DNA from: Sphaerisporangium corydalis | GTDB lineage: Bacteria; Actinomycetota; Actinomycetes; Streptosporangiales; Streptosporangiaceae | NCBI RefSeq assembly: GCF_025506355.1 | Contig: NZ_JANZYP010000024.1 | Span: forward strand, 1 to 64,000 | Direction: 5' to 3' | DNA length: 64,000 nt | Position numbers and translations under genes: made by a program | Notes under the pieces: generated by a model | What the model was told of the DNA's origin: nothing | Seen by the model: the letters and a program-made list of their open reading frames with translations, nothing else | Database searches by the model: none | Part shown: positions 1 through 64,000 of the stretch, one piece after another | How the letters are laid out: each line of letters opens with the position of its first letter | Position numbering within the stretch: position 1 is the stretch's first letter

Positions 1-1235
1 GGGTGGCGGTGGTGGCCGTGGAGTGGGGGGTGGGGGTCGTCTCGGGGGAGGGGGGTGGCGGAGGGCAGGAGGATGACGCCTAGGGCCGCGGTGTCGGTGC
101 GGCGGAGCTGGCGCATGGCCTGGGTGAGCTGTTTGGAGCGGGCCGCGCGGCTCTCGACCACCAGCAGGGCGGCGTCGGCGCGTGCGGCCTGGTCGGTGCG
201 CACCCAGATGGGCGCGAGGCCGGTGAGGGCCACGCGCAGGTCGTCGGCGATCGGCTCGGGATCGGTCCCGGGGGACACGCCACGGACGAGGAGCTCGCCG
301 CCGTCCCGGAGGTGGCGGGCGACGGCCATGGCGAGTTCGCGCAGCTCGCGGGCGTTCTCGCCCTCGCAGAGGACCGGGAGCCCGCTGAGCCGCTCGACGT
401 CGGCGGCCGTGCGCAGCCGCGTGTCGAGGCGGTCGCGGGCCATGGCGGCGCCGGCCCCGGCGAGCAGGCCGAGGAACAGGCCGCTGCCGAGGTAGAGCGG
501 CGGGTTCGGCTGGGCGGGTGAGGTGGGCGAGCGCGCGTCGCTGATGATCGAGCCAGGGAAGACCGTGACGGTCTTGAGTGCGTCGTACTTCACGGTGAGG
601 TTGTAGACCTGCCGGGTCTGGAGGTTCTGCCGCTGGACGGCGATGGTGCGCGCCGCCGATCCGTCCGCCAGGCGCGGCAGCCCGGCCGCGGTCTTGGCGA
701 GCGCGGCGCCGACCTCGCGCAGCTTGCCGGACAGCACCTTGAGCTGGGCGTCGAGCGCGCGCGTCGCGGTCGCCTCGCGGTTGGCGAGGTAGGCCTTGGC
801 GAACGCCTGGGCGCCGGCCGCGGCCGAGACCGGGTCGCGGGAGGCGTACGACACGGCGAGCACCGCCGAGTTGGGCGGAACGGTGACCGTGACGCGGGCC
901 CGCAGCGCGTCGGCGTCGGCGGCCTTGAGCGTCCGCGCGGCCCGGATCGCGACCACGGCGGACCGGGCGATCTGGGCCTCGGTGTCGAGGTTGAGCGGTT
1001 CGCGCTGGCGCTGCGTCGTCTGGTTGGTCTGGTCCTGCGCGCCCGTGGGGGACACCAGGAGCTCGGCGGTCGCGACGTAGGTCGGCGGGGTCGTCGCCAG
1101 GGCGGCGCCGCCGCAGCAGACGCCGGCGATCAGGAAGATGGTGAGCACGACCCGGCGCCGCAGCAGCATCGAGCCGAAGTCGGAGGTCTCCCGCCCGGTG
1201 GCCGGGCCGCGGACTGGGGACACCGGGTGGCTCAT
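1..1235 (-). CDS. Wzz-like polysaccharide chain-length/export protein, 3' end beyond the window
   Basis: The first 411 codons are visible, and the reading frame is still open at base 1. The protein has a transmembrane helix near residues 28-46, an extracytoplasmic part with coiled-coil character, and a second helix near residues 245-265. This is the two-helix layout of Wzz/CapA polysaccharide co-polymerases, which set chain length of capsule or exopolysaccharide in the membrane. After the second helix comes a cytoplasmic region that resembles a BY-kinase fold. The place where Walker A should be reads VRGVSPGTDPEPIADDL and has no GKS/T, so ATP binding looks lost. The start is ATG at 1235. It is divergent from the glycosidase gene at 1552, which may belong to the same polysaccharide locus. 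Family assignment comes from topology and local similarity. Confidence 0.7.
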   Translation of the reverse strand, partial: MSHPVSPVRGPATGRETSDFGSMLLRRRVVLTIFLIAGVCCGGAALATTPPTYVATAELLVSPTGAQDQTNQTTQRQREPLNLDTEAQIARSAVVAIRAARTLKAADADALRARVTVTVPPNSAVLAVSYASRDPVSAAAGAQAFAKAYLANREATATRALDAQLKVLSGKLREVGAALAKTAAGLPRLADGSAARTIAVQRQNLQTRQVYNLTVKYDALKTVTVFPGSIISDARSPTSPAQPNPPLYLGSGLFLGLLAGAGAAMARDRLDTRLRTAADVERLSGLPVLCEGENARELRELAMAVARHLRDGGELLVRGVSPGTDPEPIADDLRVALTGLAPIWVRTDQAARADAALLVVESRAARSKQLTQAMRQLRRTDTAALGVILLPSATPLPRDDPHPPLHGHHRH

Positions 1236-1551
1236 GGGTGCGGCAGGCCTCTCGGTGCGGGGGTGTTATGCATATCTGTCCATTTGTGTCTTTTGTGGTG
1301 CTCGGAAGTGCCGTGCGGTGAACGGCCTCCCGGAACAGATCCAGAGAACTATAGGCACAAACCAAGATTCCTCGATCCCGGACCGCGATATTTGTTGGAC
1401 CCCCCGATCTGGCCGCCCACCAGGCAAAACCGGATATTTGCCTAATTAAGAATCCGCAGGTCGGCGAATGGGTGCCGAGTTTCCGGCGGCCCGGCCCTCA
1501 TTAGTGGGAAGGTGAATATCGTCCTTCGGAGGAAACGGGTAAAAGGGGGGT
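1236..1551. other. Divergent intergenic region between Wzz-like and glycosidase genes
   Basis: This stretch is clearly richer in A and T than its surroundings and should hold the promoters of both divergent genes. The octamer GATATTTG occurs twice, at 1387-1394 and 1433-1440, followed by a TAATTAAG tract. I could not fix a -35/-10 pair. No convincing open reading frame lies here. Confidence 0.5.
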
Positions 1552-2637
1552 TTGGCCGCGTTGCGCAAAGTGACGAGAATATGGGTTTTTGGCATTGGGA
1601 TCGCCGCCGGCTGCGGGCTGATCGTCTACGGCGTGGCCGCCGTCCGACCCCGGCCGGACGCCTTCCCCAGGGACCGCTCGCCCGTGATCGACATGACGCC
1701 CCCGAGCGGGGCCCCCGGCTGCGCCGCGACGGCCAAGCTCATTCCGAGCTGCGGCGCGTGGTGGGGCGTGGCCCCCGACGTCTTCGGCGGCCGGCCGCCG
1801 TCCCGTGCCATCGTCTCGGCCGAGGAGCGCATGGGACGCAGGGCCGACATCGTGCACGTGTACCACCGCGGCGGTGACCCGTTCCCCACCCCCGAGGAGC
1901 GGCGGCTGGCCAGGAAGCGGCTGCTGCTGATCAACTGGAAGCCGTCCGTGGACGACACCTGGGCCGAGATCGCCGACGGCGCGATCGACCACCGCATCGA
2001 CCGCGTCGCCGACCGCGTCAAGAGGCGGCTGCCCGGCCGGTTCTTCCTCACCATCCACCACGAGCCCGAGAACGACGTGCGCGAGCGGGCGGGATCGGGC
2101 ATGACCGCGGAGGACTACGCGGCCATGTACCGCCACGTGGTGCTGCGCCTGCGCGCCCGGGGCGTCAGGAACGCCGTCACGGTCATGACGTACATGGGCG
2201 CCCCCAACTGGGCGGCCAAGCCGTGGTTCGAGCGCCTGTACCCCGGTGACGACGTCGTCGACTGGGTGGGCCTCGACCCGTACGCCGACCGCCGGGTGAA
2301 CGACTTCGCCAACCTGGTCGACAAGACCCGCGAGGACCACGCCCGCTGGCCGGGCTTCTACCGGTGGACCCAGACGCGGTTCCCCGGGAAACCGATCATG
2401 GTCGCCGAGTGGGGGGCGTTCGAGCGGCACGACGACCCGGCGTTCAAGGTCGCGTTCTTCGAGTCGGTGCGCCGCCAGATCCGCGGCTACCCGCAGATCA
2501 AGGCGCTGGTCTACTTCGACTCACCGCGCGCGCCGCGCGGCGACACACGGTTCGACTCCACCGTCGAGGCCGGCCGCGCCTTCACCGAGCTGGCCCGCGT
2601 CCCGTACTTCAGCTCGACACCCGTCCCCGACCACTGA
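1552..2637 (+). CDS. Membrane-anchored GH26-like glycoside hydrolase (beta-mannanase type)
   Basis: The 361-residue protein starts with a signal anchor (about residues 8-30), so it probably acts outside the membrane. The rest fits a GH26-type TIM barrel. The motif HHEPEND puts a candidate acid/base Glu at residue 171, and VAEWG puts a candidate nucleophile Glu at residue 286, the spacing expected for clan GH-A enzymes. GH26 members hydrolyse beta-mannans or related beta-glucans. The start is uncertain. TTG at 1552 is the longest form, but TTG at 1561 sits about ten bases after a run of six G and is the likelier start. It is divergent from a Wzz-like gene, so trimming or release of an exported polysaccharide is plausible. 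Substrate is not readable from sequence. Confidence 0.75.
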   Translation: MAALRKVTRIWVFGIGIAAGCGLIVYGVAAVRPRPDAFPRDRSPVIDMTPPSGAPGCAATAKLIPSCGAWWGVAPDVFGGRPPSRAIVSAEERMGRRADIVHVYHRGGDPFPTPEERRLARKRLLLINWKPSVDDTWAEIADGAIDHRIDRVADRVKRRLPGRFFLTIHHEPENDVRERAGSGMTAEDYAAMYRHVVLRLRARGVRNAVTVMTYMGAPNWAAKPWFERLYPGDDVVDWVGLDPYADRRVNDFANLVDKTREDHARWPGFYRWTQTRFPGKPIMVAEWGAFERHDDPAFKVAFFESVRRQIRGYPQIKALVYFDSPRAPRGDTRFDSTVEAGRAFTELARVPYFSSTPVPDH

Positions 2638-2661
2638 AGCCCGGGCATAGCGCCCAGGACG

Positions 2662-3903
2662 TCAGCGGAGCCAGCCGCCCGAGGTCAGCAGGTCCAGCAC
2701 CGAGCCGACGGCCCGGTCGACCGTCATGCCGGTGGTGTCGAGGGTCAGGTCGGCGTCGTCGGGCTCCTCGTACGGGTCGGAGACGCCGGTGAACTCGGGG
2801 ATGAGCCCGGCCCGCGCCTTGGCGTACAGGCCCTTGCGGTCGCGCCGCTCGCACTCCGCAAGCGGTGTGGACACGTGCACGAGGACGAAGTCGGCCCCCA
2901 CCGTCTCGGCCATGTGGCGCACCTCGTCGCGCGTCGCCGCGTACGGGGCGATGGGCGCGCAGATGGCGAGGCCGCCGTGCCGGGCGACCTCGGCCGCGAC
3001 GAAGCCGATCCTGCGGATGTTCAGGTCGCGGTCCTGTTTGGAGAACGTGAGCCCGGCCGAGAGCAGCCGCCGTACCACGTCGCCGTCGAGGTAGGTGACC
3101 GTGCGACCGCCGCGTTCGAGCAGGACGTCGTGCAGCCCCCGGGCGATCGTCGACTTCCCTGATCCGGACAGACCGGTGAAGAAGACCACCAGGCCGCGCC
3201 GGTGCGGAGGCCCGGGAAGCGTGATCGGCTCCGGCCCGGCCAGGTGCTCGTCGGCCCCGTAGGCGGTGGCGATGTGCTCGCGGAGCTCCAGGTCGATCTC
3301 GGGTTCGCGGGGGGCCAGGGGGACCACGACGACCCGGGTGCCGGACGGGAGCCCGTCGCGCGCCTTGAGCGCCGCCCGCACGACCGCGGGCCCGCCCTCG
3401 CCGAACGCGAGCGGGAGCAGCAGGATCGTCGCGTCCAGTTCCCGGGCGGTGGCGGTGATCTCGTCGAGGTGGTCGAGCGGCCCGCGCATGGTGACGGCGA
3501 GGACGGGACGGTCGCCCGCCTCCGCGCGGACCTCGGCGGGGGGCCGCCGCAGGCGGGCGAAGGGCCCGTGCTCGGGGGCGCCGTGCGACTTCACCGGGCC
3601 GGCGACCAGGCCGTCGGCGGCCCGCTCGGTGACGGTGACCGTGGCGAGCGCGACGCCTTCGGGGTCGCGCAGGGTGAGCTCCTGCCCGGCGGACACGGGG
3701 TGGTCGGGCGGCAGCGTCAGCGTGACCAGGTCGGGCCAGGGGGTGCCGTCGGCCAGGCGCCCGTTCTCGATCACCGAGGCGGTGTCGGCCGAGCCCAGGA
3801 AGCCCGTGAGGGGGTCGAACGCGCCGGAGAGCAGCAGCTCCAGATCGGCCAGCTCGCGGGCGTCGGGCACCCACTCGGGGGTTCCGTCGGGATTCGCCGT
3901 CAT
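2662..3903 (-). CDS. cysC: Adenylylsulfate (APS) kinase with N-terminal ATP-sulfurylase-like region
   Basis: The 413-residue protein has an APS kinase domain from about residue 236. Walker A is GLSGSGKST at 244-252, LDGD lies at 272-275, and near the C terminus is the family segment GLYAKARAG followed by TGVSDPYE. It phosphorylates APS to PAPS in sulfate assimilation or sulfonation. Residues 1-230 resemble the N-terminal PUA-like part of ATP sulfurylase (SGAFDPLTGFL at 26-36), but the catalytic HxGH region is missing, so it is probably not bifunctional. The start is ATG at 3903 preceded by GTGGAGCAG; in-frame extension upstream has no coding character. A 14-bp tandem repeat lies just upstream. 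No other sulfur-assimilation gene is adjacent. Confidence 0.88.
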   Translation of the reverse strand: MTANPDGTPEWVPDARELADLELLLSGAFDPLTGFLGSADTASVIENGRLADGTPWPDLVTLTLPPDHPVSAGQELTLRDPEGVALATVTVTERAADGLVAGPVKSHGAPEHGPFARLRRPPAEVRAEAGDRPVLAVTMRGPLDHLDEITATARELDATILLLPLAFGEGGPAVVRAALKARDGLPSGTRVVVVPLAPREPEIDLELREHIATAYGADEHLAGPEPITLPGPPHRRGLVVFFTGLSGSGKSTIARGLHDVLLERGGRTVTYLDGDVVRRLLSAGLTFSKQDRDLNIRRIGFVAAEVARHGGLAICAPIAPYAATRDEVRHMAETVGADFVLVHVSTPLAECERRDRKGLYAKARAGLIPEFTGVSDPYEEPDDADLTLDTTGMTVDRAVGSVLDLLTSGGWLR

Positions 3904-3926
3904 CTGCTCCACATTCTCACGAGGCC

Positions 3927-3974
3927 AGGATCGCCAGGCCAGGATCCCTGGGTCAGGATCACCAGGCCAGGATA
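3927..3974. repeat. 14-bp tandem repeat upstream of cysC
   Basis: AGGATC recurs at 3927, 3941 and 3955, and AGGATA at 3969, an exact 14-base period. The unit is close to AGGATCNCCAGGCC. The array begins 24 bases upstream of the cysC start codon, in the gap shared with the sigma factor gene. It could be an iterated operator or a simple repeat expansion. Confidence 0.8.
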
Positions 3975-4110
3975 TTGGGGTTCGCCGGCCGTCGCGGCGG
4001 CCGGGAGACCAGCGGCACCCTACCGGCCGGCGGAACCCCACGGGGCGGGAGGCATAGCGGAGGCGGGCGGGGCGCGTCCAAAGGCTGACATCGACCCTCT
4101 GGAGGTGATC

Positions 4111-4641
4111 GTGGACGTTGCCGAAGAGCGACGTTTCCGCGAGTTCGTGTCGGCGCGCTCGCCGGCGCTCATCAGGCTCGGGTACCTGCTGACGGGCGGC
4201 GACCAGCACGCGGCGGAGGACCTGCTGCAGACGGTCCTGGCCAAGACCGCGGCCAGGTGGGGCCGGATCGACGATCCCGAGCCCTACGTGCGGCGGGCCA
4301 TGTACCGCCAGCAGGTGAGCTGGTGGCGTCTGGCGTCCCGGCGCCGGGAGACCACGGTCGCCGACATGCCCGACATGGCGGGGCGCGACGACACGCACAC
4401 GGCCGACCTGAAACTCGTCCTGCGCCACGCCCTGGCCCGGCTGACCTCGCGCCAGCGCGCCGTCCTGGTGCTCCGCTACTTCGAGGACCTGCCCGAGGCG
4501 GAGGTGGCCCTGATCATGGGCTGCTCGGTCGGTACGGTCCGGAGCACGACCCACCGCTCGCTCGCCAGGTTGCGCGTCGTCGCGCCGGAACTGGCCGATC
4601 TGCGTACCCCTCACGAGACCTTCGAGGAGGTCACCTCATGA
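4111..4641 (+). CDS. SigE-family ECF RNA polymerase sigma factor
   Basis: The 176-residue protein has the compact layout of the actinobacterial SigE-family ECF group. Sigma region 2 covers roughly residues 12-75 (LIRLGYLLTGGDQHAAEDLLQ). Region 4 covers about 110-165, with a helix-turn-helix in DLPEAEVALIMGCSVGTVRS. It directs RNA polymerase to a small regulon. The start is GTG at 4111, five bases after GGAGG at 4101-4105; GTG at 4105 overlaps that site. Its TGA overlaps the ATG of the next gene (ATGA), so the two are translationally coupled. Actinobacterial genes in this position often encode a membrane protein that controls the sigma factor. Confidence 0.9.
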   Translation: MDVAEERRFREFVSARSPALIRLGYLLTGGDQHAAEDLLQTVLAKTAARWGRIDDPEPYVRRAMYRQQVSWWRLASRRRETTVADMPDMAGRDDTHTADLKLVLRHALARLTSRQRAVLVLRYFEDLPEAEVALIMGCSVGTVRSTTHRSLARLRVVAPELADLRTPHETFEEVTS

Positions 4642-5873
4642 AGCCCGAGAGCCTGCTGGCGGACACCCTGCGCGACTGGTCCAGGGAGGCGGAGGTCCCC
4701 CACGACCTCGCGGACCGGGCCCTGCGGGGGCGGACCCGGCACCGGTTGAGGCGGACCGCCTCGGCCGCGATCCTGACGGCCGCCGTGGTCGCCGCCGGGG
4801 TCGTCGTGCCCCAGCTCGTCCGGGACCAGCGCGCGGTCACCACGACGGCCGGTCCGTCGGACGAGATCCGGATCAGCGTGGCGCCCTCCGAGCCGGCCGA
4901 GACCGACGTGCGCACGGACACGGAGAACTCGCCGCCGGTGAGGCTCATCGCGGCCGGGCGGGTCGCCGTCTCCGCCTACACCATCGTCAGGGCGGAGAAG
5001 CTCCCCGATGAGATGGTGCATTACCGGTACACCTGGTACCTGTACGACCCGGCGGCCGGGACGTACGAGAAGACCCCCTGGGCGAAGCTGGACGTCGCGC
5101 CGGGCCTGAAGTACGCGGCCGTGCTGGAGGACGCGCTGCCGGTCCGGCGGGTCGGGATCGTCGACACCTCCACCCGCGCGATCGTGAAATGGATCGGCCT
5201 GGACCACCCGGTGGCCGACGTCGCCTGGTCCCCCGACGGCACGCGGCTGCTCACCACGGCCTACGACCGGGACCCGGACGTCCGCCTCGACTACACGGCC
5301 GAGGGGCGGCACGAGCCGGCGTCCCCGTCCCGCAGCGGGTTCCACCTCGTGGACGTGAACTCCGGCGCGGCGGAGTTCCACGCCCAGCCCGAGCCGCGTA
5401 CCGAGAACATGTGCCCCTCCGACAGCGACCTGGGCCCCTTCCACTGGACCGACGACGGCGCGCTGATCTGGGATTCGACGTGCACCACCCCGTCGAAGAC
5501 GTTCTACGACCTCCAGGGCGCCCCGCACGATCCGCCGAACGGGTGGATCCATCCGTGGATGAGCTCGGAGGAGGCGGGGATCTCCCCCGACGGGAGGTTG
5601 TACGCCGACGGCGGGGCACCTCCCGGCCCGCAGACGAGGGTGCGGAACGTCGAGACCGGGGAGATCGCCGGGACGCAGACGATGTTGCAGCTTCTGGCCT
5701 GGGCGGACGACGAGCACCTGATCGGGCTCGGGTGCGCGGGGAAGTGCGAGGACGAGTTCCACAGCGGGCTGGCGCTGGTCGGCGTCGACGGTGAGCCGGT
5801 CACCCGGTTGTCGGCCGATCAGAAGAACTCGGACTCACCGGGAAGCTGGCGGCCGATCTTCACCCGCCGCTGA
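4638..5873 (+). CDS. Membrane-anchored beta-propeller (PD40/WD40-like) protein coupled to the sigma factor
   Basis: The 411-residue protein has about 41 cytoplasmic residues, one transmembrane helix near 42-60, and a large extracytoplasmic part. That part has repeats resembling PD40/TolB propeller blades (VADVAWSPDGTRLL, WTDDGALIWDS). Two cysteines sit close together in GCAGKCEDEF, and another in ENMCPSD. The gene overlaps the sigma factor by four bases, which suggests a regulatory partner or sensor for it. No HxxxCxxC zinc anti-sigma motif is present, so any anti-sigma action would be of another type. Function is inferred from position only. Confidence 0.75.
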   Translation: MKPESLLADTLRDWSREAEVPHDLADRALRGRTRHRLRRTASAAILTAAVVAAGVVVPQLVRDQRAVTTTAGPSDEIRISVAPSEPAETDVRTDTENSPPVRLIAAGRVAVSAYTIVRAEKLPDEMVHYRYTWYLYDPAAGTYEKTPWAKLDVAPGLKYAAVLEDALPVRRVGIVDTSTRAIVKWIGLDHPVADVAWSPDGTRLLTTAYDRDPDVRLDYTAEGRHEPASPSRSGFHLVDVNSGAAEFHAQPEPRTENMCPSDSDLGPFHWTDDGALIWDSTCTTPSKTFYDLQGAPHDPPNGWIHPWMSSEEAGISPDGRLYADGGAPPGPQTRVRNVETGEIAGTQTMLQLLAWADDEHLIGLGCAGKCEDEFHSGLALVGVDGEPVTRLSADQKNSDSPGSWRPIFTRR

Positions 5874-5893
5874 CGGTCACCGGCCTCGTAGAA

Positions 5894-5913
5894 GCGCGCG
5901 GGTGGCCGCGCGC
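5894..5913. terminator. GC hairpin between convergent genes
   Basis: GCGCGCGG at 5894-5901 pairs perfectly with CCGCGCGC at 5906-5913 across a four-base loop. It lies between the stop codons of the convergent propeller and methyltransferase genes. There is no T tract, as is common in actinomycetes. Confidence 0.6.
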
Positions 5914-5919
5914 CGGTGG

Positions 5920-6669
5920 TCAGATGAGGCGGGCGAAGTGGTTCTGGGGTTTGCGGATCACCAGGATGATCTCGTCGCGCGTGGCGGGCAGGCGGTCTCC
6001 GGACAGCCTGCCCACCGCACGGCACACGGCGCGCGCGATCCTGGCGTGCGGTCCGCGCAGCGCCGGGCCCGACGTGCCCGAGTAGTCCTCGGCGATCATC
6101 AGCCCGCGCATCAGGCAGTAGGAGTGGATGCCCTCCCGCGAGGCCACCTGCTCGTAGATCGCCGGGAGGGGTCCCACGGCGCCGTCCGGGGCGAACCAGG
6201 ACCACACGAGCCCGCGCGGCCGGCCGGGCAGCAACCGGTCGCAGAAGCCGTACGCCGTGGCGCGGTCGCGCATGCGGATCAGCAGGAGCCCGCCGGGGCG
6301 CAGCGCGTTGACCAGGCGGTCGAGGACCAGCTCGGCGTGCCGCACGCGTTCGAGCAGGAACGCGGCGTGCACGACGTCGAACGTGCGGGGCAGCAGGGGG
6401 GCGGCGCGCAGGTCGCCGATGTAGCGGGTGTCCAGGTCGCCGCGGCCCTCGCACGAGGCGCGCAGCACGGGCAGGTCCTCGTCGATGCCGGTGATCCTGG
6501 TCTCGACGCGGTCCACCTCGATGGTCTGGCCGTGGCCGCATCCGGCGACCAAGATGTCCAGCCGCCTGCCGAGCTGTTCGGTCCACAGCTCGCGGATCCG
6601 CTGGCCGAACACGTCGCCCTGAGTGGCCGGCACCCATCGAACCTCTGACATGTGACTCAGGGTAGTCAT
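5920..6669 (-). CDS. Class I SAM-dependent methyltransferase
   Basis: The 249-residue protein carries the SAM-binding motif I VAGCGHGQT near residues 41-49. An acidic end of strand 2 follows (ITGIDED), and a motif resembling LRPGGLLLIR comes after strand 4, as in Methyltransf_11/25 enzymes acting on small molecules. Substrate is unknown. The C-terminal part has a Trp/Phe-rich segment (GLVWSWFAPDG) that may shape the acceptor pocket. Two starts are possible, ATG 6669 and ATG 6651; the first follows GAGAG and is kept. It is convergent with the sigma-linked propeller gene, and its other neighbour is the mfd leader region. Confidence 0.8.
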   Translation of the reverse strand: MTTLSHMSEVRWVPATQGDVFGQRIRELWTEQLGRRLDILVAGCGHGQTIEVDRVETRITGIDEDLPVLRASCEGRGDLDTRYIGDLRAAPLLPRTFDVVHAAFLLERVRHAELVLDRLVNALRPGGLLLIRMRDRATAYGFCDRLLPGRPRGLVWSWFAPDGAVGPLPAIYEQVASREGIHSYCLMRGLMIAEDYSGTSGPALRGPHARIARAVCRAVGRLSGDRLPATRDEIILVIRKPQNHFARLI

Positions 6670-6973
6670 GAACGCTCTCGCTGTAGTGGATTCGCCTTGC
6701 TAAAGGGCCGTTCTTCATCACGCGAGCCTCCCCGTGACCAGGCCGGGTGCCCCTCGTGACCAGGCAGGGGTGGGCCTCCGCCCGTCCTGGGCCCCCGGCC
6801 TCCCGTCCCGGCGGGACCGATTCGATCGGGTGGAGGGGTGGTTCTCGGCGTGGTGAGGCCGCAGGGGAAGTAGCCTTGTGGTAATCCCGGTGAATTCGAC
6901 GACCCGGGGTAGCGCGCGTCGCTCCGCACAGCCGCGTCCAGCCGTGTGCGTTCACACGGAGTGATCCGAGGCC

Positions 6974-7086
6974 GTGTCGCTGGCGCGCACGGTGGCGGAT
7001 CGGTTACGTGGGATGTTCGAGGTTGAGCAGACGGTCCGCGAGGCGTACGAGGACAAGACGGGCGTGACCATGTGGGGGCATTTCTG

Positions 7087-7087
<1 letters not shown>
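6974..7087 (+). CDS. Possible 37-residue leader ORF with a TTA codon, overlapping mfd start
   Basis: A GTG-initiated frame encodes 37 residues (beginning MSLARTVADRL, ending MWGHF). Its TGA at 7085-7087 shares one base with the mfd ATG. Third positions are mostly G or C, as in real genes here. Leucine 11 is TTA (7004-7006), a codon almost absent from the window and typically read by the bldA tRNA in Streptomyces-like bacteria. An in-frame stop at 6962 fixes the upstream limit. The ribosome binding site is weak (GAGG two bases before GTG). It could be a translated leader that couples to mfd, or a chance frame. Confidence 0.3.
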
Positions 7088-10692
<3,605 letters not shown>

Positions 10693-10748
10693 CCGATCTC
10701 GTGCGCGGTTTGAGTAGAGTAAGCCCGCGTCTGTCGAAGGGACCGTTA

Positions 10749-11393
10749 GTGAAGTCGAACCGTATGCGCGCGCTGCCGGTCGTCGTGGCGGCCGTGTTCG
10801 CGGGCGCCGGGCTCACCGCCTGCTCCGCCCCCGTACAGGCCGGAACCGCGGCCACCGTCGGCGGCGACCGCATCACCACCGGCCGTCTCGACTCCGAGGT
10901 CAGGGAGTTCCAGGCGGCGCTGAAGACCGCCAAGATCACCGAGGCGCAGCTCCAGCTCCCGTCGGGGGTCCCGAGGGCGGTGCTGCTCCAGATGATCTCC
11001 ATCCGGCAGTTCCAGCAGTTCGCCCAGCGCAACGGCGTCACGGTCTCCGAACGCGAGATCGCCGACTTCCTCACCGAGCAGGGCGGCATGGCCAAGATCG
11101 GCCCGGCGGCGCTCTCCAAGGGCGTGCCCCCGTCGGAGACCCGCGAATGGGTGCGCACGGCGCTGATCTACCAGAAGTCGCTGCAGCAGTTCGGCGCCAA
11201 CCTCACCGACCAGGCCTCCGTGCAGGCCGCCCAGGTGAAGCTGTTCGGCCAGATGGACACCATCCCGGTCAAGGTCTCCCACCGCTACGGCACCTGGGAC
11301 CCGCAGCAGGGCCTCGTCGAGGAGGCCCGGTTCGGCAAGCCCGCCCCGGGTTCCGAACCCACGACCCAGCCGGATCCCGCCGCCGGGCAGTGA
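10749..11393 (+). CDS. SurA N-terminal-domain lipoprotein (chaperone/foldase-like)
   Basis: The 214-residue protein begins with a lipoprotein signal (MRALPVVVAAVFAGAGLTAC). The lipobox LTAC predicts lipidation at the Cys and anchoring on the outer face of the membrane. The mature part is helical and resembles the SurA/PrsA N-terminal chaperone domain (VGGDRITTGRLDSEVREF). No parvulin isomerase domain follows. It may assist folding of exported proteins. The start is GTG at 10749, five bases after AAGGGA; an in-frame ATG at 10689 overlaps the mfd stop but would add 20 residues before the signal. It is followed after one base by mazG, so mfd, this gene and mazG may be cotranscribed. Confidence 0.82.
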   Translation: MKSNRMRALPVVVAAVFAGAGLTACSAPVQAGTAATVGGDRITTGRLDSEVREFQAALKTAKITEAQLQLPSGVPRAVLLQMISIRQFQQFAQRNGVTVSEREIADFLTEQGGMAKIGPAALSKGVPPSETREWVRTALIYQKSLQQFGANLTDQASVQAAQVKLFGQMDTIPVKVSHRYGTWDPQQGLVEEARFGKPAPGSEPTTQPDPAAGQ

Positions 11394-11394
11394 G

Positions 11395-12375
11395 GTGACC
11401 CTCGTCGTCCTCACCACCTCGCCCAGGGTGGCCCCCGGCCTGCTGAGCGGGCGGGCGTGGTCGGTCCTCGGCTCCGGCCGGGTGCTGACCGGCTCCGCCG
11501 ACCACCCCCTGTTGCCGTACCTGGCGGACGAGGGGATCCCGGTCGAGGTGGTGGCGCCCGATCCCGGCGCGCTGGCGCGCGAGGGCCGCGACGGCACGCT
11601 CGTCTGGCTCGCCGCCCTGAACGGCGACGAGCCGCTCATGCGCGCCGTCGGCCGCGCCGCGCTCGCCATGGAGGACCCCCCGGTCATCGAGCTGGTCCCC
11701 GGCTCCTACGACCTGCCGGGCGCGCGCCTGCTCGACCTGGTGACCGTCATGGACCGGCTGCGCCGCGACTGCCCGTGGGACGCCAGGCAGACCCACGCGT
11801 CGCTCGTGCCCTACCTGCTGGAGGAGTCCTACGAGGTCCTGGAGACCATCGAGGACGGCGACCACGCCGCCCTGCGTGAGGAACTGGGCGACCTGCTGCT
11901 CCAGGTGGTGTTCCACGCCCGCCTGGCCCAGGAGCGCGCGCCCGAGGACGGCGGCTTCGACGTGGACGACGTCGCGGGCGGCATCGTCGACAAGCTGGTC
12001 CGCCGCCATCCCCACGTGTTCGCCGAGACCGTGGTGAGCGGGGCCGAAGAGGTCAGCGACAACTGGGACACGATCAAGGCGGCCGAGCGGGCGGAGAAGG
12101 GCTGGGAGTCGCTGCTCGACGGCGTCCCGATGGGCCAGCCCGCGCTCTCCCTCACCCACGGTCTCCAGGGCCGCGCCGAGCGGGCCGGGGTCCCCGAATC
12201 CCTGTCCCGGGCCGTCGGCCAGGGCATCGGGCGCGAGCTGTTCGACCTCGTACGACGGGCCCGCGCGGCCGGGATCGACCCCGAGGCCGAGCTACGCGCC
12301 GCCGCCCGCGCCTACCGCGAACGCGTCCGCACCTGGGAGCGTTCCGGCCGCGAGGCCGCAACGGGGGAGCGGTAG
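11395..12375 (+). CDS. mazG: Nucleoside triphosphate pyrophosphohydrolase MazG
   Basis: The 326-residue protein has one all-alpha MazG domain at about residues 112-225. The metal-binding motifs are EESYE at 143-147 and EELGD at 162-166, giving the EExxE...ExxD signature. It hydrolyses NTPs to NMP and pyrophosphate and may clear damaged nucleotides or modulate stringent-response nucleotides. The first 110 residues form an actinobacterial N-terminal extension without a clear motif. The start is GTG at 11395, one base after the stop of the preceding lipoprotein gene, which supports an operon. The position just upstream of eno is typical of actinomycetes. Confidence 0.93.
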   Translation: MTLVVLTTSPRVAPGLLSGRAWSVLGSGRVLTGSADHPLLPYLADEGIPVEVVAPDPGALAREGRDGTLVWLAALNGDEPLMRAVGRAALAMEDPPVIELVPGSYDLPGARLLDLVTVMDRLRRDCPWDARQTHASLVPYLLEESYEVLETIEDGDHAALREELGDLLLQVVFHARLAQERAPEDGGFDVDDVAGGIVDKLVRRHPHVFAETVVSGAEEVSDNWDTIKAAERAEKGWESLLDGVPMGQPALSLTHGLQGRAERAGVPESLSRAVGQGIGRELFDLVRRARAAGIDPEAELRAAARAYRERVRTWERSGREAATGER

Positions 12376-12489
12376 CCGTGGCGGCCGGCGGGGCCCGATA
12401 GGCTCAGCAGGCAAACCGTCCGCAACCGCATCGCGCACGACGGCGCGGTGGCCGGGTTCCGGGGGCCCTCCCCGGGTTGACCGATCTAG

Positions 12490-13776
<1,287 letters not shown>

Positions 13777-13782
13777 TTTTCT

Positions 13783-13819
13783 CCGTACGGCTTGCGCCAT
13801 TTGCGCGTAAGCCGTACGG
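13783..13819. terminator. Hairpin between eno and ftsB-like gene
   Basis: CCGTACGGCTT at 13783-13793 is the exact reverse complement of AAGCCGTACGG at 13809-13819, and GCGC pairs extend the stem inward. It sits seven bases after the eno stop codon. The stem sequence resembles that of the hairpin after ndh. Confidence 0.7.
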
Positions 13820-13832
13820 ACCTGGGGGGATC

Positions 13833-14249
13833 ATGAAGAAACGACCGCAGCTCACCGGCCGGGCCGCGATCCTCGCGGTCGTCGTGTGCGCGATCGCCAT
13901 GAGCCTCGCGTACCCCGTGCGCGAGTACGTGGCGCAGCGTCGCCAGATCGCCCAGCTTGAGAAGCAGGAGGCGCAGGCGCTCAAGGACCTCCAGGCGCTC
14001 GGCGAGCGCAGCAAGCGGCTCGACGACCCCGCCTACATCAGGCAGCAGGTCAGGTCCCGGCTGCACTACTGCGGCGTCGGCGAGGAGTGCCTCGTCCTGC
14101 TCGACGCGGCCAAGAAGGCCAAGCAGCCCAAGGCCGGCTCGCCGCCCGCCGAGCGGGCGCCGTGGTACCAGACGCTGTGGGAGTCGGTCGAGGCGGCCGA
14201 CCGGGGCACCGGCCGCCGCGTCGAGATGGGCCGCACGCCCGCGCCGTAG
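13833..14249 (+). CDS. FtsB/DivIC-family septum formation protein
   Basis: The 138-residue protein has a short basic N terminus, one transmembrane helix at about residues 12-30, and an extracytoplasmic coiled coil (VAQRRQIAQLEKQEAQALKDL). The segment DPAYIRQQVRSRLHYCGVGE is typical of actinobacterial DivIC/FtsB-like proteins of the divisome. Together with FtsL and FtsQ such proteins hold the septal machinery. Its place directly after eno is conserved in actinomycetes. A good start is ATG at 13833 after GGGGGG. The last codons and the stop are part of a tandem repeat that continues downstream. Confidence 0.88.
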   Translation: MKKRPQLTGRAAILAVVVCAIAMSLAYPVREYVAQRRQIAQLEKQEAQALKDLQALGERSKRLDDPAYIRQQVRSRLHYCGVGEECLVLLDAAKKAKQPKAGSPPAERAPWYQTLWESVEAADRGTGRRVEMGRTPAP

Positions 14250-14367
14250 CGCTCGCCGGGGTGGGCCGCACGCCCGTAGTGTTCGGCGAGGTGAGCCGTG
14301 CGCGCCGTAGTGTTCGGCGAGGCAGGTCGCACGCGCGCGCCGTAGTGTTCAGCGAGGCGGGCCCGGC
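14228..14367. repeat. Imperfect 30-35 bp tandem repeat over the ftsB-like 3' end
   Basis: The block ending in CGTAG recurs four times, with GTAG at 14246, 14276, 14307 and 14342, so the period is 30, 31 and 35. The first copy includes the last codons and the TAG stop of the ftsB-like gene. Later copies contain TAGTGTTCGGCGAGG. The array ends 30 bases before the DUF501 gene start. Confidence 0.75.
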
Positions 14368-14395
14368 CCGTGACGTACTTTCCTGGGAGTGGACG

Positions 14396-14968
14396 ATGGT
14401 GGATCCGGCCGACGCGGCCGCGGTGGAACGGCAGCTCGGCCGGCCGCCCAGGGGACTGCGGGCGGTGGCCCACCGGTGCCCCTGCGGGCTGCCCGACGTC
14501 GTCGAGACCGCCCCGAGGCTGGCCGACGGCTCGCCGTTCCCGACCCTGTACTACCTGACGTGCCCGAGGGCGGCCTCGGCCATCGGCACGCTGGAGTCCT
14601 CCGGGCTGATGAAGCGGATGCAGGCCCGGCTGGCGGAGGACGCCGAGCTGGCCTCGGCGTACGCCCGGGCCCACGACGACTACGTCGAGCGGCGGGACAA
14701 GGTCGCCTCCGAGGACGGGCTGGAGCCGCTGCCCCGGGACATGCAGAGCGCGGGCGGCATGCCCGGCCGGGTGAAGTGCCTGCACGCGCTGGTGGGCCAC
14801 GAGCTGGCCGTACCGGGCGCCAACCCCTTCGGCCGCGAGGCACTCGCCGCCCTGCCCGACTGGTGGGCCGACGGCCCCTGCGTGGACGCCTCCGGGGACT
14901 CGGCGGACGGCCCGGCGACGAGCCCGGCGGAGAACGTGGTCGAGGGTTCGGCGGGGGAGGGGGCATGA
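14396..14968 (+). CDS. DUF501 protein
   Basis: The 190-residue protein matches the DUF501 family found across actinobacteria. It has the conserved segments QLGRPPRGLRAVAHRCPCG, GSPFPTLYYLTCPR, and a later GGMPGRVKCLHALVGHELA. The cysteines in CPCG and VKC, with His in LHALVGHELA, could bind a metal. Function is unknown. The start is ATG at 14396, with GGGAG upstream. Its stop TGA overlaps the ATG of the ppx gene (ATGA), so the two are translationally coupled, an arrangement conserved in actinomycetes. Confidence 0.92.
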   Translation: MVDPADAAAVERQLGRPPRGLRAVAHRCPCGLPDVVETAPRLADGSPFPTLYYLTCPRAASAIGTLESSGLMKRMQARLAEDAELASAYARAHDDYVERRDKVASEDGLEPLPRDMQSAGGMPGRVKCLHALVGHELAVPGANPFGREALAALPDWWADGPCVDASGDSADGPATSPAENVVEGSAGEGA

Positions 14969-15876
14969 CGCGGGTGGCGGCCGTCGACTGCGGGACGAAC
15001 TCCGTCCGCCTCCTCATCGCCGACATATCCGGAGACGAGCTGTCCGACGTCGAGCGGCGGATGCGCATCGTCCGGCTCGGCGCCGGAGTGGACAGGACCG
15101 GGCGCCTCGCGCCCGAGGCGCTGGACCGCACCTTCACCGCGATGCGCGAGTACGCCGGGCTGATCAAGGAGCACGGCGCCTCGCGGGTGCGCGTCGTGGC
15201 CACCAGCGCCACCCGGGACGCCGCCAACCGTGGCGACTTCACCGACGGCGTCCGGGAGATCTTCGGCGTGGAGCCCGAGGTGATCACCGGCTCCGAGGAG
15301 GCCCACCTGTCGTTCACCGGCGCCACCATGGGCCTCACCGGGTTCGAGCTTCCCGTCCTGGTCGTCGACATCGGCGGCGGGTCCACCGAGTTCGTGATCG
15401 GCTCGGCCGGCGTGGACAGCGCGATCTCCGTCGACATCGGCTGCGTGCGCCTGACCGAGCGCCACCTCTCGTCCGGTGCGACCCCGGAGGCCGTGGCGGC
15501 GGCGGTCGCCGACATCGACGCGGCCCTGGACCGCGTGGCGGCCGCGGTGCCGGTGGCCCGTGCGCGCGCGCTGATCGGCCTGGCCGGCTCGGTCACCACG
15601 GTCGCGGGCATCAGCCTCGGCCTGACCGGCTACGACCCCAGGCGGACCCACGGCGCGCGGATCCCGGCCGCGCGGGTCCGTGAGGTGTCGGAGCGGTTGC
15701 TCGCCATGACCCACGACGAGCGGGCGGCGATCCCGGTCATGCACCCCGGCCGCGTGGACGTGATCGGCGCGGGTGCCCTCATCCTGGACCGCCTGGTCGG
15801 CCGGTTCGGCTTCGCCGAGGTGATCGTCAGCGAGCACGACATCCTCGACGGCATCGCCCGCGGCCTGACCCCCTGA
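14965..15876 (+). CDS. ppx: Ppx/GppA-family phosphatase
   Basis: The 303-residue protein belongs to the ASKHA exopolyphosphatase/guanosine pentaphosphatase family. It shows the N-terminal phosphate loop [13 protein letters not shown] at 8-20, the second phosphate motif DIGGGSTEF near 135-143, and the late glycine-rich GLAGSVTT. It is the short, two-domain actinobacterial form, without the C-terminal HD-like domain of E. coli Ppx. It may degrade polyphosphate or pppGpp; the two roles cannot be separated here. The four-base overlap with the DUF501 gene implies coupled translation. A short 18-bp tandem repeat follows the stop. Confidence 0.92.
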
Positions 15877-15886
15877 CCTTCCGGCC

Positions 15887-15960
15887 CTCGAACGGGCCCG
15901 ACCTCTCGAACCGGCCCGACCTCATCGGCCCGACCCGGCCTCTCGGACCGGCCCGGCCCG
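15887..15960. repeat. 18-bp tandem repeat downstream of ppx
   Basis: CTCGAACGGGCCCGACCT at 15887-15904 is followed immediately by a copy with one change at 15905-15922. Two more degenerate copies reach about 15960. The array starts ten bases after the ppx stop codon. Confidence 0.7.
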
Positions 15961-16013
15961 TGAGCGACGGTCGCCGGTCCGGGCATCGGGCGCGGGCTGG
16001 CACGATCGGAGCC

Positions 16014-16808
16014 ATGAGCTTCGTTCCCCCAGGCAGCGGATGGCCGGACGACCCCGCCGGCCCGGACACCCCGGTGGCGGCCACCCCCGAGCAGGTGCGC
16101 GAGCTGGCCGGGTCCAGCGACGGCCTCGGCGAGCTCACCGCGCGGCAGTCGGTGTGCCGGGCGTGCCCCCGCCTGGTGGAGTGGCGCGAGGAGGTCGCCG
16201 ACGTCAAGCGGCGCGCCTACGCGGGCGAGACGTACTGGGGCCGGCCCATCGCCGGCTGGGGCGACGAGAAGCCGCGCGTCCTGCTCGTCGGGCTGGCCCC
16301 GGCGGCGCACGGCGGCAACCGCACCGGCCGGGTGTTCACCGGGGACCGCAGCGGCGACTGGCTGTTCGCCTCGCTGCACCGCACCGGGCTGGCCGCCCTG
16401 CCGACCAGCACCCACGCGGGCGACGGGCAGCGGCTGATCGGCGCCCGCGTGGTCGCCGCGGTCCGCTGCGCGCCGCCCGCCAACAAGCCGGCCGTCGAGG
16501 AGCGCGCCGCGTGCTTCCCCTGGCTGGTCAGGGAGCTGGAGCTGGTCGCCGAGCCGGTCCGCGTCATCGTCGCCCTGGGCGGGTACGCCTGGCAGGCGGT
16601 CTGGCCGGCGCTGCGGGAGGCTGGCTACACCCTGCCGCGGGCCAGGCCGGCGTTCGGCCACGGCGCCGAAGCGGAGATCGCGTACGGCGCGGAGCCGGTC
16701 CGCCTGCTGGGCTGCTACCACCCGAGCCAGCAGAACACCTTCACCGGCCGGGTCACCGCGGACATGCTCGAAGCGATCTTCAGGCGTGCCGTCGAGCTGG
16801 CCGGATGA
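16014..16808 (+). CDS. Family 5 uracil-DNA glycosylase (UdgB-like)
   Basis: The 264-residue protein fits the iron-sulfur uracil-DNA glycosylase group. Four cysteines at 48, 51, 152 and 167 have the spacing expected for a 4Fe-4S cluster. Motif A is GLAPAAHG at 93-100, followed by [11 protein letters not shown]. Family 5 enzymes have Ala here instead of the catalytic Asp/Asn of other families. The second motif is HPSQQN near residue 236. It removes uracil and deaminated bases, including hypoxanthine in studied family 5 enzymes. The start is ATG at 16014; the frame is open further upstream, but that part overlaps the repeat-rich spacer. It lies between ppx and ndh. Confidence 0.9.
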
Positions 16809-16925
16809 GCGCTCCCGGCGGGGAGTGAAGTACGTCACGTGCCGAAAAATTTCCGGTCTTCTGCCCGGAATCCAGGGAGTAAGTGTACGGATCCGGAAAG
16901 ATCTCCTGTTTTCCCCAATAAGTGA

Positions 16926-16955
16926 TTGGCGTCGGCGACCCATCTGGCGTAACCT
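16926..16955 (+). promoter_or_regulatory. Probable ndh promoter
   Basis: TTGGCG at 16926-16931 and TAACCT at 16950-16955 are separated by 18 bases, in a locally A/T-rich region. The -10 element overlaps the left edge of a Rex-type palindrome, as expected for a repressor-controlled promoter. Confidence 0.55.
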
Positions 16956-16973
16956 TGTGAATGGTTTCACAAG
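16954..16973. promoter_or_regulatory. Rex-type redox operator upstream of ndh
   Basis: CTTGTGAA at 16954-16961 and TTCACAAG at 16966-16973 form a perfect 8-bp inverted repeat around TGGT. This matches the known Rex site pattern TTGTGAA-N4-TTCACAA. Rex senses the NADH/NAD+ ratio and controls respiratory genes, ndh included, in Streptomyces. The site covers the transcription start region of ndh. Confidence 0.8.
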
Positions 16974-16998
16974 CGATACGCCACGAAGGGGCACCCAG

Positions 16999-18318
16999 GT
17001 GGACCACAAGGCCAAGCACATCCTCATCGTCGGCGGAGGGTACGTCGGTCTCTACACAGGACTCCGGCTCCAGCGCGCCCTGCGCCGCGAGCTCAAGTCC
17101 GGCAGCGTCCGGATCACGGTCATCGACCCGCAGTCCTACATGACCTACCAGCCCTTCCTTCCCGAGGCCGCGGCGGGCAACCTGTCCCCGCGTCATGTCG
17201 TCACGCCGCTGCGCCGGGTGCTGTCCAAGGTCCGCATCCGCAACGGCAAGGTCACCAAGGTCCACCACGCGAACAGGTCGGTGACGTTCGAGCCCAACGC
17301 GGGCCCGAGCGAGGAGATCGAGTACGACGTCATCGTCATGGCCGCCGGCTCCATCTCGCGCACCCTGCCCATCCCCGGGCTCGCGGACGCCGCCATCGGC
17401 TTCAAGTCCGTCGGCGAGGCCATCGCGCTGCGCAACCGCGTCCTCGCGCTCCTGGACCGGGCGGACTCGACCGACGACGAGGAGGTCCGCCGGCGGGCGC
17501 TCACCTTCGTCGTGGTCGGCGCCGGCTTCGCGGGCGTCGAGGCCCTGGCCGAGCTTGAGGACATGGCCCGGGACGCGGTGAAGTACTACGACAGGCTGAG
17601 CGAGAAGGACCTGCGCTGGGTGCTCGTGGAGGCCAGCGACCGCATCCTGCCCGAGGTCGGCCCCGAGATGGGCCGGTGGACCCTTGAGGAACTGCGCGAG
17701 CGGGGCATCGAGGTGAAGATGAAGACCCTGCTGAAGTCCTGCGAGGGCGGCCATGTGGTGCTCTCGGACGGCGACGCCTTCGAGTCGGCGACGATCGTGT
17801 GGACCGCCGGGGTCAAGCCCAGCCCGGTGGTGAACGCCGGGGACCTGCCCCTGGACGAGCGCGGCCGGATCATGACCACGACCAAGCTGACCGTCTCCGG
17901 CACCAACGGCGCCTTCGCGGCGGGCGACGTCGCGGGCGTGCCCGACGTGACCAACCCCGGTCAGTACTGCGCGCCGAACGCCCAGCACGCCGTGCGGCAG
18001 GCCAAGGTCCTCGCGGACAACATCGTCCGCCACCTCCAGGACCGCCCGCTGCGGGAGTACCGGCACAAGTACGCCGGGTCGGTCGCGGGCCTCGGCCTCC
18101 ACAAGGGCGTGGCCAACGTTTACGGGGTCAAGCTTCACGGATTGCCTGCGTGGTTCATGCACCGCACGTACCATCTGTCCCGGGTGCCGACCGTGAACCG
18201 TAAGGTCCGCGTGGTGGCCGACTGGACGCTCGCGCTCTTCTTCAAGCGGGAGACCGTCTCACTCGGTGAGATCGAGTCCCCCCGCGACGACTTCAGGGCC
18301 GCGGCAGCCACAGGCTGA
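16999..18318 (+). CDS. ndh: Type II NADH dehydrogenase
   Basis: The 439-residue flavoprotein has an N-terminal FAD-binding Rossmann motif (VGGGYVGLYTG at 11-21), a second NAD(P)H-binding Rossmann motif near 170 (VVGAGFAGVEALAEL), and the FAD-contact segment FAAGDVAGV near 308. The C terminus carries an amphipathic stretch (VVADWTLALFFKRE) of the kind that attaches NDH-2 to the inner membrane. It transfers electrons from NADH to menaquinone without pumping protons. The start is GTG at 16999 with GAAGGGG about eight bases upstream; a longer frame to 16786 includes the promoter and is rejected. The Rex-type operator in the promoter predicts induction at high NADH. A strong hairpin follows. Confidence 0.93.
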   Translation: MDHKAKHILIVGGGYVGLYTGLRLQRALRRELKSGSVRITVIDPQSYMTYQPFLPEAAAGNLSPRHVVTPLRRVLSKVRIRNGKVTKVHHANRSVTFEPNAGPSEEIEYDVIVMAAGSISRTLPIPGLADAAIGFKSVGEAIALRNRVLALLDRADSTDDEEVRRRALTFVVVGAGFAGVEALAELEDMARDAVKYYDRLSEKDLRWVLVEASDRILPEVGPEMGRWTLEELRERGIEVKMKTLLKSCEGGHVVLSDGDAFESATIVWTAGVKPSPVVNAGDLPLDERGRIMTTTKLTVSGTNGAFAAGDVAGVPDVTNPGQYCAPNAQHAVRQAKVLADNIVRHLQDRPLREYRHKYAGSVAGLGLHKGVANVYGVKLHGLPAWFMHRTYHLSRVPTVNRKVRVVADWTLALFFKRETVSLGEIESPRDDFRAAAATG

Positions 18319-18327
18319 CTGCTTCCG

Positions 18328-18370
18328 GTACGGCTCGCGCCGCAATGTCTGGGGCGCGAGCCGTACTGTT
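18328..18370 (+). terminator. Terminator after ndh
   Basis: GTACGGCTCGCGCC at 18328-18341 pairs perfectly with its reverse complement at 18353-18366 over an 11-base loop and is followed by TGTT. It starts ten bases after the ndh stop. Confidence 0.8.
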
Positions 18371-18549
18371 CTCTGTAGGCATAACAGAGATGGCGTGGTG
18401 AAATTGGGCTACTTGAGCGGTCTGTTGTTCATTGCCCGAGTCACGGGGGCGCGTGACGTATACCGTTATCTTGCGCACTACGGAAGGAAGAGCAGAGACG
18501 TGGGCTCTGACCCGTTACGCAAGTGTGGTCCGTTACGTATGATTACGGC

Positions 18550-18622
18550 GCCCCCGTAGCCCAATGGCAGAGGCAAACCCCTTAAAAGGGTTCCAGTGTG
18601 GGTTCGAGTCCCACCGGGGGCA
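18550..18622 (+). tRNA. tRNA with UAA anticodon (Leu by anticodon), class I shape
   Basis: A complete 73-nt cloverleaf is present. The acceptor stem is GCCCCCG with CGGGGGC, and the discriminator is A. The D arm is GCC/GGC with loop GG. The anticodon stem is AACCC/GGGTT with loop CTTAAAA, so the anticodon is TAA at 18583-18585. The variable loop is five nucleotides, and the T arm is GTGGG-TTCGAGT-CCCAC. CCA is not encoded (CCC follows). A UAA anticodon reads UUA, a leucine codon. Bacterial tRNA-Leu normally has a long variable arm, so this short form is unusual, and its charging specificity is uncertain. It is the only tRNA gene I see in the window. Confidence 0.85.
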
Positions 18623-18729
18623 CCCGGCCGACTATATGAAACGACCCGCTGGCAGTAACGCACTCCCGCGCCTATATCCTTGTCGGTTTGCCGCCGGTCG
18701 CGTGCGTTTATCGCGAGGGTCCAAACCGG

Positions 18730-19593
18730 TCAAACCCCCGGCCGTTCCTCGGCCGGTGGTGAATCGTTACCATCCTGTGCCGTTTCCCGGCGGCGTTCAT
18801 CCGGCCGTCCCGCGCCCTCCGCGCCCCGCTCCCCGGCCTGGGCCGTCAGGATGGCCGCCGTGGCCTGGTCGGCGGGCAGGAAGGCCTCCAGCTTCAGCTC
18901 CGACAGCGTGACGTCCACGGCCGTGGCGAAGGTCGTGACCGTGGTGACGAGCCGCAGCTCGCCGCGCTCGGAGGCCAGCCGCAGCGGGACCGCGAAGCCC
19001 AGATGGCCAGGACCCACGGGCGAGGGCGGCGCGTACGACCGCAGCTCGGCGTGCAGGTCCGCCAGCCGGCCGCCGGGGTCGCGCAGGGAGTCCTGGTGCA
19101 GGCGCTCGACGATGTGCCCGGCCCATTCGGCGAAGTTGCGGATCCGGGGCGCCATGCCCCGGGGGTGCAGGGCCACGCGGTAGGCGTTCACCGGGGGCGC
19201 CAGCAGTTCGGGGGCCACTCCCTCGCAGAGCACCTCGAAGGCCGCGTTGGCGGCCACCAGGAAGCCGTACCGGTCGACGACGATCGCCGGGTAGGGCAGG
19301 TGGCCGTCCAGAATGTGGTCCAGCGCCGCGCGCACCGGCGCCAGGGCGGGATCCTCCAGGCTCGTCTCCGGGTACACCGGCGCGTACCCCGCCGCCAGCA
19401 GCAGCCCGTTGCGCTCGCGCAGCGGCAGCTCCAGCGACTCCGCCAGCCGCACGACCATGGAGCGCCCCGGCGCCGACCGGCCGCTCTCCATGAAGCTGAT
19501 GTGCCGCTGGGTGGTGCCCGCGCGGATGGCGAGGTCGAGCTGGCTGAGATGGTGCCGGGTCCTGCGTTCACGCAGGGCCTGAGGGAAGTCCAC
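18730..19593 (-). CDS. XRE-family regulator with MmyB-like ligand-binding domain
   Basis: The 287-residue protein begins with a helix-turn-helix (about residues 5-60, RRTRHHLSQLDLAIRAGTTQRHISFMESGRS is split over this span). A C-terminal MmyB-type domain follows (VVDRYGFLVAANAAFEVLCEG, NFAEWAGHIVERLHQD), which in relatives binds a fatty-acid-like ligand. Such regulators usually control the oxidoreductase gene next to them. Here a divergent LLM-class oxidoreductase starts at 19682, with an 88-bp shared promoter region. The start is GTG at 19593; a longer open frame upstream runs antisense through the neighbour gene. The last 40 residues are a charged, probably disordered tail. Confidence 0.85.
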   Translation of the reverse strand: MDFPQALRERRTRHHLSQLDLAIRAGTTQRHISFMESGRSAPGRSMVVRLAESLELPLRERNGLLLAAGYAPVYPETSLEDPALAPVRAALDHILDGHLPYPAIVVDRYGFLVAANAAFEVLCEGVAPELLAPPVNAYRVALHPRGMAPRIRNFAEWAGHIVERLHQDSLRDPGGRLADLHAELRSYAPPSPVGPGHLGFAVPLRLASERGELRLVTTVTTFATAVDVTLSELKLEAFLPADQATAAILTAQAGERGAEGAGRPDERRRETAQDGNDSPPAEERPGV

Positions 19594-19681
19594 CCACCCA
19601 GTTGTAGCCCCTGCCGGCGACGCCCGGCGATTCCGTGCGGGGAATTGCCACCATTCACCGGCGGCACGCACGCTTCGCCCC

Positions 19682-20650
19682 ATGGATGATGAGATTCGCC
19701 TGGGAGTCATGCTCCCCACCGGACGGGACCAGTGGGGCGTGGGCACCGACCCCCGCCGCCTGCTCGGCTTCGCGACCCGGGCCGAGGAGCTCGGCTTCGA
19801 CTCCGTCTGGGTCAACGACTCCCTGCTCCTGCCGCGTATCGAGGCGCTGACCATGCTGGCCGCCGTGAGCTCGGTGACCGAGCGCGTGAGGCTCGGCACC
19901 GCCGCGCTGATGCCGGTGCTCCGCCGGCCCGTGCAGGCGGCCGAGGCCCTCGCCTCCCTGGACCTGCTGTCGGGCGGCCGGCTGACCGTGACCGTGGGCG
20001 CGGGCTTCCCCGGGCGGTTCGGCCGGCCGCTCCACGAGCTGTCGCAGGTGCCGTGGGAGGGGCGTTTCGCCCGCCTCGACGACACCGTCGCGCTCTGGCG
20101 CCACCTGTGGACGACCGAGGCCCCCGGCTCCTACCACGGCACGGTGCTGCGCTTCGACGACCTGCCACGCGGCACGGCGCCGTACCAGCCGGGGGGACCG
20201 CCCATCTGGCTCGGCGGCGCCTCTCCCTCGGCCCTGGCCCGTACGGGCCGGCTGTACGACGGCTGGCTGCCCTACCCGCCCGACCCCGCCGACTACCGGT
20301 CCGGCCTGGCCACCGTGCGCGAGGTGGCCGGAGAGGCGGGACGGGCGCCGGGGGCGGTCACCCCGGCGCTGTTCGCGACGATGCTGTTCACCGAGGACGC
20401 GGAGAGCGGGCGGCGCGCGCTGGACGCCTTCACCCAGGCGAACTACACCCTGCCCGTGGAGATCGCCGAGACCATCCAGACCATGGTCGCCGGGCCGTTC
20501 GCGCACGTGGCGGAGCACCTCGGCCGCTACGTCGCGGCCGGGACCAGGCACATCGTCTGCCGGATCGCCGCGCTGGACCTCGCCGCGCAACTGGACCAGC
20601 TCGAACAGGTCATCGAGCTCGGGAAATCGCTGAAAGCCGGGCGGCCGTGA
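19682..20650 (+). CDS. LLM-class flavin-dependent oxidoreductase
   Basis: The 322-residue protein has the luciferase-like TIM barrel of F420- or FMN-dependent LLM enzymes. Recognisable segments are RAEELGFDSVWVND, RVRLGTAALMPVLRRPVQAAEALASLD, the SGGRLTVTVGAG segment and PPIWLGGASPSALARTGR. The cofactor cannot be told apart by eye; F420 is common in such actinomycete proteins. It is divergent from an MmyB-type regulator, which probably controls it. The start is ATG at 19682 with no strong ribosome binding site, so a leaderless transcript is possible. Confidence 0.88.
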   Translation: MDDEIRLGVMLPTGRDQWGVGTDPRRLLGFATRAEELGFDSVWVNDSLLLPRIEALTMLAAVSSVTERVRLGTAALMPVLRRPVQAAEALASLDLLSGGRLTVTVGAGFPGRFGRPLHELSQVPWEGRFARLDDTVALWRHLWTTEAPGSYHGTVLRFDDLPRGTAPYQPGGPPIWLGGASPSALARTGRLYDGWLPYPPDPADYRSGLATVREVAGEAGRAPGAVTPALFATMLFTEDAESGRRALDAFTQANYTLPVEIAETIQTMVAGPFAHVAEHLGRYVAAGTRHIVCRIAALDLAAQLDQLEQVIELGKSLKAGRP

Positions 20651-21198
20651 ATGGCCGGGGCGGCGGCGAATCGTCCCGCCGCGACCGGGACGGGCCGGGC
20701 CCGAATCGGGGCGGCCTTTGGGTCCCCGGGGTGGCGCGTCTTCCGCCCAATCGGATAGTCGCATTCCCGGGAGCGCGCTATCGGATATGACTCCCCGTAA
20801 TTACGCGAAAACGATGGCCCTCCCAAGAAAGGGATTACTTCTCAGTATCCTCGTAAAAACCTCCTCGGATGGGGTTATCGGGCGCGACCTAACGCCCGTG
20901 CGGCCGGTTCCCGTCCGCGGGCCCGGCCCGGAGGCCCGGCGGCCCGGCCGGGGGGGTCACGCGCGCGGTGCCGGCCGCGCGCGGAGTGATCGAAACGCGA
21001 CCTGGGGGCCGGAACTCGGGTGTGCGCTCGCTCGTTGTATCCGTTGCCGTTGGATGTCGGCCCGCCCGTCGTCCAGCGGTGGAAAAACGGCAGGGGCCCT
21101 CCTGACCGCCGTAACGGATGCGAAGCTATGTGCTACAGGCGGAACCTCCTGTGAGGCTCGACCGAACAGGCTGATCGCAGGTCGCAGTGGAGGCAGTG
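20651..21198. other. 548-bp intergenic region before the Bax1-like gene
   Basis: No convincing gene is present. The region has an A/T-richer core around 20790-20890. TCGGATA is repeated at 20751-20757 and 20781-20787, 30 bases apart. Near its right end, short stems such as ACAGG/CCTGT could form in the leader of the following gene. A frame of 163 codons at 20718-21209 has unlike codon use and no recognisable features. Confidence 0.5.
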
Positions 21199-21999
21199 AT
21201 GCAGAGTAAGAACCCGGTTCTGAGCAGGCTGGGCCAGCAGAACGACCGCCGGGGCTGGGCCGGCCCCACGGCGAGCCCCCAGACCTTGCAGGGCATGTAC
21301 AACGCCCCGTCGTACGCGGGCCCGCCGCCGCCCACCGCGACCCGGCCGATGACGATCGACGACGTCGTGGTCCGCGGGTTCATCACCCTCGGCACCCTGG
21401 TGGTGTCCGCCGCGCTCGCCTGGTACTTCAACGTGGGCTGGGCCCTCGCGGCCCCCGCGGTGATCGTCGGCCTGGTGCTCGGGCTGATCGTCTCGTTCCG
21501 CCAGAGCACCAACCCCGCGCTGATCCTCGGCTACTCCGTCGCGTACGGCATCGCCATCGGCGTGATCAGCAAGATGTACAACGACATGTACTCCGGCGTC
21601 GTCCTGCAGGCCGTGCTCGGCACCATGGTCGCGTTCGCCGGCGTCCTGTCGGTGTACGCGCTCAAGATCTTCCGGCCCACGCCGAAGTTCACCAAGTTCG
21701 TCGTCGCGGCCGGTTTCGCCGCCGTCGGGCTGATGCTCCTCAACTGGGTCGCCAGCATCTTCGTGGGCGGCGGCCTCGGCCTGCGCACCGACAGCCCGAT
21801 CGGCTGGATCTTCAGCGTCGCGATGATCCTGCTCGGCTGCTTCTTCCTGCTGCTGGACTTCGACGCGGTCGAGAAGGGCGTGCGGGCCGGCGTCCCCGAG
21901 AAGTACTCCTGGCTGATGGCCTTCGGCCTCACCGTGAGCCTCGTCTGGATTTACCTGGAGATCCTCCGCTTCATCAGCATCTTCTTTAACAACGACTAG
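21199..21999 (+). CDS. Bax1-I/YccA-family multi-pass membrane protein
   Basis: The 266-residue protein has about 55 soluble N-terminal residues, then seven hydrophobic helices from about residue 58 to the C terminus. Sequences such as FITLGTLVVSAALAWYF and ALILGYSVAYGIAIGVIS, and the conserved late acidic motif (LDFDAVEKG), match actinobacterial Bax inhibitor-1/YccA-like proteins. These are thought to act as pH-sensitive ion leak channels or to associate with membrane proteases; the role in actinomycetes is unknown. The start is ATG at 21199, five bases after GGAGG; earlier in-frame GTG codons at 21187 and 21196 overlap the ribosome binding site. A terminator hairpin follows. Confidence 0.88.
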   Translation: MQSKNPVLSRLGQQNDRRGWAGPTASPQTLQGMYNAPSYAGPPPPTATRPMTIDDVVVRGFITLGTLVVSAALAWYFNVGWALAAPAVIVGLVLGLIVSFRQSTNPALILGYSVAYGIAIGVISKMYNDMYSGVVLQAVLGTMVAFAGVLSVYALKIFRPTPKFTKFVVAAGFAAVGLMLLNWVASIFVGGGLGLRTDSPIGWIFSVAMILLGCFFLLLDFDAVEKGVRAGVPEKYSWLMAFGLTVSLVWIYLEILRFISIFFNND

Positions 22000-22031
22000 A
22001 TCTTCGCGGACGCCGCGACCTCCGGCACGGG

Positions 22032-22064
22032 AACGGCCGCCGATTTTTCGGCGGACCGTTTCTG
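22032..22064 (+). terminator. Terminator after the Bax1-like gene
   Basis: AACGG plus CCGCCGA (22032-22043) pairs with TCGGCGG (22048-22054) and CCGTT (22056-22060) around a TTTT loop, with one bulged A. TTTCTG follows. It starts 32 bases after the stop codon. Confidence 0.75.
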
Positions 22065-22213
22065 TCCGGCATGGCCATCGAACCTTTGGGTAAGCCCACG
22101 GACAGCGACTAATGATCTACCTCGTGTAAGTGAAGGCTGGCCATTGGGGTCTTGCCATCACGGGGCTGGTGATGCAGTGTCAAGCAAAAGAGGCTTCACT
22201 CATGGAGGTGCCC

Positions 22214-22447
22214 ATGTCGTTGAACCACTCACTGGAGACGCAGAACAAGCTGGTCGCAAGGGTTCCGGACATCACCGGACGCGCACTCCCAGAGTGGTTC
22301 CAAGCCATCGACAACGGCCCGGCTTTCCTACGGTGTGACGAGCGGGCCAACTGGCTCGCCGACGAGCACGGGCTGACCCACGGCTACGCCGCGGCGATCG
22401 TGATCGAGCACGAGCGGCAGCGCCGTTCCCGCATGGGCTTCATGTAA
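22214..22447 (+). CDS. DUF4287-type small protein
   Basis: The 77-residue protein resembles the DUF4287 family: an alpha-helical small domain with the pattern TGRALPEWF, then CDERANWLADEHGLTHGYAAAIVIEH. It has no signal or membrane segment. Function is unknown. The start is ATG at 22214 with GGAGG five bases upstream, so longer frames are not needed. It stands alone, 214 bases from the previous gene, with its own promoter region. Confidence 0.8.
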   Translation: MSLNHSLETQNKLVARVPDITGRALPEWFQAIDNGPAFLRCDERANWLADEHGLTHGYAAAIVIEHERQRRSRMGFM

Positions 22448-22575
22448 GCCCCTGCCCGGCCCTAGCGCGCCCACGTCATCTGATGGCGTGGGCGCGACTC
22501 GCGTCCCGGCCCGGCGGCGGTCCTTCGGCCGTGCCCGCCGGGATCGACGCCTCGCACATGGATCATCATGGACTC

Positions 22576-22986
22576 ATGGATCTCGACGAAGCCCGTGAAT
22601 TCATCAGGAACAACCACCGCGCGGTGATGGTGACCCGGCACGCCGACGGGCGCCCGCAGACCTCCCCGGTGACGGTGGGCGTGGACGGCGCAGGTCACGT
22701 GGTGGTCAGCACCCGGGAGACCGCCGCCAAGGTACGCAACCTCCGCGAGGACCCCCGCGTCATGCTGTGCGTGATGACCGACGCCTTCTTCGGTCAGTGG
22801 ATCCAGGTCGAGGGCACCGCCCGCGTCGTGCCGCTCCCCGAGGCCATGGAGGGGCTCGTGGACTACTACCGCGACATCTCCGGCGAGCACCCCGACTGGG
22901 ACGACTACCGTGCCGCCATGGTCCGGGACCGGCGGGTGATCGTCAGCATCGACCTCACCCGCGCCGGCCCCGATGTCCACGGCTGA
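22576..22986 (+). CDS. PPOX-class (probably F420-dependent) oxidoreductase
   Basis: The 136-residue protein has the split beta-barrel flavin fold of the pyridoxamine 5'-phosphate oxidase superfamily. Seen segments are EAREFIRNNHRAVMVTRHADGRPQTSPV, split over residues 5-32, then AAKVRNLREDPRVMLCV and WIQVEGTARVV. Small actinobacterial members bind F420 or FMN and reduce biliverdin-like or other substrates; the substrate is unknown. The start is either ATG 22558 or ATG 22576. The second gives the usual N terminus, and neither has a clear ribosome binding site. It is convergent with the thiolase gene. Confidence 0.85.
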   Translation: MDLDEAREFIRNNHRAVMVTRHADGRPQTSPVTVGVDGAGHVVVSTRETAAKVRNLREDPRVMLCVMTDAFFGQWIQVEGTARVVPLPEAMEGLVDYYRDISGEHPDWDDYRAAMVRDRRVIVSIDLTRAGPDVHG

Positions 22987-22990
22987 CGGC

Positions 22991-23020
22991 GCCGCCCGCT
23001 CAGGTCAGGTGCGCGGCGGC
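22991..23020. terminator. Bidirectional hairpin between PPOX and thiolase genes
   Basis: GCCGCC at 22991-22996 pairs with GGCGGC at 23015-23020, and CGC/GCG extends the stem with one bulge. It lies between two convergent stop codons. Confidence 0.5.
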
Positions 23021-23024
23021 CCGG

Positions 23025-24245
23025 TCAGCCCAGCCGCTCCAGCACCATGGCCATGCCCTGGCCGCCGCCGACGCACATCGTCTCCAGGCCGACCGACTTG
23101 TCGCGGAAGCGCAGGCCGTTGATCAGCGTGGAGGTGATCCGGGCGCCCGTCATGCCGAACGGGTGCCCGACGGCGATGGCGCCGCCGTTGACGTTGAGCC
23201 GGTCCAGGTCGATGCCCAGCTCCTGGTAGGACGGGATGACCTGGGCGGCGAACGCCTCGTTGATCTCCACGAGGTCGACGTCGCCGATCGACATGCCCGC
23301 CCGGCCCAGCGCCTGCCGGGACGCCTCGACCGGCCCGAGGCCCATGATCTCGGGGGACAGGCCGGTGACGCCGGTCGACACGATGCGCGCCAGCGGCGTG
23401 ATGCCCAGTTCCGCGGCCTTGACGTCGCTCATCACGATCACCGCGGCGGCGCCGTCGTTCAGGGGGCAGCAGTTGCCCGCGGTGACCGTGCCGTCCGGCC
23501 GGAACACCGGCTTGAGCTGCGAGACGGCCTCGTAGGTGGTGCCGGCCCTCGGGCCGTCGTCCTTGCTCACGACGGTGCCGTCCGGCAGCGTCACCGGGGT
23601 GATGTCCTGCTCCCAGAACCCGTTGGCCAGGGCCTTCTCCGCCAGGTTCTGCGACCGGACGCCGAACTCGTCCTGCTCCCTGCGGCTGACGCCCTTGATC
23701 CCGGCGACGTTCTCGGCGGTCTGCCCCATCGCGATGTAGACGTCGGGAAGCTGGCCGTCCTGGCGCGGGTCGTGCCACTCGGGGGCCCCGCCCCCGGCCG
23801 CGGCGTCCGTGCGGGTCTTGCCGTCGAGGAACAGGTGGTTGGTGGTGTCGGGCAGCGAGTCCGAGCTGCCCTTGACGAAGCGCGAGACGACCTCGACGCC
23901 TGCGGAGATGAACACGTCGCCCTCGCCGGCCTTGATGGCGTGGAAGGCCATGCGGGTGGTCTGCAGGGACGACGAGCAGTAGCGGGTGACGGTGGTCCCC
24001 GGCACGGTGTCCAGGCCGAGCAGCACCGAGACGACGCGGGCCATGTTGAAGCCCTGCTCGCCGCCCGGCAGGCCGCAGCCCAGCATCAGGTCGTTGACGT
24101 CGTTCGGGTCGAGCTGCGGGACCTTGTCCAGCGCGGCCCTGATCATCTGAGCGGTCAGGTCGTCGGGACGGATGTCCTTGAGCGACCCCTTGAAGGCTCG
24201 GCCGATCGGCGACCGCGCCGTCGCGACGATTACTGCCTCGGGCAT
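23025..24245 (-). CDS. Acetyl-CoA C-acyltransferase (thiolase)
   Basis: The 406-residue protein catalyses thiolytic cleavage or Claisen condensation of acyl-CoA in fatty-acid degradation or related pathways. The catalytic residues are present: the nucleophilic Cys90 in TRYCSSSLQ, His361 in GGAIAVGHPFGMTGAR, and Cys391 in MCVGGGQG. The NEAF motif reads VEINEAFAAQVIP. Length and layout are those of FadA-type thiolases. Start is ATG at 24245. It is monocistronic here: convergent with the PPOX gene and separated by repeats from the lipoprotein gene on the same strand. Confidence 0.95.
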   Translation of the reverse strand: MPEAVIVATARSPIGRAFKGSLKDIRPDDLTAQMIRAALDKVPQLDPNDVNDLMLGCGLPGGEQGFNMARVVSVLLGLDTVPGTTVTRYCSSSLQTTRMAFHAIKAGEGDVFISAGVEVVSRFVKGSSDSLPDTTNHLFLDGKTRTDAAAGGGAPEWHDPRQDGQLPDVYIAMGQTAENVAGIKGVSRREQDEFGVRSQNLAEKALANGFWEQDITPVTLPDGTVVSKDDGPRAGTTYEAVSQLKPVFRPDGTVTAGNCCPLNDGAAAVIVMSDVKAAELGITPLARIVSTGVTGLSPEIMGLGPVEASRQALGRAGMSIGDVDLVEINEAFAAQVIPSYQELGIDLDRLNVNGGAIAVGHPFGMTGARITSTLINGLRFRDKSVGLETMCVGGGQGMAMVLERLG

Positions 24246-24426
24246 ATGGCTCTCCTGGGTTCGTGGCAGGGCTCCCTCCAGCGGAGGTTACCCCGCGGTA
24301 CGGCGATTGCCACGACCCGGGGCGGTAGAAACAGAACTTTGTACGGGAGGCCCCGTGAGCGGATCACGAGGCCTCGGACGCGGATGTGCGGCCGGACCTG
24401 GCCCGACGCTCGGGACGGGCGGGCGC

Positions 24427-24516
24427 CTCAGCCGTACATGCCGGTCACCCTCAGCCGTACATGCCGAGCACCTCAGCCGTACTGGCCGAGCGCCTCAGCC
24501 GTACATGCCGGGCGCC
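24427..24516. repeat. 22-23 bp tandem repeat over the 3' end of the lipoprotein gene
   Basis: CTCAGCCGTACATGCCG recurs at 24427, 24450, 24472 (with one change) and 24494. The last copy contains the TGA stop (24495-24497, minus strand) and final codons of the lipoprotein gene. The other three lie downstream of it. Confidence 0.85.
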
Positions 24517-25847
24517 GAACCGGTGGTGTCCCGCACGGCGTGGAGGGCGCCCTTCTCGTCACGCCACAGGCGCCAGCCGTTCTGGCTGCCGGTGAACCAC
24601 GCGGGAGGGGCGCCGGACCCGGCCACGCGCCTGCCGGTCGCCAGGTCGAACTCGCACAGGGACGCCACCGAGTAGAAGCCCTGGGCCAGGCCCGTGAGCG
24701 CCAGCGGCTTGGGGTCGGTGACGCAGAACGACCAGCCCTGCCGGCCCTTGACCGGCGCCGCCTTCCCCGAGGTGAAGTCGAACGTGGCGCCCGCGGCGTT
24801 GGGCTTGAGGAAGTCGAGCCTGCCCATGTCCTGCGGGAACGCGAGCCACCATCCCGTGCCGGGCACCTGGTCGACGGTGATCTGCCCGACCACGCGGCCG
24901 GATCGGGGGTCGAGGCGGGCGAAGCCGCCGTACTGCCCCTTCGCGTCGATGGGCCGCACGATGGGCGCGAAGCCGGGGTTGCCGCTCGGGTAGACGCGCA
25001 CGACGGAGGGGCGCAACCAGTTGACCTTGCCGTCCGCGAGCTTGACCGAGAACAGGCCGAAGGCCGAGGTCGTCTTCTTCTTCAGGTTGGTGAACGGGGC
25101 GACGTAGCCCACGAGGTCACTCCCGGCGCTGCCGAAGGACCAGCCGCCCGACAGGTCGATGCCGGGGCTGAGCGCCTGCTCGACGTTGATCTGCCAGCTC
25201 CGCGCCCCCGTCCGCAGGTCGTGCGAGGACAGCACGGGGTGGCGGGCCATGCGGAGCATGACGACCTTGGCGGCGTCCGACCACTCCACCTCGGCGATGC
25301 CGGGGAGCTTCCACAGGAGCTTTCCGGTGAGCGGGTCGAGCACGACCATGCGGGCCGTGGTCAGGGCGGTGTTCTCCGCCATGCACAGGTAGGCGCCGCA
25401 GCGCTGGGGGCCGAAGGTGGAATGGACGGGACGCGCCCACTTGCGCTGCCCGGTGCGGGCGTCGCGGGCGACCAGTGTCGCGTTCCATTTCCCCTGTTTG
25501 AGCGGCTCGATCGAGGCGACGACCCCCTGGCCGGGGCCGGCCTCCACGACGGCGGGCGGCTGCACCCCCATCCCGGGCAGCCGCCCGGCGATCGTCGCGG
25601 GATCGGCCCACAGCCTTCTCCCGCTGGACAGGTCGAGGGCGGCGGTCTCCAGGGTGCCGTCCTGTCTCATCGAGGTCACCGCGGCCACCCCGGCGGCCAC
25701 GGTCGCGCGGCTGACGGCGTTCACCTCGGTGTTCTGCCAGGTCGGATGGGCCTCGTCGATGGCCGCCTTGCTGCTGGAGCAGCCGGCCAGGGTCAGGGCC
25801 AGGGCTAAAGCCGAAGCTGGTTTAGCGAGGGGCCGGATCACGGTCAT
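24495..25847 (-). CDS. PQQ-like beta-propeller lipoprotein
   Basis: The 450-residue protein starts with a lipoprotein signal ending in the lipobox LAGC (Cys at about residue 23), so it should sit on the outer face of the membrane. The body has repeated blade-like units such as LDLSSGRRLWADP, RDARTGQRKWARP and LDPLTGKLLWKLP, the pattern of PQQ-like/WD40-like quinoprotein propellers. No PQQ-binding or catalytic residues can be assigned, so a scaffold or ligand-binding role is more likely than an enzyme. The 3' end is part of a tandem repeat array. Confidence 0.82.
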   Translation of the reverse strand: MTVIRPLAKPASALALALTLAGCSSSKAAIDEAHPTWQNTEVNAVSRATVAAGVAAVTSMRQDGTLETAALDLSSGRRLWADPATIAGRLPGMGVQPPAVVEAGPGQGVVASIEPLKQGKWNATLVARDARTGQRKWARPVHSTFGPQRCGAYLCMAENTALTTARMVVLDPLTGKLLWKLPGIAEVEWSDAAKVVMLRMARHPVLSSHDLRTGARSWQINVEQALSPGIDLSGGWSFGSAGSDLVGYVAPFTNLKKKTTSAFGLFSVKLADGKVNWLRPSVVRVYPSGNPGFAPIVRPIDAKGQYGGFARLDPRSGRVVGQITVDQVPGTGWWLAFPQDMGRLDFLKPNAAGATFDFTSGKAAPVKGRQGWSFCVTDPKPLALTGLAQGFYSVASLCEFDLATGRRVAGSGAPPAWFTGSQNGWRLWRDEKGALHAVRDTTGSAPGMYG

Positions 25848-25898
25848 TTGACTCCAATGCGGGCAGAGTGGCAGCTCTGTCGCGGAGGGTGACCGGAT

Positions 25899-26903
25899 CT
25901 AGGCGCTACGAGGCATCGCCCCTGGCCGACGGCGAAGTATCGTGGCCCACATTCCGTGGGGGCCGGTCGCTCGGCCGGCGACGCGGGTCGCGGAGACCTC
26001 GGTGCCGGACTCCTCCGCGGCGATGGCCGCCGCGAGGTATATCGATTGCGATCCCTCGCCGCGCTCGGGTGCGGGCTCTGGCCACAACCCCAACGCAGCG
26101 CATACAGAAGGTAGCACTACGTAAGCGGACTGTTGGTAGCCTCGCGCAGATGGGTGGTATCGGTCGGGTCCGAACATCTCGCCGGGATATGAGGCGAATT
26201 CGGGGCCGAGGATGTCCGCGAACGCCACGGTGCGCCCGCCCTCCTCGATCACCGCGACCGTCTGGGCCGCCGCGAGCTGGCGGCTCCACCGCCGCGTGAC
26301 CCAGCGGAGCGGCTGGCCGATCGGCCTGATCGTGCCGAGGTCGGGGCAGGTGCCGACGACGACCTCCGAGCCCGCCTCGCGAAGCCGCCGTACGGCCTTC
26401 TGCAGGTGACGCACGGCCTCGGCGGGCTTGGCCTGGGTGGTGACGTCGTTGGCGCCGACGAAGATGATCGCGATGTCGGGACGCACCTTCAGCGCGCGGT
26501 CGACCTGGATGCCGAGGTCGGCGGAGACCGCGCCGGACCGGCCGTAGACGTTCAGCCGCACCGGCAGCTCGGCGATGGCGGCCAGGCCGTTGGCGAGGAG
26601 CACGGCGGGGGTGGTGGAGGGGTCGGTCATGCCGAGCCCGACGGAGGTCGAGTCGCCGAGCATGACCAGCCTGATCGGCTCCACCGGCCCGCCGTCCTTC
26701 CGGCTCGGCCACTCCCCGTAGATCCCGTCGGAGGCGGGCCCTTCCATGCCGTGCGGGCGGCCGACGAGCCTGCGGGCCAGCATCGCCTCCGCCATGAGAA
26801 GGCCGTACACGGCCGCTCCCAGCGCGGTGACGCCCCCGCTGCCGACGGCGGCCGCGGTCGCGATGCGCCGGGCTGCCCGTGCGGTTCCAGGCGTCCACAT
26901 CAC
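25899..26903 (-). CDS. SGNH/GDSL-family hydrolase with N-terminal membrane anchor
   Basis: The 334-residue protein has a hydrophobic N-terminal segment (about residues 18-40) and then an SGNH hydrolase domain. The nucleophile block is VMLGDSTSVGLGM, the GAND-type block is IIFVGANDVT, and the catalytic Asp/His pair lies in DRYHPSARGY. Family members are esterases or lipases that act on acyl or acetyl groups; here probably at the cell envelope. The start is GTG at 26903 with AGGAAGG about eight bases upstream, or the next codon, ATG at 26900. An overlapping frame at 25906-26898 is an arginine-rich shadow. Confidence 0.87.
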   Translation of the reverse strand: MMWTPGTARAARRIATAAAVGSGGVTALGAAVYGLLMAEAMLARRLVGRPHGMEGPASDGIYGEWPSRKDGGPVEPIRLVMLGDSTSVGLGMTDPSTTPAVLLANGLAAIAELPVRLNVYGRSGAVSADLGIQVDRALKVRPDIAIIFVGANDVTTQAKPAEAVRHLQKAVRRLREAGSEVVVGTCPDLGTIRPIGQPLRWVTRRWSRQLAAAQTVAVIEEGGRTVAFADILGPEFASYPGEMFGPDRYHPSARGYQQSAYVVLPSVCAALGLWPEPAPERGEGSQSIYLAAAIAAEESGTEVSATRVAGRATGPHGMWATILRRRPGAMPRSA

Positions 26904-27184
26904 GTGGTGTCCTTCCTGATCCTCGTACCTTCGGCGGCGTTTCCCATCATGGTTCTGTGGCTGTATGTGGTGATTCGTAGATCTTTTTCGGCCTCGTCAT
27001 AGTCCTGAGCACTATGATCGCCGCCGTTCGGATTCGCCAAGGGCGCGACTCGCGGAAGCCCGTCCCCGGGAGTGGTAGTCGTGACGGTACGGTGTGGAAT
27101 TGAAACCCGCCGGAGACCAGATCATCCAGGGAAGACCGGCATCGGCAAGCTGATGAAGCTTCGGTAAATGAGGTGTTATTCCCG

Positions 27185-28564
<1,380 letters not shown>

Positions 28565-28650
28565 CCCCGCGCGCCCGGAGGCGTACGCGGAGGTGTGCCT
28601 GGACGTGCGCCCGGCGGTCGGTGGCCCCGTCGGGCACGGCCGTCCGGGCG

Positions 28651-29835
28651 CTAGGTCGGGCGCGGGCCTGGGTGGGCGGCTGGGGGTGTGTCGCCGGTGG
28701 GGAACCAGGCGTGCACCTCCCAGGTGCCGTCCGGCATGGCCCCGGCCGCGAAACGGCCGCCGACGGCCTCGACCCGCTCGGCCATGCCCACCAGCCCGAA
28801 CCCGCCGCCCAGCCGTGAGACGCGCGGGTCGGCGGACGACCGCTGGTTGCGCACCCGCAGCAGCACCCCCGGTCCCTCCCGCAGCAGCCCCGCCCGCACC
28901 CAGCCCGCCTTGGGCGCGTGCCGCCGCACGTTGGTCAGCGACTCGCGCAGGACGCGGTGCAGGGTGGTGAGCACCTCGGGGGCCAGGTCGTCCTCGCTGA
29001 CGCCCTGGCCGACGTCGAAGGCGACCCCGGGGCCGTCCGCCGAGAACCGATCCACCATCAGGCGCAGGTCGGCGAGGGTCGTGCCGGCCTCGCGGGACGC
29101 GTCGTCCCCGGCGCGGAGCAGCCCGACCAGGCGGCGCATGGAGGTCAGGGCGTCGGAGCCGGCGCCGGCGATGGCGTCCAGCGCGGGCACGACGGCCTCG
29201 GGCATCTGGGCCGCCACGGTCCTGGCGGCCTGGGCCTGCACCACGATGCCGGTGATGTGGTGGGCCACCAGATCGTGCAGCTCGCGGGCCAGCTCCAGCC
29301 GCTCGGCCCGCCGCACGGCGTTCACCGTCTCGGTGCGGCGCTCGCGCTGGAAGCGCAGGTAGCCGCCGATGCACGCCGCCGTGACCCAGGCGACGAAGAA
29401 CAGGTAGCCGAAGCCGACCGTTGCCAGCGACCCATGGCCGCGCAGGGCGACGGCCAGCTGCAGGGTGATCATGGACAGCAGCGATAGGAGCGCGGCCAGC
29501 CGCAGGGGCTCGACCCAGCGCAGCACCCCGACGGTGAGCAGCAACAGGGAACCGCCCTCGGCGAAGCCGGGGGTGCCCTGCCAGGGGAGGATCCCGATGG
29601 TGACCGAGACGGACGCGGACATCCCCATCAGAAGGATCATGCCCTGGACGCGGAACCGGTGGCGCAGCAGGTAGGTCCCGATGCCGATCAGCCCGCACAC
29701 CGGTACGGCGTACTGGGCATGGCCGAGGGAGTGCGCCGCCGCGGAGTCGGCCAGCAGGAGGAGCCCGAGCCAGCCGACCATCGCGACCTCGCTGAGCCGC
29801 TGAATCCAGGAGACGAACCGCCGCGTGTCCCTCAC
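28651..29835 (-). CDS. NarL-type sensor histidine kinase without adjacent regulator
   Basis: The 394-residue protein has about five hydrophobic helices in residues 17-160, then a HisKA_3 dimerisation and phosphoacceptor segment with His187 in ELARELHDLVAHH. The HATPase part has the N box ESLTNVRRHA and a G box GGGFGLVGMAERV. This is the DesK/NarX-like class that partners LuxR-type response regulators. None is encoded next to it, so it is an orphan in this window. The start is GTG at 29835 after GGGGGTC. A longer open frame runs on into the neighbour gene but lacks any domain. Confidence 0.88.
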   Translation of the reverse strand: MRDTRRFVSWIQRLSEVAMVGWLGLLLLADSAAAHSLGHAQYAVPVCGLIGIGTYLLRHRFRVQGMILLMGMSASVSVTIGILPWQGTPGFAEGGSLLLLTVGVLRWVEPLRLAALLSLLSMITLQLAVALRGHGSLATVGFGYLFFVAWVTAACIGGYLRFQRERRTETVNAVRRAERLELARELHDLVAHHITGIVVQAQAARTVAAQMPEAVVPALDAIAGAGSDALTSMRRLVGLLRAGDDASREAGTTLADLRLMVDRFSADGPGVAFDVGQGVSEDDLAPEVLTTLHRVLRESLTNVRRHAPKAGWVRAGLLREGPGVLLRVRNQRSSADPRVSRLGGGFGLVGMAERVEAVGGRFAAGAMPDGTWEVHAWFPTGDTPPAAHPGPRPT

Positions 29836-29945
29836 GACCCCCGAGCGTAAACGCACCCCCGCACCAAGGAATCCCCCATTCGGCCGACCCCCACCCACGC
29901 ACGCCGGTCGGCCTGCATGGTCTTCGCGGGCGAGGGTGGGACGTG

Positions 29946-31214
29946 CTAGGCCGGGGCGGTGTCGGGCCACCAGGCGCGGGTGCCGAGCATCGCGGTGAGG
30001 CCGGGGACGACGACGAGCGAGAGCGCCGCGCCGCCGGCCACCAGGCAGACGCCGGACAGCACGTCGTACACGGTCGCGGCGAGCGTCCCCGCGACCAGGA
30101 GGGCGGCCAGCGCGGGCGGGCCCGCGTACTTGATCGCCAGGGCGGAGGAGGTACGGGGGTCGCGGCCGGTGCCGGTCGCCTCGCGCACCCGCGCGAGGAC
30201 CAGCAGTGCCGTGGAGACCGTGACGGCCAGCGTGAACATGAACACGGCGAGCTGGTCGCCCGGCCGCGCGGCCGTCGTCCCGGCGGCCCACGCGACCAGC
30301 AGGGCCCCGGACGCGACGTACGCGGGGGAGACGAGGCTCCGCAGGACCAGGGCGAGGACGAGCGCCACGAGCACCCCGGCCACGGCCACGACGGCGGCGG
30401 GGAGCGGGGCCGGCACCAGGACGGGCCCGGTCGCCCCCATCGCGAGGATCAGCCCGGCCGCCACCGGCGTCCACGCGGCCGGGTGGGCGGCGACGGCGAG
30501 CCCGAGCCTGGTGCCGCCCTTACGGGGGCCGGAGGGACGACCCTTGCGGGGACCCGGGCGGCGGCGGGACGGCCAGGCCAGCAGGGGGGCCAGCACCGTG
30601 AGCAGGGCGGGGAGCAGGGTGAGGGCGACCAGGATCCCGGCCGACGCGGTCACGGCGAGCGCCGGGCCGAGGCCGCGGGTCCCGGCACCGAGGGGCAGCG
30701 CGCCGCAGGAGACCGTCCAGGCCGCGTACGCCGTCGCGACCACAGGTCCGACCCGGTCCAGGCAGGTCTGGACGGCGACGGCGGGCCCGTCGCCCGAGGA
30801 CAGGCGTTCCTTGAAGCGGTGGACCATCATGACGGCGCACCCGAGGGCCGTGCCGTACGCGAAGAGGGCCGGCGGGGCGGGCAGGCCGAGGGCGGAGACC
30901 ACGACGGCGGACATCCCGTGGACGGCCACCGCCGCCAGCAGGGCCAGGGGCACGGCGAGGGGGGAGCGCAGCACGGCCGCCAGCGCGAACAACACCACCC
31001 CGGCCGCCACCATCCCACCCCCACCCCCCGGCACGGGCCCATACCCCCCAAGCAGCCCAGATCCCACGGCGCCTGGAAGGCCGGGGCCCGGGACGCCCAG
31101 GAGGGTGATGAAGGGGTCCTGGCGGGTCAGGATGAGGGCGGCGAGCGCGGCCGTCCAGAAGGCCACGACCCACCACGCGTGGCGGGTCGTGAGCCTGCCG
31201 ATGACGTCGAGCAC
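29946..31214 (-). CDS. Reduced MMPL/RND-like membrane protein
   Basis: The 422-residue protein is almost entirely hydrophobic, with about 11-12 helices. The N terminus (LTTRHAWWVVAFWTAAL) and C terminus (VVPGLTAMLGTRAWWP) look like those of actinobacterial MMPL transporters. The internal segment GLGPALAVTASAGILVALTLLPALL also resembles the MMPL core. MMPL proteins are normally 700 or more residues, with two large outer loops; here both loops are missing. It may be a degenerate paralogue or a small flippase-like relative. Transport activity cannot be assumed. The basic segment around residue 215 separates two halves. Start is ATG at 31214. Confidence 0.7.
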   Translation of the reverse strand: MLDVIGRLTTRHAWWVVAFWTAALAALILTRQDPFITLLGVPGPGLPGAVGSGLLGGYGPVPGGGGGMVAAGVVLFALAAVLRSPLAVPLALLAAVAVHGMSAVVVSALGLPAPPALFAYGTALGCAVMMVHRFKERLSSGDGPAVAVQTCLDRVGPVVATAYAAWTVSCGALPLGAGTRGLGPALAVTASAGILVALTLLPALLTVLAPLLAWPSRRRPGPRKGRPSGPRKGGTRLGLAVAAHPAAWTPVAAGLILAMGATGPVLVPAPLPAAVVAVAGVLVALVLALVLRSLVSPAYVASGALLVAWAAGTTAARPGDQLAVFMFTLAVTVSTALLVLARVREATGTGRDPRTSSALAIKYAGPPALAALLVAGTLAATVYDVLSGVCLVAGGAALSLVVVPGLTAMLGTRAWWPDTAPA

Positions 31215-31469
31215 TCGCCCTCGCTCCCGTCGTACCTGGCCGAGCCCCTCCCGAACGGACGGTGTTCACCCCGAGCCGGGGCCGCCACGATTCCGTACGC
31301 CGGATCGGACCGGGTTCGCGCCCCTGGGGTGGGGCGGGTTGGTCCTTGAGGTGACCGTAAGGGGGCGGGTGGGGAGGGGGCATCGGGCCTGGGGGCGATT
31401 CTTGTCTCGTCCTTTGGCCTTAGTGCGGAAGGCGGGGTTCGTCCTCCGGGAGGGCGATAGCGTGGAGCC

Positions 31470-32612
31470 ATGATTGAAGGCTTCGAGACTTTGGCCATTC
31501 ACGCAGGCCAGGAGCCCGACCCGTACACCGGTGCGGTCGTGCCTCCCATATACGCCGTATCGACCTACAAGCAGGACGGTGTCGGCGGGCTGCGGGCCGG
31601 ATACGAGTACAGCCGGTCGGCCAACCCCACCCGCACCTCCCTGGAGGAGTGCCTGGCCGCGATCGAGGGCGGCACGCGCGGGATGGCCTTCGCCTCCGGC
31701 CTCGCCGCCGAGGACACCCTGCTGCGCACGGTGTGCCGGCCCGGCGACCACGTCATCATCCCGAACGACGCCTACGGCGGCACCTACCGCCTGTTCGCCA
31801 AGGTCCTTTCGCGATGGGGCCTGAACTACGATCCGGTGCCGCTCGGCGACATCGACGCGGTGCGCGCGGCCGTGCGCCCCGACACCAAGGCGATCTGGGT
31901 GGAGACCCCCACCAACCCGCTGCTGGGCATCTCCGACATCGAGGCCCTCGCCTCCATCGCCCACCAGGCGAACGCCCTGCTGCTGGTGGACAACACCTTC
32001 GCCTCCCCCTACCTGCAGCAGCCGCTGGCGCTCGGGGCCGACGTGGTGGTCCACTCCACGACGAAGTACATCGGCGGGCATTCCGATGTGATCGGCGGCG
32101 CCCTGATCACGCGTGACCGCGACCTCGGCGCCGAGCTGGCGTACCACCAGAACGCCCTGGGGAGCGTCGCGGGGCCGTTCGACGCGTGGCTGACCCTGCG
32201 CGGGATCAAGACGCTCGCCCTGCGCATGGAGCGCCACAGCGACAACGCCGAGCAGATCGTCGACCTGCTGATGGCGCACCCCCGGGTCACCGAGGTGTTC
32301 TATCCGGGTCTCGCCGGGCATCCCGGGCACGAGGTGGCGGCCAAGCAGATGAAGCGGTTCGGCGGGATGGTGTCGTTCCGTGTCGCCGGCGGCGAGGAGG
32401 AGGCGGTCGCGGTGTGCGACCGTACGAAGCTGTTCATCCTGGGCGAGTCGCTGGGCGGCGTCGAGTCGCTGATCGAGCACCCCGGCCGCATGACGCACGC
32501 CTCGGTCGTGGGTTCGCCCCTGGAGGTCGCCGGAGACATCGTGCGCCTGTCGGTGGGCATCGAGACGGCGGAGGACCTGATCGCCGACCTCAGGCAGGCT
32601 CTGGGCGCGTAG
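31470..32612 (+). CDS. metB: Cystathionine gamma-synthase / gamma-lyase
   Basis: The 380-residue enzyme belongs to the Cys/Met metabolism PLP family. The internal aldimine lysine is Lys199 in HSTTKYIGGHSD. Other conserved blocks are YSRSANPTR (residues 47-55), the ring-stacking Tyr in NDAYGGTYR, ETPTNPLL, and SLGGVESLIEHP. The sequence does not separate gamma-synthase (methionine synthesis) from gamma-lyase (cysteine synthesis). With a cystathionine beta-synthase gene 3 kb away, reverse transsulfuration is the natural reading. The start is ATG at 31470, after a GTGGAG site. Confidence 0.93.
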   Translation: MIEGFETLAIHAGQEPDPYTGAVVPPIYAVSTYKQDGVGGLRAGYEYSRSANPTRTSLEECLAAIEGGTRGMAFASGLAAEDTLLRTVCRPGDHVIIPNDAYGGTYRLFAKVLSRWGLNYDPVPLGDIDAVRAAVRPDTKAIWVETPTNPLLGISDIEALASIAHQANALLLVDNTFASPYLQQPLALGADVVVHSTTKYIGGHSDVIGGALITRDRDLGAELAYHQNALGSVAGPFDAWLTLRGIKTLALRMERHSDNAEQIVDLLMAHPRVTEVFYPGLAGHPGHEVAAKQMKRFGGMVSFRVAGGEEEAVAVCDRTKLFILGESLGGVESLIEHPGRMTHASVVGSPLEVAGDIVRLSVGIETAEDLIADLRQALGA

Positions 32613-32642
32613 AGAGGCATCCTGGGCCCGTCGTGAACGGGC

Positions 32643-33074
32643 TCAGGGGTTGAACCAGACCATCAGCACGAGGATCACGAGCCAGATGAGCGCCATGACC
32701 GACGACAGGGTGGCGATCCTGCCGGTCTGGACCTTGGCGTCGTCCTCGGGGATGTCGTTGGAGAGCACGCGGACGGCGGTGCTCTGGTCGCGGTCGATGA
32801 TGACCAGCAGCACCGCCGCCACGATGAACAGCGTCATAGAGACCGACAGGTACGGCTTGCCGATGTTCCGGCCGGCGATGGCGAGGCCGAACAGGAAGAC
32901 GCCGAGGGTGAGGACGCCGAAGATGCGCGTCGTGCGGTGCAGATAGCGCAGCACGGCGCTGTCCCTGGCCCTGATGTAGCGCGGAGTGAACATGGTCGCG
33001 GCGGTCACGGGGCCGATCGCGAAGATCGCGAAGCCGATGTGCAGCCAGAGCAGAAGTTTGTCGAGGAACGACAT
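32643..33074 (-). CDS. Four-helix integral membrane protein (DUF2269-like)
   Basis: The 143-residue protein has four predicted membrane helices at about residues 7-27, 50-68, 76-93 and 121-140, with short loops. An early His (WLHIGFAIFAIGP) and the pattern RTTRIFGVLTLGVFLFGLAIA resemble the DUF2269-type family of small membrane proteins; assignment is tentative. The start is ATG at 33074, which gives a proper first helix. It is convergent with the gamma-synthase/lyase gene, 30 bases apart. Confidence 0.75.
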   Translation of the reverse strand: MSFLDKLLLWLHIGFAIFAIGPVTAATMFTPRYIRARDSAVLRYLHRTTRIFGVLTLGVFLFGLAIAGRNIGKPYLSVSMTLFIVAAVLLVIIDRDQSTAVRVLSNDIPEDDAKVQTGRIATLSSVMALIWLVILVLMVWFNP

Positions 33075-33148
33075 GCCGCTGAGGCTATCGTCTGGCCGAT
33101 CAACGGGGAACGGCCCCGGGTGAGCCCTACGCAATCATGAGCGGCGGC

Positions 33149-33310
33149 TCAGGGTTTCGGGAGGTCCGGCACGTCCCGCGCCGCCACCTCGGGGAGCTCG
33201 GTCTCGTCGTGGGCGGGCGGTTTGGGGGCCCGGTGGCGGTTGTTCACGGTGACCTCGAACATCATCACCGTGAACACCATCAGGACCAGGAGAGCGGCTG
33301 CCGCGAGCAT
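33149..33310 (-). CDS. 53-residue single-helix membrane protein
   Basis: A short gene encodes an N-terminal hydrophobic helix (MLAAAALLVLMVFTVMMFEV) followed by a short polar tail (RAPKPPAHDETELPEVAARD). AGGAG lies six bases before the ATG, a strong ribosome binding site, which is the main reason to call it. No homologue is recognised. The downstream gene on the same strand is the four-helix membrane protein (33074), 74 bases on, so the two may be cotranscribed and interact in the membrane. Confidence 0.65.
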   Translation of the reverse strand: MLAAAALLVLMVFTVMMFEVTVNNRHRAPKPPAHDETELPEVAARDVPDLPKP

Positions 33311-33474
33311 CGCACTCTCCTTTCGGCACCGGCGGAACCCGGAGTTTCTCGGTCAAGCACTCTTAATGAATATCCTCCGAGATCGCATATCGATCGGCAA
33401 GTGATTAACGCCCGCAAGAAAACGCGCCGGTGGTCATCGGAAACCACGGCAGAACGTGACATACCCCTGCGAAC

Positions 33475-33490
33475 CGCCGTTCAGACGGCG
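33475..33490 (-). terminator. Hairpin after the VWA gene
   Basis: CGCCGT at 33475-33480 and ACGGCG at 33485-33490 pair around TCAG. It lies five bases beyond the stop codon of the VWA gene on the minus strand. Confidence 0.45.
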
Positions 33491-33495
33491 CGGGG

Positions 33496-35457
33496 TCAGC
33501 GGGTGCGGCGGGCCCGCAGGAAGTCGCTGACGACGTACTCGCCGAGACGGTCGGCGCTGGGGGAGAAGACCCGGCCGCCGTTGCGCCGGGCGACCTCGTC
33601 CACGAAGTCCTTGAGCCGCTCGTCGGTGGCGAGCATGAACACGTTGATCGTGGCCCGGCGGCGGGTCATCTTGTCGACCTCCGCCAGCGTGAGCTCCAGC
33701 GTCTCGCGGGACGGCGGCCACTCGAACCAGTAGCGGCCGTTGCGCATGAGGTGGGCGGTCGGCTCGCCGTCGGTGACCACGAGCACCACGGGCTCGAAGT
33801 CGGGGTGCCGGTCGAGGTGGCGGCCCGCGATCAGCAGGGCGTGGTGCAGGTTGGTGCCCTGGACCATGTCCCATTCGAGCCCGGCCAGCTCCTCGGCCTG
33901 CAGCACCCGCGCGTAGTTCGAGAAGCCGATGATCTGCACGGCGTCCCCGGGGAACTTGGACGCGACCAGCGCCTGCAGCGCGAGCGCCGTCTGCTTGGCC
34001 GGCGCCCAGGTGCCGCGAAGGGCCATGGAGTAGGACAGGTCGACCAGCAGGCACACAGCGGCGGCCGTGCGACGCTCGGTCTCGGCCACCTCGAAGTCGT
34101 CCACCGACAGCGCCACCCGGCCCTCGCCGCTCGCGCCGCCGTCGCCCCGCCGCACGCCGTTGACCAGGGTGCGGACCACGTCGATGGGCTGCTCGTCGCC
34201 GAAGCGCCACGGGCGCGAGGAGCCGGTGAGCTCGCCGGCGGCACCGGCGTCGCGCTGGTCGTGGTCGCCGCGGCGGCCCGCGTCCAGCGAGTCGAACACC
34301 CTGCGCAGGGCGGTCTCCCCGAGCCGGCGCACGGCCTTCGGGGTGAGCTCCAGCTTGCCGCGCTGGCGCCGGAGGTAGCCCTGCTGCTCCAGCTCGCGCT
34401 CGATCTGCTTGAGCGTCTCCAGGTCGTCGACGGCCGAGCGGCCGAGGGCGCGGCGGATCGCGGACTCGTCGACGTCGTCGAGCCGGGCGCCGGGGTAGTC
34501 CTGGCGGAGCGCCGCTTCGAGCTGGTCGAGGTCGGCGAGCTCCTCGAGGGCGCTGACCGCGTCCCCCATGCCGAGGGGTTCTTCGCCGTTCATCCGCTCG
34601 GGGGTGTCCCAGGGCAGGTCGGGACGGCGGGCGTACAGGGACTCGCCGAGGCGGGACATCTGCTCGCCGAGGCCGGCCTGCTCCAGCGTCTGGTCGATCA
34701 GCCCCTGGAGTTCCGCGCGCTGCTCGGGGGTCATGGAGGCGAGCATCCGCTGGGTCGCGGCGGCCCGGCGGGCCAGGATGTCGACCAGCTCTTCGAGGTC
34801 GCGGGGATTCTCCGGAAAGAATTCCCCGTGTTTCTCCATAAATTTGTTGAAATCATCTTGGGTGTGCTGACCGCGGGCGTCCCGATCCAGCATGTCGTTC
34901 AAATCCGACATCATCTGCCGGACCCGTTCCATCGATTCCGGGTCGGGATTGGCCAGCGCGTCGCGCATGCCGCGGAACTGGCTGTCCAGCACCTCCCGGC
35001 GCAGCAGGTCGCGCAGTTCCTCGAACGTCCGCCGGGCGGCGGGGGACCGCCACTCGTAGGAGCCGAGCTGCCGCACCGCGCTCGCCGTGTCGGCGGGCAC
35101 GGAGTCCAGCTCGGTCTCGCGCAGCCGGGCCTCGTCGGAGGGGTCGGGGAACAGCTCGGCCCGCTCCTGCCCGATGGCCTTGTCCAGCAGGGCACGGGCA
35201 CGCTCCAGCGTGCCGTCCAGGTTGCCGCGCTCGCGCAGCTCGCGGCGGCGTTTGTGCACCTCGCGGAGCAGCTCGTCGAGGCCGCGCCGGTCCGGAGCGC
35301 CGGGCAGGCCCCGCCGCAGCAGGTCGCGCAGGGAGTCGGCCGGGTTGGAACCCGACAGGATCGCGTCGCCCATCTCGTCGAGCGCGGCGCGGACGTCGTA
35401 CGGCGGTGCCAGCGGATCGGGCCCGTCGTGGTACTCGCCGTATCGGTAGCCACTCAT
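33496..35457 (-). CDS. VWA-domain protein, partner of MoxR-like ATPase
   Basis: The 653-residue protein has a long helical N-terminal part (residues 1-400, many charged helices) and a C-terminal von Willebrand factor A domain. The metal site (MIDAS) reads LLVDLSYSMA near residue 470, with the later Thr in QGTNLHH and Asp in VVTDGEPT, so it is likely metal-competent. VWA proteins paired with MoxR or chelatase-type AAA+ ATPases form chaperone-like machines that remodel or insert cofactors. Here the ATPase gene lies 40 bases upstream on the same strand, so the two form an operon. Client is unknown. Start is ATG at 35457. Confidence 0.87.
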   Translation of the reverse strand: MSGYRYGEYHDGPDPLAPPYDVRAALDEMGDAILSGSNPADSLRDLLRRGLPGAPDRRGLDELLREVHKRRRELRERGNLDGTLERARALLDKAIGQERAELFPDPSDEARLRETELDSVPADTASAVRQLGSYEWRSPAARRTFEELRDLLRREVLDSQFRGMRDALANPDPESMERVRQMMSDLNDMLDRDARGQHTQDDFNKFMEKHGEFFPENPRDLEELVDILARRAAATQRMLASMTPEQRAELQGLIDQTLEQAGLGEQMSRLGESLYARRPDLPWDTPERMNGEEPLGMGDAVSALEELADLDQLEAALRQDYPGARLDDVDESAIRRALGRSAVDDLETLKQIERELEQQGYLRRQRGKLELTPKAVRRLGETALRRVFDSLDAGRRGDHDQRDAGAAGELTGSSRPWRFGDEQPIDVVRTLVNGVRRGDGGASGEGRVALSVDDFEVAETERRTAAAVCLLVDLSYSMALRGTWAPAKQTALALQALVASKFPGDAVQIIGFSNYARVLQAEELAGLEWDMVQGTNLHHALLIAGRHLDRHPDFEPVVLVVTDGEPTAHLMRNGRYWFEWPPSRETLELTLAEVDKMTRRRATINVFMLATDERLKDFVDEVARRNGGRVFSPSADRLGEYVVSDFLRARRTR

Positions 35458-35497
35458 CTCTTGTGACCCTAATCGTCGTGTGCCGGTATGCGAGGAC

Positions 35498-36973
35498 TCA
35501 GGTGCGGTAGACGGCGCCCCCGTCGACCTCGTCCTTGGACAGGCGCCGCATGAGGTAGAGCCCTTCGAGCGCGAACTCCAGCGCGGCGGCGGCGTGCCCG
35601 GGGGACTCGTCGCCCTCGCCCATGCCGACGGCGGACATGATCTTGGCGAGCCCGTTGACCGGCCCGATCTGGTGCAGCAGCTCGGTCGCGGGCGTCAGCT
35701 CGCCGGACTGGATCTGGATGCCCTCGCTGAACTTGTCCAGCAGCGCGGACAGGTCCATGCCGCCCAGCGTGCCGCGGAAGGTCTCGGCGGTCGCCCGGCG
35801 CAGCAGGTGGGCGAGCACCTCGACCTCGCGGCCCTCCTCGCTGACCTCGAACTCCACCTTGCCGCGCAGCGTCGGCACGATGCCCGGCAGGTCGCACACC
35901 CGGGTCACGGGCCGCTCCTCGCCGGTCAGCGCGGCGCGGCGTACGGCCGAGGCGGCGGCGGTCTCGGCGGCGGCGATGGAGAACCGGGCCGAGACGCCGG
36001 AACGGGAGTCCACGGCGGTGGACTCGCGGACCAGGCGGGTGAAGCGGGCGATGGTCTCCACGAGGTGGTCGGGCAGCTCGGCGCTCAGGCCGGGCGGGTC
36101 GGCCGCCACGCCGCCGGTCTCGCCGAGGTCCTGGCCCCGCCAGTTCAGCGCGGCCTCCTGGCGGATCAGGGCGAGCTCGTCCTCCAGGGTCGGCGGGTAG
36201 TGCGTGCGGATCTCGGCGCCGAACCGGTCCTTCAGCGGGGTGATGATGCGGCCCCGGTTGGTGTAGTCCTCGGGGTTGGCGCTGGCGATCAGCAGGATGT
36301 CCAGGGGCAGCCGCAGGTTGTAGCCGCGCACCTGGATGTCGCGCTCCTCCAGCACGTTGAGCAGCGAGACCTGGATGCGCTCGGCGAGGTCGGGCAGCTC
36401 GTTCACCGAGAAGACGCCCCGGTTGGTGCGGGGCACCAGGCCGTAGTGGACGGTCTCGGGGTCGCCGAGGGTGCGGCCCTCCGCGATCTTGATCGGGTCG
36501 ACGTCGCCGATCAGGTCGCCGACGGAGGTGTCCGGGGTGGCGAGCTTCTCGCCGTACCGGTCGTCGCGGTGCTTCCAGGCGACCGGCAGCTCGTCGCCGC
36601 GCTCGGCGGCCAGGCGCGCGCAGCGGACGCAGGCGGGAGCGTACGGGTGGTCGTTGATCTCACAGCCGTCGATGACCGGGGTCCACTCGTCGAGCAGAGT
36701 GGTGATCGTCCGGATGAGCCGGGTCTTCCCCTGGCCGCGCTCGCCCAGGAGCACCAGGTCGTGCCCGGCCAGCAGGGCACGCTCGAGGTGGGGGAGCACG
36801 GTGTCGTCGAATCCGACGATGCCCGGGAATCTCGGCTCGCCTGAGCGTAATCTGGCGAGCAGGTTTTCGCGGATCTCCGCCTTGACCGTGCGATAGGTAT
36901 GTCCACTTTCGCGCAGGTCACGGAGAGTGCGAGCCTGCGGCGGTTCACTTCGTGGTGTGGGCGATTCATGCAC
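35498..36973 (-). CDS. MoxR / Mg-chelatase-like AAA+ ATPase
   Basis: The 491-residue AAA+ protein has Walker A GERGQGKT at residues 77-84. A segment typical of chelatase-type ATPases follows (GVFSVNELPDLAERIQVSLLNVLEER, split over this span), with LIASANPEDYTNRG as sensor 1. A four-cysteine-free Cys pair occurs in APACVRCARLA. It is longer than MoxR (about 330 residues) and nearer the magnesium chelatase ChlI type in order of motifs. It should power the VWA partner encoded downstream. Start is ATG at 36973. The upstream region is divergent with the FIST gene. Confidence 0.88.
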   Translation of the reverse strand: MHESPTPRSEPPQARTLRDLRESGHTYRTVKAEIRENLLARLRSGEPRFPGIVGFDDTVLPHLERALLAGHDLVLLGERGQGKTRLIRTITTLLDEWTPVIDGCEINDHPYAPACVRCARLAAERGDELPVAWKHRDDRYGEKLATPDTSVGDLIGDVDPIKIAEGRTLGDPETVHYGLVPRTNRGVFSVNELPDLAERIQVSLLNVLEERDIQVRGYNLRLPLDILLIASANPEDYTNRGRIITPLKDRFGAEIRTHYPPTLEDELALIRQEAALNWRGQDLGETGGVAADPPGLSAELPDHLVETIARFTRLVRESTAVDSRSGVSARFSIAAAETAAASAVRRAALTGEERPVTRVCDLPGIVPTLRGKVEFEVSEEGREVEVLAHLLRRATAETFRGTLGGMDLSALLDKFSEGIQIQSGELTPATELLHQIGPVNGLAKIMSAVGMGEGDESPGHAAAALEFALEGLYLMRRLSKDEVDGGAVYRT

Positions 36974-37101
36974 GCAACGAGACTACGTCCCGTAGGGAGG
37001 TTACGGCAGCTTATACACATTTCGGATCTTGACCATTGCGTGACGCGCCGCACGCGTCGTTAGTCCCGTAGTGGGGAGAATCCGGCCAAGAGGGGCAATT
37101 T

Positions 37102-37150
37102 ACGACGCGCTACGACTCACGACACAAGACGCGCTACGGCTCACGACACA
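37102..37150. repeat. 24-bp direct repeat upstream of FIST gene
   Basis: Two copies of a unit containing GACGCGCTACGRCTCACGA lie in tandem, at 37102-37126 and 37126-37150, differing at three positions. The second copy ends at the ribosome binding site GGAGGAGG of the FIST gene. Confidence 0.8.
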
Positions 37151-37166
37151 GGAGGAGGCGAGGCGT

Positions 37167-38387
37167 GTGGCAGTGCTGACGAGCAGGTTCGCCGACGGTC
37201 TCGCCATCGGCTCCGATCTGGTCTCCGCCGCCGAGACCGCGGTGCGCCAAGCGCTTTCCGGCCTGTCGGGACCGGCCGACCTCGTGTGCTTCTTCATCTG
37301 CGGCGACGACCCGGAAGAGGTGGCCCAGGCGGGCCTGCGTGCCATGCGCATGGCGCCGGGGGCGCAGGTCATCGGTTGCAGCGCCACCGGCGTGATCGGC
37401 GACGGCCAGGGCGTCGAGCTGACCTCGGCGGTCAGCGCCTGGGCCGGGAGCCTGGGCGGCGGGCGGGTGACCCCCTTCGCGCTGGAGACCCTCCACATGG
37501 AGGAGCGTTTCGTGATCATCGGCCTGCCCGACCGCGGCCAGGACGACCAGGTGGCGATCCTGCTCGCCGATCCGTACAGCTTCCCCACCGACGCCTTCGT
37601 GGAGCACTCCGCCGACGTGCTCGGGGACCTCCCGCTGGTCGGCGGCCTGGCCAACGGGATGCGGGGGCAGGGCTCGGTCCGCCTGTTCGCCGGCGGCGAG
37701 ATGTACACCGAAGGGGCGATCGGGGTGATCCTGAGCGGCCCGATCAACGTCAGCACCGTCGTCAGCCAGGGCTGCCGGCCCATCGGCCCCACCATGGTCA
37801 TCACCCGCTCCGAGGAGAACCTCCTGCTGGAGCTGGCCGGGCAGCCCGCGCTCGCCCGCCTGGAGGACATCGTCAGCGGCCTCGACGAGGAGGACCGCGA
37901 GCTGGTCGCCTCCGGCCTGCAGATCGGCGTCGCCATGGACGAGTACGCCGAGAGCCACGAGCGGGGAGACTTCCTGATCCGCGGCATCGTCGGCATCGAC
38001 CCCGAGCGGGAGGCCGTCGCCGTCGGCGACGTGCTCGACATCGGGCAGAGCGTCCGCTTCCAGGTGCGCGACGCCGCCACCGCCGACGAGGACCTGTACG
38101 AGCTGCTCGACGCGCACGCCGAGCAGCGGGGGCGCATCGACGGCGCCCTGCTGTTCTCCTGCAACGGCCGGGGGTCGGCCATGTTCGGCAGCCCCGACCA
38201 CGACGTGCTCGCCCTGCACGACACCCTCGGCCCGATCGGCATGGCGGGGTTCTTCGCCGCCGGGGAGGTGGGGCCGGTGGGCGGGCACAACCACGTCCAC
38301 GGGTTCTCCGCGGCCATCCTCGTCTTCTCCAGCGGGGTCGGCCCGAACGGCACCCCCGGGGGCGAGAAGGCCGCCCGTGGCGCCTGA
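37167..38387 (+). CDS. FIST N/FIST C sensory protein
   Basis: The 406-residue protein matches the FIST (F-box intracellular signal transduction) family: an N-terminal FIST half (DLVCFFICGDDPEEVAQAG, APGAQVIGCSATGVIG) and a FIST C half (GALLFSCNGRGSAMFGSPDHD, GFFAAGEVGPVGG). FIST domains are thought to sense small ligands, possibly amino acids, and are often linked to kinases or cyclases. Here the protein is stand-alone and has no membrane helix. The start is GTG at 37167, eight bases after GGAGGAGG; longer frames would translate the 24-bp repeat. It is divergent from the MoxR-like/VWA operon. Confidence 0.88.
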   Translation: MAVLTSRFADGLAIGSDLVSAAETAVRQALSGLSGPADLVCFFICGDDPEEVAQAGLRAMRMAPGAQVIGCSATGVIGDGQGVELTSAVSAWAGSLGGGRVTPFALETLHMEERFVIIGLPDRGQDDQVAILLADPYSFPTDAFVEHSADVLGDLPLVGGLANGMRGQGSVRLFAGGEMYTEGAIGVILSGPINVSTVVSQGCRPIGPTMVITRSEENLLLELAGQPALARLEDIVSGLDEEDRELVASGLQIGVAMDEYAESHERGDFLIRGIVGIDPEREAVAVGDVLDIGQSVRFQVRDAATADEDLYELLDAHAEQRGRIDGALLFSCNGRGSAMFGSPDHDVLALHDTLGPIGMAGFFAAGEVGPVGGHNHVHGFSAAILVFSSGVGPNGTPGGEKAARGA

Positions 38388-38515
38388 CCCCGGAGCCGTG
38401 CCGGCTGAGACCGTGGCGCGTGTACGCGAGGCCGTGCCTGGCGCCGTGCCGTCCCCTGGGGCCGCCGTCCTGGTGGCACGCGTTCCGGCCGCCGTGCCGT
38501 TACCCGGGTGTGCCG

Positions 38516-39661
38516 ATGGCGGGTGACGCGGGTGTGGTGGTGGCGGTGGACGTCGGGGGGACCAAGCTCGCCGCCGGGCTCGTCGGCCGCGACGGGGAGA
38601 TCCTCGTCGCCGACCGTGTCGCCACCCCGCCCGGGGGCGACGCGCCGACGCTGTGGAAGGCCCTGACCGGGCTGGTCGACTCCGTGCTCGACCAGGGGCC
38701 GGGAGGCGAGGTCATCGGGGTGGGTGCCGGCTGCGGCGGCCCGATGGAGTGGCCCGAGGGTGCCGTCTCCCCGCTCAACATGCCCGGCTGGCGCGGCTTC
38801 CCCCTGCGGAGGCGGCTCGCCGAGCACCTCCCCGGTGTGCCCGTACGGGTCCACAACGACGCGATCTGCCTGGCGGTGGCCGAGCACTGGCGCGGGGCCG
38901 GCCAGGGGAGCGACGACATGCTGGGCATGGTCGTCTCCACGGGGGTCGGCGGCGGGCTGATCCTCGGCGGCCGGCTGATCGACGGCGGCACCGGCAACGC
39001 CGGGCACATCGGGCACGTCGTGGTGGACCCCGAGGGCCCCGCCTGCGGCTGCGGCGGGCACGGCTGCCTGGAGGCCGTCGCCCGCGGCCCCGGCCTCGCC
39101 TCCTGGGCCCTGGAACAGGGCTGGGCGCCCGGCACGTCCGCCGGGCTGCTCCAAGACCTCGACCCCGCTCCCGATACGCCCTCGGGCCTGCTCCAGGACG
39201 CCGGCCCCGGTCCCGGTACGCCCTCGGGCCTGCTCCAGGACGCCGGCCCCGGTCTCGGTACACCTGCGGGCCTGCCGCCGGCCGTGGACGAGGGCGCGGA
39301 GGGGCGGGTGCGGGGGTACGTCGAGGCGGCGCGGGCGACCGGGAGGCAGCTCGCGGCGGACGCCGCCGCCGGGGACGAGATCGCCCGCCTGGCCATGGCC
39401 CGCGCCGGAAGGGCGCTGGGCGTCGCGATCGCCTCGGCCACCCACCTGTGCGACCTCGACCTGGTGACCATCGGCGGCGGCCTCTCGCAGTCGGGGCCCG
39501 CGCTCTTCGAGCCCCTGGAGCAGGCCCTGCGCGAGCACGCCCGCTTCCCGTTCGCGAGGCGCGTCCGGGTCGTCCCCGCCCGGCTCGGCCAGGCCGCGGG
39601 CCTGATCGGCGCGGCGGCCCTCATCCTGGCCCCCGGCCGCTACTGGTCCGGCCCCGCCTGA
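38516..39661 (+). CDS. ROK-family sugar kinase with an internal repeat expansion
   Basis: The 381-residue protein belongs to the ROK family, often glucokinases. The ATP phosphate motif is DVGGTKLAAGL at 12-22, the catalytic Asp is in VHNDAICLAV near 113-121, and the zinc motif CGCGGHGCLEA lies near 176-186. The late motif GGGLSQSG is also present. Residues 207-253 hold an insert made of three 14-residue units (TPSGLLQDAGPGPG type), exactly where the DNA has a 42-bp tandem repeat. The insert sits after the zinc motif, away from the catalytic residues. The start is ATG at 38516. It follows the FIST gene by 128 bp. Confidence 0.88.
   Translation: MAGDAGVVVAVDVGGTKLAAGLVGRDGEILVADRVATPPGGDAPTLWKALTGLVDSVLDQGPGGEVIGVGAGCGGPMEWPEGAVSPLNMPGWRGFPLRRRLAEHLPGVPVRVHNDAICLAVAEHWRGAGQGSDDMLGMVVSTGVGGGLILGGRLIDGGTGNAGHIGHVVVDPEGPACGCGGHGCLEAVARGPGLASWALEQGWAPGTSAGLLQDLDPAPDTPSGLLQDAGPGPGTPSGLLQDAGPGLGTPAGLPPAVDEGAEGRVRGYVEAARATGRQLAADAAAGDEIARLAMARAGRALGVAIASATHLCDLDLVTIGGGLSQSGPALFEPLEQALREHARFPFARRVRVVPARLGQAAGLIGAAALILAPGRYWSGPA
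39134..39274. repeat. 42-bp in-frame tandem repeat inside the ROK gene
   Basis: Copies begin at 39134, 39176, 39218 and (partial) 39260, an exact 42-base spacing. The second and third differ at one base, so the duplication is recent or actively homogenised. The frame is preserved, adding 14 residues per unit. Confidence 0.92.
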
Positions 39662-39844
39662 CCCTCCGCGCCGGGACGACCGCGCGACCGCCCTCGGGCG
39701 GCCCGGGGGAGGACGGCGTCCGGCCCTGGAGGGGCTCGGGGAAGGGGGTCCTAGCATCGGCGGGTGCCCGTGGGCACCCCAGTCGCGGGAAGGTGGGGCC
39801 GGGGTGCCGAAGGTGGGGGTCTGGATGAATGGGAGACTTCGGGC

Positions 39845-41059
39845 ATGGCGCACCAACAGGTGACCTATGACGATGTGGTCGCCGCCCGTGAACTACTCGA
39901 AGGCGTGATCGTCAGTACGCCGATGCTGCACTCCAGAGTGCTCTCGGAGCTGGTCGGCGGGCCGGTCCACCTCAAGTGCGAGAACCTCCAGCGGGCCGGC
40001 TCGTTCAAGGTCCGGGGCGCGTACGTCCGCATCGCCCGGCTCACGGACGAGGAACGCTCGCGCGGCGTGGTCGCCGCGAGCGCGGGCAACCACGCGCAGG
40101 GCGTGGCCCTGGCCTCGGGCCTGCTGGGCTGCAAGGCGACGGTGTTCATGCCGGCGGGCGCCCCGCTGCCGAAGGTCGAGGCCACCCGGGGCTACGGCGC
40201 CGACGTGATCTTCGCGGGCGTGACCGTCGACCAGGCGCTGGCGGCGGCCAAGGAGCACTCCGAGGAGACCGGGGCCGTCTTCATCCACCCGTTCGACCAC
40301 CCCGACGTCGTGGCCGGGCAGGCCACCCTCGGGCTGGAGATCCTCGAACAGCTCCCCGAGGTGGGCACGATCACGCTCGCGGTCGGCGGCGGCGGGCTCG
40401 CGGCGGGGGTCGCCCTGGCCGTGAAGTCCCTGCGCCCCGGGGTCAGGATCGTGGGCGTGCAGGCCGAGCGGGCCGCCGCCTACCCCGCGTCCCTGGCCGC
40501 CGGCCACCCCGTGGTCGTGGAGCCCATGTCGACGATGGCGGACGGCATCGCCGTCGGCCGTCCCGGCGACATCACCTTCGAGATGATCCACTACCTGGTG
40601 GACAGCGTGGTCACGGTCTCGGAGGAGACCCTGTCCCGGGCCCTGCTGCTGTGCCTGGAGCGCACCAAGATGGTGGTGGAGCCCGCCGGGGTCGCCGGGC
40701 TCGCGGCGCTGCTCGACTGGCCGCACGCGTTCGAGCCGCCGGTGGTCGCGGTGCTGTCCGGCGGGAACATCGACCCGCTGCTGCTGTCGAAGGTGCTGCG
40801 CCACGGCCTGTCGGTCTCCGGGCGCTATCTCGCCTTCCGCATCCGCCTCGCCGACCGCCCGGGGGCGCTGGCCACGCTGCTCAGCCGTCTGGCCGAGCTG
40901 GGGGCCAACGTCCTGGACGTGGGGCACGAGCGGGTGGACCCCCGGTTGCACATCGACGAGGCCGAGGTGCTGCTGCACCTGGAGACCAAGGGCCCGGTCC
41001 ACTGCGAGGAGGTCCTGTCCGGCCTCCGCCGCTACGGCTACAAGCTGATCTTCAGCTGA
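39845..41059 (+). CDS. ilvA: Threonine ammonia-lyase
   Basis: The 404-residue PLP enzyme deaminates threonine to 2-oxobutyrate. The PLP lysine is Lys55 in RAGSFKVRGAY, the asparagine loop is ASAGNHAQG, and the glycine loop is GGGGLAAG near 181. Residues 330-404 form an ACT-like regulatory domain (RLADRPGALATLLSRLAELG). This single-ACT form resembles the shorter threonine dehydratase of actinobacteria. It may feed isoleucine synthesis or catabolism. Start is ATG at 39845, with GGGAG upstream; an N-terminal extension to 39764 is not expected. It is convergent with an M1 peptidase gene, 22 bases apart. Confidence 0.94.
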   Translation: MAHQQVTYDDVVAARELLEGVIVSTPMLHSRVLSELVGGPVHLKCENLQRAGSFKVRGAYVRIARLTDEERSRGVVAASAGNHAQGVALASGLLGCKATVFMPAGAPLPKVEATRGYGADVIFAGVTVDQALAAAKEHSEETGAVFIHPFDHPDVVAGQATLGLEILEQLPEVGTITLAVGGGGLAAGVALAVKSLRPGVRIVGVQAERAAAYPASLAAGHPVVVEPMSTMADGIAVGRPGDITFEMIHYLVDSVVTVSEETLSRALLLCLERTKMVVEPAGVAGLAALLDWPHAFEPPVVAVLSGGNIDPLLLSKVLRHGLSVSGRYLAFRIRLADRPGALATLLSRLAELGANVLDVGHERVDPRLHIDEAEVLLHLETKGPVHCEEVLSGLRRYGYKLIFS

Positions 41060-41081
41060 GCGCCCACGCCGGCGCGGGGCG

Positions 41082-42536
<1,455 letters not shown>

Positions 42537-42595
42537 GCCACGCAGCCTACGCGAGAAACCCCAGGTCATCCGGCATCTACGGCAATGACGCGAAG

Positions 42596-42616
42596 GGGCT
42601 TTGTCGCGCAAAGCCC
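42596..42616 (-). terminator. Hairpin between HPPD and M1 genes
   Basis: GGGCTTTG at 42596-42603 and CAAAGCCC at 42609-42616 are a perfect 8-bp stem around five bases. It is 77 bases past the HPPD stop and 60 bases before the M1 start on the same strand. Confidence 0.6.
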
Positions 42617-42693
42617 GCCCCATTCCACCGAACGGGATTCACATCCGTCCCACCGGCCCCGGGCGCACCGGGGCCGGAGGTCCTCCGCGCTGG

Positions 42694-43818
<1,125 letters not shown>

Positions 43819-43896
43819 CTATATGCGCAAGTGATGGAAAAAACAGTGGTCAGATTGCCTAGCGCCCAGCCGCTGTCACCGGTAATCCTGTACAGC

Positions 43897-44412
43897 ATGA
43901 TGATCGACGAGCTGGACGCGCGGCTGATCACCCTGCTCGCCGCCGAACCGAGGGTCGGCGTCCTCGAGGCGTCCCGGCGGCTGGGGGTCGCGCGGGGCAC
44001 CGTGCAGGCGAGGCTCGACCGGCTGACGGAGAGCGGCGTGATCACCGGCTTCGGCCCGGACGTCGACCCCGCCGCGCTCGGCTACCACGTGACCGCCTTC
44101 GTCACCCTGCAGATCCGGCAGGTCAGCGGGCACGAGCCGGTCGCCGGGCTGCTCGCGGTCATCCCGGAGGTGCTGGAGGTCCACACCATCACCGGGGGTG
44201 GCGACATGCTGTGCCGGGTGGTCGCCAGGAGCAACGCCGACCTGCAACGGGTCATCGACCGGATCGTGGACGTCGAGGGGGTGGTGCGCACGTCCTCGGT
44301 GATCGCGCTGGACACCCCGGTCGCCTACCGCGTGCTGCCGCTCGTCGCCGAGACGCCCCGCGACCGCCAAGGCCCCGCCGGCGGTCACCCGGGCGGCGAT
44401 ACGAAAACTTGA
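43897..44412 (+). CDS. Lrp/AsnC-family transcriptional regulator
   Basis: The 171-residue protein has an N-terminal winged helix-turn-helix (about residues 4-52, with EASRRLGVARGTVQARLDRL) and a C-terminal RAM amino-acid-binding domain (about 65-145, with TGGGDMLCRVVARSNADL). Such proteins form octamers and switch with an amino-acid ligand. Divergent position to hpd points to control of tyrosine degradation. The start is ATG at 43897; an upstream ATG at 43831 would add a non-conserved 22 residues. The last 25 residues are Gly/Pro-rich and likely disordered. Confidence 0.9.
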   Translation: MMIDELDARLITLLAAEPRVGVLEASRRLGVARGTVQARLDRLTESGVITGFGPDVDPAALGYHVTAFVTLQIRQVSGHEPVAGLLAVIPEVLEVHTITGGGDMLCRVVARSNADLQRVIDRIVDVEGVVRTSSVIALDTPVAYRVLPLVAETPRDRQGPAGGHPGGDTKT

Positions 44413-44608
44413 CTCCCGGCGGGCCCGCCCCACGCGTCGCCGGGGAACCCGAAGCCTCGTGCCATAGCCGGAAAAGGTGGTACGCGAACCTGGATCATGC
44501 CTGGTCAGCGAGGCCTCTCGACGGGCGGAGCACCGGCTTCTATCCTCTACTGTGGACGATCCGCCCAGCTTACGGGGGTTTGCTGAGCAGGAGATCGGGG
44601 GTCATGCC

Positions 44609-46825
44609 GTGCGGCACGAAGGGAAGAAACGCCGGTCGAGGCGTCGTCTTCTCCACCGATTCCTCATCGCCGGTGGCGTCGTCGTCCTCGGGCTCGCCGC
44701 GATGGTGGCCGTCGTCTGGGTGCTGACCCCGATCCCGGACACCACTCAGAAGCTGGCGACCGCGCAGGGCTCGCTGATCTACTACCGCGACGGCAAGTCG
44801 GTGCTCGCCCGCCAGGGCGTCAACCGCAAGAACGTCTCGCTTCACAAGGTCCCTCAGGTCGTGCGCGACGCGGTCATCTCCGTCGAGAACCGGACGTTCT
44901 ATCAGGACCAGGGCGTGTCTTTGCCAGGTACGGCCAGAGCCATGTGGTCGACCGTCACCGGCAACCAGGTGCAGGGCGGCTCGACCATCACCCAGCAGCT
45001 CGTCCGCAACTACTACAGCGGGCTCAGCCAGGAGCGGTCGGCGACCCGCAAGCTCAAAGAGATCATGATCGCGCTGAAGGTGGACCGGTCCAGGTCCAAG
45101 TCCTGGGTGCTGGAGCAGTACCTCAACACCATCTACTTCGGCCGGGGCGCGTACGGGGTCCAGGCCGCCTCCCAGGCCTACTTCGGCAAGGACGTCGGCA
45201 AGCTGAGCGCGTCGCAGGGCGCCTACCTGGCGGCGGTGATCCAGCAGCCGTCGCGGTTCGCCACGCCCAAGGGTGCCGACCTGGACGCCGCCAAGGCTCG
45301 CTGGCGCGCGGTGGTCGACGCGATGGTGCTCACCAAGACGCTCGACCCGGCGCGGGCGGCGGCGATGACGTTCCCCAAGCTCAACAAGCTCAAGAACCCG
45401 CTGTCGCCCAACGGCCAGAAGGGGTACGTCCTGGCGCAGGTGCGGGCCGAGCTCAACCGCAGGGGCCTCAGCGACGAGGACATCCAGCAGGGCGGCCTCA
45501 AGATCACGACAACGTTCGACAAGAGCCTGATGGCCGCCGCCGAGCGTGCCGTCGAGGACACCCTCCCCTCCGACACCTCCGGCAAGGTGCGCACCGGGCT
45601 CGCCGCCGTGGACCCGGGCACCGGCGAGGTCGTCGCCTTCTACGGGGGCAAGGACTACGCCGCCAACCAGTACGACAACGCGTTCTCGGCCAAGGTCCAG
45701 GCCGGGTCCACCTTCAAGCCGTACACGCTGGCCGCCGCGCTGGAGGCCGGGTTCGACCTCAACACCCGGGTGAACGGCAACTCGCCGATCCGGGTCGCCT
45801 CGGCCAAGGACCCGATCCCCAACTCAGGCGGCACCTCCTACGGCGCGTCCATCGACCTGGTGGAGGCGACCCGGCACTCGGTGAACACCGCGTTCGTGGA
45901 CCTCGCGCAGAAGGTCGGCCTGAAGCGGGTCGCCAAGGCGGCCGAGGCGGCGGGCATCCCGGCGGACCAGATCGTCAGGCAGAAGGACTTCCCGACCTTC
46001 CCGCTCGGCACCGCGTCGGTCAGCGCCGTCCAGCAGGCCTCCGGGTTCGGCACGTTCGCCGCCGGCGGGGTCCACCACGAAACGCACGTCATCCGCTCGG
46101 TCACCGACGCCAAGGGGCACGTCAGCAAGTACACCGCCCAGGGCGTCCGCGCGTTCGGCGAGGACACCGCCGCCGACGCCACCTACGCCATGCAGCAGGC
46201 CGTCGAGGGCGGCACGGGCACCGCCGCCCGGCTGTACGACCGGCCGGTGGCCGGAAAGACCGGCACCAGCGACTCCTCCAGCTCGGTGTGGTTCGTCGGC
46301 TTCACCCCGCAGCTCTCGGCCGCCGTGGACATGTTCAGGGACGACAACAAGACGGTGAGCGTCCCCGGGTACGGGGCGCTGTTCGGCGGCTCGCTGCCCG
46401 CGCAGGTGTGGCGGGCGTTCATGACCGACGCCATGGCGGGCCGGCCGGTGAAGGACTTCCCCGGCCCCACCTCGTACAACCCGTACTACGACGACTGGGG
46501 CGGCAACGGCTGGGGCGACTCCACCGACCCGGCGGACCCGTGGGGCAACGGTGGCGAAGGAGACAACGGTCAGAACGGCGACCGCGGCCAGAACGGGCAG
46601 AACGGCGACAACGGGCCGGGCGGCCCGAACGGCGACAACGGGCAGGGCGGCGACCCGCGCGAGAACCCACAGAAGGACCGGTCCGGCACGCCTCCCGGGC
46701 CGGACGGCCCGCCCCCGGGTCCCGACGGCGACCCGGGCCCCGGCCCCGGCCCCGGTCCCGACGGCCCCGACGGCCTGACCCCCCGGAACCACCCCGCCGA
46801 GACCCCGTCCCCGCCGCCCGCCTGA
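44609..46825 (+). CDS. Class A penicillin-binding protein (transglycosylase/transpeptidase)
   Basis: The 738-residue bifunctional enzyme polymerises and crosslinks peptidoglycan. It has a basic cytoplasmic tail and a membrane helix at about 17-39. A GT51 domain follows, with Glu93 in SVENRTFYQDQG and GGSTITQQLVRNYY. The transpeptidase domain has the SxxK motif STFKP near 368, SVN in HSVNTAF, and KTGTS near 550. A glycine-, asparagine- and proline-rich tail (about residues 630-738) has GDNGQNGDRGQNG-type repeats, outside the catalytic core. The start is GTG at 44609, about seven bases after GGGGG; the longest frame begins at 44477 but translates through the ribosome binding region. Confidence 0.93.
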   Translation: MRHEGKKRRSRRRLLHRFLIAGGVVVLGLAAMVAVVWVLTPIPDTTQKLATAQGSLIYYRDGKSVLARQGVNRKNVSLHKVPQVVRDAVISVENRTFYQDQGVSLPGTARAMWSTVTGNQVQGGSTITQQLVRNYYSGLSQERSATRKLKEIMIALKVDRSRSKSWVLEQYLNTIYFGRGAYGVQAASQAYFGKDVGKLSASQGAYLAAVIQQPSRFATPKGADLDAAKARWRAVVDAMVLTKTLDPARAAAMTFPKLNKLKNPLSPNGQKGYVLAQVRAELNRRGLSDEDIQQGGLKITTTFDKSLMAAAERAVEDTLPSDTSGKVRTGLAAVDPGTGEVVAFYGGKDYAANQYDNAFSAKVQAGSTFKPYTLAAALEAGFDLNTRVNGNSPIRVASAKDPIPNSGGTSYGASIDLVEATRHSVNTAFVDLAQKVGLKRVAKAAEAAGIPADQIVRQKDFPTFPLGTASVSAVQQASGFGTFAAGGVHHETHVIRSVTDAKGHVSKYTAQGVRAFGEDTAADATYAMQQAVEGGTGTAARLYDRPVAGKTGTSDSSSSVWFVGFTPQLSAAVDMFRDDNKTVSVPGYGALFGGSLPAQVWRAFMTDAMAGRPVKDFPGPTSYNPYYDDWGGNGWGDSTDPADPWGNGGEGDNGQNGDRGQNGQNGDNGPGGPNGDNGQGGDPRENPQKDRSGTPPGPDGPPPGPDGDPGPGPGPGPDGPDGLTPRNHPAETPSPPPA

Positions 46826-46907
46826 CACGCCCTGCCGGGCGGACGGCCTGGCCGAACGCGCGCGGATCTTCAACTGGGCCGCACGCGCGCGGGCCGTTCG
46901 CCGACCC

Positions 46908-46948
46908 GGACGCACGTGCGTCCATGGCCGGTCCGGACGCGTCCGGAC
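46908..46948. other. Two perfect palindromes between convergent genes
   Basis: GGACGCACGTGCGTCC (46908-46923) and GTCCGGACGCGTCCGGAC (46931-46948) are both perfect palindromes, seven bases apart. They lie just past the stop of the DUF255 gene and after the PBP gene. Either hairpin could end transcription on either strand. Confidence 0.75.
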
Positions 46949-46952
46949 CCGG

Positions 46953-48923
<1,971 letters not shown>

Positions 48924-49008
48924 CGAGATCTCCCCTGCGTACGTCGAGGCGCGCGGAGGCGGCCCCGTTTCCACTCCGCGCGGACCCTCACACAGTAATC
49001 CCGCCGCG

Positions 49009-50823
49009 TCAGCGGTAGATCCGTTCCTGGAGGTGGTAGAGCTCGGAGTACAGGCCGGAGTGGGACACCAGTGCCCGATGATCGCCGTTCTCGACCACTT
49101 CGCCGCCGTCCAGGACCACGATCATGTCGGCCATCCGCACGGTGGTGAACCGGTGGGAGACGAACAGGGTGATCGCGCCCCTGCGGTGGCCCGCCTCACC
49201 GGACAGGGTTGCGTAACGGTCGAAGATCGCGTGCTCGGCGGCGGCGTCGAGCGCGGCGGCCGGCTCGTCCAGGACCAGCAGGAGCGGGTCCTCGCGCATC
49301 ATGCACCGGGCCAGGCCCAGCGTCTGCCACTGGCCGCCGGACAGCTCCACCCCCGGGCCGTACCCGTGGCCGAGCAGCCCGGACAGGCCGCCGGGCACGG
49401 CCGCGACGATCCCGTCGGCCCGCGCCTGCCCGACGGCCCGGGTGACCGCCGCCTCCTCCTCCACCCGGGCGACGTCGCCGACCCCCACGTTCTCGCGCAG
49501 CAGCAGCTCGAACCGGGCGAAGTCCTGGAACAGGGGGGCGACCCTGGCCCGCCATTCCCGCGGCGGGATCTCGGCCAGGTCGGCGCCGTCCACCAGGATC
49601 CGGCCCGAGGTCGGCCGGTAGAGGCCGCACAGCAGCTTGACGAGTGTGGTCTTGCCCGCGCCGTTCTCGCCGACCAGCGCCATCGAGGCCCCGGCGGGGA
49701 TCGTCAGGTCCACGTCCCGCAGGATCATCCTGCCGGTCCCGGGATAGGCGAAGCCCACCCCCTCCAGCCGGATCCCCTCCGCCAGTGCCTCCGGCACCGA
49801 AGCCCCCACGAGCGCCGCCGCCCGTCCTGAACGATCCGCCCGTGCGGCGGGCGGCGGCGGGGCGGGGTCCTGGAGGGAGGTCAGGCGGTCCAGGGTCCTG
49901 CCGACGCCCTGGAGGGCGGTGAGGAGCGTCGCCGACCCCGCCACCTGCACGCTCACCTGGACCGCCAGGGTGATGACCATGACCACGTCACCGGCGCCGG
50001 CCCGTCCGCGCGCCGCCTCCCAGATCACCAGCGTGATCGCGCCGCCGTACGCGAGGGCGAAGGCGAGCTGCCCGAGCGCCCGCACTCCGGCGGCCCGCAG
50101 GTGCGCGCTCCGCAGCGCCGCGCTGGTCCGGGACCAGCAGGCGTCCTGCTCCAGCATCAGCGGGGGCTCGGCGTGGAAGAGCCGGATCTCCTTGACCGAG
50201 GCCGGGGAGGTCGCCAGGTCGAGCAGGTGCCGGGTGCGGCGCGTGCTCTCGGCGGTCGCCTCCCTGGCCCGCTCGACCAGCCCTTGGGCCCGCTGGCCCA
50301 GAAGGACCGAGGGGAGCGCGGCCAGCGGCAGCAGGGCCAGCCGGGGATCGAGCGTCACCAGCAGCACGGTGGTCAGGCTCATCTGGAGGACCAGCCCGCC
50401 GAGCTGGAGCACCGACTCCACGGCGGTCCGGGTCTTGCCCAGCTCCTCCCTGACCAGGTTCACGCCGTCGGCGAAAGTGGAGTCGTCCAGCCGTTCCAGC
50501 CCGGACGAGCCGTTGACGGTGCGGATGAGCCGCTCGTTGAGGTCGGTCTCGGCCAGCTCGCCGACCTCGAAGTACGACAGGTGCGCGAAGTGCCCGAGCA
50601 TCAGCTCCATGACGAGCAGCACGGCGACGCCGGTGATGACCAGCGTCGCGGTGCCCGCCCGGCCGGAGACGGCGGCGTCGGTGAACTCCCGCAGGCCGAG
50701 GGCGACCAGGGGCGTGGCCAGGTAGCCCAGGGCCATCAGCCCGATCGCCTTGAGCAGCCGGACCCTGTCCACCGCGGCGGCGAGCCGCATGACGAAGACG
50801 GCGCTGCCCACGACCCACCTCAT
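49009..50823 (-). CDS. ABC exporter half-transporter
   Basis: The 604-residue protein has an N-terminal six-helix membrane domain (about residues 15-310) and a C-terminal ATPase. Walker A is GENGAGKTT, the signature is LSGGQWQ, Walker B is [13 protein letters not shown], and the switch His is in SHRFTTV. It is a type IV ABC exporter half. It lies 48 bases downstream of a second such gene, and the two probably form a heterodimer. Substrate is unknown; actinomycete pairs like this often export natural products, lipids or peptides. Start is ATG at 50823. Confidence 0.92.
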
Positions 50824-50871
50824 CGGCCCGCCCCGTTCATGATCGGCCCCTCTCGACGGTTTCAGTCGGTT

Positions 50872-52719
50872 TCACCGGACCCCATCCGATCCGGGGCCGA
50901 ACCGGCGGGCCTGCAGATTGAACAGACCGGCGTACCGCCCGCCCGATCGCAGCAGCGACGCGTGGTCGCCCTGCTCGACCACGCGGCCGTGCTCGATGAC
51001 GGCGATCCGGTCGGCCCGCCGCACCGTGGAGAACCGGTGCGAGATGATCACGGTCGTCAGCCCGCCGGTGATGGCGAGGAACCGGTCGAAGAACTCCACC
51101 TCCGCCCGCACGTCGAGCTGGGCGGTGGGCTCGTCGAGCACCAGCACCGAGGCGCCCCGCTCGACCGCGAGGAAGGCGCGGGCCAGGGCGACGCGCTGCC
51201 ACTGGCCGCCCGACAGGTCGCGCCCGCCCGCGTACTGCCGGGACAGGGGGGTGTCCAGCCCGCCGGGCAGCGCCTGGACCACCTCCAGGGCCCCGGCGCG
51301 GCGGGCGGCGGCGAGCAGCGCCTCACGGTCGGTGAGGGCGTCCGGGGCGCCGAGCCCGATGTTGGCGCCCGCGGACAGCTCGTAGCGGACGTAGTCCTGG
51401 AAGATCACGGCGAGGCGGCGCTGCCAGTCCCGGGGGTCCAGCCCCCGCAGGTCCAGCCCGTCGACCGCGATCCGCCCCTGGTCCGGGTCGTACAGGCGGG
51501 CCAGCAGCTTGACCAGCGTGGTCTTGCCGGCGCCGTTCAGCCCGACGATCGCGGTCGAGGAACCTGCGGGGAGCTCCAGGTCGAGGCCGTCCAGGACGGT
51601 ACGCCCCCGGCCGTAGCCGAAGCGGACCCCCTCGAAGCGGATGCCGTGCCGGGGCAGGCCCGCCGCCGGGAGGTCGCCGCGCGGCGTCTCGCCGGCGCCG
51701 CGCCGGGCCACCTCCTCGAACGTCTCCAGCGCCTCGTAGGCGTTGAGGCCGTACTGCGTCTGGACGTCGCTCTCAGGGAAGAAGGTGCCGAAACGGACGG
51801 CCACCAGCGCGGCCTGGAGCACGATGGAGATCTCCAGCAGGCCGAGCCCGCCGAGGGCGGCGGAGCGGCCGAGCCAGAGCAGCAGGGCGGCGCCGCCGGC
51901 CAGCCCGACCAGCGTGTACCCGACGAACGGCCAGAACAGGATGCGCCTGCGGCCGGCCCACAGCGCCCCCAGGTACTCCCGCGAGTCCTGGCGGTGGCGC
52001 CGCTCGTACCAGTCGATCAGGCCCAGCGTCCGGAACTCCTTGGCCGCCGTGGGCGCCGTCCCGGTGCCGCGCAGGTAGGCGACCCGGCGGCGCGGGCCGG
52101 CCAGCTCGCGCCAGAGCGCGCCGAGCCGGCCGAGCGACCCGCGCTGGCCGTGGCGGATCACCAGGGCCGTGGCCGCCGCGACGACCGCCGCCACCGGCGA
52201 CAGCATGATCCCGATCAGGACCACCGCCCCGGCGAGCTGCGTGTACCTGGCGATCAGGGTGAGCGCCCCGGCGACCGCCTCGCCGGGGGTGGGCGGCAGG
52301 CGGCCGAGCCCGTCGCGGGCGTCCCCGAGGCCGCTCAGCACGTCCTCGCGTTCGAGCACCGCCATCGGGGCGTCGGCCAGGGCGGCGCGCATCAGCCGGC
52401 GGGCGCAGCGCCCGTCCACGCGCCGCGCGATGATCTCCCCGAGCGCGGCCTGGTAGGGGACGATCACCTGCTGGGCTATGTAGGCGCCGACGGCGAGGCC
52501 GAGCGCCGTGGCGGTGGCCGCCAGGTCGGCCGGACGACCGGCCGCGGGGGCGGCCACCTCCGCCAGCATCACGCTGGTCCAGACGATGAAACCGGCCGGG
52601 AGCAGGCCCGCGACCAGGTTCAGCGCGACCGCCGCGGCCAGCGGCCCCGGGCCCGCGTACGGGAGCAGCCGGGCGATCTCCCGCCGCCGCTCCGAGGGGC
52701 TCGCGCCGGCCGCGGTCAT
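50872..52719 (-). CDS. ABC exporter half-transporter, partner of the preceding
   Basis: The 615-residue protein has six membrane helices (about residues 18-330) and an ATPase domain. Walker A is GLNGAGKTT, the signature is LSGGQWQ, Walker B is SVLVLDEPTAQLD, and the switch His is in SHRFSTV. Both ATP sites look intact. The gene is first in a two-gene operon and is divergent from the T-box-led aspartyl-tRNA synthetase. The divergent arrangement and biosynthetic genes 7 kb away hint at export of a product, but the sequence does not show this. Start is ATG at 52719. Confidence 0.92.
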   Translation of the reverse strand: MTAAGASPSERRREIARLLPYAGPGPLAAAVALNLVAGLLPAGFIVWTSVMLAEVAAPAAGRPADLAATATALGLAVGAYIAQQVIVPYQAALGEIIARRVDGRCARRLMRAALADAPMAVLEREDVLSGLGDARDGLGRLPPTPGEAVAGALTLIARYTQLAGAVVLIGIMLSPVAAVVAAATALVIRHGQRGSLGRLGALWRELAGPRRRVAYLRGTGTAPTAAKEFRTLGLIDWYERRHRQDSREYLGALWAGRRRILFWPFVGYTLVGLAGGAALLLWLGRSAALGGLGLLEISIVLQAALVAVRFGTFFPESDVQTQYGLNAYEALETFEEVARRGAGETPRGDLPAAGLPRHGIRFEGVRFGYGRGRTVLDGLDLELPAGSSTAIVGLNGAGKTTLVKLLARLYDPDQGRIAVDGLDLRGLDPRDWQRRLAVIFQDYVRYELSAGANIGLGAPDALTDREALLAAARRAGALEVVQALPGGLDTPLSRQYAGGRDLSGGQWQRVALARAFLAVERGASVLVLDEPTAQLDVRAEVEFFDRFLAITGGLTTVIISHRFSTVRRADRIAVIEHGRVVEQGDHASLLRSGGRYAGLFNLQARRFGPGSDGVR

Positions 52720-52763
52720 CGGGGCCTCCGGCTCCGGGGCGAGGCGTTCTCGGCTATGCTCGG

Positions 52764-53023
52764 CGGCAAAGCTGTGACGAAGTCAAGTAGGCCGGGACCA
52801 CGCGAGTCACGAGAGAGCCGCCGGAGCTGGAAAGGCGGCCTCGCCCCCCGGCCGAAGACCCTTCCGAGCTGCGGGGAGGAACGGCGGCGCCATCGTGGCG
52901 GCCGTCCAATGCCCCGCCGGACGGCTCCCGTGACCGGGCCGCGACGAGGTCCCGTCTCCGGCGGGACGAAGGTGTGGTGGCACCGCGAGTAAGAAGTCCC
53001 TGCTCGCCCACACTCTGCAGGGA
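52764..53023 (+). promoter_or_regulatory. T-box riboswitch (translational type) for aspartyl-tRNA synthetase
   Basis: A -10-like TATGCT lies at 52755-52760. Stem I has basal pairs GTGAC (52774-52778)/GTCAC (52806-52810) with G-A motifs inside, then AAGTA at 52785-52789 and a candidate Asp codon GAC at 52796-52798. A conserved AGAGAG precedes a stem GCCGCC/GGCGGC (52817-52839). The antisequestrator has helix GTGTGG (52972-52977)/CCACAC (53008-53013), a seven-base bulge TGGCACC, and helix GCGAG (52985-52989)/CTCGC (53003-53007). The TGGC in the bulge would pair with a tRNA end GCCA, matching the G73 of tRNA-Asp and tRNA-Asn. The alternative hairpin TCCCTGC (52997-53003)/GCAGGGA (53017-53023) sequesters the ribosome binding site. 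Confidence 0.88.
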
Positions 53024-53028
53024 TTCCT

Positions 53029-54351
53029 ATGAGCTTCAGGTGTGGAGTGGCCATGCGAATTCTTTCCTCCCAGGTGTCCAAGCATGTCGGGGAAGAGGTG
53101 CGCGTCGCCGGGTGGCTGCATCGCGTGCGCGCGTTGAAGAAGGTGACCTTCGCCGTGCTGCGGGACCGTGAGGGGCTGATCCAGGTGATCGCCGCCGAGC
53201 CCGGCCTGATGCAGCGCCTCGCCGAGCTTCCCGAGGAGACCGTGATCGAGGTCGTGGGCACCGCCACGGCGAACCCGCAGGCGCCGGGCGGCGTGGAGAT
53301 CACCTCGCCGTCGGTGACCGAGCTCTCCGACCCGGCCGTCCCGCCGCCCTTCGACATCTACCGCCCGGTGGTGTCGGCGAGCCTGCCGACCGTGCTGGAC
53401 AACGCGGCGGTGGCGCTGCGCCACCCCCGGCTGCGGGCGCCGTTCGAGATCTCCGCCGCCTCGGTGGCGGGCTTCCGACGCGCGATGGAGCGGCTGGACT
53501 TCACCGACGTGCACACCCCGAAGGTGGTGTCCTCGGCCACCGAGTCCGGGGCCAACGTCTTCGCGCTCGACTGGTTCGGCCGCAAGGCCTACCTCGCGCA
53601 GTCGCCGCAGTTCTACAAGCAGACCCTGGTCGGGGTCTTCGAGCGGGTCTACGAGGTCGGGCCGGTCTTCCGCGCCGAGCCGCACGACACCGCGCGGCAC
53701 CTCGCGCAGTACACCAGCCTCGACGCCGAGCTCGGCTTCGTGACCGACCACCGCGACGTGATGGCCGTGGTCCGCGAGGCGGTGGCCGACATGGTCTCCA
53801 CCGTCGCCGAGCGCGCCGCCGGCGCGGTGGAGCTGCTCGGCGTGGAGCTGCCCGACGTGCCGGCCGAGATCCCGTCGATCCACTTCGCCGACGCGCAGGA
53901 GCTGCTGGCCCGCGAGACCGACGAGGACCCGCGCGGCGAGCCGGACCTGGCCCCCGCGCACGAGCGGTGGCTGTGCGACTGGGCGATGCGCGAGTACGGC
54001 TCCCAGTTCCTGTTCGTCAGCGGCTACCCGATGGCCAAGCGGCCGTTCTACACCCACCCCGACCCCGAGCGGCCCCAGTACTCCAACAGCTTCGACCTGC
54101 TGTTCCGCGGTCTGGAGCTGGTGACGGGCGGCCAGCGGCTGCACCGCCACTCCGACTACCTGGCGGCGCTGGCGGCGCGCGGGGAGAGCCCGGAGCCGTA
54201 CGCCGGGTACCTCGCCGCGTTCGCGCACGGCATGCCGCCGCACGGCGGGTTCGCCCTCGGCCTCGAGCGCTTCGTCGCCCGCCTGACCGGGGCGGACAAC
54301 ATCCGCTGGACCACCCTGTTCCCGCGCGACCTGCACCGCCTGGCCCCGTGA
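53029..54351 (+). CDS. aspS: Archaeal-type aspartyl-tRNA synthetase, T-box regulated
   Basis: The 440-residue class II synthetase has an N-terminal OB-fold anticodon domain (about 1-110) and a catalytic domain. Motif 2 lies in FRAEPHDTARHLAQYTSLD, and motif 3 in GGFALGLERFVARL. It lacks the GAD insertion of bacterial AspRS and resembles the short archaeal/eukaryotic type. Such enzymes may be non-discriminating and also charge tRNA-Asn. Two starts are possible: ATG 53029, five bases after the T-box-controlled site GCAGGGA, and ATG 53053 after GGAG. The T-box supports the first. A second AspRS elsewhere in the genome is likely but cannot be seen here. Confidence 0.9.
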   Translation: MSFRCGVAMRILSSQVSKHVGEEVRVAGWLHRVRALKKVTFAVLRDREGLIQVIAAEPGLMQRLAELPEETVIEVVGTATANPQAPGGVEITSPSVTELSDPAVPPPFDIYRPVVSASLPTVLDNAAVALRHPRLRAPFEISAASVAGFRRAMERLDFTDVHTPKVVSSATESGANVFALDWFGRKAYLAQSPQFYKQTLVGVFERVYEVGPVFRAEPHDTARHLAQYTSLDAELGFVTDHRDVMAVVREAVADMVSTVAERAAGAVELLGVELPDVPAEIPSIHFADAQELLARETDEDPRGEPDLAPAHERWLCDWAMREYGSQFLFVSGYPMAKRPFYTHPDPERPQYSNSFDLLFRGLELVTGGQRLHRHSDYLAALAARGESPEPYAGYLAAFAHGMPPHGGFALGLERFVARLTGADNIRWTTLFPRDLHRLAP

Positions 54352-54386
54352 CCGCAGGGCCGGGGGCCGTTCCCCCGGCCCCCGGC

Positions 54387-56180
54387 TCACGAGCACAGGT
54401 GCCGCCTCAGGCTGTACAGGGCGGGGCCGATCAGGACCAGTGAGATCCCGGTCAGCCAGGCCAGGTGCCCCGCCGCGGCGCGCAGGTCGCCCGTGGTGAC
54501 CAGGGCCCTGGCCAGTTCCACGCCGTGCCGCAGCGGAGAGGCCTCGGCGACCGCGCGCAGCGGCGCCGGCAGCCGCGCGGTGGGGAAGAAGACCCCGCTC
54601 AGCAGGGTGAGCGGGGTCAGCACCAGCGTGTAGAAGTAGGAGTAGGCGTTGATCGCGCGTACGGTGCCGGTGAAGATCAGCCCGGCGCAGGCGAAGACCA
54701 GGCCGAGCGGGAGCAGGGCCGGCACGGCGAGCACGGCGGTGCCCGCGGGCGCGTAGCCCATCGCCGCGATGATCGCCAGGTAGACGCCGGTGTAGACCAG
54801 GCACCGGGTGAGCGCCCACATCAGCTCGCCGAGCGCGATGTCGGCCGGTTCCACGGGGCTGGTCACCGCCGCGTCGTAGCTCCGTGCGTGGCGGAGCCGC
54901 ACGAAGACGTTGTAGGTGACCTCGAAGACCGCGCCGTTCATCGCGGTGACGGCCAGCAGGCCAGGGGCGACGAAGTTCGCGTACGAGGAGCCGAGGGCGC
55001 TCCCGTTGACGTAGAACCCGAGGCCGATGCCGAGGGCCGCCAGGGAGAAGACCGGCTCGAAGAAGTTGGGGACGATGGTGGTCTTGTACGACTTGCGGAA
55101 CAGCGTGAGGTCGCGCCACCAGATCCGCGCGGCCAGGGCGGGCGACGGCGGGTAGAGGGTGCGGCGCCGGCGCGGCGCGGCGGGCGCGGGCCGCCCGGCG
55201 GGGGGGTCGGCCGAGGGGCGCTGGTCGAGGGCGTGCAGCGCGTCCTGCAGCGAGCTCGGCCTGACCATGGGCTCGGACCCTTGCAGGTCCGCCTCGGCGG
55301 CGAGGCCGGTGGCCGAGTCGTCGAACACCAGCAGGCGGTTGCCGACCCGCAGCCGCTCGCGCCGCCGGGCCCAGGCGGGCACCGGCGAGCCGGGCCGGGG
55401 GGCGTCGACCTCGACCACGTACCTCGGGACGGTCTCGGCCACCAGCCGCCGGGGGCTCGCGGTGTGCCGCACCCGCCCGGCCCGCAGGACGGTGACCCCG
55501 TCGCAGAGCCGCTCGACCTCCTCCATGTAGTGCGTGGTGACGACCAGGGTCTTGCCCGTGGCGCACAGGGTGTCGAGCAGGTCCCACAACAGCAGGCGGC
55601 CCTCGGGGTCGAGCCCGGTGCTCGGCTCGTCCAGCAGGATCAGGTCGGGGTCGTTCACCAGCGCCCTGGCGATGAGCAGGCGCCGCTGCATGCCGCCGGA
55701 CAGCGTCTCCGGGCGGGCGCGGGCGTACGCGGTGAGGCCCACGGTCGCGAGGAGCTCGTCGGCGCGGGCGGCGGAGGCCCGCCCCGACAGGCCGTGGTAG
55801 CGGCCGAAAGTGGTGAGGTTCTCCCGGACGAGGATCTCGTTGTCGTAGGTCATCCCCTGCGGGACCACGCCGATGCGGGCCTTGACGGCCCTCGGGTCGC
55901 GTGCCGCGTCGTGCCCGAGCACCCGGAGCGACCCGCTGTCGGGCGCGAGCGTGGCGCTGAGCATGCGCATGAGCGTGGTCTTCCCGGCGCCGTTCGGGCC
56001 GACCAGCCCGTGACGGCCGCCTGCGGGGATCGCGATCGAGACGCCGTCCACGGCGAGATGAGCGCCGTGCCGGCGGCGGAGGTCGCGGCCGTCCACGGCC
56101 AGGAGGCGGGGGACCGGGACGAGGGGTTCGGCGAGTGCGGTGTCGGCGTTCGCGGGGTCTACCGAATTCGGAATACTCAA
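54387..56180 (-). CDS. Fused ABC-2 ATPase and permease (NodI/NodJ or DrrA/DrrB type)
   Basis: The 597-residue protein combines an ATPase (about residues 28-330) and an ABC-2 type permease (about 345-597, six helices). Walker A is GPNGAGKTT, the signature is LSGGMQRR, Walker B is LILLDEPSTGLDPEG, and the switch His is in VVTTHYMEE. The pattern of the permease (LTLFRKSYKTTIVPNFFEPVFSLAALG, split over this span) resembles NodJ and antibiotic exporters such as DrrB. Fused forms are less usual than the two-gene arrangement. It is convergent with the tRNA-synthetase gene and divergent from the LAL regulator, so it may export the locus product. Start is ATG at 56180. Confidence 0.92.
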   Translation of the reverse strand: MSIPNSVDPANADTALAEPLVPVPRLLAVDGRDLRRRHGAHLAVDGVSIAIPAGGRHGLVGPNGAGKTTLMRMLSATLAPDSGSLRVLGHDAARDPRAVKARIGVVPQGMTYDNEILVRENLTTFGRYHGLSGRASAARADELLATVGLTAYARARPETLSGGMQRRLLIARALVNDPDLILLDEPSTGLDPEGRLLLWDLLDTLCATGKTLVVTTHYMEEVERLCDGVTVLRAGRVRHTASPRRLVAETVPRYVVEVDAPRPGSPVPAWARRRERLRVGNRLLVFDDSATGLAAEADLQGSEPMVRPSSLQDALHALDQRPSADPPAGRPAPAAPRRRRTLYPPSPALAARIWWRDLTLFRKSYKTTIVPNFFEPVFSLAALGIGLGFYVNGSALGSSYANFVAPGLLAVTAMNGAVFEVTYNVFVRLRHARSYDAAVTSPVEPADIALGELMWALTRCLVYTGVYLAIIAAMGYAPAGTAVLAVPALLPLGLVFACAGLIFTGTVRAINAYSYFYTLVLTPLTLLSGVFFPTARLPAPLRAVAEASPLRHGVELARALVTTGDLRAAAGHLAWLTGISLVLIGPALYSLRRHLCS

Positions 56181-56371
56181 TGGGGGTAGCGCCTTTTCGA
56201 CGGAAGCGGTGACTCCATATAAGGGGCGCCCGGAATTGCGGCCTTCTCCGGCGCGCCCCTTCCGCGGGCGCCGCCTTTACGGCGCTCACAAACTGTGCCC
56301 GAAGGGGTGGGCGGGTCTCGTCACGGTTCGCTCTACTCAGGCGAGTAAACGGGACATCTTTGGCAGATTCA

Positions 56372-56387
56372 TCAGGGAAATCCCTGA
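56372..56387. promoter_or_regulatory. Palindrome upstream of LAL regulator
   Basis: TCAGGGA and TCCCTGA form a perfect inverted repeat around AA. It lies 104 bases before the LAL start codon, in an A/T-rich promoter region shared with the divergent transporter gene. A close relative occurs at 59381-59396. Confidence 0.6.
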
Positions 56388-56490
56388 AGCATTGCCGTGA
56401 AATGTTATGGTTTGTTGATTGCTGCGGTCGAACAATCCGCACCGTTGTGAATCGACGACGGTGAGGAGGTGCCTCCCGTCGAGAGGAACC

Positions 56491-59238
56491 ATGGAAGTTG
56501 CCGGCAGGGCGCGCGAGATCGGCATGATCGGTAAGTGGCTCGACAGCGGGACGTCCGGGCCCTGGATGGCGGTGCTGAGCGGAGACGTGGGCATCGGCAA
56601 GTCCACCATCTGGTCGACGGCGCTGGAGGTGGCGGCCGGGCGGTCGTACCAGGTCCTCTCCTGCCGGTCCGACGAGAGCGAGACCGGCCTCGCCTACGCG
56701 GGCCTCGGAGACCTGGTCAACGGCGTGGAGGGCTCGGCGGCCGTACGCGGCCTGCGCGAGCCGCTGCGCAGGGCCCTCGCCACCGCCCTGTGGTGGGAGC
56801 AGCCCGAAGGAGAGCCGCCCAGCCGGCGCGCGGTCGCCATGGCCGTCCTCGACCTGGTCAGGCGCCTGAGCGCCGAGCGGCCCGTGCTCATCGCCCTGGA
56901 CGACCTGCAGTGGCTGGACTCCGCGACCGAGGTCGTGCTCGCCTTCGTGCTCAGGCGGCTGACCGTCGAGCCCGTCAAGCTGCTCGCCACCCTGCGGACC
57001 GGGCCCGACGGCGACGCCTGGCCGGCGCTCGCCCGGGTGCTGCCCGCCGAGCGGGTCACCCGCTGGGAGGCGGGCCCGCTGAGCCCGGACGCCCTGGCCG
57101 CCGTCGTGGAGGGCCGGTACGGCACCGCGCTCACCCGGCCCCTGCTGCGGCGGCTGCACGAGGCGTGCGGCGGCAATCCCCTGTTCGGCCTGGAGATGGC
57201 CAGGGCCTGGGCCGAGCGGTCCGACCCGGCCGCCGCCATGTCCCTGCCGGAGAGCCTGCGGCACCGGCTCCGCCAGCGCGTCTCGGCGCTGTCCCCGGCC
57301 GCCGCCGAGGCGGCGCTCCTGGTCGCCTGCGCCTCCCGGCCCACCATCGGCCTGGTCGAGACCGTGACCGGCGGGCTCGAAGGGCTGGCGGAGACGACCT
57401 CCGAGTGGCTCGTCTCACTCGACGGTGAGGTCCCGCGCTTCCGCAACCCGCTGTTCGGCGTCGCGGTGCTGGAGGTCGCGGGCCCGCTGCGGCGGCGCGA
57501 TATGCATGTCCGGCTCGCCCGGGTGGTCGACGACCCGGAGGAGCGCGCGAGGCACCTCGCGGCGACCGCCGGCGAACCGGACGCGGAGGTGGCCGACACC
57601 CTGGACGACGCCGCGACCCTCGCCGCCACCCGGGGCGCCCCGCTGGTCGCGGGCGAGATGGCCATGCACGCCGCCCGCCTCACCCCCTCAGGGCAGGCCG
57701 ACATCGGGCTGCGCCGCCAGCTCGCCGCCGCCGCCCACCTGATCTCCGGCGGCGACGGAACGCGCGCCCGTGCCCTTCTGGAGGACGCCCTGCGCCGGTG
57801 CCCGCCCGGGCCCGGCAGGGCCGAGGTGTTCTTCCTGCTGGGCCGGGCCATCTTCAACTCCGGTGACATCGCGGGCTCGATCGTGCCGCTCCAGTGGGGC
57901 CGGGCCGAGATCGCCGGCCACCCCGAGCTGCTCGTCCCGATCACGGCCAGCCTCACGTACTTCTGCATGCACCTGGGCGACCTCGCCGCCGCGCTCGGGC
58001 ACGCCAGGGAGCTGCTGACCCTCGCCGAGGGGACCGGCGACCGGGCGACGCGCGACGACGCCGTCATCGTCCTGGCCACGCTGGAGTTCATGTGCAACGC
58101 CTCGGCCCCGGTGGGGCTGCCGGTGCCCGCGCGGGCCCGCGACCGCGACCGCGCGCCGCTGGTGGCCCTGCACATGTACGGCTACCTGTGCCGGTGCCTC
58201 GGGGACCTGCCCGCCGCCAAGGCCGCGTTCGCCACCCTGCGCGCCGCGGTGGCCGAGACCGGGACCGAGGCCTCCGCCGAGTGGGGGATGGTCTGGGCCG
58301 CCGAGGTGGAGTGCCTGGCCGGCGACCTCAAGGCGGCGGCGCGGTACGCCGACCTGGCCGCCCACGCCGTCCAGGAGACCGGCGTGCCCTCCTCGGCCGC
58401 CCTGTTCGCCGAGGCGCTGGTGCTCAGCCTGCGGGGCGAGCTGGACCGGGCGCGGCGGCTGGCCGGGGAGGGGCTGTCGGTGGCGCACGCCTCGGGCCAC
58501 CGGACGGCCGCGCTCACCGTGCGGGCGCTGCTCGGCTTCATCGACCTGTCCGGCGACGACCCGATGGCGGCCGTGCTGCACCTGGACGCCGCCGACCAGA
58601 TGTCCAGCTCCCTCGGCGCGGTCCTCGAAGTGGTCTGCCCGACGGCCGGAGCCGACCACGTGGAAGCGCTGGTGCTGGTCGGGCGGTATGACCAGGCCGC
58701 CGAACGCGCGGAGAGGATGCAACGGGCCGTACGGGCGATCGACCAGCCGCTGGCCAGGGGCCTGGCCGGGCGGGCGCGCGGCGTGCTGCTGACCGCCACG
58801 GGGTCGCCCAAGCGGGGCGTCGCCGAGCTGGAGGCCGCCGCCGCCGAGTTCTCCACCGCCGGGATGCCGTTCGAGCTGGCCCGCACGCTGCTGGCGCTCG
58901 GCAGGTCGCAGAACCGGCTGCGCCGGCGGGAGGCCGCGCGGCGCAGCATGGAGCGGGCCGGACGGATCTTCACCGAGCTCGGGGCCGAGGGGTGGGCCGA
59001 GCGGGCGGTGCTGCGGTCGCGCCTTTCCACGCCCAACAAGCTGACGGTCTCCGAGGCGCCGGTCGTGGCGCTGGCGGCCGAGGGGCGCACCAACCAGGAG
59101 ATCGCCGACGAGCTGGCGATCGGGGTGAAGACGGTGGAGAGCCACCTGTCCAGCGCCTACCGCAAGCTCGGCGTCCGCAGCCGCACCGAGCTGGTGGTCC
59201 GGCTGACCGCCGACCGGCGCGGCGCCGGCCAGGACTGA
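56491..59238 (+). CDS. LAL-type LuxR-family transcriptional regulator
   Basis: The 915-residue protein has an N-terminal AAA ATPase (Walker A GDVGIGKST at 31-39, Walker B VLIALDDLQWLD) and a middle region of TPR-like helices. The C-terminal LuxR helix-turn-helix covers about residues 850-910, with AEGRTNQEIADELAIGVKTV. LAL regulators are frequent pathway-specific activators of actinomycete biosynthetic clusters. It is followed by the oxygenase operon on the same strand, which it may control. The start is ATG at 56491 after GAGAGG; the longer frame from 56419 contains no conserved sequence. The stop codon falls in a 15-bp tandem repeat. Confidence 0.92.
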   Translation: MEVAGRAREIGMIGKWLDSGTSGPWMAVLSGDVGIGKSTIWSTALEVAAGRSYQVLSCRSDESETGLAYAGLGDLVNGVEGSAAVRGLREPLRRALATALWWEQPEGEPPSRRAVAMAVLDLVRRLSAERPVLIALDDLQWLDSATEVVLAFVLRRLTVEPVKLLATLRTGPDGDAWPALARVLPAERVTRWEAGPLSPDALAAVVEGRYGTALTRPLLRRLHEACGGNPLFGLEMARAWAERSDPAAAMSLPESLRHRLRQRVSALSPAAAEAALLVACASRPTIGLVETVTGGLEGLAETTSEWLVSLDGEVPRFRNPLFGVAVLEVAGPLRRRDMHVRLARVVDDPEERARHLAATAGEPDAEVADTLDDAATLAATRGAPLVAGEMAMHAARLTPSGQADIGLRRQLAAAAHLISGGDGTRARALLEDALRRCPPGPGRAEVFFLLGRAIFNSGDIAGSIVPLQWGRAEIAGHPELLVPITASLTYFCMHLGDLAAALGHARELLTLAEGTGDRATRDDAVIVLATLEFMCNASAPVGLPVPARARDRDRAPLVALHMYGYLCRCLGDLPAAKAAFATLRAAVAETGTEASAEWGMVWAAEVECLAGDLKAAARYADLAAHAVQETGVPSSAALFAEALVLSLRGELDRARRLAGEGLSVAHASGHRTAALTVRALLGFIDLSGDDPMAAVLHLDAADQMSSSLGAVLEVVCPTAGADHVEALVLVGRYDQAAERAERMQRAVRAIDQPLARGLAGRARGVLLTATGSPKRGVAELEAAAAEFSTAGMPFELARTLLALGRSQNRLRRREAARRSMERAGRIFTELGAEGWAERAVLRSRLSTPNKLTVSEAPVVALAAEGRTNQEIADELAIGVKTVESHLSSAYRKLGVRSRTELVVRLTADRRGAGQD

Positions 59239-59292
59239 GCCGGTCGGGATTGAGCCGGTCGGGATTGAGCCGGCCGGGACTGAGCCGGTCGG
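59233..59292. repeat. 15-bp tandem repeat with four in-frame stop codons at the LAL 3' end
   Basis: GAYTGAGCCGGYCGG occurs four times head to tail at 59233, 59248, 59263 and 59278. The first copy contains the natural stop (59236-59238). Because the unit is a multiple of three, each copy puts TGA in the same frame, giving four successive stops. Confidence 0.92.
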
Positions 59293-59603
59293 GCGCGGTA
59301 GGGGACCGGGCCGGTCCGGCCGGTCTCCGGCAGCGGCCGTACCGGGCGGCGGGGTCCCGGTTCCTCCCGGCCGACCTGTTTCAGGGTTTCCCCCAATGAC
59401 GCGGCAAGAAGTGGCCTGTTTAATCAGCACGATGAAGCCGGCGTCCCGGCGGTCAATGCGGTCGGGAAGGAGGAAGTGGCGCACGGCCCACCACAGGGAT
59501 CGCGTTCTCATCGGCCTTTCTCGCCGGCCGGCCGGACCACCGAATCATCCGGCGGAATGACGGCCACGGTAAGCGAAACCTTCGCAACGGAACGGATACC
59601 GCC
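59293..59603 (+). promoter_or_regulatory. Leader of the oxygenase operon with a TCAGGG-type site
   Basis: No gene is seen in this 311-base stretch. At 59381-59396 TCAGGGTTTCCCCCAA resembles the palindrome TCAGGGAAATCCCTGA before the LAL gene in spacing and first half. The A/T-richer bases 59400-59445 are a likely promoter area. GGAAGGAGGAAG at 59464-59475 looks like a ribosome binding site but is not followed by a convincing gene. Confidence 0.45.
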
Positions 59604-60641
59604 ATGTCCAAATCGAGCGAGCCGTTGACAGAGATCCCCGTCGTCGAGATTTCCGGCGAGGAAAGGGAGTCGTTCCGCAGGGGGATCGGCCCCGTCTCCG
59701 AGAATCCGTATGAAGCGTTCGAATCGTTCCTCACACAGGTCCGCCGGGCCGAGAAGGCGCTCCCGGAGCGGGTGCGCGACGCCCTCGAAGCCCTGCGGAG
59801 CGGGAAGGCGCCGGGCGCGCTGCTCGTCAGGAACCTGCCGATCACGCCCGACCTGCCGCCGACGCCCGAGCGGTCGTTCTCCGCGCTGCCCGACCTCACC
59901 GCCGTGGGCACCGAGGCGGTGCTCGCGAGCGCCGTGAACGTGCTCGGCGAGCCGTTCAGCTACCTGGAGTGGGACTCCGGCCACCTGGTCCACAACAAGT
60001 ACCCGATCCGCGCCCACCGCGACCTGCAGTTCGGCTCCAACGCGGTGGAGTTCCTCCTGCACACCGAGACGCCCTTCCGCGACGTCTCCCCCGACTACCT
60101 CGCCCTGCTCTGCCTGCGCGGCGACCCGACCGGCCAGGCCAAGACCAGGGTCTCCGACATCACCCGCGTGGTCGACTCCCTGGACGACGACGCCCTCGCG
60201 GTGCTGTCCAGGCCGCTCTACGCGTTCGAGACCGACAACCCCCTCGTCATCGTGGACGGGCGCGGGCTCACCGAACCGCAGCCGATCATCAGCCACCGGG
60301 ACGGCACCCGGGTGATCGAGTACGTGGGCGACCTCGTCGCCGTCGAGGAGGAGGCCGCGCGCGTGCTGGACGACCTGGGCCGCCGGGTGCTGGCCATCGC
60401 CACCGACGTGGCGCTGTCCCAGGGAGACCTGCTCGTGCTGGACAACTCCCGCGTCGTGCACGGGCGCAACGCCATCGTCCCGAGCTACGACGGCACCGAC
60501 CGGTGGCTGCAGCGCATGCTCGTCACCACCCGCCTGCTCGGCGGCGAGCCACGGACGGACGGCCGCCTGGTCTCCGACCGGCGTTACGCGAACTACCCCA
60601 ACGACTACCAGCAGGCGCTCCGTCAGCCCGCCGCCCAGTAG
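59604..60641 (+). CDS. Clavaminate-synthase-like Fe(II)/2-oxoglutarate oxygenase (first)
   Basis: The 345-residue protein belongs to the TauD/CAS-like non-heme iron oxygenases related to AsnO and VioC amino-acid hydroxylases. The iron facial triad is His153 and Glu155 in LLHTETPF and His286 in RVVHGRN. The 2-oxoglutarate-binding Arg is in DRWLQR at 299-304. It is likely to hydroxylate or desaturate an amino acid or amino-acid-derived small molecule in the cytoplasm. It is first in an operon with an amidohydrolase, a radical SAM enzyme and a related oxygenase. The start is ATG at 59604; the ribosome binding site is weak (GGAACGG). Substrate unknown. Confidence 0.9.
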   Translation: MSKSSEPLTEIPVVEISGEERESFRRGIGPVSENPYEAFESFLTQVRRAEKALPERVRDALEALRSGKAPGALLVRNLPITPDLPPTPERSFSALPDLTAVGTEAVLASAVNVLGEPFSYLEWDSGHLVHNKYPIRAHRDLQFGSNAVEFLLHTETPFRDVSPDYLALLCLRGDPTGQAKTRVSDITRVVDSLDDDALAVLSRPLYAFETDNPLVIVDGRGLTEPQPIISHRDGTRVIEYVGDLVAVEEEAARVLDDLGRRVLAIATDVALSQGDLLVLDNSRVVHGRNAIVPSYDGTDRWLQRMLVTTRLLGGEPRTDGRLVSDRRYANYPNDYQQALRQPAAQ

Positions 60642-60674
60642 GAGAGAACGCCGCAGCCCTGGAGGACTCGGACC

Positions 60675-61817
60675 ATGTGGAACGGCTACCCGGTCGTCGA
60701 CGCCGACGGCCACGTCATCGAACCCGGGACGCTCTGGGAGCAGTACGTCGAGCCCGCGTTCCGCGACACCTGCCTGCGGGTGGAACGCGATCGGCTCGAC
60801 GGCGACCGCCTGATCATCGAGGGCCGGCCCTCCCGGCTGATCCGCAGGCTCGGCGGCGTCCCGTACGACCCGGAGCAGCCCATCCACGACTGGAACACCC
60901 TGCAGCTCAAGGAGTACGCGTCGTTCCTGGAGTCGAGCCCGCCCGCGTCCTACGACGGCGCGGCGCGGGTGCGGTGGCTGGACGAGCAGGACATCGAGGC
61001 GACGCTGCTGTTCCCGTCGCTCGGGCTGATCTGGCCGAGGGAGGTCGACCCCGCCTCCCCGTACGCCGTCGCGCACTTCCGGGCCTACAACCGGTGGATG
61101 GCCGACTACGCCTCGGCGGACCCCGGCCGGATCGTCCCGGTGGGGCAGCTCTCCCTGTCCCCGCTCCTCGGCCTGGCCGAGGAGGTGAAGGCGCTCGACG
61201 CGGCCGGGTTCCGGCACGTCATGCTCCCGCACGGGGTCACGGGCCACCTCGACACGCGCCTGGACCCGTTCTGGGCCGCCGCGCAGCACCACGGCATGGT
61301 GGTCCACCTGCACAAGGTCGCCGTGCCGCACCTGCTGCCGCTGCCCCTGCCGACCAGCGTGCACTCCTCAGGCCCCGGCGCCTTCTTCAACCACGTCAAC
61401 GAGATCCTGCCGGGCCAGCTCTTCCTGGCCGGGCTCCTGGACGCCCGCGTCCCCGACCGGTTCCCCGGCCTGCGATTCGCCTTCCACGAGTGCAACATCG
61501 GCTGGCTGCCCGCGTGGCTCGAACGCGCGCAGGAGTCCTACGAGACGCTGCGCGAGACCGGCAGGCCCACCCCCGACCACCTGCCGCACCACTACCTGTA
61601 CGAGCGGGACACCTTCTTCTTCTCGACGGGCCTCGGCGAACGGCTGGAGCGGCTCCCCGAAGAGCTCCACTCCCGGGTCCTGCTGGCCACCGACTTCCCG
61701 CACCCGGGGACGCCGTTCCGGCCCCGGGAGGAATGGGAGCCGGTGCTGGAGGGGCTTCCCGCGAAACTGCGCCCCGCCCTGCTCGGCGAGAACGCCCTGC
61801 GCCTGCTGGACAAGTGA
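60675..61817 (+). CDS. Amidohydrolase-family protein (ACMSD-like)
   Basis: The 380-residue protein belongs to the amidohydrolase-2 family, which includes ACMSD-type decarboxylases and hydrolases. The N-terminal metal motif is DADGHVIEP, with His13. A mid motif HLHKVAVPH may hold another ligand, and the late metal Asp is in LLATDFPHPG near 337-346. Family members decarboxylate or hydrolyse aromatic or acidic substrates through one metal ion. The start is ATG at 60675, eight bases after GGAGG, 33 bases after the oxygenase stop. Substrate unknown. Confidence 0.88.
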   Translation: MWNGYPVVDADGHVIEPGTLWEQYVEPAFRDTCLRVERDRLDGDRLIIEGRPSRLIRRLGGVPYDPEQPIHDWNTLQLKEYASFLESSPPASYDGAARVRWLDEQDIEATLLFPSLGLIWPREVDPASPYAVAHFRAYNRWMADYASADPGRIVPVGQLSLSPLLGLAEEVKALDAAGFRHVMLPHGVTGHLDTRLDPFWAAAQHHGMVVHLHKVAVPHLLPLPLPTSVHSSGPGAFFNHVNEILPGQLFLAGLLDARVPDRFPGLRFAFHECNIGWLPAWLERAQESYETLRETGRPTPDHLPHHYLYERDTFFFSTGLGERLERLPEELHSRVLLATDFPHPGTPFRPREEWEPVLEGLPAKLRPALLGENALRLLDK

Positions 61818-61861
61818 CCCCTTCGCCCGCCCGGCGATCCATCTCCCCGGTGGAGGACTTC

Positions 61862-62977
61862 ATGAAACGTGACACCGTCCGCGATTCCCGAACACCAGTG
61901 GAACTGAAGAACCTGCATCGGGTGCGGATCGAAGAGGTCTTCCGGCTCGGCGCCCTCCGCGACGGCGTGCGTTTCGCCACCACCGAGATCCGGCTCCCCA
62001 TCCTGGGGCAGGTGCTGCCGCGCATCGAGATCGTGATCAGCGGCCCCGGCTTCCAGAAGAAGATCACGGTGCGGGTGAGCCAGTCGTCCCCGTTCGTCTT
62101 CGACGGCTCCCGGCTGAGCGCGCTGATCAACGGCGAGGAGCGCGGGGTCGACTGCGAGCAGTTCGTGGACGAGGACCGCGCGCCGACCGGGATGTACAAC
62201 TTCGGGTTGCTGCGCGAGAACGGCACCCGCAGCTTCGTCTTCGACTACCACACCTACTGCGCCTACTCCTGCGACTTCTGCTTCAAGGAGAGCGAGTGGG
62301 AGGTGCTGTCGGTCCAGCAGGCGAAGACCGGCAACTACAAGGCCAACTTCGAGGAGTGCCTGACCTACGTCGGCGAGCACGCCGAGGACTTCCACACCAA
62401 GTACGACATCGTCTGGCTGTGCACCGGCAGCATCACCAACGAGGCGGTGGAGCTGGACCGCCACTGCCGGATGGCGCGGACGCTGCGCGAGGCCGGCTAC
62501 CAGGAGGGGATCTACGTCTCGCAGGTGATCCCGCCGAGCCTCATCGGGCACAGGGAACGCCGGCTCGAATACCTGAACACCCTGCGGGAGTCCGGTGTGT
62601 CCCGCTTCAACAGCGGGATCGAGGTGGTCAGCTCCGACTACCGCCGCCGGCTCATCCACGGGTACAAGGCGGACATCACCTTCGACGACTACGTGGACGT
62701 GTTCACCGACGCGGTGGAGGTGTTCGGCGCCCACAACGTCGGCAGCTGCCTGCTGGCCGGGATCGAACCCGCCGAGGAGACCCTGCGCGGGCTGCGCAGG
62801 ATCGCCGAGCTGGGCGTCGTCCCCTCGCCCACGGTCTTCACCGCGTTCGTGGTCAAGCAGGAGAGCATCCCGTTCATGTACGACCTGGACGAGCTCATCG
62901 ACGTGCACGTCCGGTTCAACGAGATCATCGACCACTACGGGCTGCCCGTCTTCTCGGGGGTATTCAGCCTTGCCTGA
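61862..62977 (+). CDS. Radical SAM enzyme with uncharacterised N-terminal domain
   Basis: The 371-residue protein binds a 4Fe-4S cluster through Cys133, Cys137 and Cys140 (CAYSCDFC, canonical CxxxCxxC) and cleaves SAM to make a 5'-deoxyadenosyl radical. The barrel follows (VWLCTGSITNEAVELDRH). Residues 1-125 form a beta-rich domain of a type I do not recognise (IRLPILGQVLPRIEIVIS). There is no SPASM C-terminal extension; the protein ends soon after the barrel. The start is ATG at 61862, six bases after GGAGG. The last eight bases overlap the next gene. The reaction is unknown. Confidence 0.9.
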   Translation: MKRDTVRDSRTPVELKNLHRVRIEEVFRLGALRDGVRFATTEIRLPILGQVLPRIEIVISGPGFQKKITVRVSQSSPFVFDGSRLSALINGEERGVDCEQFVDEDRAPTGMYNFGLLRENGTRSFVFDYHTYCAYSCDFCFKESEWEVLSVQQAKTGNYKANFEECLTYVGEHAEDFHTKYDIVWLCTGSITNEAVELDRHCRMARTLREAGYQEGIYVSQVIPPSLIGHRERRLEYLNTLRESGVSRFNSGIEVVSSDYRRRLIHGYKADITFDDYVDVFTDAVEVFGAHNVGSCLLAGIEPAEETLRGLRRIAELGVVPSPTVFTAFVVKQESIPFMYDLDELIDVHVRFNEIIDHYGLPVFSGVFSLA

Positions 62978-63875
62978 ACTGGAGACGCGCGGCGCGGAGC
63001 TGAGCCTGACCGAGGAGACCGCCGGCGAGATCGCACGCTGGTCCTCGGCCCTGGCCGGGGACGCGTACCGCGCGGCGGAACGGTCCCGGGCCGAGGCGCC
63101 CGGACTGGCCTTCGTCGCGCCCGATCTGGCGGCCGAAGTGGTGCGCTTCGGCCGCCTGCTCGGGCGGGCCGGCCTGCTGCGCGTCACCGGGGTGCGGATC
63201 CCCGGCCGCCTCCCGCCGACACCCGGCCGGCCGTACGTGGAGGTGCGGCGGCCGGTCGGGACCGAACCGCTGCTGCTGGCCGTCGCCGGCCTGGCCGGCG
63301 AGGTCGTCTCGTTCGCCGACTGGCACGGAGGCGACCGGGTGCAGAACCTGTACCCGCTGCGCTCGGAGGCCGGGCGGCAGAACGCGAGCAACGCCGTCCA
63401 CCTGGAGATGCACACCGAGACGGCGTTCCGCCCCACCACCCCCGACGCCCTCGCGCTGCTCTGCCTGCGGCACGACGACCGCGCCCGCACCCTGGCCTGC
63501 GACCTGCTGGACGTGTGGGCCGGCCTGGACTCCGGCGTGAGACGGGCGCTGGCCGAGCCCGCGTACGCCTTCGAGCTCCCCGGAGGGACGACCACCGAGC
63601 CCAAGCCGGTGGCCACCGAGTGGCGCGGCCGGCCGCGTTTCAACTACGCCGACGCGGTGTGCTCGGTGGACGCCGAGCACCGGGGGGCCCTGCTGGCGCT
63701 CAAGGAGGGCATCCGCGACCGGACCACGCAGATCACCCTCATGGCGGGGGACCTGCTGCTCATCGACAACACCCACGTCGTCCACGGCCGCACCGGCTAC
63801 GGGCCCCGCTACGACGGCGGCGACCGCTGGCTGCAACGCTGCCTGATCCGGGCCGCCCCGGGGGAACGGGAGTGA
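62970..63875 (+). CDS. Clavaminate-synthase-like Fe(II)/2-oxoglutarate oxygenase (second)
   Basis: The 301-residue protein is a paralogue of the first oxygenase in this operon. It keeps the iron ligands in MHTETAFRP and HVVHGRTG and the 2OG-binding segment GGDRWLQR. The best start is TTG at 62970, overlapping the radical SAM stop by eight bases and nine bases after GGGGG. Two related oxygenases in one operon usually act at successive steps, for example two hydroxylations or a hydroxylation and a desaturation; which occur here is unknown. The following gene starts one base after the stop codon. Confidence 0.88.
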   Translation: MPELETRGAELSLTEETAGEIARWSSALAGDAYRAAERSRAEAPGLAFVAPDLAAEVVRFGRLLGRAGLLRVTGVRIPGRLPPTPGRPYVEVRRPVGTEPLLLAVAGLAGEVVSFADWHGGDRVQNLYPLRSEAGRQNASNAVHLEMHTETAFRPTTPDALALLCLRHDDRARTLACDLLDVWAGLDSGVRRALAEPAYAFELPGGTTTEPKPVATEWRGRPRFNYADAVCSVDAEHRGALLALKEGIRDRTTQITLMAGDLLLIDNTHVVHGRTGYGPRYDGGDRWLQRCLIRAAPGERE

Positions 63876-63876
63876 G

Positions 63877-64000
63877 GTGGCCGGCCAGGCGGGCGAGACC
63901 CGTCCCGTCAGGCTCGGGCTCGCCTGCACCGGCTGGATCGCCGAATGGGCCGTCCACCAGCCGATCAGGGACGGCTCCCCGGCCACCGTGGCGTTCGTCG
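63877..64000 (+). CDS. Gfo/Idh/MocA-family oxidoreductase, N-terminal end only
   Basis: Forty-one codons are visible before the right edge. After a short lead comes the segment VRLGLACTGWIAEWAVHQP, which fits the N-terminal Rossmann NAD(P)-binding motif of Gfo/Idh/MocA dehydrogenases. These oxidise hydroxyls of sugars, inositols and related compounds. The start is GTG at 63877, one base after the oxygenase stop, so it belongs to the same operon. The assignment rests on a short stretch. Confidence 0.65.
   Translation, partial: MAGQAGETRPVRLGLACTGWIAEWAVHQPIRDGSPATVAFV

Follow-up and report, generated by a model that had tools for sequence, protein, structure and literature searches.

A class I tRNA-Leu(UAA) as the probable UUA reader in Sphaerisporangium corydalis, at the position of bldA-type tRNAs

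Results

A short tRNA gene with a leucine anticodon downstream of ndh

The window, by which we mean the whole 64,000-nucleotide stretch analyzed, contains a single tRNA gene. ARAGORN called one tRNA, Leu with anticodon TAA, at 18550-18624 on the + strand, and in the Rfam scan of the window the only match was that of tRNA model RF00005 to 18550-18622 (59.7 bits, E 2.1e-10, gathering cut-off 29). The features of the locus are listed in Table 1. A preliminary description had reported a 73-nt class I tRNA with a TAA anticodon, a 5-base variable loop, A14, A73, and no encoded CCA, all of which was confirmed by ARAGORN, Rfam, and the sequence itself; A73 is followed by CC only. The cloverleaf had also been called perfect, but the D stem has three pairs and a C13.A22 mismatch, seen in the sequence and flagged in the Rfam alignment too. 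This arrangement agrees with that of class II leucine tRNAs. The acceptor domain is of the 7/5 type (7-bp acceptor, 5-bp T stem). Energy folding of the lone strand gave an MFE of -32.9 kcal/mol (z -2.5), which was equaled by 3 of 200 shuffles, and the D region of the energy model differs from that of the cloverleaf.

Table 1. Coordinates of the tRNA gene, its upstream block, and neighboring genes in the window
Feature	Position	Strand	Remarks
Enolase	12499..13776	+	Outer marker of conserved interval
ndh-like NAD(P)H dehydrogenase (Pyr_redox_2, NDH2_C)	16786..18318	+	Upstream neighbor in class I and class II lineages
Conserved upstream block (46 bases)	18504..18549	+	Over 11 loci, a single substitution in one species and a 1-nt indel
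-35-like hexamer TTACGC	18515..18520	+	Invariant in 11/11 same-genus loci; putative promoter element
-10-like hexamer TATGAT	18538..18543	+	17 bp after the -35-like hexamer and 6 bp before the tRNA; invariant in 11/11 except a 1-nt indel at its end; putative promoter element
tRNA-Leu(UAA), class I	18550..18622	+	ARAGORN, Rfam, sequence inspection: 7-bp acceptor stem, 3-bp leucine-type D stem, anticodon loop CTTAAAA, 5-nt variable loop CCAGT, A73
Bax-inhibitor-1-like gene (BaxI)	21187..21999	+	Downstream neighbor in class I and class II lineages
PLP-dependent enzyme with CBS domains	27173..28564	+	Outer marker of conserved interval

The tRNA sequence is 100% identical in eight of the 10 other genomes of the genus and 99% identical in the remaining two. 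As the preliminary description proposed to check, its place after ndh is kept in relatives: ndh directly precedes the UAA tRNA at all 11 genus loci. The observation is, therefore, real and far from chance, being conserved across the genus together with a near-invariant upstream block.

The wider gene order is enolase, ppx, (UDG,) ndh, tRNA, BaxI, thiolase, GDSL lipase, and the PLP/CBS enzyme. The same order surrounds class II UAA tRNAs in families f20 (G057, G160, G228, and G331) and f25 (G248 and G383) and, in whole or in part, class I UAA tRNAs in f5, f23, f24, f28, and f29. In family f6 (G105), the search recovered just the upstream part of the neighborhood, and no gene of the conserved neighborhood was found in f26 (G254). 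Genus g46 of f20, which we take to be Streptomyces from the bldA sequence, has class II UAA matches only. Because this neighborhood is common to the class II UAA tRNAs of f20 and f25, the window tRNA and the class II tRNA-Leu(UAA) of the bldA type are positional orthologues. The preliminary description was right that the bldA-type tRNA is class II but missed this orthology. In one other genome, G230, an RlaP-like RNA-repair protein is encoded right behind the class I UAA tRNA (L310:5123-6082).

The leucine tRNA set of the genome

Textbooks state that bacterial tRNA-Leu requires a long variable arm. The assembly scanned here is a 162-contig draft of 9.48 Mb that is 99.4% complete, and its Rfam scan gave 59 tRNA matches. 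ARAGORN, run on all 51 loci, found UAA (the window tRNA), CAA, and UAG (L002 and L003) on class I tRNAs only, and CAG and GAG on class II tRNAs only. The three class I tRNAs share a CAGT-type variable loop and a common GTGGG T arm. Matches to the window tRNA number three per genome in all 11 genomes of the genus, our own included. ARAGORN confirmed UAA in the best match of each of the 11, and UAA, CAA, and UAG in our genome and G009. Thus, the window tRNA is unusual, as first described, but it is not a lone oddity, since the CAA and UAG tRNAs are also class I here and the form is widespread. The class I tRNA-Leu(UAG) of this genome (L003:1495-1568) has one G more in the D loop than the same-genus copy L101. 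A second, very different tRNA with a GCA (Cys) anticodon, L043 (G000:C13:155987-156058), lies beside the usual tRNA-Cys copies.

The short tRNA would be a dispensable extra if a class II tRNA-Leu(UAA) were encoded elsewhere, and a gap in a draft of 162 contigs could hold such a gene. The search for one, suggested at the outset, came back empty: no class II tRNA with a UAA, CAA, or UAG anticodon was found in the assembly by the Rfam scan, ARAGORN, or a class II covariance model, and the exact class II UAA pattern had no match in this genome. Apart from the window tRNA, the 99.4%-complete draft yielded no UAA tRNA. In addition, the 84 genomes matched by the class I UAA pattern include none that the class II UAA pattern also matches (see below). 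We consider a hidden class II copy to be the most improbable of the alternatives.

The window tRNA carries the UAA anticodon, A73, A14, A15-U48, G18G19, A20a, and the 3-bp D stem of bacterial tRNA-Leu; what it lacks is the long variable arm that marks bacterial tRNA-Leu and bldA as class II, having a 5-nt loop instead. A73, A14, A15, U48, A20a, and a 3-bp leucine-type D stem are combined in five of the 48 distinct tRNAs of the genome, namely the three class I (UAA, CAA, and UAG) and the two class II (CAG and GAG) leucine tRNAs, and in none of the other 43. For a leucine covariance model, we combined the two class II Leu tRNAs of this genome with 18 class II Leu(UAA) tRNAs from other genomes. 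Among the 150 of 7119 first-look candidates that were scored in our genome, GAG (90.8 bits) and CAG (84.4 bits) came first, the three class I tRNAs took ranks 3-5 (59.3, 56.7, and 46.8 bits), and the next best tRNA reached 43.7 bits, with all others lower. Hence the check with a leucine model, also proposed in the preliminary description, bore out the leucine assignment within the candidates scored: the class I tRNAs are the best matches after the class II ones.

Identity elements and leucyl-tRNA synthetase across genomes

Leucine-anticodon sequences were then compared across genomes (88 distinct class I and 31 class II, of which 85 and 29 could be parsed). A14, A15, A20a, U48, and three D pairs are present in 85/85 class I and 29/29 class II parsed sequences, the class I set having been fetched partly by patterns that fix some of them, A14 and A15 included, but neither U48 nor base 73. 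The parsed classes differ at two core positions: class I sequences have C13, plus A9 in 83/85, versus G13 and G9 in class II. The discriminator of the class I sequences is A in 82/88 and G in 6/88.

G73 occurs in the class I UAA tRNAs L104, L107, L112, L121, L122, and L127, mostly from Phycicoccus and near relatives. C33 takes the place of the near-universal U33 (loop CCTAAAA) in nine of the 97 copies of the class I UAA gene; these nine (L073, L075-L081, and L091) come from our own family or order. Because of these C33 and G73 substitutions, some relatives of the window tRNA may be weakened or different in identity.

One LeuRS exceeded the cut-off in our genome, and a single LeuRS was found in each of 27 other genomes checked (18 with class I and nine with class II UAA tRNAs). 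No second LeuRS dedicated to the short tRNAs was, thus, found in these genomes. In the part of the review available to us, leucine identity in E. coli is attributed to A73, A15-U48, G18G19, and A20a and not to the variable arm (PMC9976931). Since leucine identity bypasses the arm in that account, a short-armed tRNA is biochemically plausible as a LeuRS substrate.

Meaning of the UUA, UUG, and CUA codons

The codons read by the class I tRNAs were compared between 27 window genes and syntenic regions of four relatives (G009, G008, G007, and G022). Opposite TTG stood CTG, CTC, or CTT in 110 cases and a non-leucine codon in 14; for CTA, the counts were 19 and 8, respectively. UUG and CUA are read as leucine in this lineage. 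TTA was too rare to show its meaning in this comparison, with two to three aligned codons per relative.

UUA was, instead, followed in G378, a genome of family f73 with a lower GC content (57.6%), in which UAA was matched by the class I pattern but not by the class II pattern. Its leucine tRNAs in the 1.13 Mb analyzed are class II CAG, GAG, and CAA and class I UAA. In a comparison over 26 genes to E. coli proteins from five 49-kb stretches, TTA fell on leucine in 20/36 cases, or 19/36 with the codon masked before alignment. The other leucine codons gave 107/198 (CTG), 37/74 (CTT), and 131/284 (CTC), and the control codons 24/172 (ATC), 29/245 (GTC), 22/157 (ATG), and 11/120 (TTC). Because TTA falls on E. 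coli leucine at the same rate as CTG, UUA is leucine in G378, a class I lineage of another family.

These results bear on the idea that the UAA tRNA is charged with another amino acid, so that UUA would be reassigned or ambiguous. The class I body and the G73 of six of the 88 class I sequences could be taken in its favor, and the available part of one paper offers precedents in allo-tRNAs and the yeast mitochondrial tRNA-Thr(UAG) (PMC7609411). However, the full leucine set is present in the window tRNA and, within the genome, is confined to leucine tRNAs, TTA behaves like the other leucine codons in G378, and TTG and CTA are read as leucine in our own lineage. Charging with another residue is highly improbable, and codon reassignment was rejected on the TTG/CTA and G378 TTA alignments.

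A decaying or non-decoding tRNA-like gene (a pseudogene, attachment site, or regulatory RNA) also appears very unlikely. TTA accounts for 4 of the 11867 codons in 30 window ORFs, and such rarity would suit a gene that no longer decodes, as would C33 in some same-family relatives and the integrase genes that adjoin the UAA tRNA in two of 10 loci tested in the distant family f39. Against it stand the identical tRNA in 9/11 genomes of the genus (our own included), with its near-invariant upstream block, and the lack of any other UAA tRNA found in the genome, yet UUA codons are present in conserved genes. The preliminary description had left three options: an unusual leucine tRNA, a tRNA charged with another residue, or one used outside ordinary decoding. 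The D arm, identity bases, model rank, single LeuRS, and codons favor the first; the second found no support, and a role outside ordinary decoding sits poorly with a genome in which no other UAA tRNA was found.

Distribution in the phylum

Some match to the window tRNA was present in 54 of 60 genomes searched (our own included) and absent from six. A phylum scan of 396 genomes with exact class I and class II UAA patterns matched class I in 84 and class II in 168, while 144 matched neither. No genome of the 396 had both, compared to an expected overlap of 35.6 (hypergeometric P 2e-24, ignoring kinship). Class I UAA matches include Microbacterium, Pseudonocardia, Sciscionella, Phycicoccus, Janibacter, and Lolliginicoccus. 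Nonomuraea gerenzanensis, also of the Streptosporangiaceae, has a class I UAA tRNA that is 91.8% identical, lies in the same neighborhood, and equals that of G013 from our own family (L068). From their sequences, leucine tRNAs without a long arm would, thus, read UUA in many actinobacteria.

The class I CAA pattern matched 25/396 genomes, four of them in f20 (pattern matches only). Because it extends to these f20 genomes, the leucine isoacceptors seem to switch class separately. Two loci of short-armed leucine tRNAs, L081 and L333, were assigned to Phe by ARAGORN, and annotation software may misjudge class I leucine genes. Locus L124, a class I tRNA-Leu(UAA), lies on a contig of an Anaerolineae MAG; either the contig is mis-binned or the form exists outside Actinomycetota.

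Class switching at one locus

Both classes occur within family f39, where 13 genomes (eight class I and five class II) were compared. The same upstream genes precede the UAA tRNA in 13/13, although the G220 stretch is without one of the four. The f39 tRNAs of both classes have an identical acceptor stem and anticodon loop and almost the whole T arm in common. The classes differ at bases 9, 12, 13, and 23 and by a 10-nt variable-arm block, with further scattered differences in the D loop, anticodon stem, and variable loop. In a tree of the neighboring genes (1399 columns), five class changes are needed, of which the starred branches force four; the tree does not give their direction. Both classes are found inside genera g113, g158, and g164, and the sister pair G240 (class I) and G256 (class II) has support of 100/100. 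There were at least four class switches at this one locus.

Two other families also have both classes at one locus: f37 (G117 and G081 class I versus G150 class II) and f30 (G134 versus G060 and G245). The same-locus check found no shared gene for G067, G161, and G342 of f37 or for G075, G123, and G089 of f30, and no consistent colinearity between class I and class II loci was found in f68.

Class I leucine tRNA genes are also found on mobile elements. On Tsukamurella plasmid 5, some 12 bases separate a class I tRNA-Leu(CAA) (L360:1501-1577) from a site-specific integrase gene in antisense. Matches to the window tRNA were found in 67 phage records, 35 of them from Streptomyces phages. The one inspected, Streptomyces phage CeilingFan, encodes a class I tRNA-Leu(UAA) about 80% identical to the window tRNA (L358:2501-2575).

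The f39 class II arms are near-identical across five genera, and the same four bases change each time; we infer from this that switching took place by exchange of alleles rather than by repeated parallel mutation. Independent parallel mutation is doubtful but a possibility to be taken seriously. Bases 9, 12-23, and 13-22 of a tRNA lie in its core. Through their structural coupling to the arm, the four core bases could be selected repeatedly as one set. No donor tract was seen in the flanks of G240 and G256; because their upstream flanks stay similar as far as the tRNA, no long transferred tract is apparent, which would also fit mutation in place. At least four switches with the same four bases each, and class II arms that barely differ among five genera, are harder to reconcile with parallel mutation, and the phages and the integrase-linked plasmid gene show that class I leucine tRNAs travel.

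Discussion

Taking identity, codon, synteny, and switching evidence together, we regard the window tRNA as a leucine decoder that is ordinary in its task and unexpected in its body plan, and whose charging and expression we infer. With a probability of roughly nine in ten, it is a functional, UUA-reading leucine tRNA on the class I plan and orthologous by position to the class II tRNA-Leu(UAA) of the bldA type. The single bacterial LeuRS presumably charges it and would recognize A73, the elbow of D loop and T loop (G18 G19 A20a), and A15-U48, with no need for the variable arm. The dedicated promoter-like block just 5' of the gene probably drives its expression. Within the phylum, one locus can hold either class and, in the genomes scanned, never both, and a class switch alters core bases 9, 12, 13, and 23 and the variable arm together.

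The UUA switch via bldA controls development and antibiotics in Streptomyces. The window tRNA resembles bldA in its anticodon, leucine D-arm elements, rare codon, and standing as the sole UUA reader found, and in the enolase-ppx-ndh-tRNA-BaxI-thiolase neighborhood of f20 and f25. It differs in the absence of the long variable arm and in having A9, C12, C13, and G23, versus G9, G12, G13, and C23 in the bldA type. The part of one study available to us doubts a developmental role of bldA outside Streptomycineae (PMC4255298).

Other systems are less close. Animal mitochondrial tRNA-Leu(UUR) also lacks a long variable arm and, in the part of the review available, has its leucine identity through A73 and A14 (PMC9976931). 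That tRNA belongs to an organelle with its own LeuRS, whereas the bacteria described here are free-living and their one LeuRS must charge class II isoacceptors too. The same part of the review states that leucine tRNAs without a long arm are absent outside animal mitochondria (PMC9976931). A short variable loop was, however, described in a tRNA-Leu(TAG) from a tRNA-gene cluster of the Mycobacterium mucogenicum clade (PMC6582537, in the part available); it is a cluster copy with a normal long-armed isoacceptor elsewhere, in contrast to the window tRNA, which is the only copy found for its codon. Allo-tRNAs likewise have an unusual body and, in some cases, a leucine anticodon. As described in the accessible part of the source, they have an 8/4 or 9/3 acceptor domain and a longer variable arm, and those tested insert mainly serine or alanine (PMC7609411). 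The window tRNA is short and 7/5, and so does not have the 8/4 or 9/3 form of the 12-bp acceptor domain that marks allo-tRNA or tRNA-Sec-like molecules. The CeilingFan tRNA-Leu(taa) shares the class and anticodon of the window tRNA but is a phage-borne supplement in hosts that are expected to have a class II UAA tRNA of their own.

No printed account of widespread class I bacterial tRNA-Leu was found in a search of open-access full text. What stands out here is a class I tRNA-Leu as the sole reader found for a codon in free-living bacteria, at the bldA position. A free-living phylum with many short-armed leucine tRNAs, some of them the sole reader found, and one LeuRS apparently serving both classes is a natural experiment on what this enzyme requires in tRNA-Leu and on why the arm persists elsewhere. 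It likewise provides a test of whether the bldA arm matters for the UUA switch in Streptomyces.

A broader proposal, which we offer tentatively and consider rather unlikely in full, is that tRNA class is a switchable trait of one locus. Long and short tRNA-Leu(UAA) alleles would have been swapped many times across Actinomycetota, the bldA locus included, through phages and mobile elements that carry or target the gene, and the choice of arm would alter control of UUA decoding. With a tRNA of the CeilingFan type, phage UUA codons could be read independently of bldA. Lastly, a fecal scaffold labeled 'Bacteriophage sp.' (MT836143, L359) carries a class I tRNA-Leu(UAA); because it also holds a BaxI-like gene, the scaffold is probably bacterial chromosome.

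Follow-up and report, generated by a model that had tools for sequence, protein, structure and literature searches.

The window analysed here is a stretch of 64,000 nucleotides from Sphaerisporangium corydalis. It carries aspS2, a gene for an archaeal-type aspartyl-tRNA synthetase (AspRS), and a 5' leader in front of it that matches the T-box family of Rfam (RF00230). The features of the locus are the following, given as coordinates, strand and description with its basis:

52755..52760, +, putative -10-like element TATGCT just upstream of the leader, read in the sequence
52765..53014, +, T-box leader RNA, RF00230 match (model positions 1-219)
52770..52870, +, Stem I, coordinates and pair counts
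52770-52772/52868-52870, +, Stem I base helix, unsupported in the present alignment
52779-52782/52861-52864, +, Stem I helix, supported by pair counts
52785-52789, +, loop-E motif AAGTA, read in the sequence
52790-52795/52848-52853, +, Stem I upper helix, uncounted, the MAFFT alignment being out of register there
52802-52806/52840-52844, +, Stem I upper helix, supported by pair counts
52812..52833, +, AGAGAG bulge (52812-52817) and apical loop, aligned to the AGAGA motif and apical loop of RF00230
52817-52822/52834-52839, +, Stem I upper helix, supported by pair counts
52857..52859, +, specifier codon GAC (Asp), directly 3' of the loop-E GAA at 52854-52856, from the covariance-model alignment, the invariance of GAAGAC and the discriminator bases
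52871..52917, +, Stem II (52871-52876/52912-52917) with internal-loop motif, pair counts
52923..52940, +, Stem IIA hairpin GGCUC/GGGCC, three pairs with compensatory change
52949..52967, +, Stem III GUCCCG/CGGGAC, compensatory change in five of six pairs
52972..53013, +, antisequestrator, made up of A1, bulge and A2, all 11 pairs in most leaders
52972-52977/53008-53013, +, helix A1 GUGUGG/CCACAC, paired in 100% of cells
52978-52984, +, T-box bulge UGGCACC, 7 nt, read in the sequence
52985-52989/53003-53007, +, helix A2 GCGAG/CTCGC, read in the sequence and conserved in the leaders
52997..53023, +, alternative helix UCCCUG (52997-53002) with CAGGGA (53018-53023), modest support
53008..53045, +, sequestrator, CCACAC 53008-53013 with GUGUGG 53040-53045 over the Shine-Dalgarno sequence, minimum-energy folds
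53044..53047, +, Shine-Dalgarno sequence GGAG, 5 nt before the ATG at 53053, read in the sequence and mostly paired in the free ensemble
53053..54351, +, aspS2, archaeal-type aspartate--tRNA(Asn) ligase, 432 aa, NF003483 and TIGR00458

The aspS2 product scores 551 bits against NF003483 (cut-off 353) and 367.2 bits against TIGR00458, which is 1.2 under the cut-off of 368.4. Its Pfam domains are an OB-fold and the class II core only, with no bacterial GAD domain. A reading made from the letters of this DNA (the sequence-only reading) had named the gene as an aspartyl-tRNA synthetase; the enzyme is an AspRS, although of the archaeal type (AspRS2) and not the ordinary bacterial AspS. No bacterial AspRS over the cut-off was found in the window genome, and the same is true of its sister genome G130. 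The bacterial enzyme is also present in 55 of the 59 genomes of the family that encode AspRS2. In the sister genome G183 the gene order is hisS-aspS-cyclophilin-rarA. At the corresponding place in the window genome (G000:C77:40948-41095, L267) hisS is followed by the cyclophilin gene; the matched blocks lie 146 bases apart, and no remnant of aspS stands between them. In G130 the same gap measures 114 bases. The loss of bacterial aspS is real and is not a hole in the assembly. Since it is missing behind hisS, the T-box would control the sole AspRS found in the genome. The search of the genome for an asparaginyl-tRNA synthetase (AsnRS) gave no match besides two AsnA-like paralogs. These relatives of AspRS2 and AsnRS (G000:C83:29794-30708 and G000:C87:77374-78282) have no anticodon domain. 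GatB is present; with no AsnRS, AspRS2 is therefore expected to make Asp-tRNA-Asn too, and its family model suggests that the enzyme is nondiscriminating.

The leader was matched by cmscan along the whole of the RF00230 model (1-219 of 219) with E = 2.4e-11 and 55.6 bits; scored genome-wide, the same match has E = 7.2e-11. The Rfam cut-off for RF00230 is 93 bits, and a scan at the gathering threshold reports nothing at the leader. The sequence-only reading had put forward a T-box and named this model as a check: the full-length match agrees with it, the score lies below the cut-off. None of the T-box matches across 201 genomes of the family reaches 93 bits. The low score thus characterises the lineage, not this one copy, and annotation at that threshold would miss all of them. 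The window genome contains two T-boxes, the aspS2 leader and one before ileS (L001, G000:C46:148493-148742), in which the specifier AUC stands in the context GAA-G-AUC-A. Upstream of the aspS2 leader, a TANNCT-like hexamer recurs at the -10-like position in most aligned leaders; a generic sigma-70 scan found no promoter, and TATGCT is a candidate -10 element by its position.

AspRS2 is encoded in 59 of the 201 family genomes, and a homologous leader lies before 56 of these 59 genes (the exceptions are L026, L095 and L099). Across species genomes the leader pattern was found in at least 118 stretches. AspRS2 lies downstream in 110 of these, and five of the eight others end before the gene would. 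Among the matches listed are Streptomyces, Kitasatospora, Nonomuraea, Streptosporangium, Microbispora and Amycolatopsis, and further Catenulispora, Nocardiopsis, Rhodococcus rhodnii and two Chloroflexota MAGs. In a whole-class sample searched for the genes only, AspRS2 matched at E <= 1e-60 in 36 of 395 genomes. The type had been described as apparently rare in actinobacteria; this is wrong, as the Asp T-box is widespread and common in actinomycetes. Decayed copies occur in Streptosporangium canum, Streptomyces typhae, S. cupreus and Sinosporangium siamense (L173, L169, L228 and L248), in which the leader stands alone, runs into a truncated gene, or has lost its gene. The AspRS2 proteins fall into two subfamilies that are about 37% identical, both matching NF003483, while their leaders are 80-90% identical outside gaps. 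In L158, L165 and others, leaders that are nearly 90% identical precede proteins of only about 37% identity. Either the sensor or the gene may have been exchanged behind the other.

Covariation was analysed in 37 diverse leaders over 51 pairs, leaving out helix 52790-52795, where MAFFT is out of register. Of all cells 92.0% are paired, and 22 of the 51 pairs change on both sides, in 77 cells. None of 500 shuffles reached any of these measures, and when the partners were slid by one to three columns only 4-8 two-sided pairs remained, against the 22 real ones. The covariation is clear and beyond chance. In Stem II 99% of cells are paired and one pair changes on both sides. Of 140 leaders, 131 have every one of the 11 pairs of the antisequestrator, and the other nine lack one. 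Helix A1 takes several forms in these 140 leaders: GUGCGG/CCGCAC in 103, GCGUGG/CCACGC in 12, GCGCGG/CCGCGC in 10 and the GUGUGG/CCACAC of the window in three, with a few mixed. A match to the covariance model and compensatory changes in the antisequestrator are both present, and the analysis of homologous leaders that the sequence-only reading had called for upholds its claim of a T-box. The leader at 52765-53014 is a genuine T-box and belongs to a riboswitch class that is already known.

The motifs named at the outset, AAGTA in Stem I and AGAGAG before a stem, are both in place, and AGAGA is invariant in the 37 leaders. By alignment to the model, the AGAGAG bulge and the apical loop would form the platform of interdigitated T-loops by which a long Stem I contacts the tRNA elbow. 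The specifier had been sought in a GAC at 52796-52798. That triplet belongs to the 5' strand, immediately above helix 52790-52795, and lies outside the specifier loop; the true specifier is the GAC at 52857-52859 on the 3' strand. GAAGAC is invariant in the 37 leaders, and the codon agrees with the amino acid of the downstream gene. tRNA-Asp(GUC) ends in G73-CCA, which fits the UGGC of the bulge, as had been predicted for a tRNA with G73. The tRNA-Asn also has G73; an Asn specifier was rejected, as the specifier loop holds no AAC, and of the earlier assignment to Asp or Asn only Asp stands. The T-box is specific for Asp by its specifier and its discriminator pairing. Besides the score below the Rfam cut-off, two observations count against an Asp T-box. 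Compared with the ileS T-box of the same genome (GAA-G-AUC-A), the specifier loop (GAA-GAC-N) lacks one base, which puts the codon in a shifted frame. In 25 of 140 leaders (L083, L086, L092, L097 and many from Streptomyces) the bulge reads UGGU instead of UGGC; such a bulge could match G73 only through a G-U pair, unless the discriminator differs. Elsewhere in the window, ARAGORN places a short tRNA-Leu(UAA) at 18550-18624, 75 nt with a CCA end and without a long variable arm. A tRNA-Leu should carry such an arm. Similar short 'Leu' tRNAs with anticodons UAG (contig C104) and CAA (contig C133) occur in the genome, all with a like T-arm.

The antisequestrator had been proposed as two helices flanking a seven-base TGGCACC, and it is found as GTGTGG/CCACAC and GCGAG/CTCGC around the bulge at 52978-52984. 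A competing hairpin that pairs the ribosome binding site had also been proposed. It is likewise found, the second GTGTGG at 53040-53045 overlapping the GGAG at 53044-53047. GUGUGG thus occurs twice, at 52972-52977 in A1 and at 53040-53045 running into the Shine-Dalgarno sequence, and the two copies exclude each other as partners of CCACAC at 53008-53013. The unconstrained fold picks the second, with positions 53044, 53045 and 53047 paired and 53046 free. When A1 and A2 are imposed the energy is -33.9 instead of -36.6, a cost of 2.7 kcal/mol, and 53046 and 53047 become partly free. The sequestrator duplex has -12.7 kcal/mol (z = -3.4 against shuffles); a shorter stretch gives a like fold in the sequestrator part, with unremarkable overall stability (z = -1.5). 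In related Streptosporangiaceae the anti-Shine-Dalgarno duplex is often similar to that of the window. Many leaders from Streptomyces show a duplex that does not clearly surpass shuffled sequence, and there the Shine-Dalgarno sequence could be held by a small local hairpin instead. In these predictions the sequestrator differs in form from lineage to lineage and its exact form is not conserved, which counts against the proposed switch. The alternative helix reads UCCCUU/AAGGGA in relatives, with 91% of cells paired and, in three leaders, a two-sided change of one pair. A pseudoknotted sequestrator made of UCCCUG/CAGGGA and CCACAC/GUGUGG is geometrically possible; covariation of its first helix is modest.

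On these structures the switch would be a strand exchange, in which CCACAC pairs either with the GUGUGG of the antisequestrator or with the identical GUGUGG over the Shine-Dalgarno sequence. Stem I would read the tRNA-Asp anticodon GUC by the specifier GAC, and the platform of AGAGAG and apical loop would grip the tRNA elbow. The 3' end GCCA of uncharged tRNA-Asp would then pair with UGGC (52978-52981) and stabilise A1 and A2, drawing CCACAC away from the Shine-Dalgarno sequence so that aspS2 is translated. With charged tRNA-Asp, A1 would stay unstabilised, CCACAC would pair with 53040-53045 and the ribosome binding site would be closed. We infer the tRNA binding, the dependence on charging and the level of control. 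We propose, with a probability of roughly 0.92, that the aspS2 leader is a tRNA-Asp-sensing T-box riboswitch acting on translation initiation.

Three other explanations were weighed against this reading. Because the specifier loop is one base short relative to the ileS T-box, ACC (Thr) at 52858-52860 is also thinkable as the specifier. In this frame GAA would again be followed by the usual spacer of one base, as in GAA-G-AUC-A, and the base after GAC, which is C, A or G among relatives, would give synonymous Thr codons. A leader for this other tRNA is nevertheless very unlikely. All three tRNA-Thr found (GGU, CGU and UGU) have U73, which is unable to pair with UGGC, whereas tRNA-Asp has G73; almost every locus has an AspRS as the regulated gene, and GAC is unchanged throughout the aligned set. 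The Thr frame was rejected on the mismatch of U73 with the bulge. The leader might instead be a degenerate, non-functional relic, given its score under the Rfam cut-off and the decayed copies known elsewhere. This is hardly credible for a leader whose lineage keeps its helices through compensatory changes relative to the family (GUGUGG/CCACAC in A1, GUCCCG/CGGGAC in Stem III) and whose downstream gene is the sole AspRS.

The remaining explanation concerns the level of control. The alternative helix 52997-53002/53018-53023 is conserved and is located where transcriptional T-boxes have their terminator. In a Chloroflexota relative, a Thermomicrobiales MAG (L231, leader 5665-5760 and downstream, minus strand), a long GC-rich, terminator-like hairpin CGCCCCCUCGUC/GGCGAGGGGGCG stands at this place and is followed by CGUGCGUUUUUU with a UUUUUU run; RF00230 matches over the Stem I of this leader, which appears to be a transcriptional version of the Asp T-box. 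In the window and its actinomycete relatives, by contrast, the helix has five or six pairs and a loop of about 15 nt, without a U run, and a better helix covers the Shine-Dalgarno sequence. The terminator scan of the window leader is empty at the alternative helix and found no intrinsic terminator; its only match overlaps the start codon, with its tail GAATTCTTTC inside the gene. Transcriptional control of aspS2 is accordingly judged improbable. With no intrinsic terminator and a sequestrator over the Shine-Dalgarno sequence, translational control, as the sequence-only reading had it, is the best reading, and the output of the Asp T-box in actinomycetes is most likely translational.

T-boxes of actinobacterial ileS genes are translational and belong to class II (Seliverstov 2005, PMC1262725; review PMC7583486). 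The aspS2 leader resembles them in having no terminator, a hairpin that sequesters the Shine-Dalgarno sequence and an antisequestrator with a UGGN bulge, and it comes from the same phylum. Pairing of the Shine-Dalgarno sequence in the alternative to the antisequestrator, a class II trait, is provided by the computed CCACAC/GUGUGG duplex. The aspS2 leader differs from the ileS T-boxes in its GAC specifier for tRNA-Asp, instead of AUC for tRNA-Ile, and in its gene, AspRS2; from the ileS T-box of its own genome it differs in the specifier loop shorter by one base. A short or ultrashort Stem I is typical of class II, although not obligatory, whereas this leader has a full-length Stem I, complete with AGAGAG and apical loop. 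A long Stem I with an elbow platform is found in few translational T-boxes (PMC7583486), and the aspS2 leader is unlike most of them in keeping it.

Firmicutes Asp T-boxes are transcriptional as far as they have been described, whereas the aspS2 leader has no terminator. It shares with them the specifier, the amino acid and the kind of gene. Asp T-boxes are best known from Firmicutes, and GAC makes up 94% of Asp specifiers (TBDB, PMC7778990); in C. acetobutylicum one of three aspS genes is T-box regulated (PMC2494555). An archaeal-type or other second AspRS has been described in Actinomycetales as an extra synthetase, in hosts that have no AsnRS and use GatCAB (PMC4206432, 2014). The window gene is likewise an archaeal-type second AspRS of bacteria, but it stands behind a T-box and, in this genome, has taken the place of the bacterial enzyme. 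A literature search, mainly of open-access papers, found no paper describing an Asp T-box in actinomycetes. As far as this search shows, the class is known, the combination of Asp, probable translational control and a long Stem I is uncommon, and the member and its context are new.

A single lineage of Asp T-boxes with a long Stem I may span Actinomycetota and Chloroflexota, acting on transcription in a Chloroflexota relative and on translation in actinomycetes, and standing before two AspRS2 subfamilies of about 37% identity. In the window lineage AspRS2 would then have displaced the housekeeping aspS, with one riboswitch governing the supply of Asp-tRNA-Asp and, via GatCAB, of Asn-tRNA-Asn. 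We give this wider picture an even chance.

In the literature searched, the known actinobacterial T-boxes are those of ileS, mostly with a cut-down Stem I, and the Asp set adds a widespread group with a full Stem I whose output is probably translational. This group is useful for asking why a long Stem I is kept or lost. Translation of the archaeal-type AspRS is very probably controlled by an Asp T-box, and most notable is that this T-box-controlled AspRS2 replaces the housekeeping aspS in the window lineage. That lineage offers a natural experiment, since a backup synthetase, together with its riboswitch, has taken over there as the sole AspRS. It allows a direct test of whether charged tRNA-Asp continues to repress an enzyme that is now essential.

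What the first reader, a model, noticed from the sequence alone, without database searches (positions are those of the whole stretch)
59604..64000. Uncharacterised operon: two CAS-like oxygenases, amidohydrolase, radical SAM and Gfo/Idh
Seen: five tightly spaced genes on one strand, with 33- and 44-base gaps, an 8-base overlap and a 1-base gap. Both oxygenases keep HTE and distal His motifs, and the radical SAM enzyme keeps CxxxCxxC. Known: CAS-like enzymes act on free or tailored amino acids (Asn, Arg, ornithine), and LAL regulators often control biosynthetic clusters. Inferred: the genes make a small amino-acid-derived metabolite without NRPS or PKS in view. I do not recognise this combination as a described pathway.
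Basis: partly seen in the sequence, partly recalled or inferred. Interest (0 to 1): 0.8.

Follow-up and report, generated by a model that had tools for sequence, protein, structure and literature searches.

The report
Gene cluster carrying substitute aspartyl-tRNA synthetase
The five genes belong to a larger antibiotic-like gene cluster that travels with a second, archaeal-type enzyme for loading aspartate onto tRNA, and in this bacterium that copy is the only one found, which suggests that the cluster makes a compound poisoning the normal version of that essential enzyme.

Summary
In detail: five co-directional genes with the stated spacing and motifs. The cluster runs from about 49.0 kb of the window to 72.5 kb of the contig. 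It is conserved in order in three other genomes, as a variant in a fourth, and as a compact CAS1-amidohydrolase-radical SAM version elsewhere. The key part was missed: an archaeal-type aspartyl-tRNA synthetase (AspRS) gene at 53059-54351. In 11 of 11 full-length actinobacterial radical SAM loci such a gene lies 0.13-7.5 kb away. The two cluster types use two very different AspRS classes although their radical SAM proteins are close. In the window genome and Sphaerisporangium rufum the housekeeping aspS is missing from its conserved site; of 250 family genomes 10 lack it, and only these two are at least 98% complete. Best reading: an NRPS/PKS-free pathway to an amino-acid-derived AspRS inhibitor, with target replacement as self-resistance. 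Product, chemistry and resistance are inferred, not shown. I found no described AspRS-based self-resistance in the open-access papers searched.

The parts
49009..50823 (-). ABCa: half-transporter, exporter type (MsbA-related profile match)
   Evidence: ABC_tran 96.5 bits, TIGR02204 211 bits, below its cut-off; syntenic in S. rufum, two Microbispora and G672
50872..52719 (-). ABCb: partner half-transporter
   Evidence: ABC_tran 93.7 bits; syntenic in the same four genomes
53059..54351 (+). archaeal-type aspartyl-tRNA synthetase (AspRS), proposed self-resistance copy and only AspRS found in this genome; an alternative start lies at 53029
   Evidence: NF003483 549.8 bits, cut-off 353; linked to rSAM in 11 of 11 full-length actinobacterial loci; bacterial aspS not found
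54387..56180 (-). EXP: fused ATPase and ABC-2 permease, exporter type
   Evidence: ABC_tran 115 and ABC2_membrane 76.7 bits; syntenic in the four extended relatives
56419..59238 (+). LAL-type regulator (AAA domain plus LuxR HTH); the true start may lie further downstream
   Evidence: AAA_16 61.4 and GerE 52.1 bits; 66-70% identical in three syntenic loci
59604..60641 (+). CAS1: clavaminate-synthase-like Fe/2-oxoglutarate oxygenase
   Evidence: TauD 59 bits; best solved match asparagine oxygenase 2og5, 119.5 bits; HTE and distal HGR
60675..61817 (+). AH: amidohydrolase-family metal-dependent enzyme
   Evidence: Amidohydro_2 68.2 bits; best solved match PtmU3, 88.3 bits
61862..62977 (+). radical SAM enzyme of a variant group, with a beta-rich N-terminal part
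   Evidence: CAYSCDFC; Radical_SAM 29.0, cut-off 29.5; NF045502 76.4, cut-off 125; AlphaFold model pTM 0.74
62970..63875 (+). CAS2: second CAS-like oxygenase, TTG start
   Evidence: TauD 51.8 bits; best solved matches lysine 3-hydroxylase and asparagine oxygenase
63877..64000 (+). Gfo/Idh/MocA oxidoreductase, ending at 64878 of the contig. The operon continues outside the window (contig C80, same numbering): Rieske 64875-65984, ABC ATPase 65971-66756, permeases 66749-67513 and 67510-68274, NMT1-like binding protein 68291-69328, family-2 glycosyltransferase 69306-70553, unknown 661-aa protein 70550-72535
   Evidence: conserved in order in S. rufum and, without Gfo/Idh, in two Microbispora species

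Best explanation
The genes are part of a biosynthetic gene cluster (about 49.0 to 72.5 kb on contig C80) for a small, amino-acid-derived inhibitor of bacterial aspartyl-tRNA synthetase. Proposed working: the LAL regulator switches the operon on; CAS1 hydroxylates a free amino acid (asparagine- or aspartate-like, judged by its nearest relative); the amidohydrolase-family enzyme and the radical SAM enzyme remodel it into a mimic of aspartate or of aspartyl-adenylate; in the extended type CAS2, the Gfo/Idh enzyme and the Rieske oxygenase tailor it further and the glycosyltransferase may decorate it; the ABC exporters secrete it, and the NMT1-type importer brings in a precursor or takes product back. 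The producer survives because it carries an archaeal-type AspRS that the compound does not hit; in the window organism and S. rufum this copy has taken over completely from the deleted housekeeping aspS. Shown here: gene content, order, conservation, AspRS linkage, use of two AspRS classes, aspS deletion. Inferred: substrate, reactions, product, target and resistance.
For: An archaeal-type AspRS lies beside rSAM in 11 of 11 full-length actinobacterial rSAM loci, at 127-7513 bp, although such a gene occurs in only 84 of 250 and 77 of 297 genomes of the two families. Compact clusters use another AspRS class than extended ones while the rSAM proteins are close, so different AspRS were recruited to related pathways. 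G672 holds both cluster types, each with its own class. AspRS presence matches rSAM presence in 15 Microbispora-group genomes (2 with both, 13 with neither). Bacterial aspS is cut out of the hisS-rarA-alaS locus in the window genome and S. rufum. AspRS outlives the cluster in G182 and G803. Exporters, regulator and amino-acid-type oxygenases fit biosynthesis.
Against: No product, target or resistance was measured. The AspRS is not rare and is mostly stand-alone. In the window type it lies 7.5 kb from rSAM with a divergent gene between. No active-site change special to cluster AspRS was found in the stretches compared. The Mesorhizobium rSAM homologues have no AspRS, CAS or amidohydrolase gene nearby. 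Two compact loci lack CAS1 or also the amidohydrolase, and two others show signs of frame breaks. The aspS loss could be one event in a common ancestor of two related species.
Confidence: 0.63

Rival explanations
1. The AspRS is a biosynthetic enzyme: it makes Asp-tRNA or Asp-AMP, from which aspartate is transferred onto the metabolite, as the IleRS homologue SbzA is described to do in the altemicidin/SB-203207 pathway.
For: Constant linkage in 11 of 11 loci and position at the end of the compact operon; precedent SbzA (PMC9437257, passages).
Against: No tRNA-dependent transferase was recognised in the compact loci; two unrelated AspRS classes are used; both keep the anticodon-binding and class II parts and pass the synthetase cut-off; AspRS is kept where the other genes are lost and is the only AspRS found in two genomes, so it must serve translation there.
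Confidence: 0.14
2. The AspRS is a neighbour only: a spare housekeeping-type gene, common in these families, that happens to lie beside the cluster; the cluster makes an amino-acid-derived metabolite with an unrelated target.
For: Stand-alone copies are common (84 of 250, 77 of 297) and have varied neighbours. G182 has the AspRS at the same site without the cluster.
Against: Random placement within 8 kb has a probability of about 0.002-0.003 per locus, yet 11 of 11 loci are linked, with two AspRS classes. The Microbispora blocks carry the AspRS in other chromosomal surroundings, and only the carriers among 15 Microbispora-group genomes have it.
Confidence: 0.13
3. A catabolic operon: importer, oxygenases, hydrolase and dehydrogenase take up and break down an amino-acid-like or aromatic compound.
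For: NMT1-type importer, Rieske and TauD-fold oxygenases and amidohydrolases are common in catabolism (families; the generalisation is background knowledge).
Against: No importer gene was seen near the G672 extended copy or the compact copies; exporters, LAL regulator, glycosyltransferase and AspRS point elsewhere; the closest solved oxygenases are biosynthetic.
Confidence: 0.07

Closest known systems
Self-resistance aminoacyl-tRNA synthetases (SerRS2 for albomycin, IleRS2 for mupirocin, TrpRS1 for indolmycin; PMC9437257, passages)
   Same: An extra, deeply different synthetase of the same amino acid linked to antibiotic-type biosynthesis genes.
   Different: The amino acid is aspartate; two AspRS classes are used; in two species the housekeeping copy is gone. 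The review's table lists no such role for AspRS.
Microcin C (AspRS inhibitor; PMC7916415, passages)
   Same: Same proposed target, bacterial AspRS.
   Different: Microcin C is a peptide-nucleotide whose cluster uses other immunity enzymes (MccE, MccF); none of the window's five genes resembles a peptide-adenylating pathway.
AsnO, KDO1, VioC, GntD and clavaminate synthase group of Fe/2-oxoglutarate oxygenases
   Same: CAS1 and CAS2 share the fold family and the HTE...H motif.
   Different: Scores far below every named equivalog cut-off; substrate unknown.
Variant radical SAM proteins NF045502 and MSMEG_0568 family TIGR04043 (the latter linked by me, from recall, to Nit1C nitrilase clusters)
   Same: Detectable relationship over the radical SAM core (76.4 and 45.8 bits).
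   Different: Below both cut-offs (125, 303.7); no nitrilase gene here.
Thermus AspRS-2, non-discriminating archaeal type (1n9w, 3kfu)
   Same: Nearest solved structure to the window AspRS, 392.5 bits.
   Different: Here it lies in a biosynthesis-type cluster and is the only AspRS found.

Membership tests
aaRS self-resistance within a biosynthetic cluster | extra synthetase of the target amino acid, distinct from the housekeeping type, linked to biosynthetic genes | tested here: met
   11 of 11 full-length loci; 8 of the 10 carrier genomes also keep bacterial aspS, 2 have lost it
aaRS self-resistance within a biosynthetic cluster | the synthetase looks functional | tested here: met
   NF003483 over cut-off for window and compact type; tRNA-synt_2 and OB-fold domains; sole AspRS found in two genomes. 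By sequence only
aaRS self-resistance within a biosynthetic cluster | synthetase insensitive to the cluster's product, housekeeping type sensitive | not testable with these tools
   no product known
Archaeal-type AspRS, aspartate--tRNA(Asn) ligase | NCBIfam NF003483 cut-off 353 | tested here: met
   549.8 bits; compact type 476.5. TIGR00458: 367.3 against 368.4 for the window copy, just below; 385.7 for the compact copy
Clavaminate synthase, VioC or GntD equivalogs | equivalog score cut-offs (450, 418.6, 345) | tested here: not met
   CAS1 135.2, 117.5, 156.6; CAS2 89.8, 103.1, 115.7
CAS-like Fe/2-oxoglutarate oxygenases (TauD superfamily) | TauD profile and HxE...H metal motif | tested here: met
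Radical SAM superfamily | CxxxCxxC, barrel fold | tested here: met
   motif; fold matches Z 12-14 to LipA, BioB, MqnE, HydG, ThiH; Pfam score 29.0 is 0.5 bit under its cut-off
MSMEG_0568 radical SAM family (TIGR04043) | score cut-off 303.7 | tested here: not met
   45.8 bits
LAL regulators | large protein with N-terminal ATPase and C-terminal LuxR HTH | tested here: met
   939 aa, AAA_16 27-186, GerE 875-927

The most novel reading that the evidence does not exclude
A new, NRPS- and PKS-free route (CAS-like oxygenase, amidohydrolase-family enzyme, variant radical SAM enzyme) makes a natural product that acts by blocking bacterial aspartyl-tRNA synthetase. Producers protect themselves with archaeal-type AspRS recruited at least twice from two divergent classes, and in some Sphaerisporangium species the resistant enzyme has wholly replaced the housekeeping one.
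Probability: 0.55. Interest if true: 0.86.

Novelty: new variant of a known kind. Interest (0 to 1): 0.76.

Why it matters
Microcin C is the natural AspRS inhibitor treated in the review passages that I read; others are few as far as I recall. A compact core of three biosynthetic genes with a built-in target candidate would give a directly testable antibiotic lead and a new radical SAM reaction. It also suggests a reason why 34% and 26% of the sampled genomes in two actinomycete families (84 of 250, 77 of 297) keep an archaeal-type AspRS. Deletion of housekeeping aspS after a cluster-borne copy was present would be a clear natural case of full target replacement.

Tried and rejected
Phylum-wide rSAM search: 396 genomes, only the window's own hit. 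PDB sequence search with rSAM: no match at E up to 1. AlphaFold of the last gene's homologues (2 sequences): pLDDT 32.7, not usable, no fold search made; Pfam gave only a sub-threshold Pre-ATP-grasp hit. AspRS residues special to cluster copies: the loop with ESG, the QSPQ and the motif-2 stretches do not separate linked from stand-alone copies; eight scattered columns mark the window-type clade and six the compact one, none interpreted. Queuosine link: queC, queD and queE lie beside the Mesorhizobium rSAM gene, but about 630 bp away, and I recognised no que gene in the actinobacterial clusters, so this is left open. The fold search gives several radical SAM families tied at Z 12-14, so no reaction was read from it. 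Catabolic reading: held unlikely, see rivals. Papers: ten searches found no AspRS-based self-resistance and no description of this gene combination; passages were read in PMC9437257 and PMC7916415 only, all others were seen as search listings. Subscription papers and MIBiG were not available.
Full report
Observation. The five genes exist as described, with the stated spacing and motifs. The window is G000:C80:1-64000, on a contig of 109,433 bases in a 9.48 Mb genome. Past 64 kb the operon continues: Gfo/Idh to 64878, a Rieske oxygenase, an ABC importer with an NMT1/THI5-like binding protein, a family-2 glycosyltransferase and a 661-aa protein without a family.

Conservation. A radical SAM search gave 7 of 250 genomes of the family, the window's included; 4 of 297 Streptomycetaceae, one of them only a C-terminal scrap (the family name is inferred, because G691 has the contig length of a Streptacidiphilus record); 1 of 396 across the phylum, the window's own; 6 named loci in a genome collection, which overlap with the former; and 2 Mesorhizobium plasmids. 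The whole order ABCa-ABCb-AspRS-EXP-LAL-CAS1-AH-rSAM-CAS2-(Gfo/Idh)-Rieske-importer-GT2-unknown recurs in S. rufum and two Microbispora species; Microbispora lacks Gfo/Idh. G672 carries a variant: CAS1-AH-rSAM-CAS2-Gfo/Idh-Rieske-AspRS with the same exporters and with no importer or LAL seen. A compact type, CAS1-AH-rSAM-AspRS, is present in Actinocorallia populi, Streptacidiphilus melanogenes, G797 and G672; G103 has AH-rSAM-AspRS and Actinocorallia sp. API 0066 has rSAM-AspRS only. The tblastn pieces suggest frame breaks in CAS1 of Streptacidiphilus and in AH of the compact copy of G672, so several compact loci may be decaying.

The missed part. An AspRS gene of archaeal type lies at 53059-54351 of the window itself. 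It scores 549.8 bits for aspartate--tRNA(Asn) ligase, cut-off 353, and its nearest solved relative is Thermus AspRS-2. There are 11 full-length actinobacterial rSAM loci in 10 genomes. All 11 have such an AspRS nearby: 7380-7513 bp in four, 3322 in the extended copy of G672, 127-265 in five, and about 133 in Streptacidiphilus, where one search prints 794 because part of the gene is masked and the match was counted from behind the mask. Having this gene anywhere is not rare (84 of 250; 77 of 297), so the point is linkage: one randomly placed copy would fall within 8 kb with a probability of about 0.002-0.003. Loci related by descent are not independent. But in a tree of 42 AspRS the cluster copies fall in both of two deeply separated classes and need 5 changes of label, at least 4 forced by well supported branches (10 cluster copies, the masked Streptacidiphilus one left out), while rSAM proteins of the two cluster types differ by only about 0.6 changes per column (window to G797 and to G672). 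In the Microbispora genus group 15 genomes were sampled; only G065 and G205 have this AspRS, and the same two have rSAM (1 in 105 by chance).

Housekeeping aspS. The bacterial AspRS profile is met in 12 of the 14 genomes checked by handle, and missing in G000 (the window's) and G129. In G031, G182 and G065 aspS lies between hisS and a conserved downstream gene, before rarA and alaS; in G000 and G129 the same neighbours are in order, with 124 and 98 bp between hisS and the downstream gene, and tblastn with the aspS product of G182 finds no aspS there (one 18-residue hit at E 0.68 in G000). In the 250-genome sample 240 have bacterial aspS; of the 10 without it, G000 and G129 are at least 99% complete and the other 8 are 67-93% complete. 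Within the window's genus group (11 genomes) the two without aspS are the two with rSAM (1 in 55 by chance); this may be one event in a common ancestor.

Retention after loss. G182, of the same genus, has the window's chromosomal neighbourhood with an AspRS 89% identical to the window's, but without exporters, regulator or biosynthetic genes; it keeps bacterial aspS. That AspRS came first and the cluster was added round it is the alternative order of events; against it, the Microbispora blocks carry AspRS in other surroundings, and the AspRS of these five genomes forms one clade (98/100), apart from the AspRS of the other Sphaerisporangium-group genomes in the tree. G803 has an intact compact-type AspRS next to the last 48 residues of an rSAM. 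Both fit a resistance gene that outlives its cluster.

Enzymes. CAS1 is closest to asparagine oxygenase and CAS2 to lysine 3-hydroxylase and asparagine oxygenase among solved structures; both are far below the cut-offs of the named equivalogs. The amidohydrolase is closest to PtmU3. The rSAM model (pLDDT 69, pTM 0.74, 7 sequences) has a beta-rich N-terminal part and a radical SAM barrel; lipoyl synthase, biotin synthase, MqnE, HydG, HydE and ThiH match at Z 12-14, so no reaction can be read from it. Six cysteines are invariant in the 7-row alignment: three of the SAM motif plus C166, C187 and C296.

Interpretation. The simplest account is a biosynthetic cluster whose product hits bacterial-type AspRS, with the archaeal-type AspRS as self-resistance. 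What is shown is genomic. Product, order of reactions, target and resistance are inferences. A 2022 review of duplicated synthetases lists resistance roles for SerRS2, IleRS2 and TrpRS1 and none for AspRS (PMC9437257, passages); a 2021 review treats microcin C as an AspRS inhibitor (PMC7916415, passages). Ten searches of the held open-access library found no described case of this cluster or of AspRS self-resistance; papers outside that library were not seen.

Points against. The AspRS is often stand-alone; in the window type it is 7.5 kb from rSAM with a divergent gene between; no cluster-specific active-site change was found in the stretches compared; the Mesorhizobium rSAM genes stand without CAS, amidohydrolase or AspRS genes, so the enzyme can serve another setting.

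Noticed in passing
L108:12583-16116 and L109:9584-13116 (Mesorhizobium sp. AR02 and AR10 plasmids): A 58.5% identical radical SAM gene, annotated hypothetical, stands about 630 bp downstream of queC-queD-queE, without CAS, amidohydrolase or AspRS genes nearby. A possible link to 7-deazaguanine chemistry is untested.
   Followed up: partly
L060:2271-4571 (contig C83 of the window genome) and L059:1014-2297 (contig C87): C83 has an asparagine-synthetase-A-like gene (NF005052, 406 bits, over cut-off) next to a methylaspartate-mutase-E-like gene (165 bits, below cut-off); C87 has another such mutase-like gene near a second AspRS-like match. Possibly separate aspartate-related loci.
   Followed up: partly
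L057, L058, L098-L107, L130, L131, L133, L135-L139, L141: Stand-alone archaeal-type AspRS genes with varied neighbours in genomes without the radical SAM gene; in L103 and L105 the gene lies next to bacterial aspS.
   Followed up: partly
L117 and L118 (G672 contig C1): One genome carries both cluster types, about 1.2 Mb apart, each with its own AspRS class.
   Followed up: yes
L009:15551-17536 (contig C80 70550-72535): A 661-aa protein at the end of the operon matches no Pfam or NCBIfam family above cut-off and is 56-65% identical in three other clusters; structure prediction failed.
   Followed up: partly
L096 and L097 (G182): Near-empty version of the window's site: flanking genes and AspRS are kept, the rest of the cluster is absent.
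   Followed up: yes
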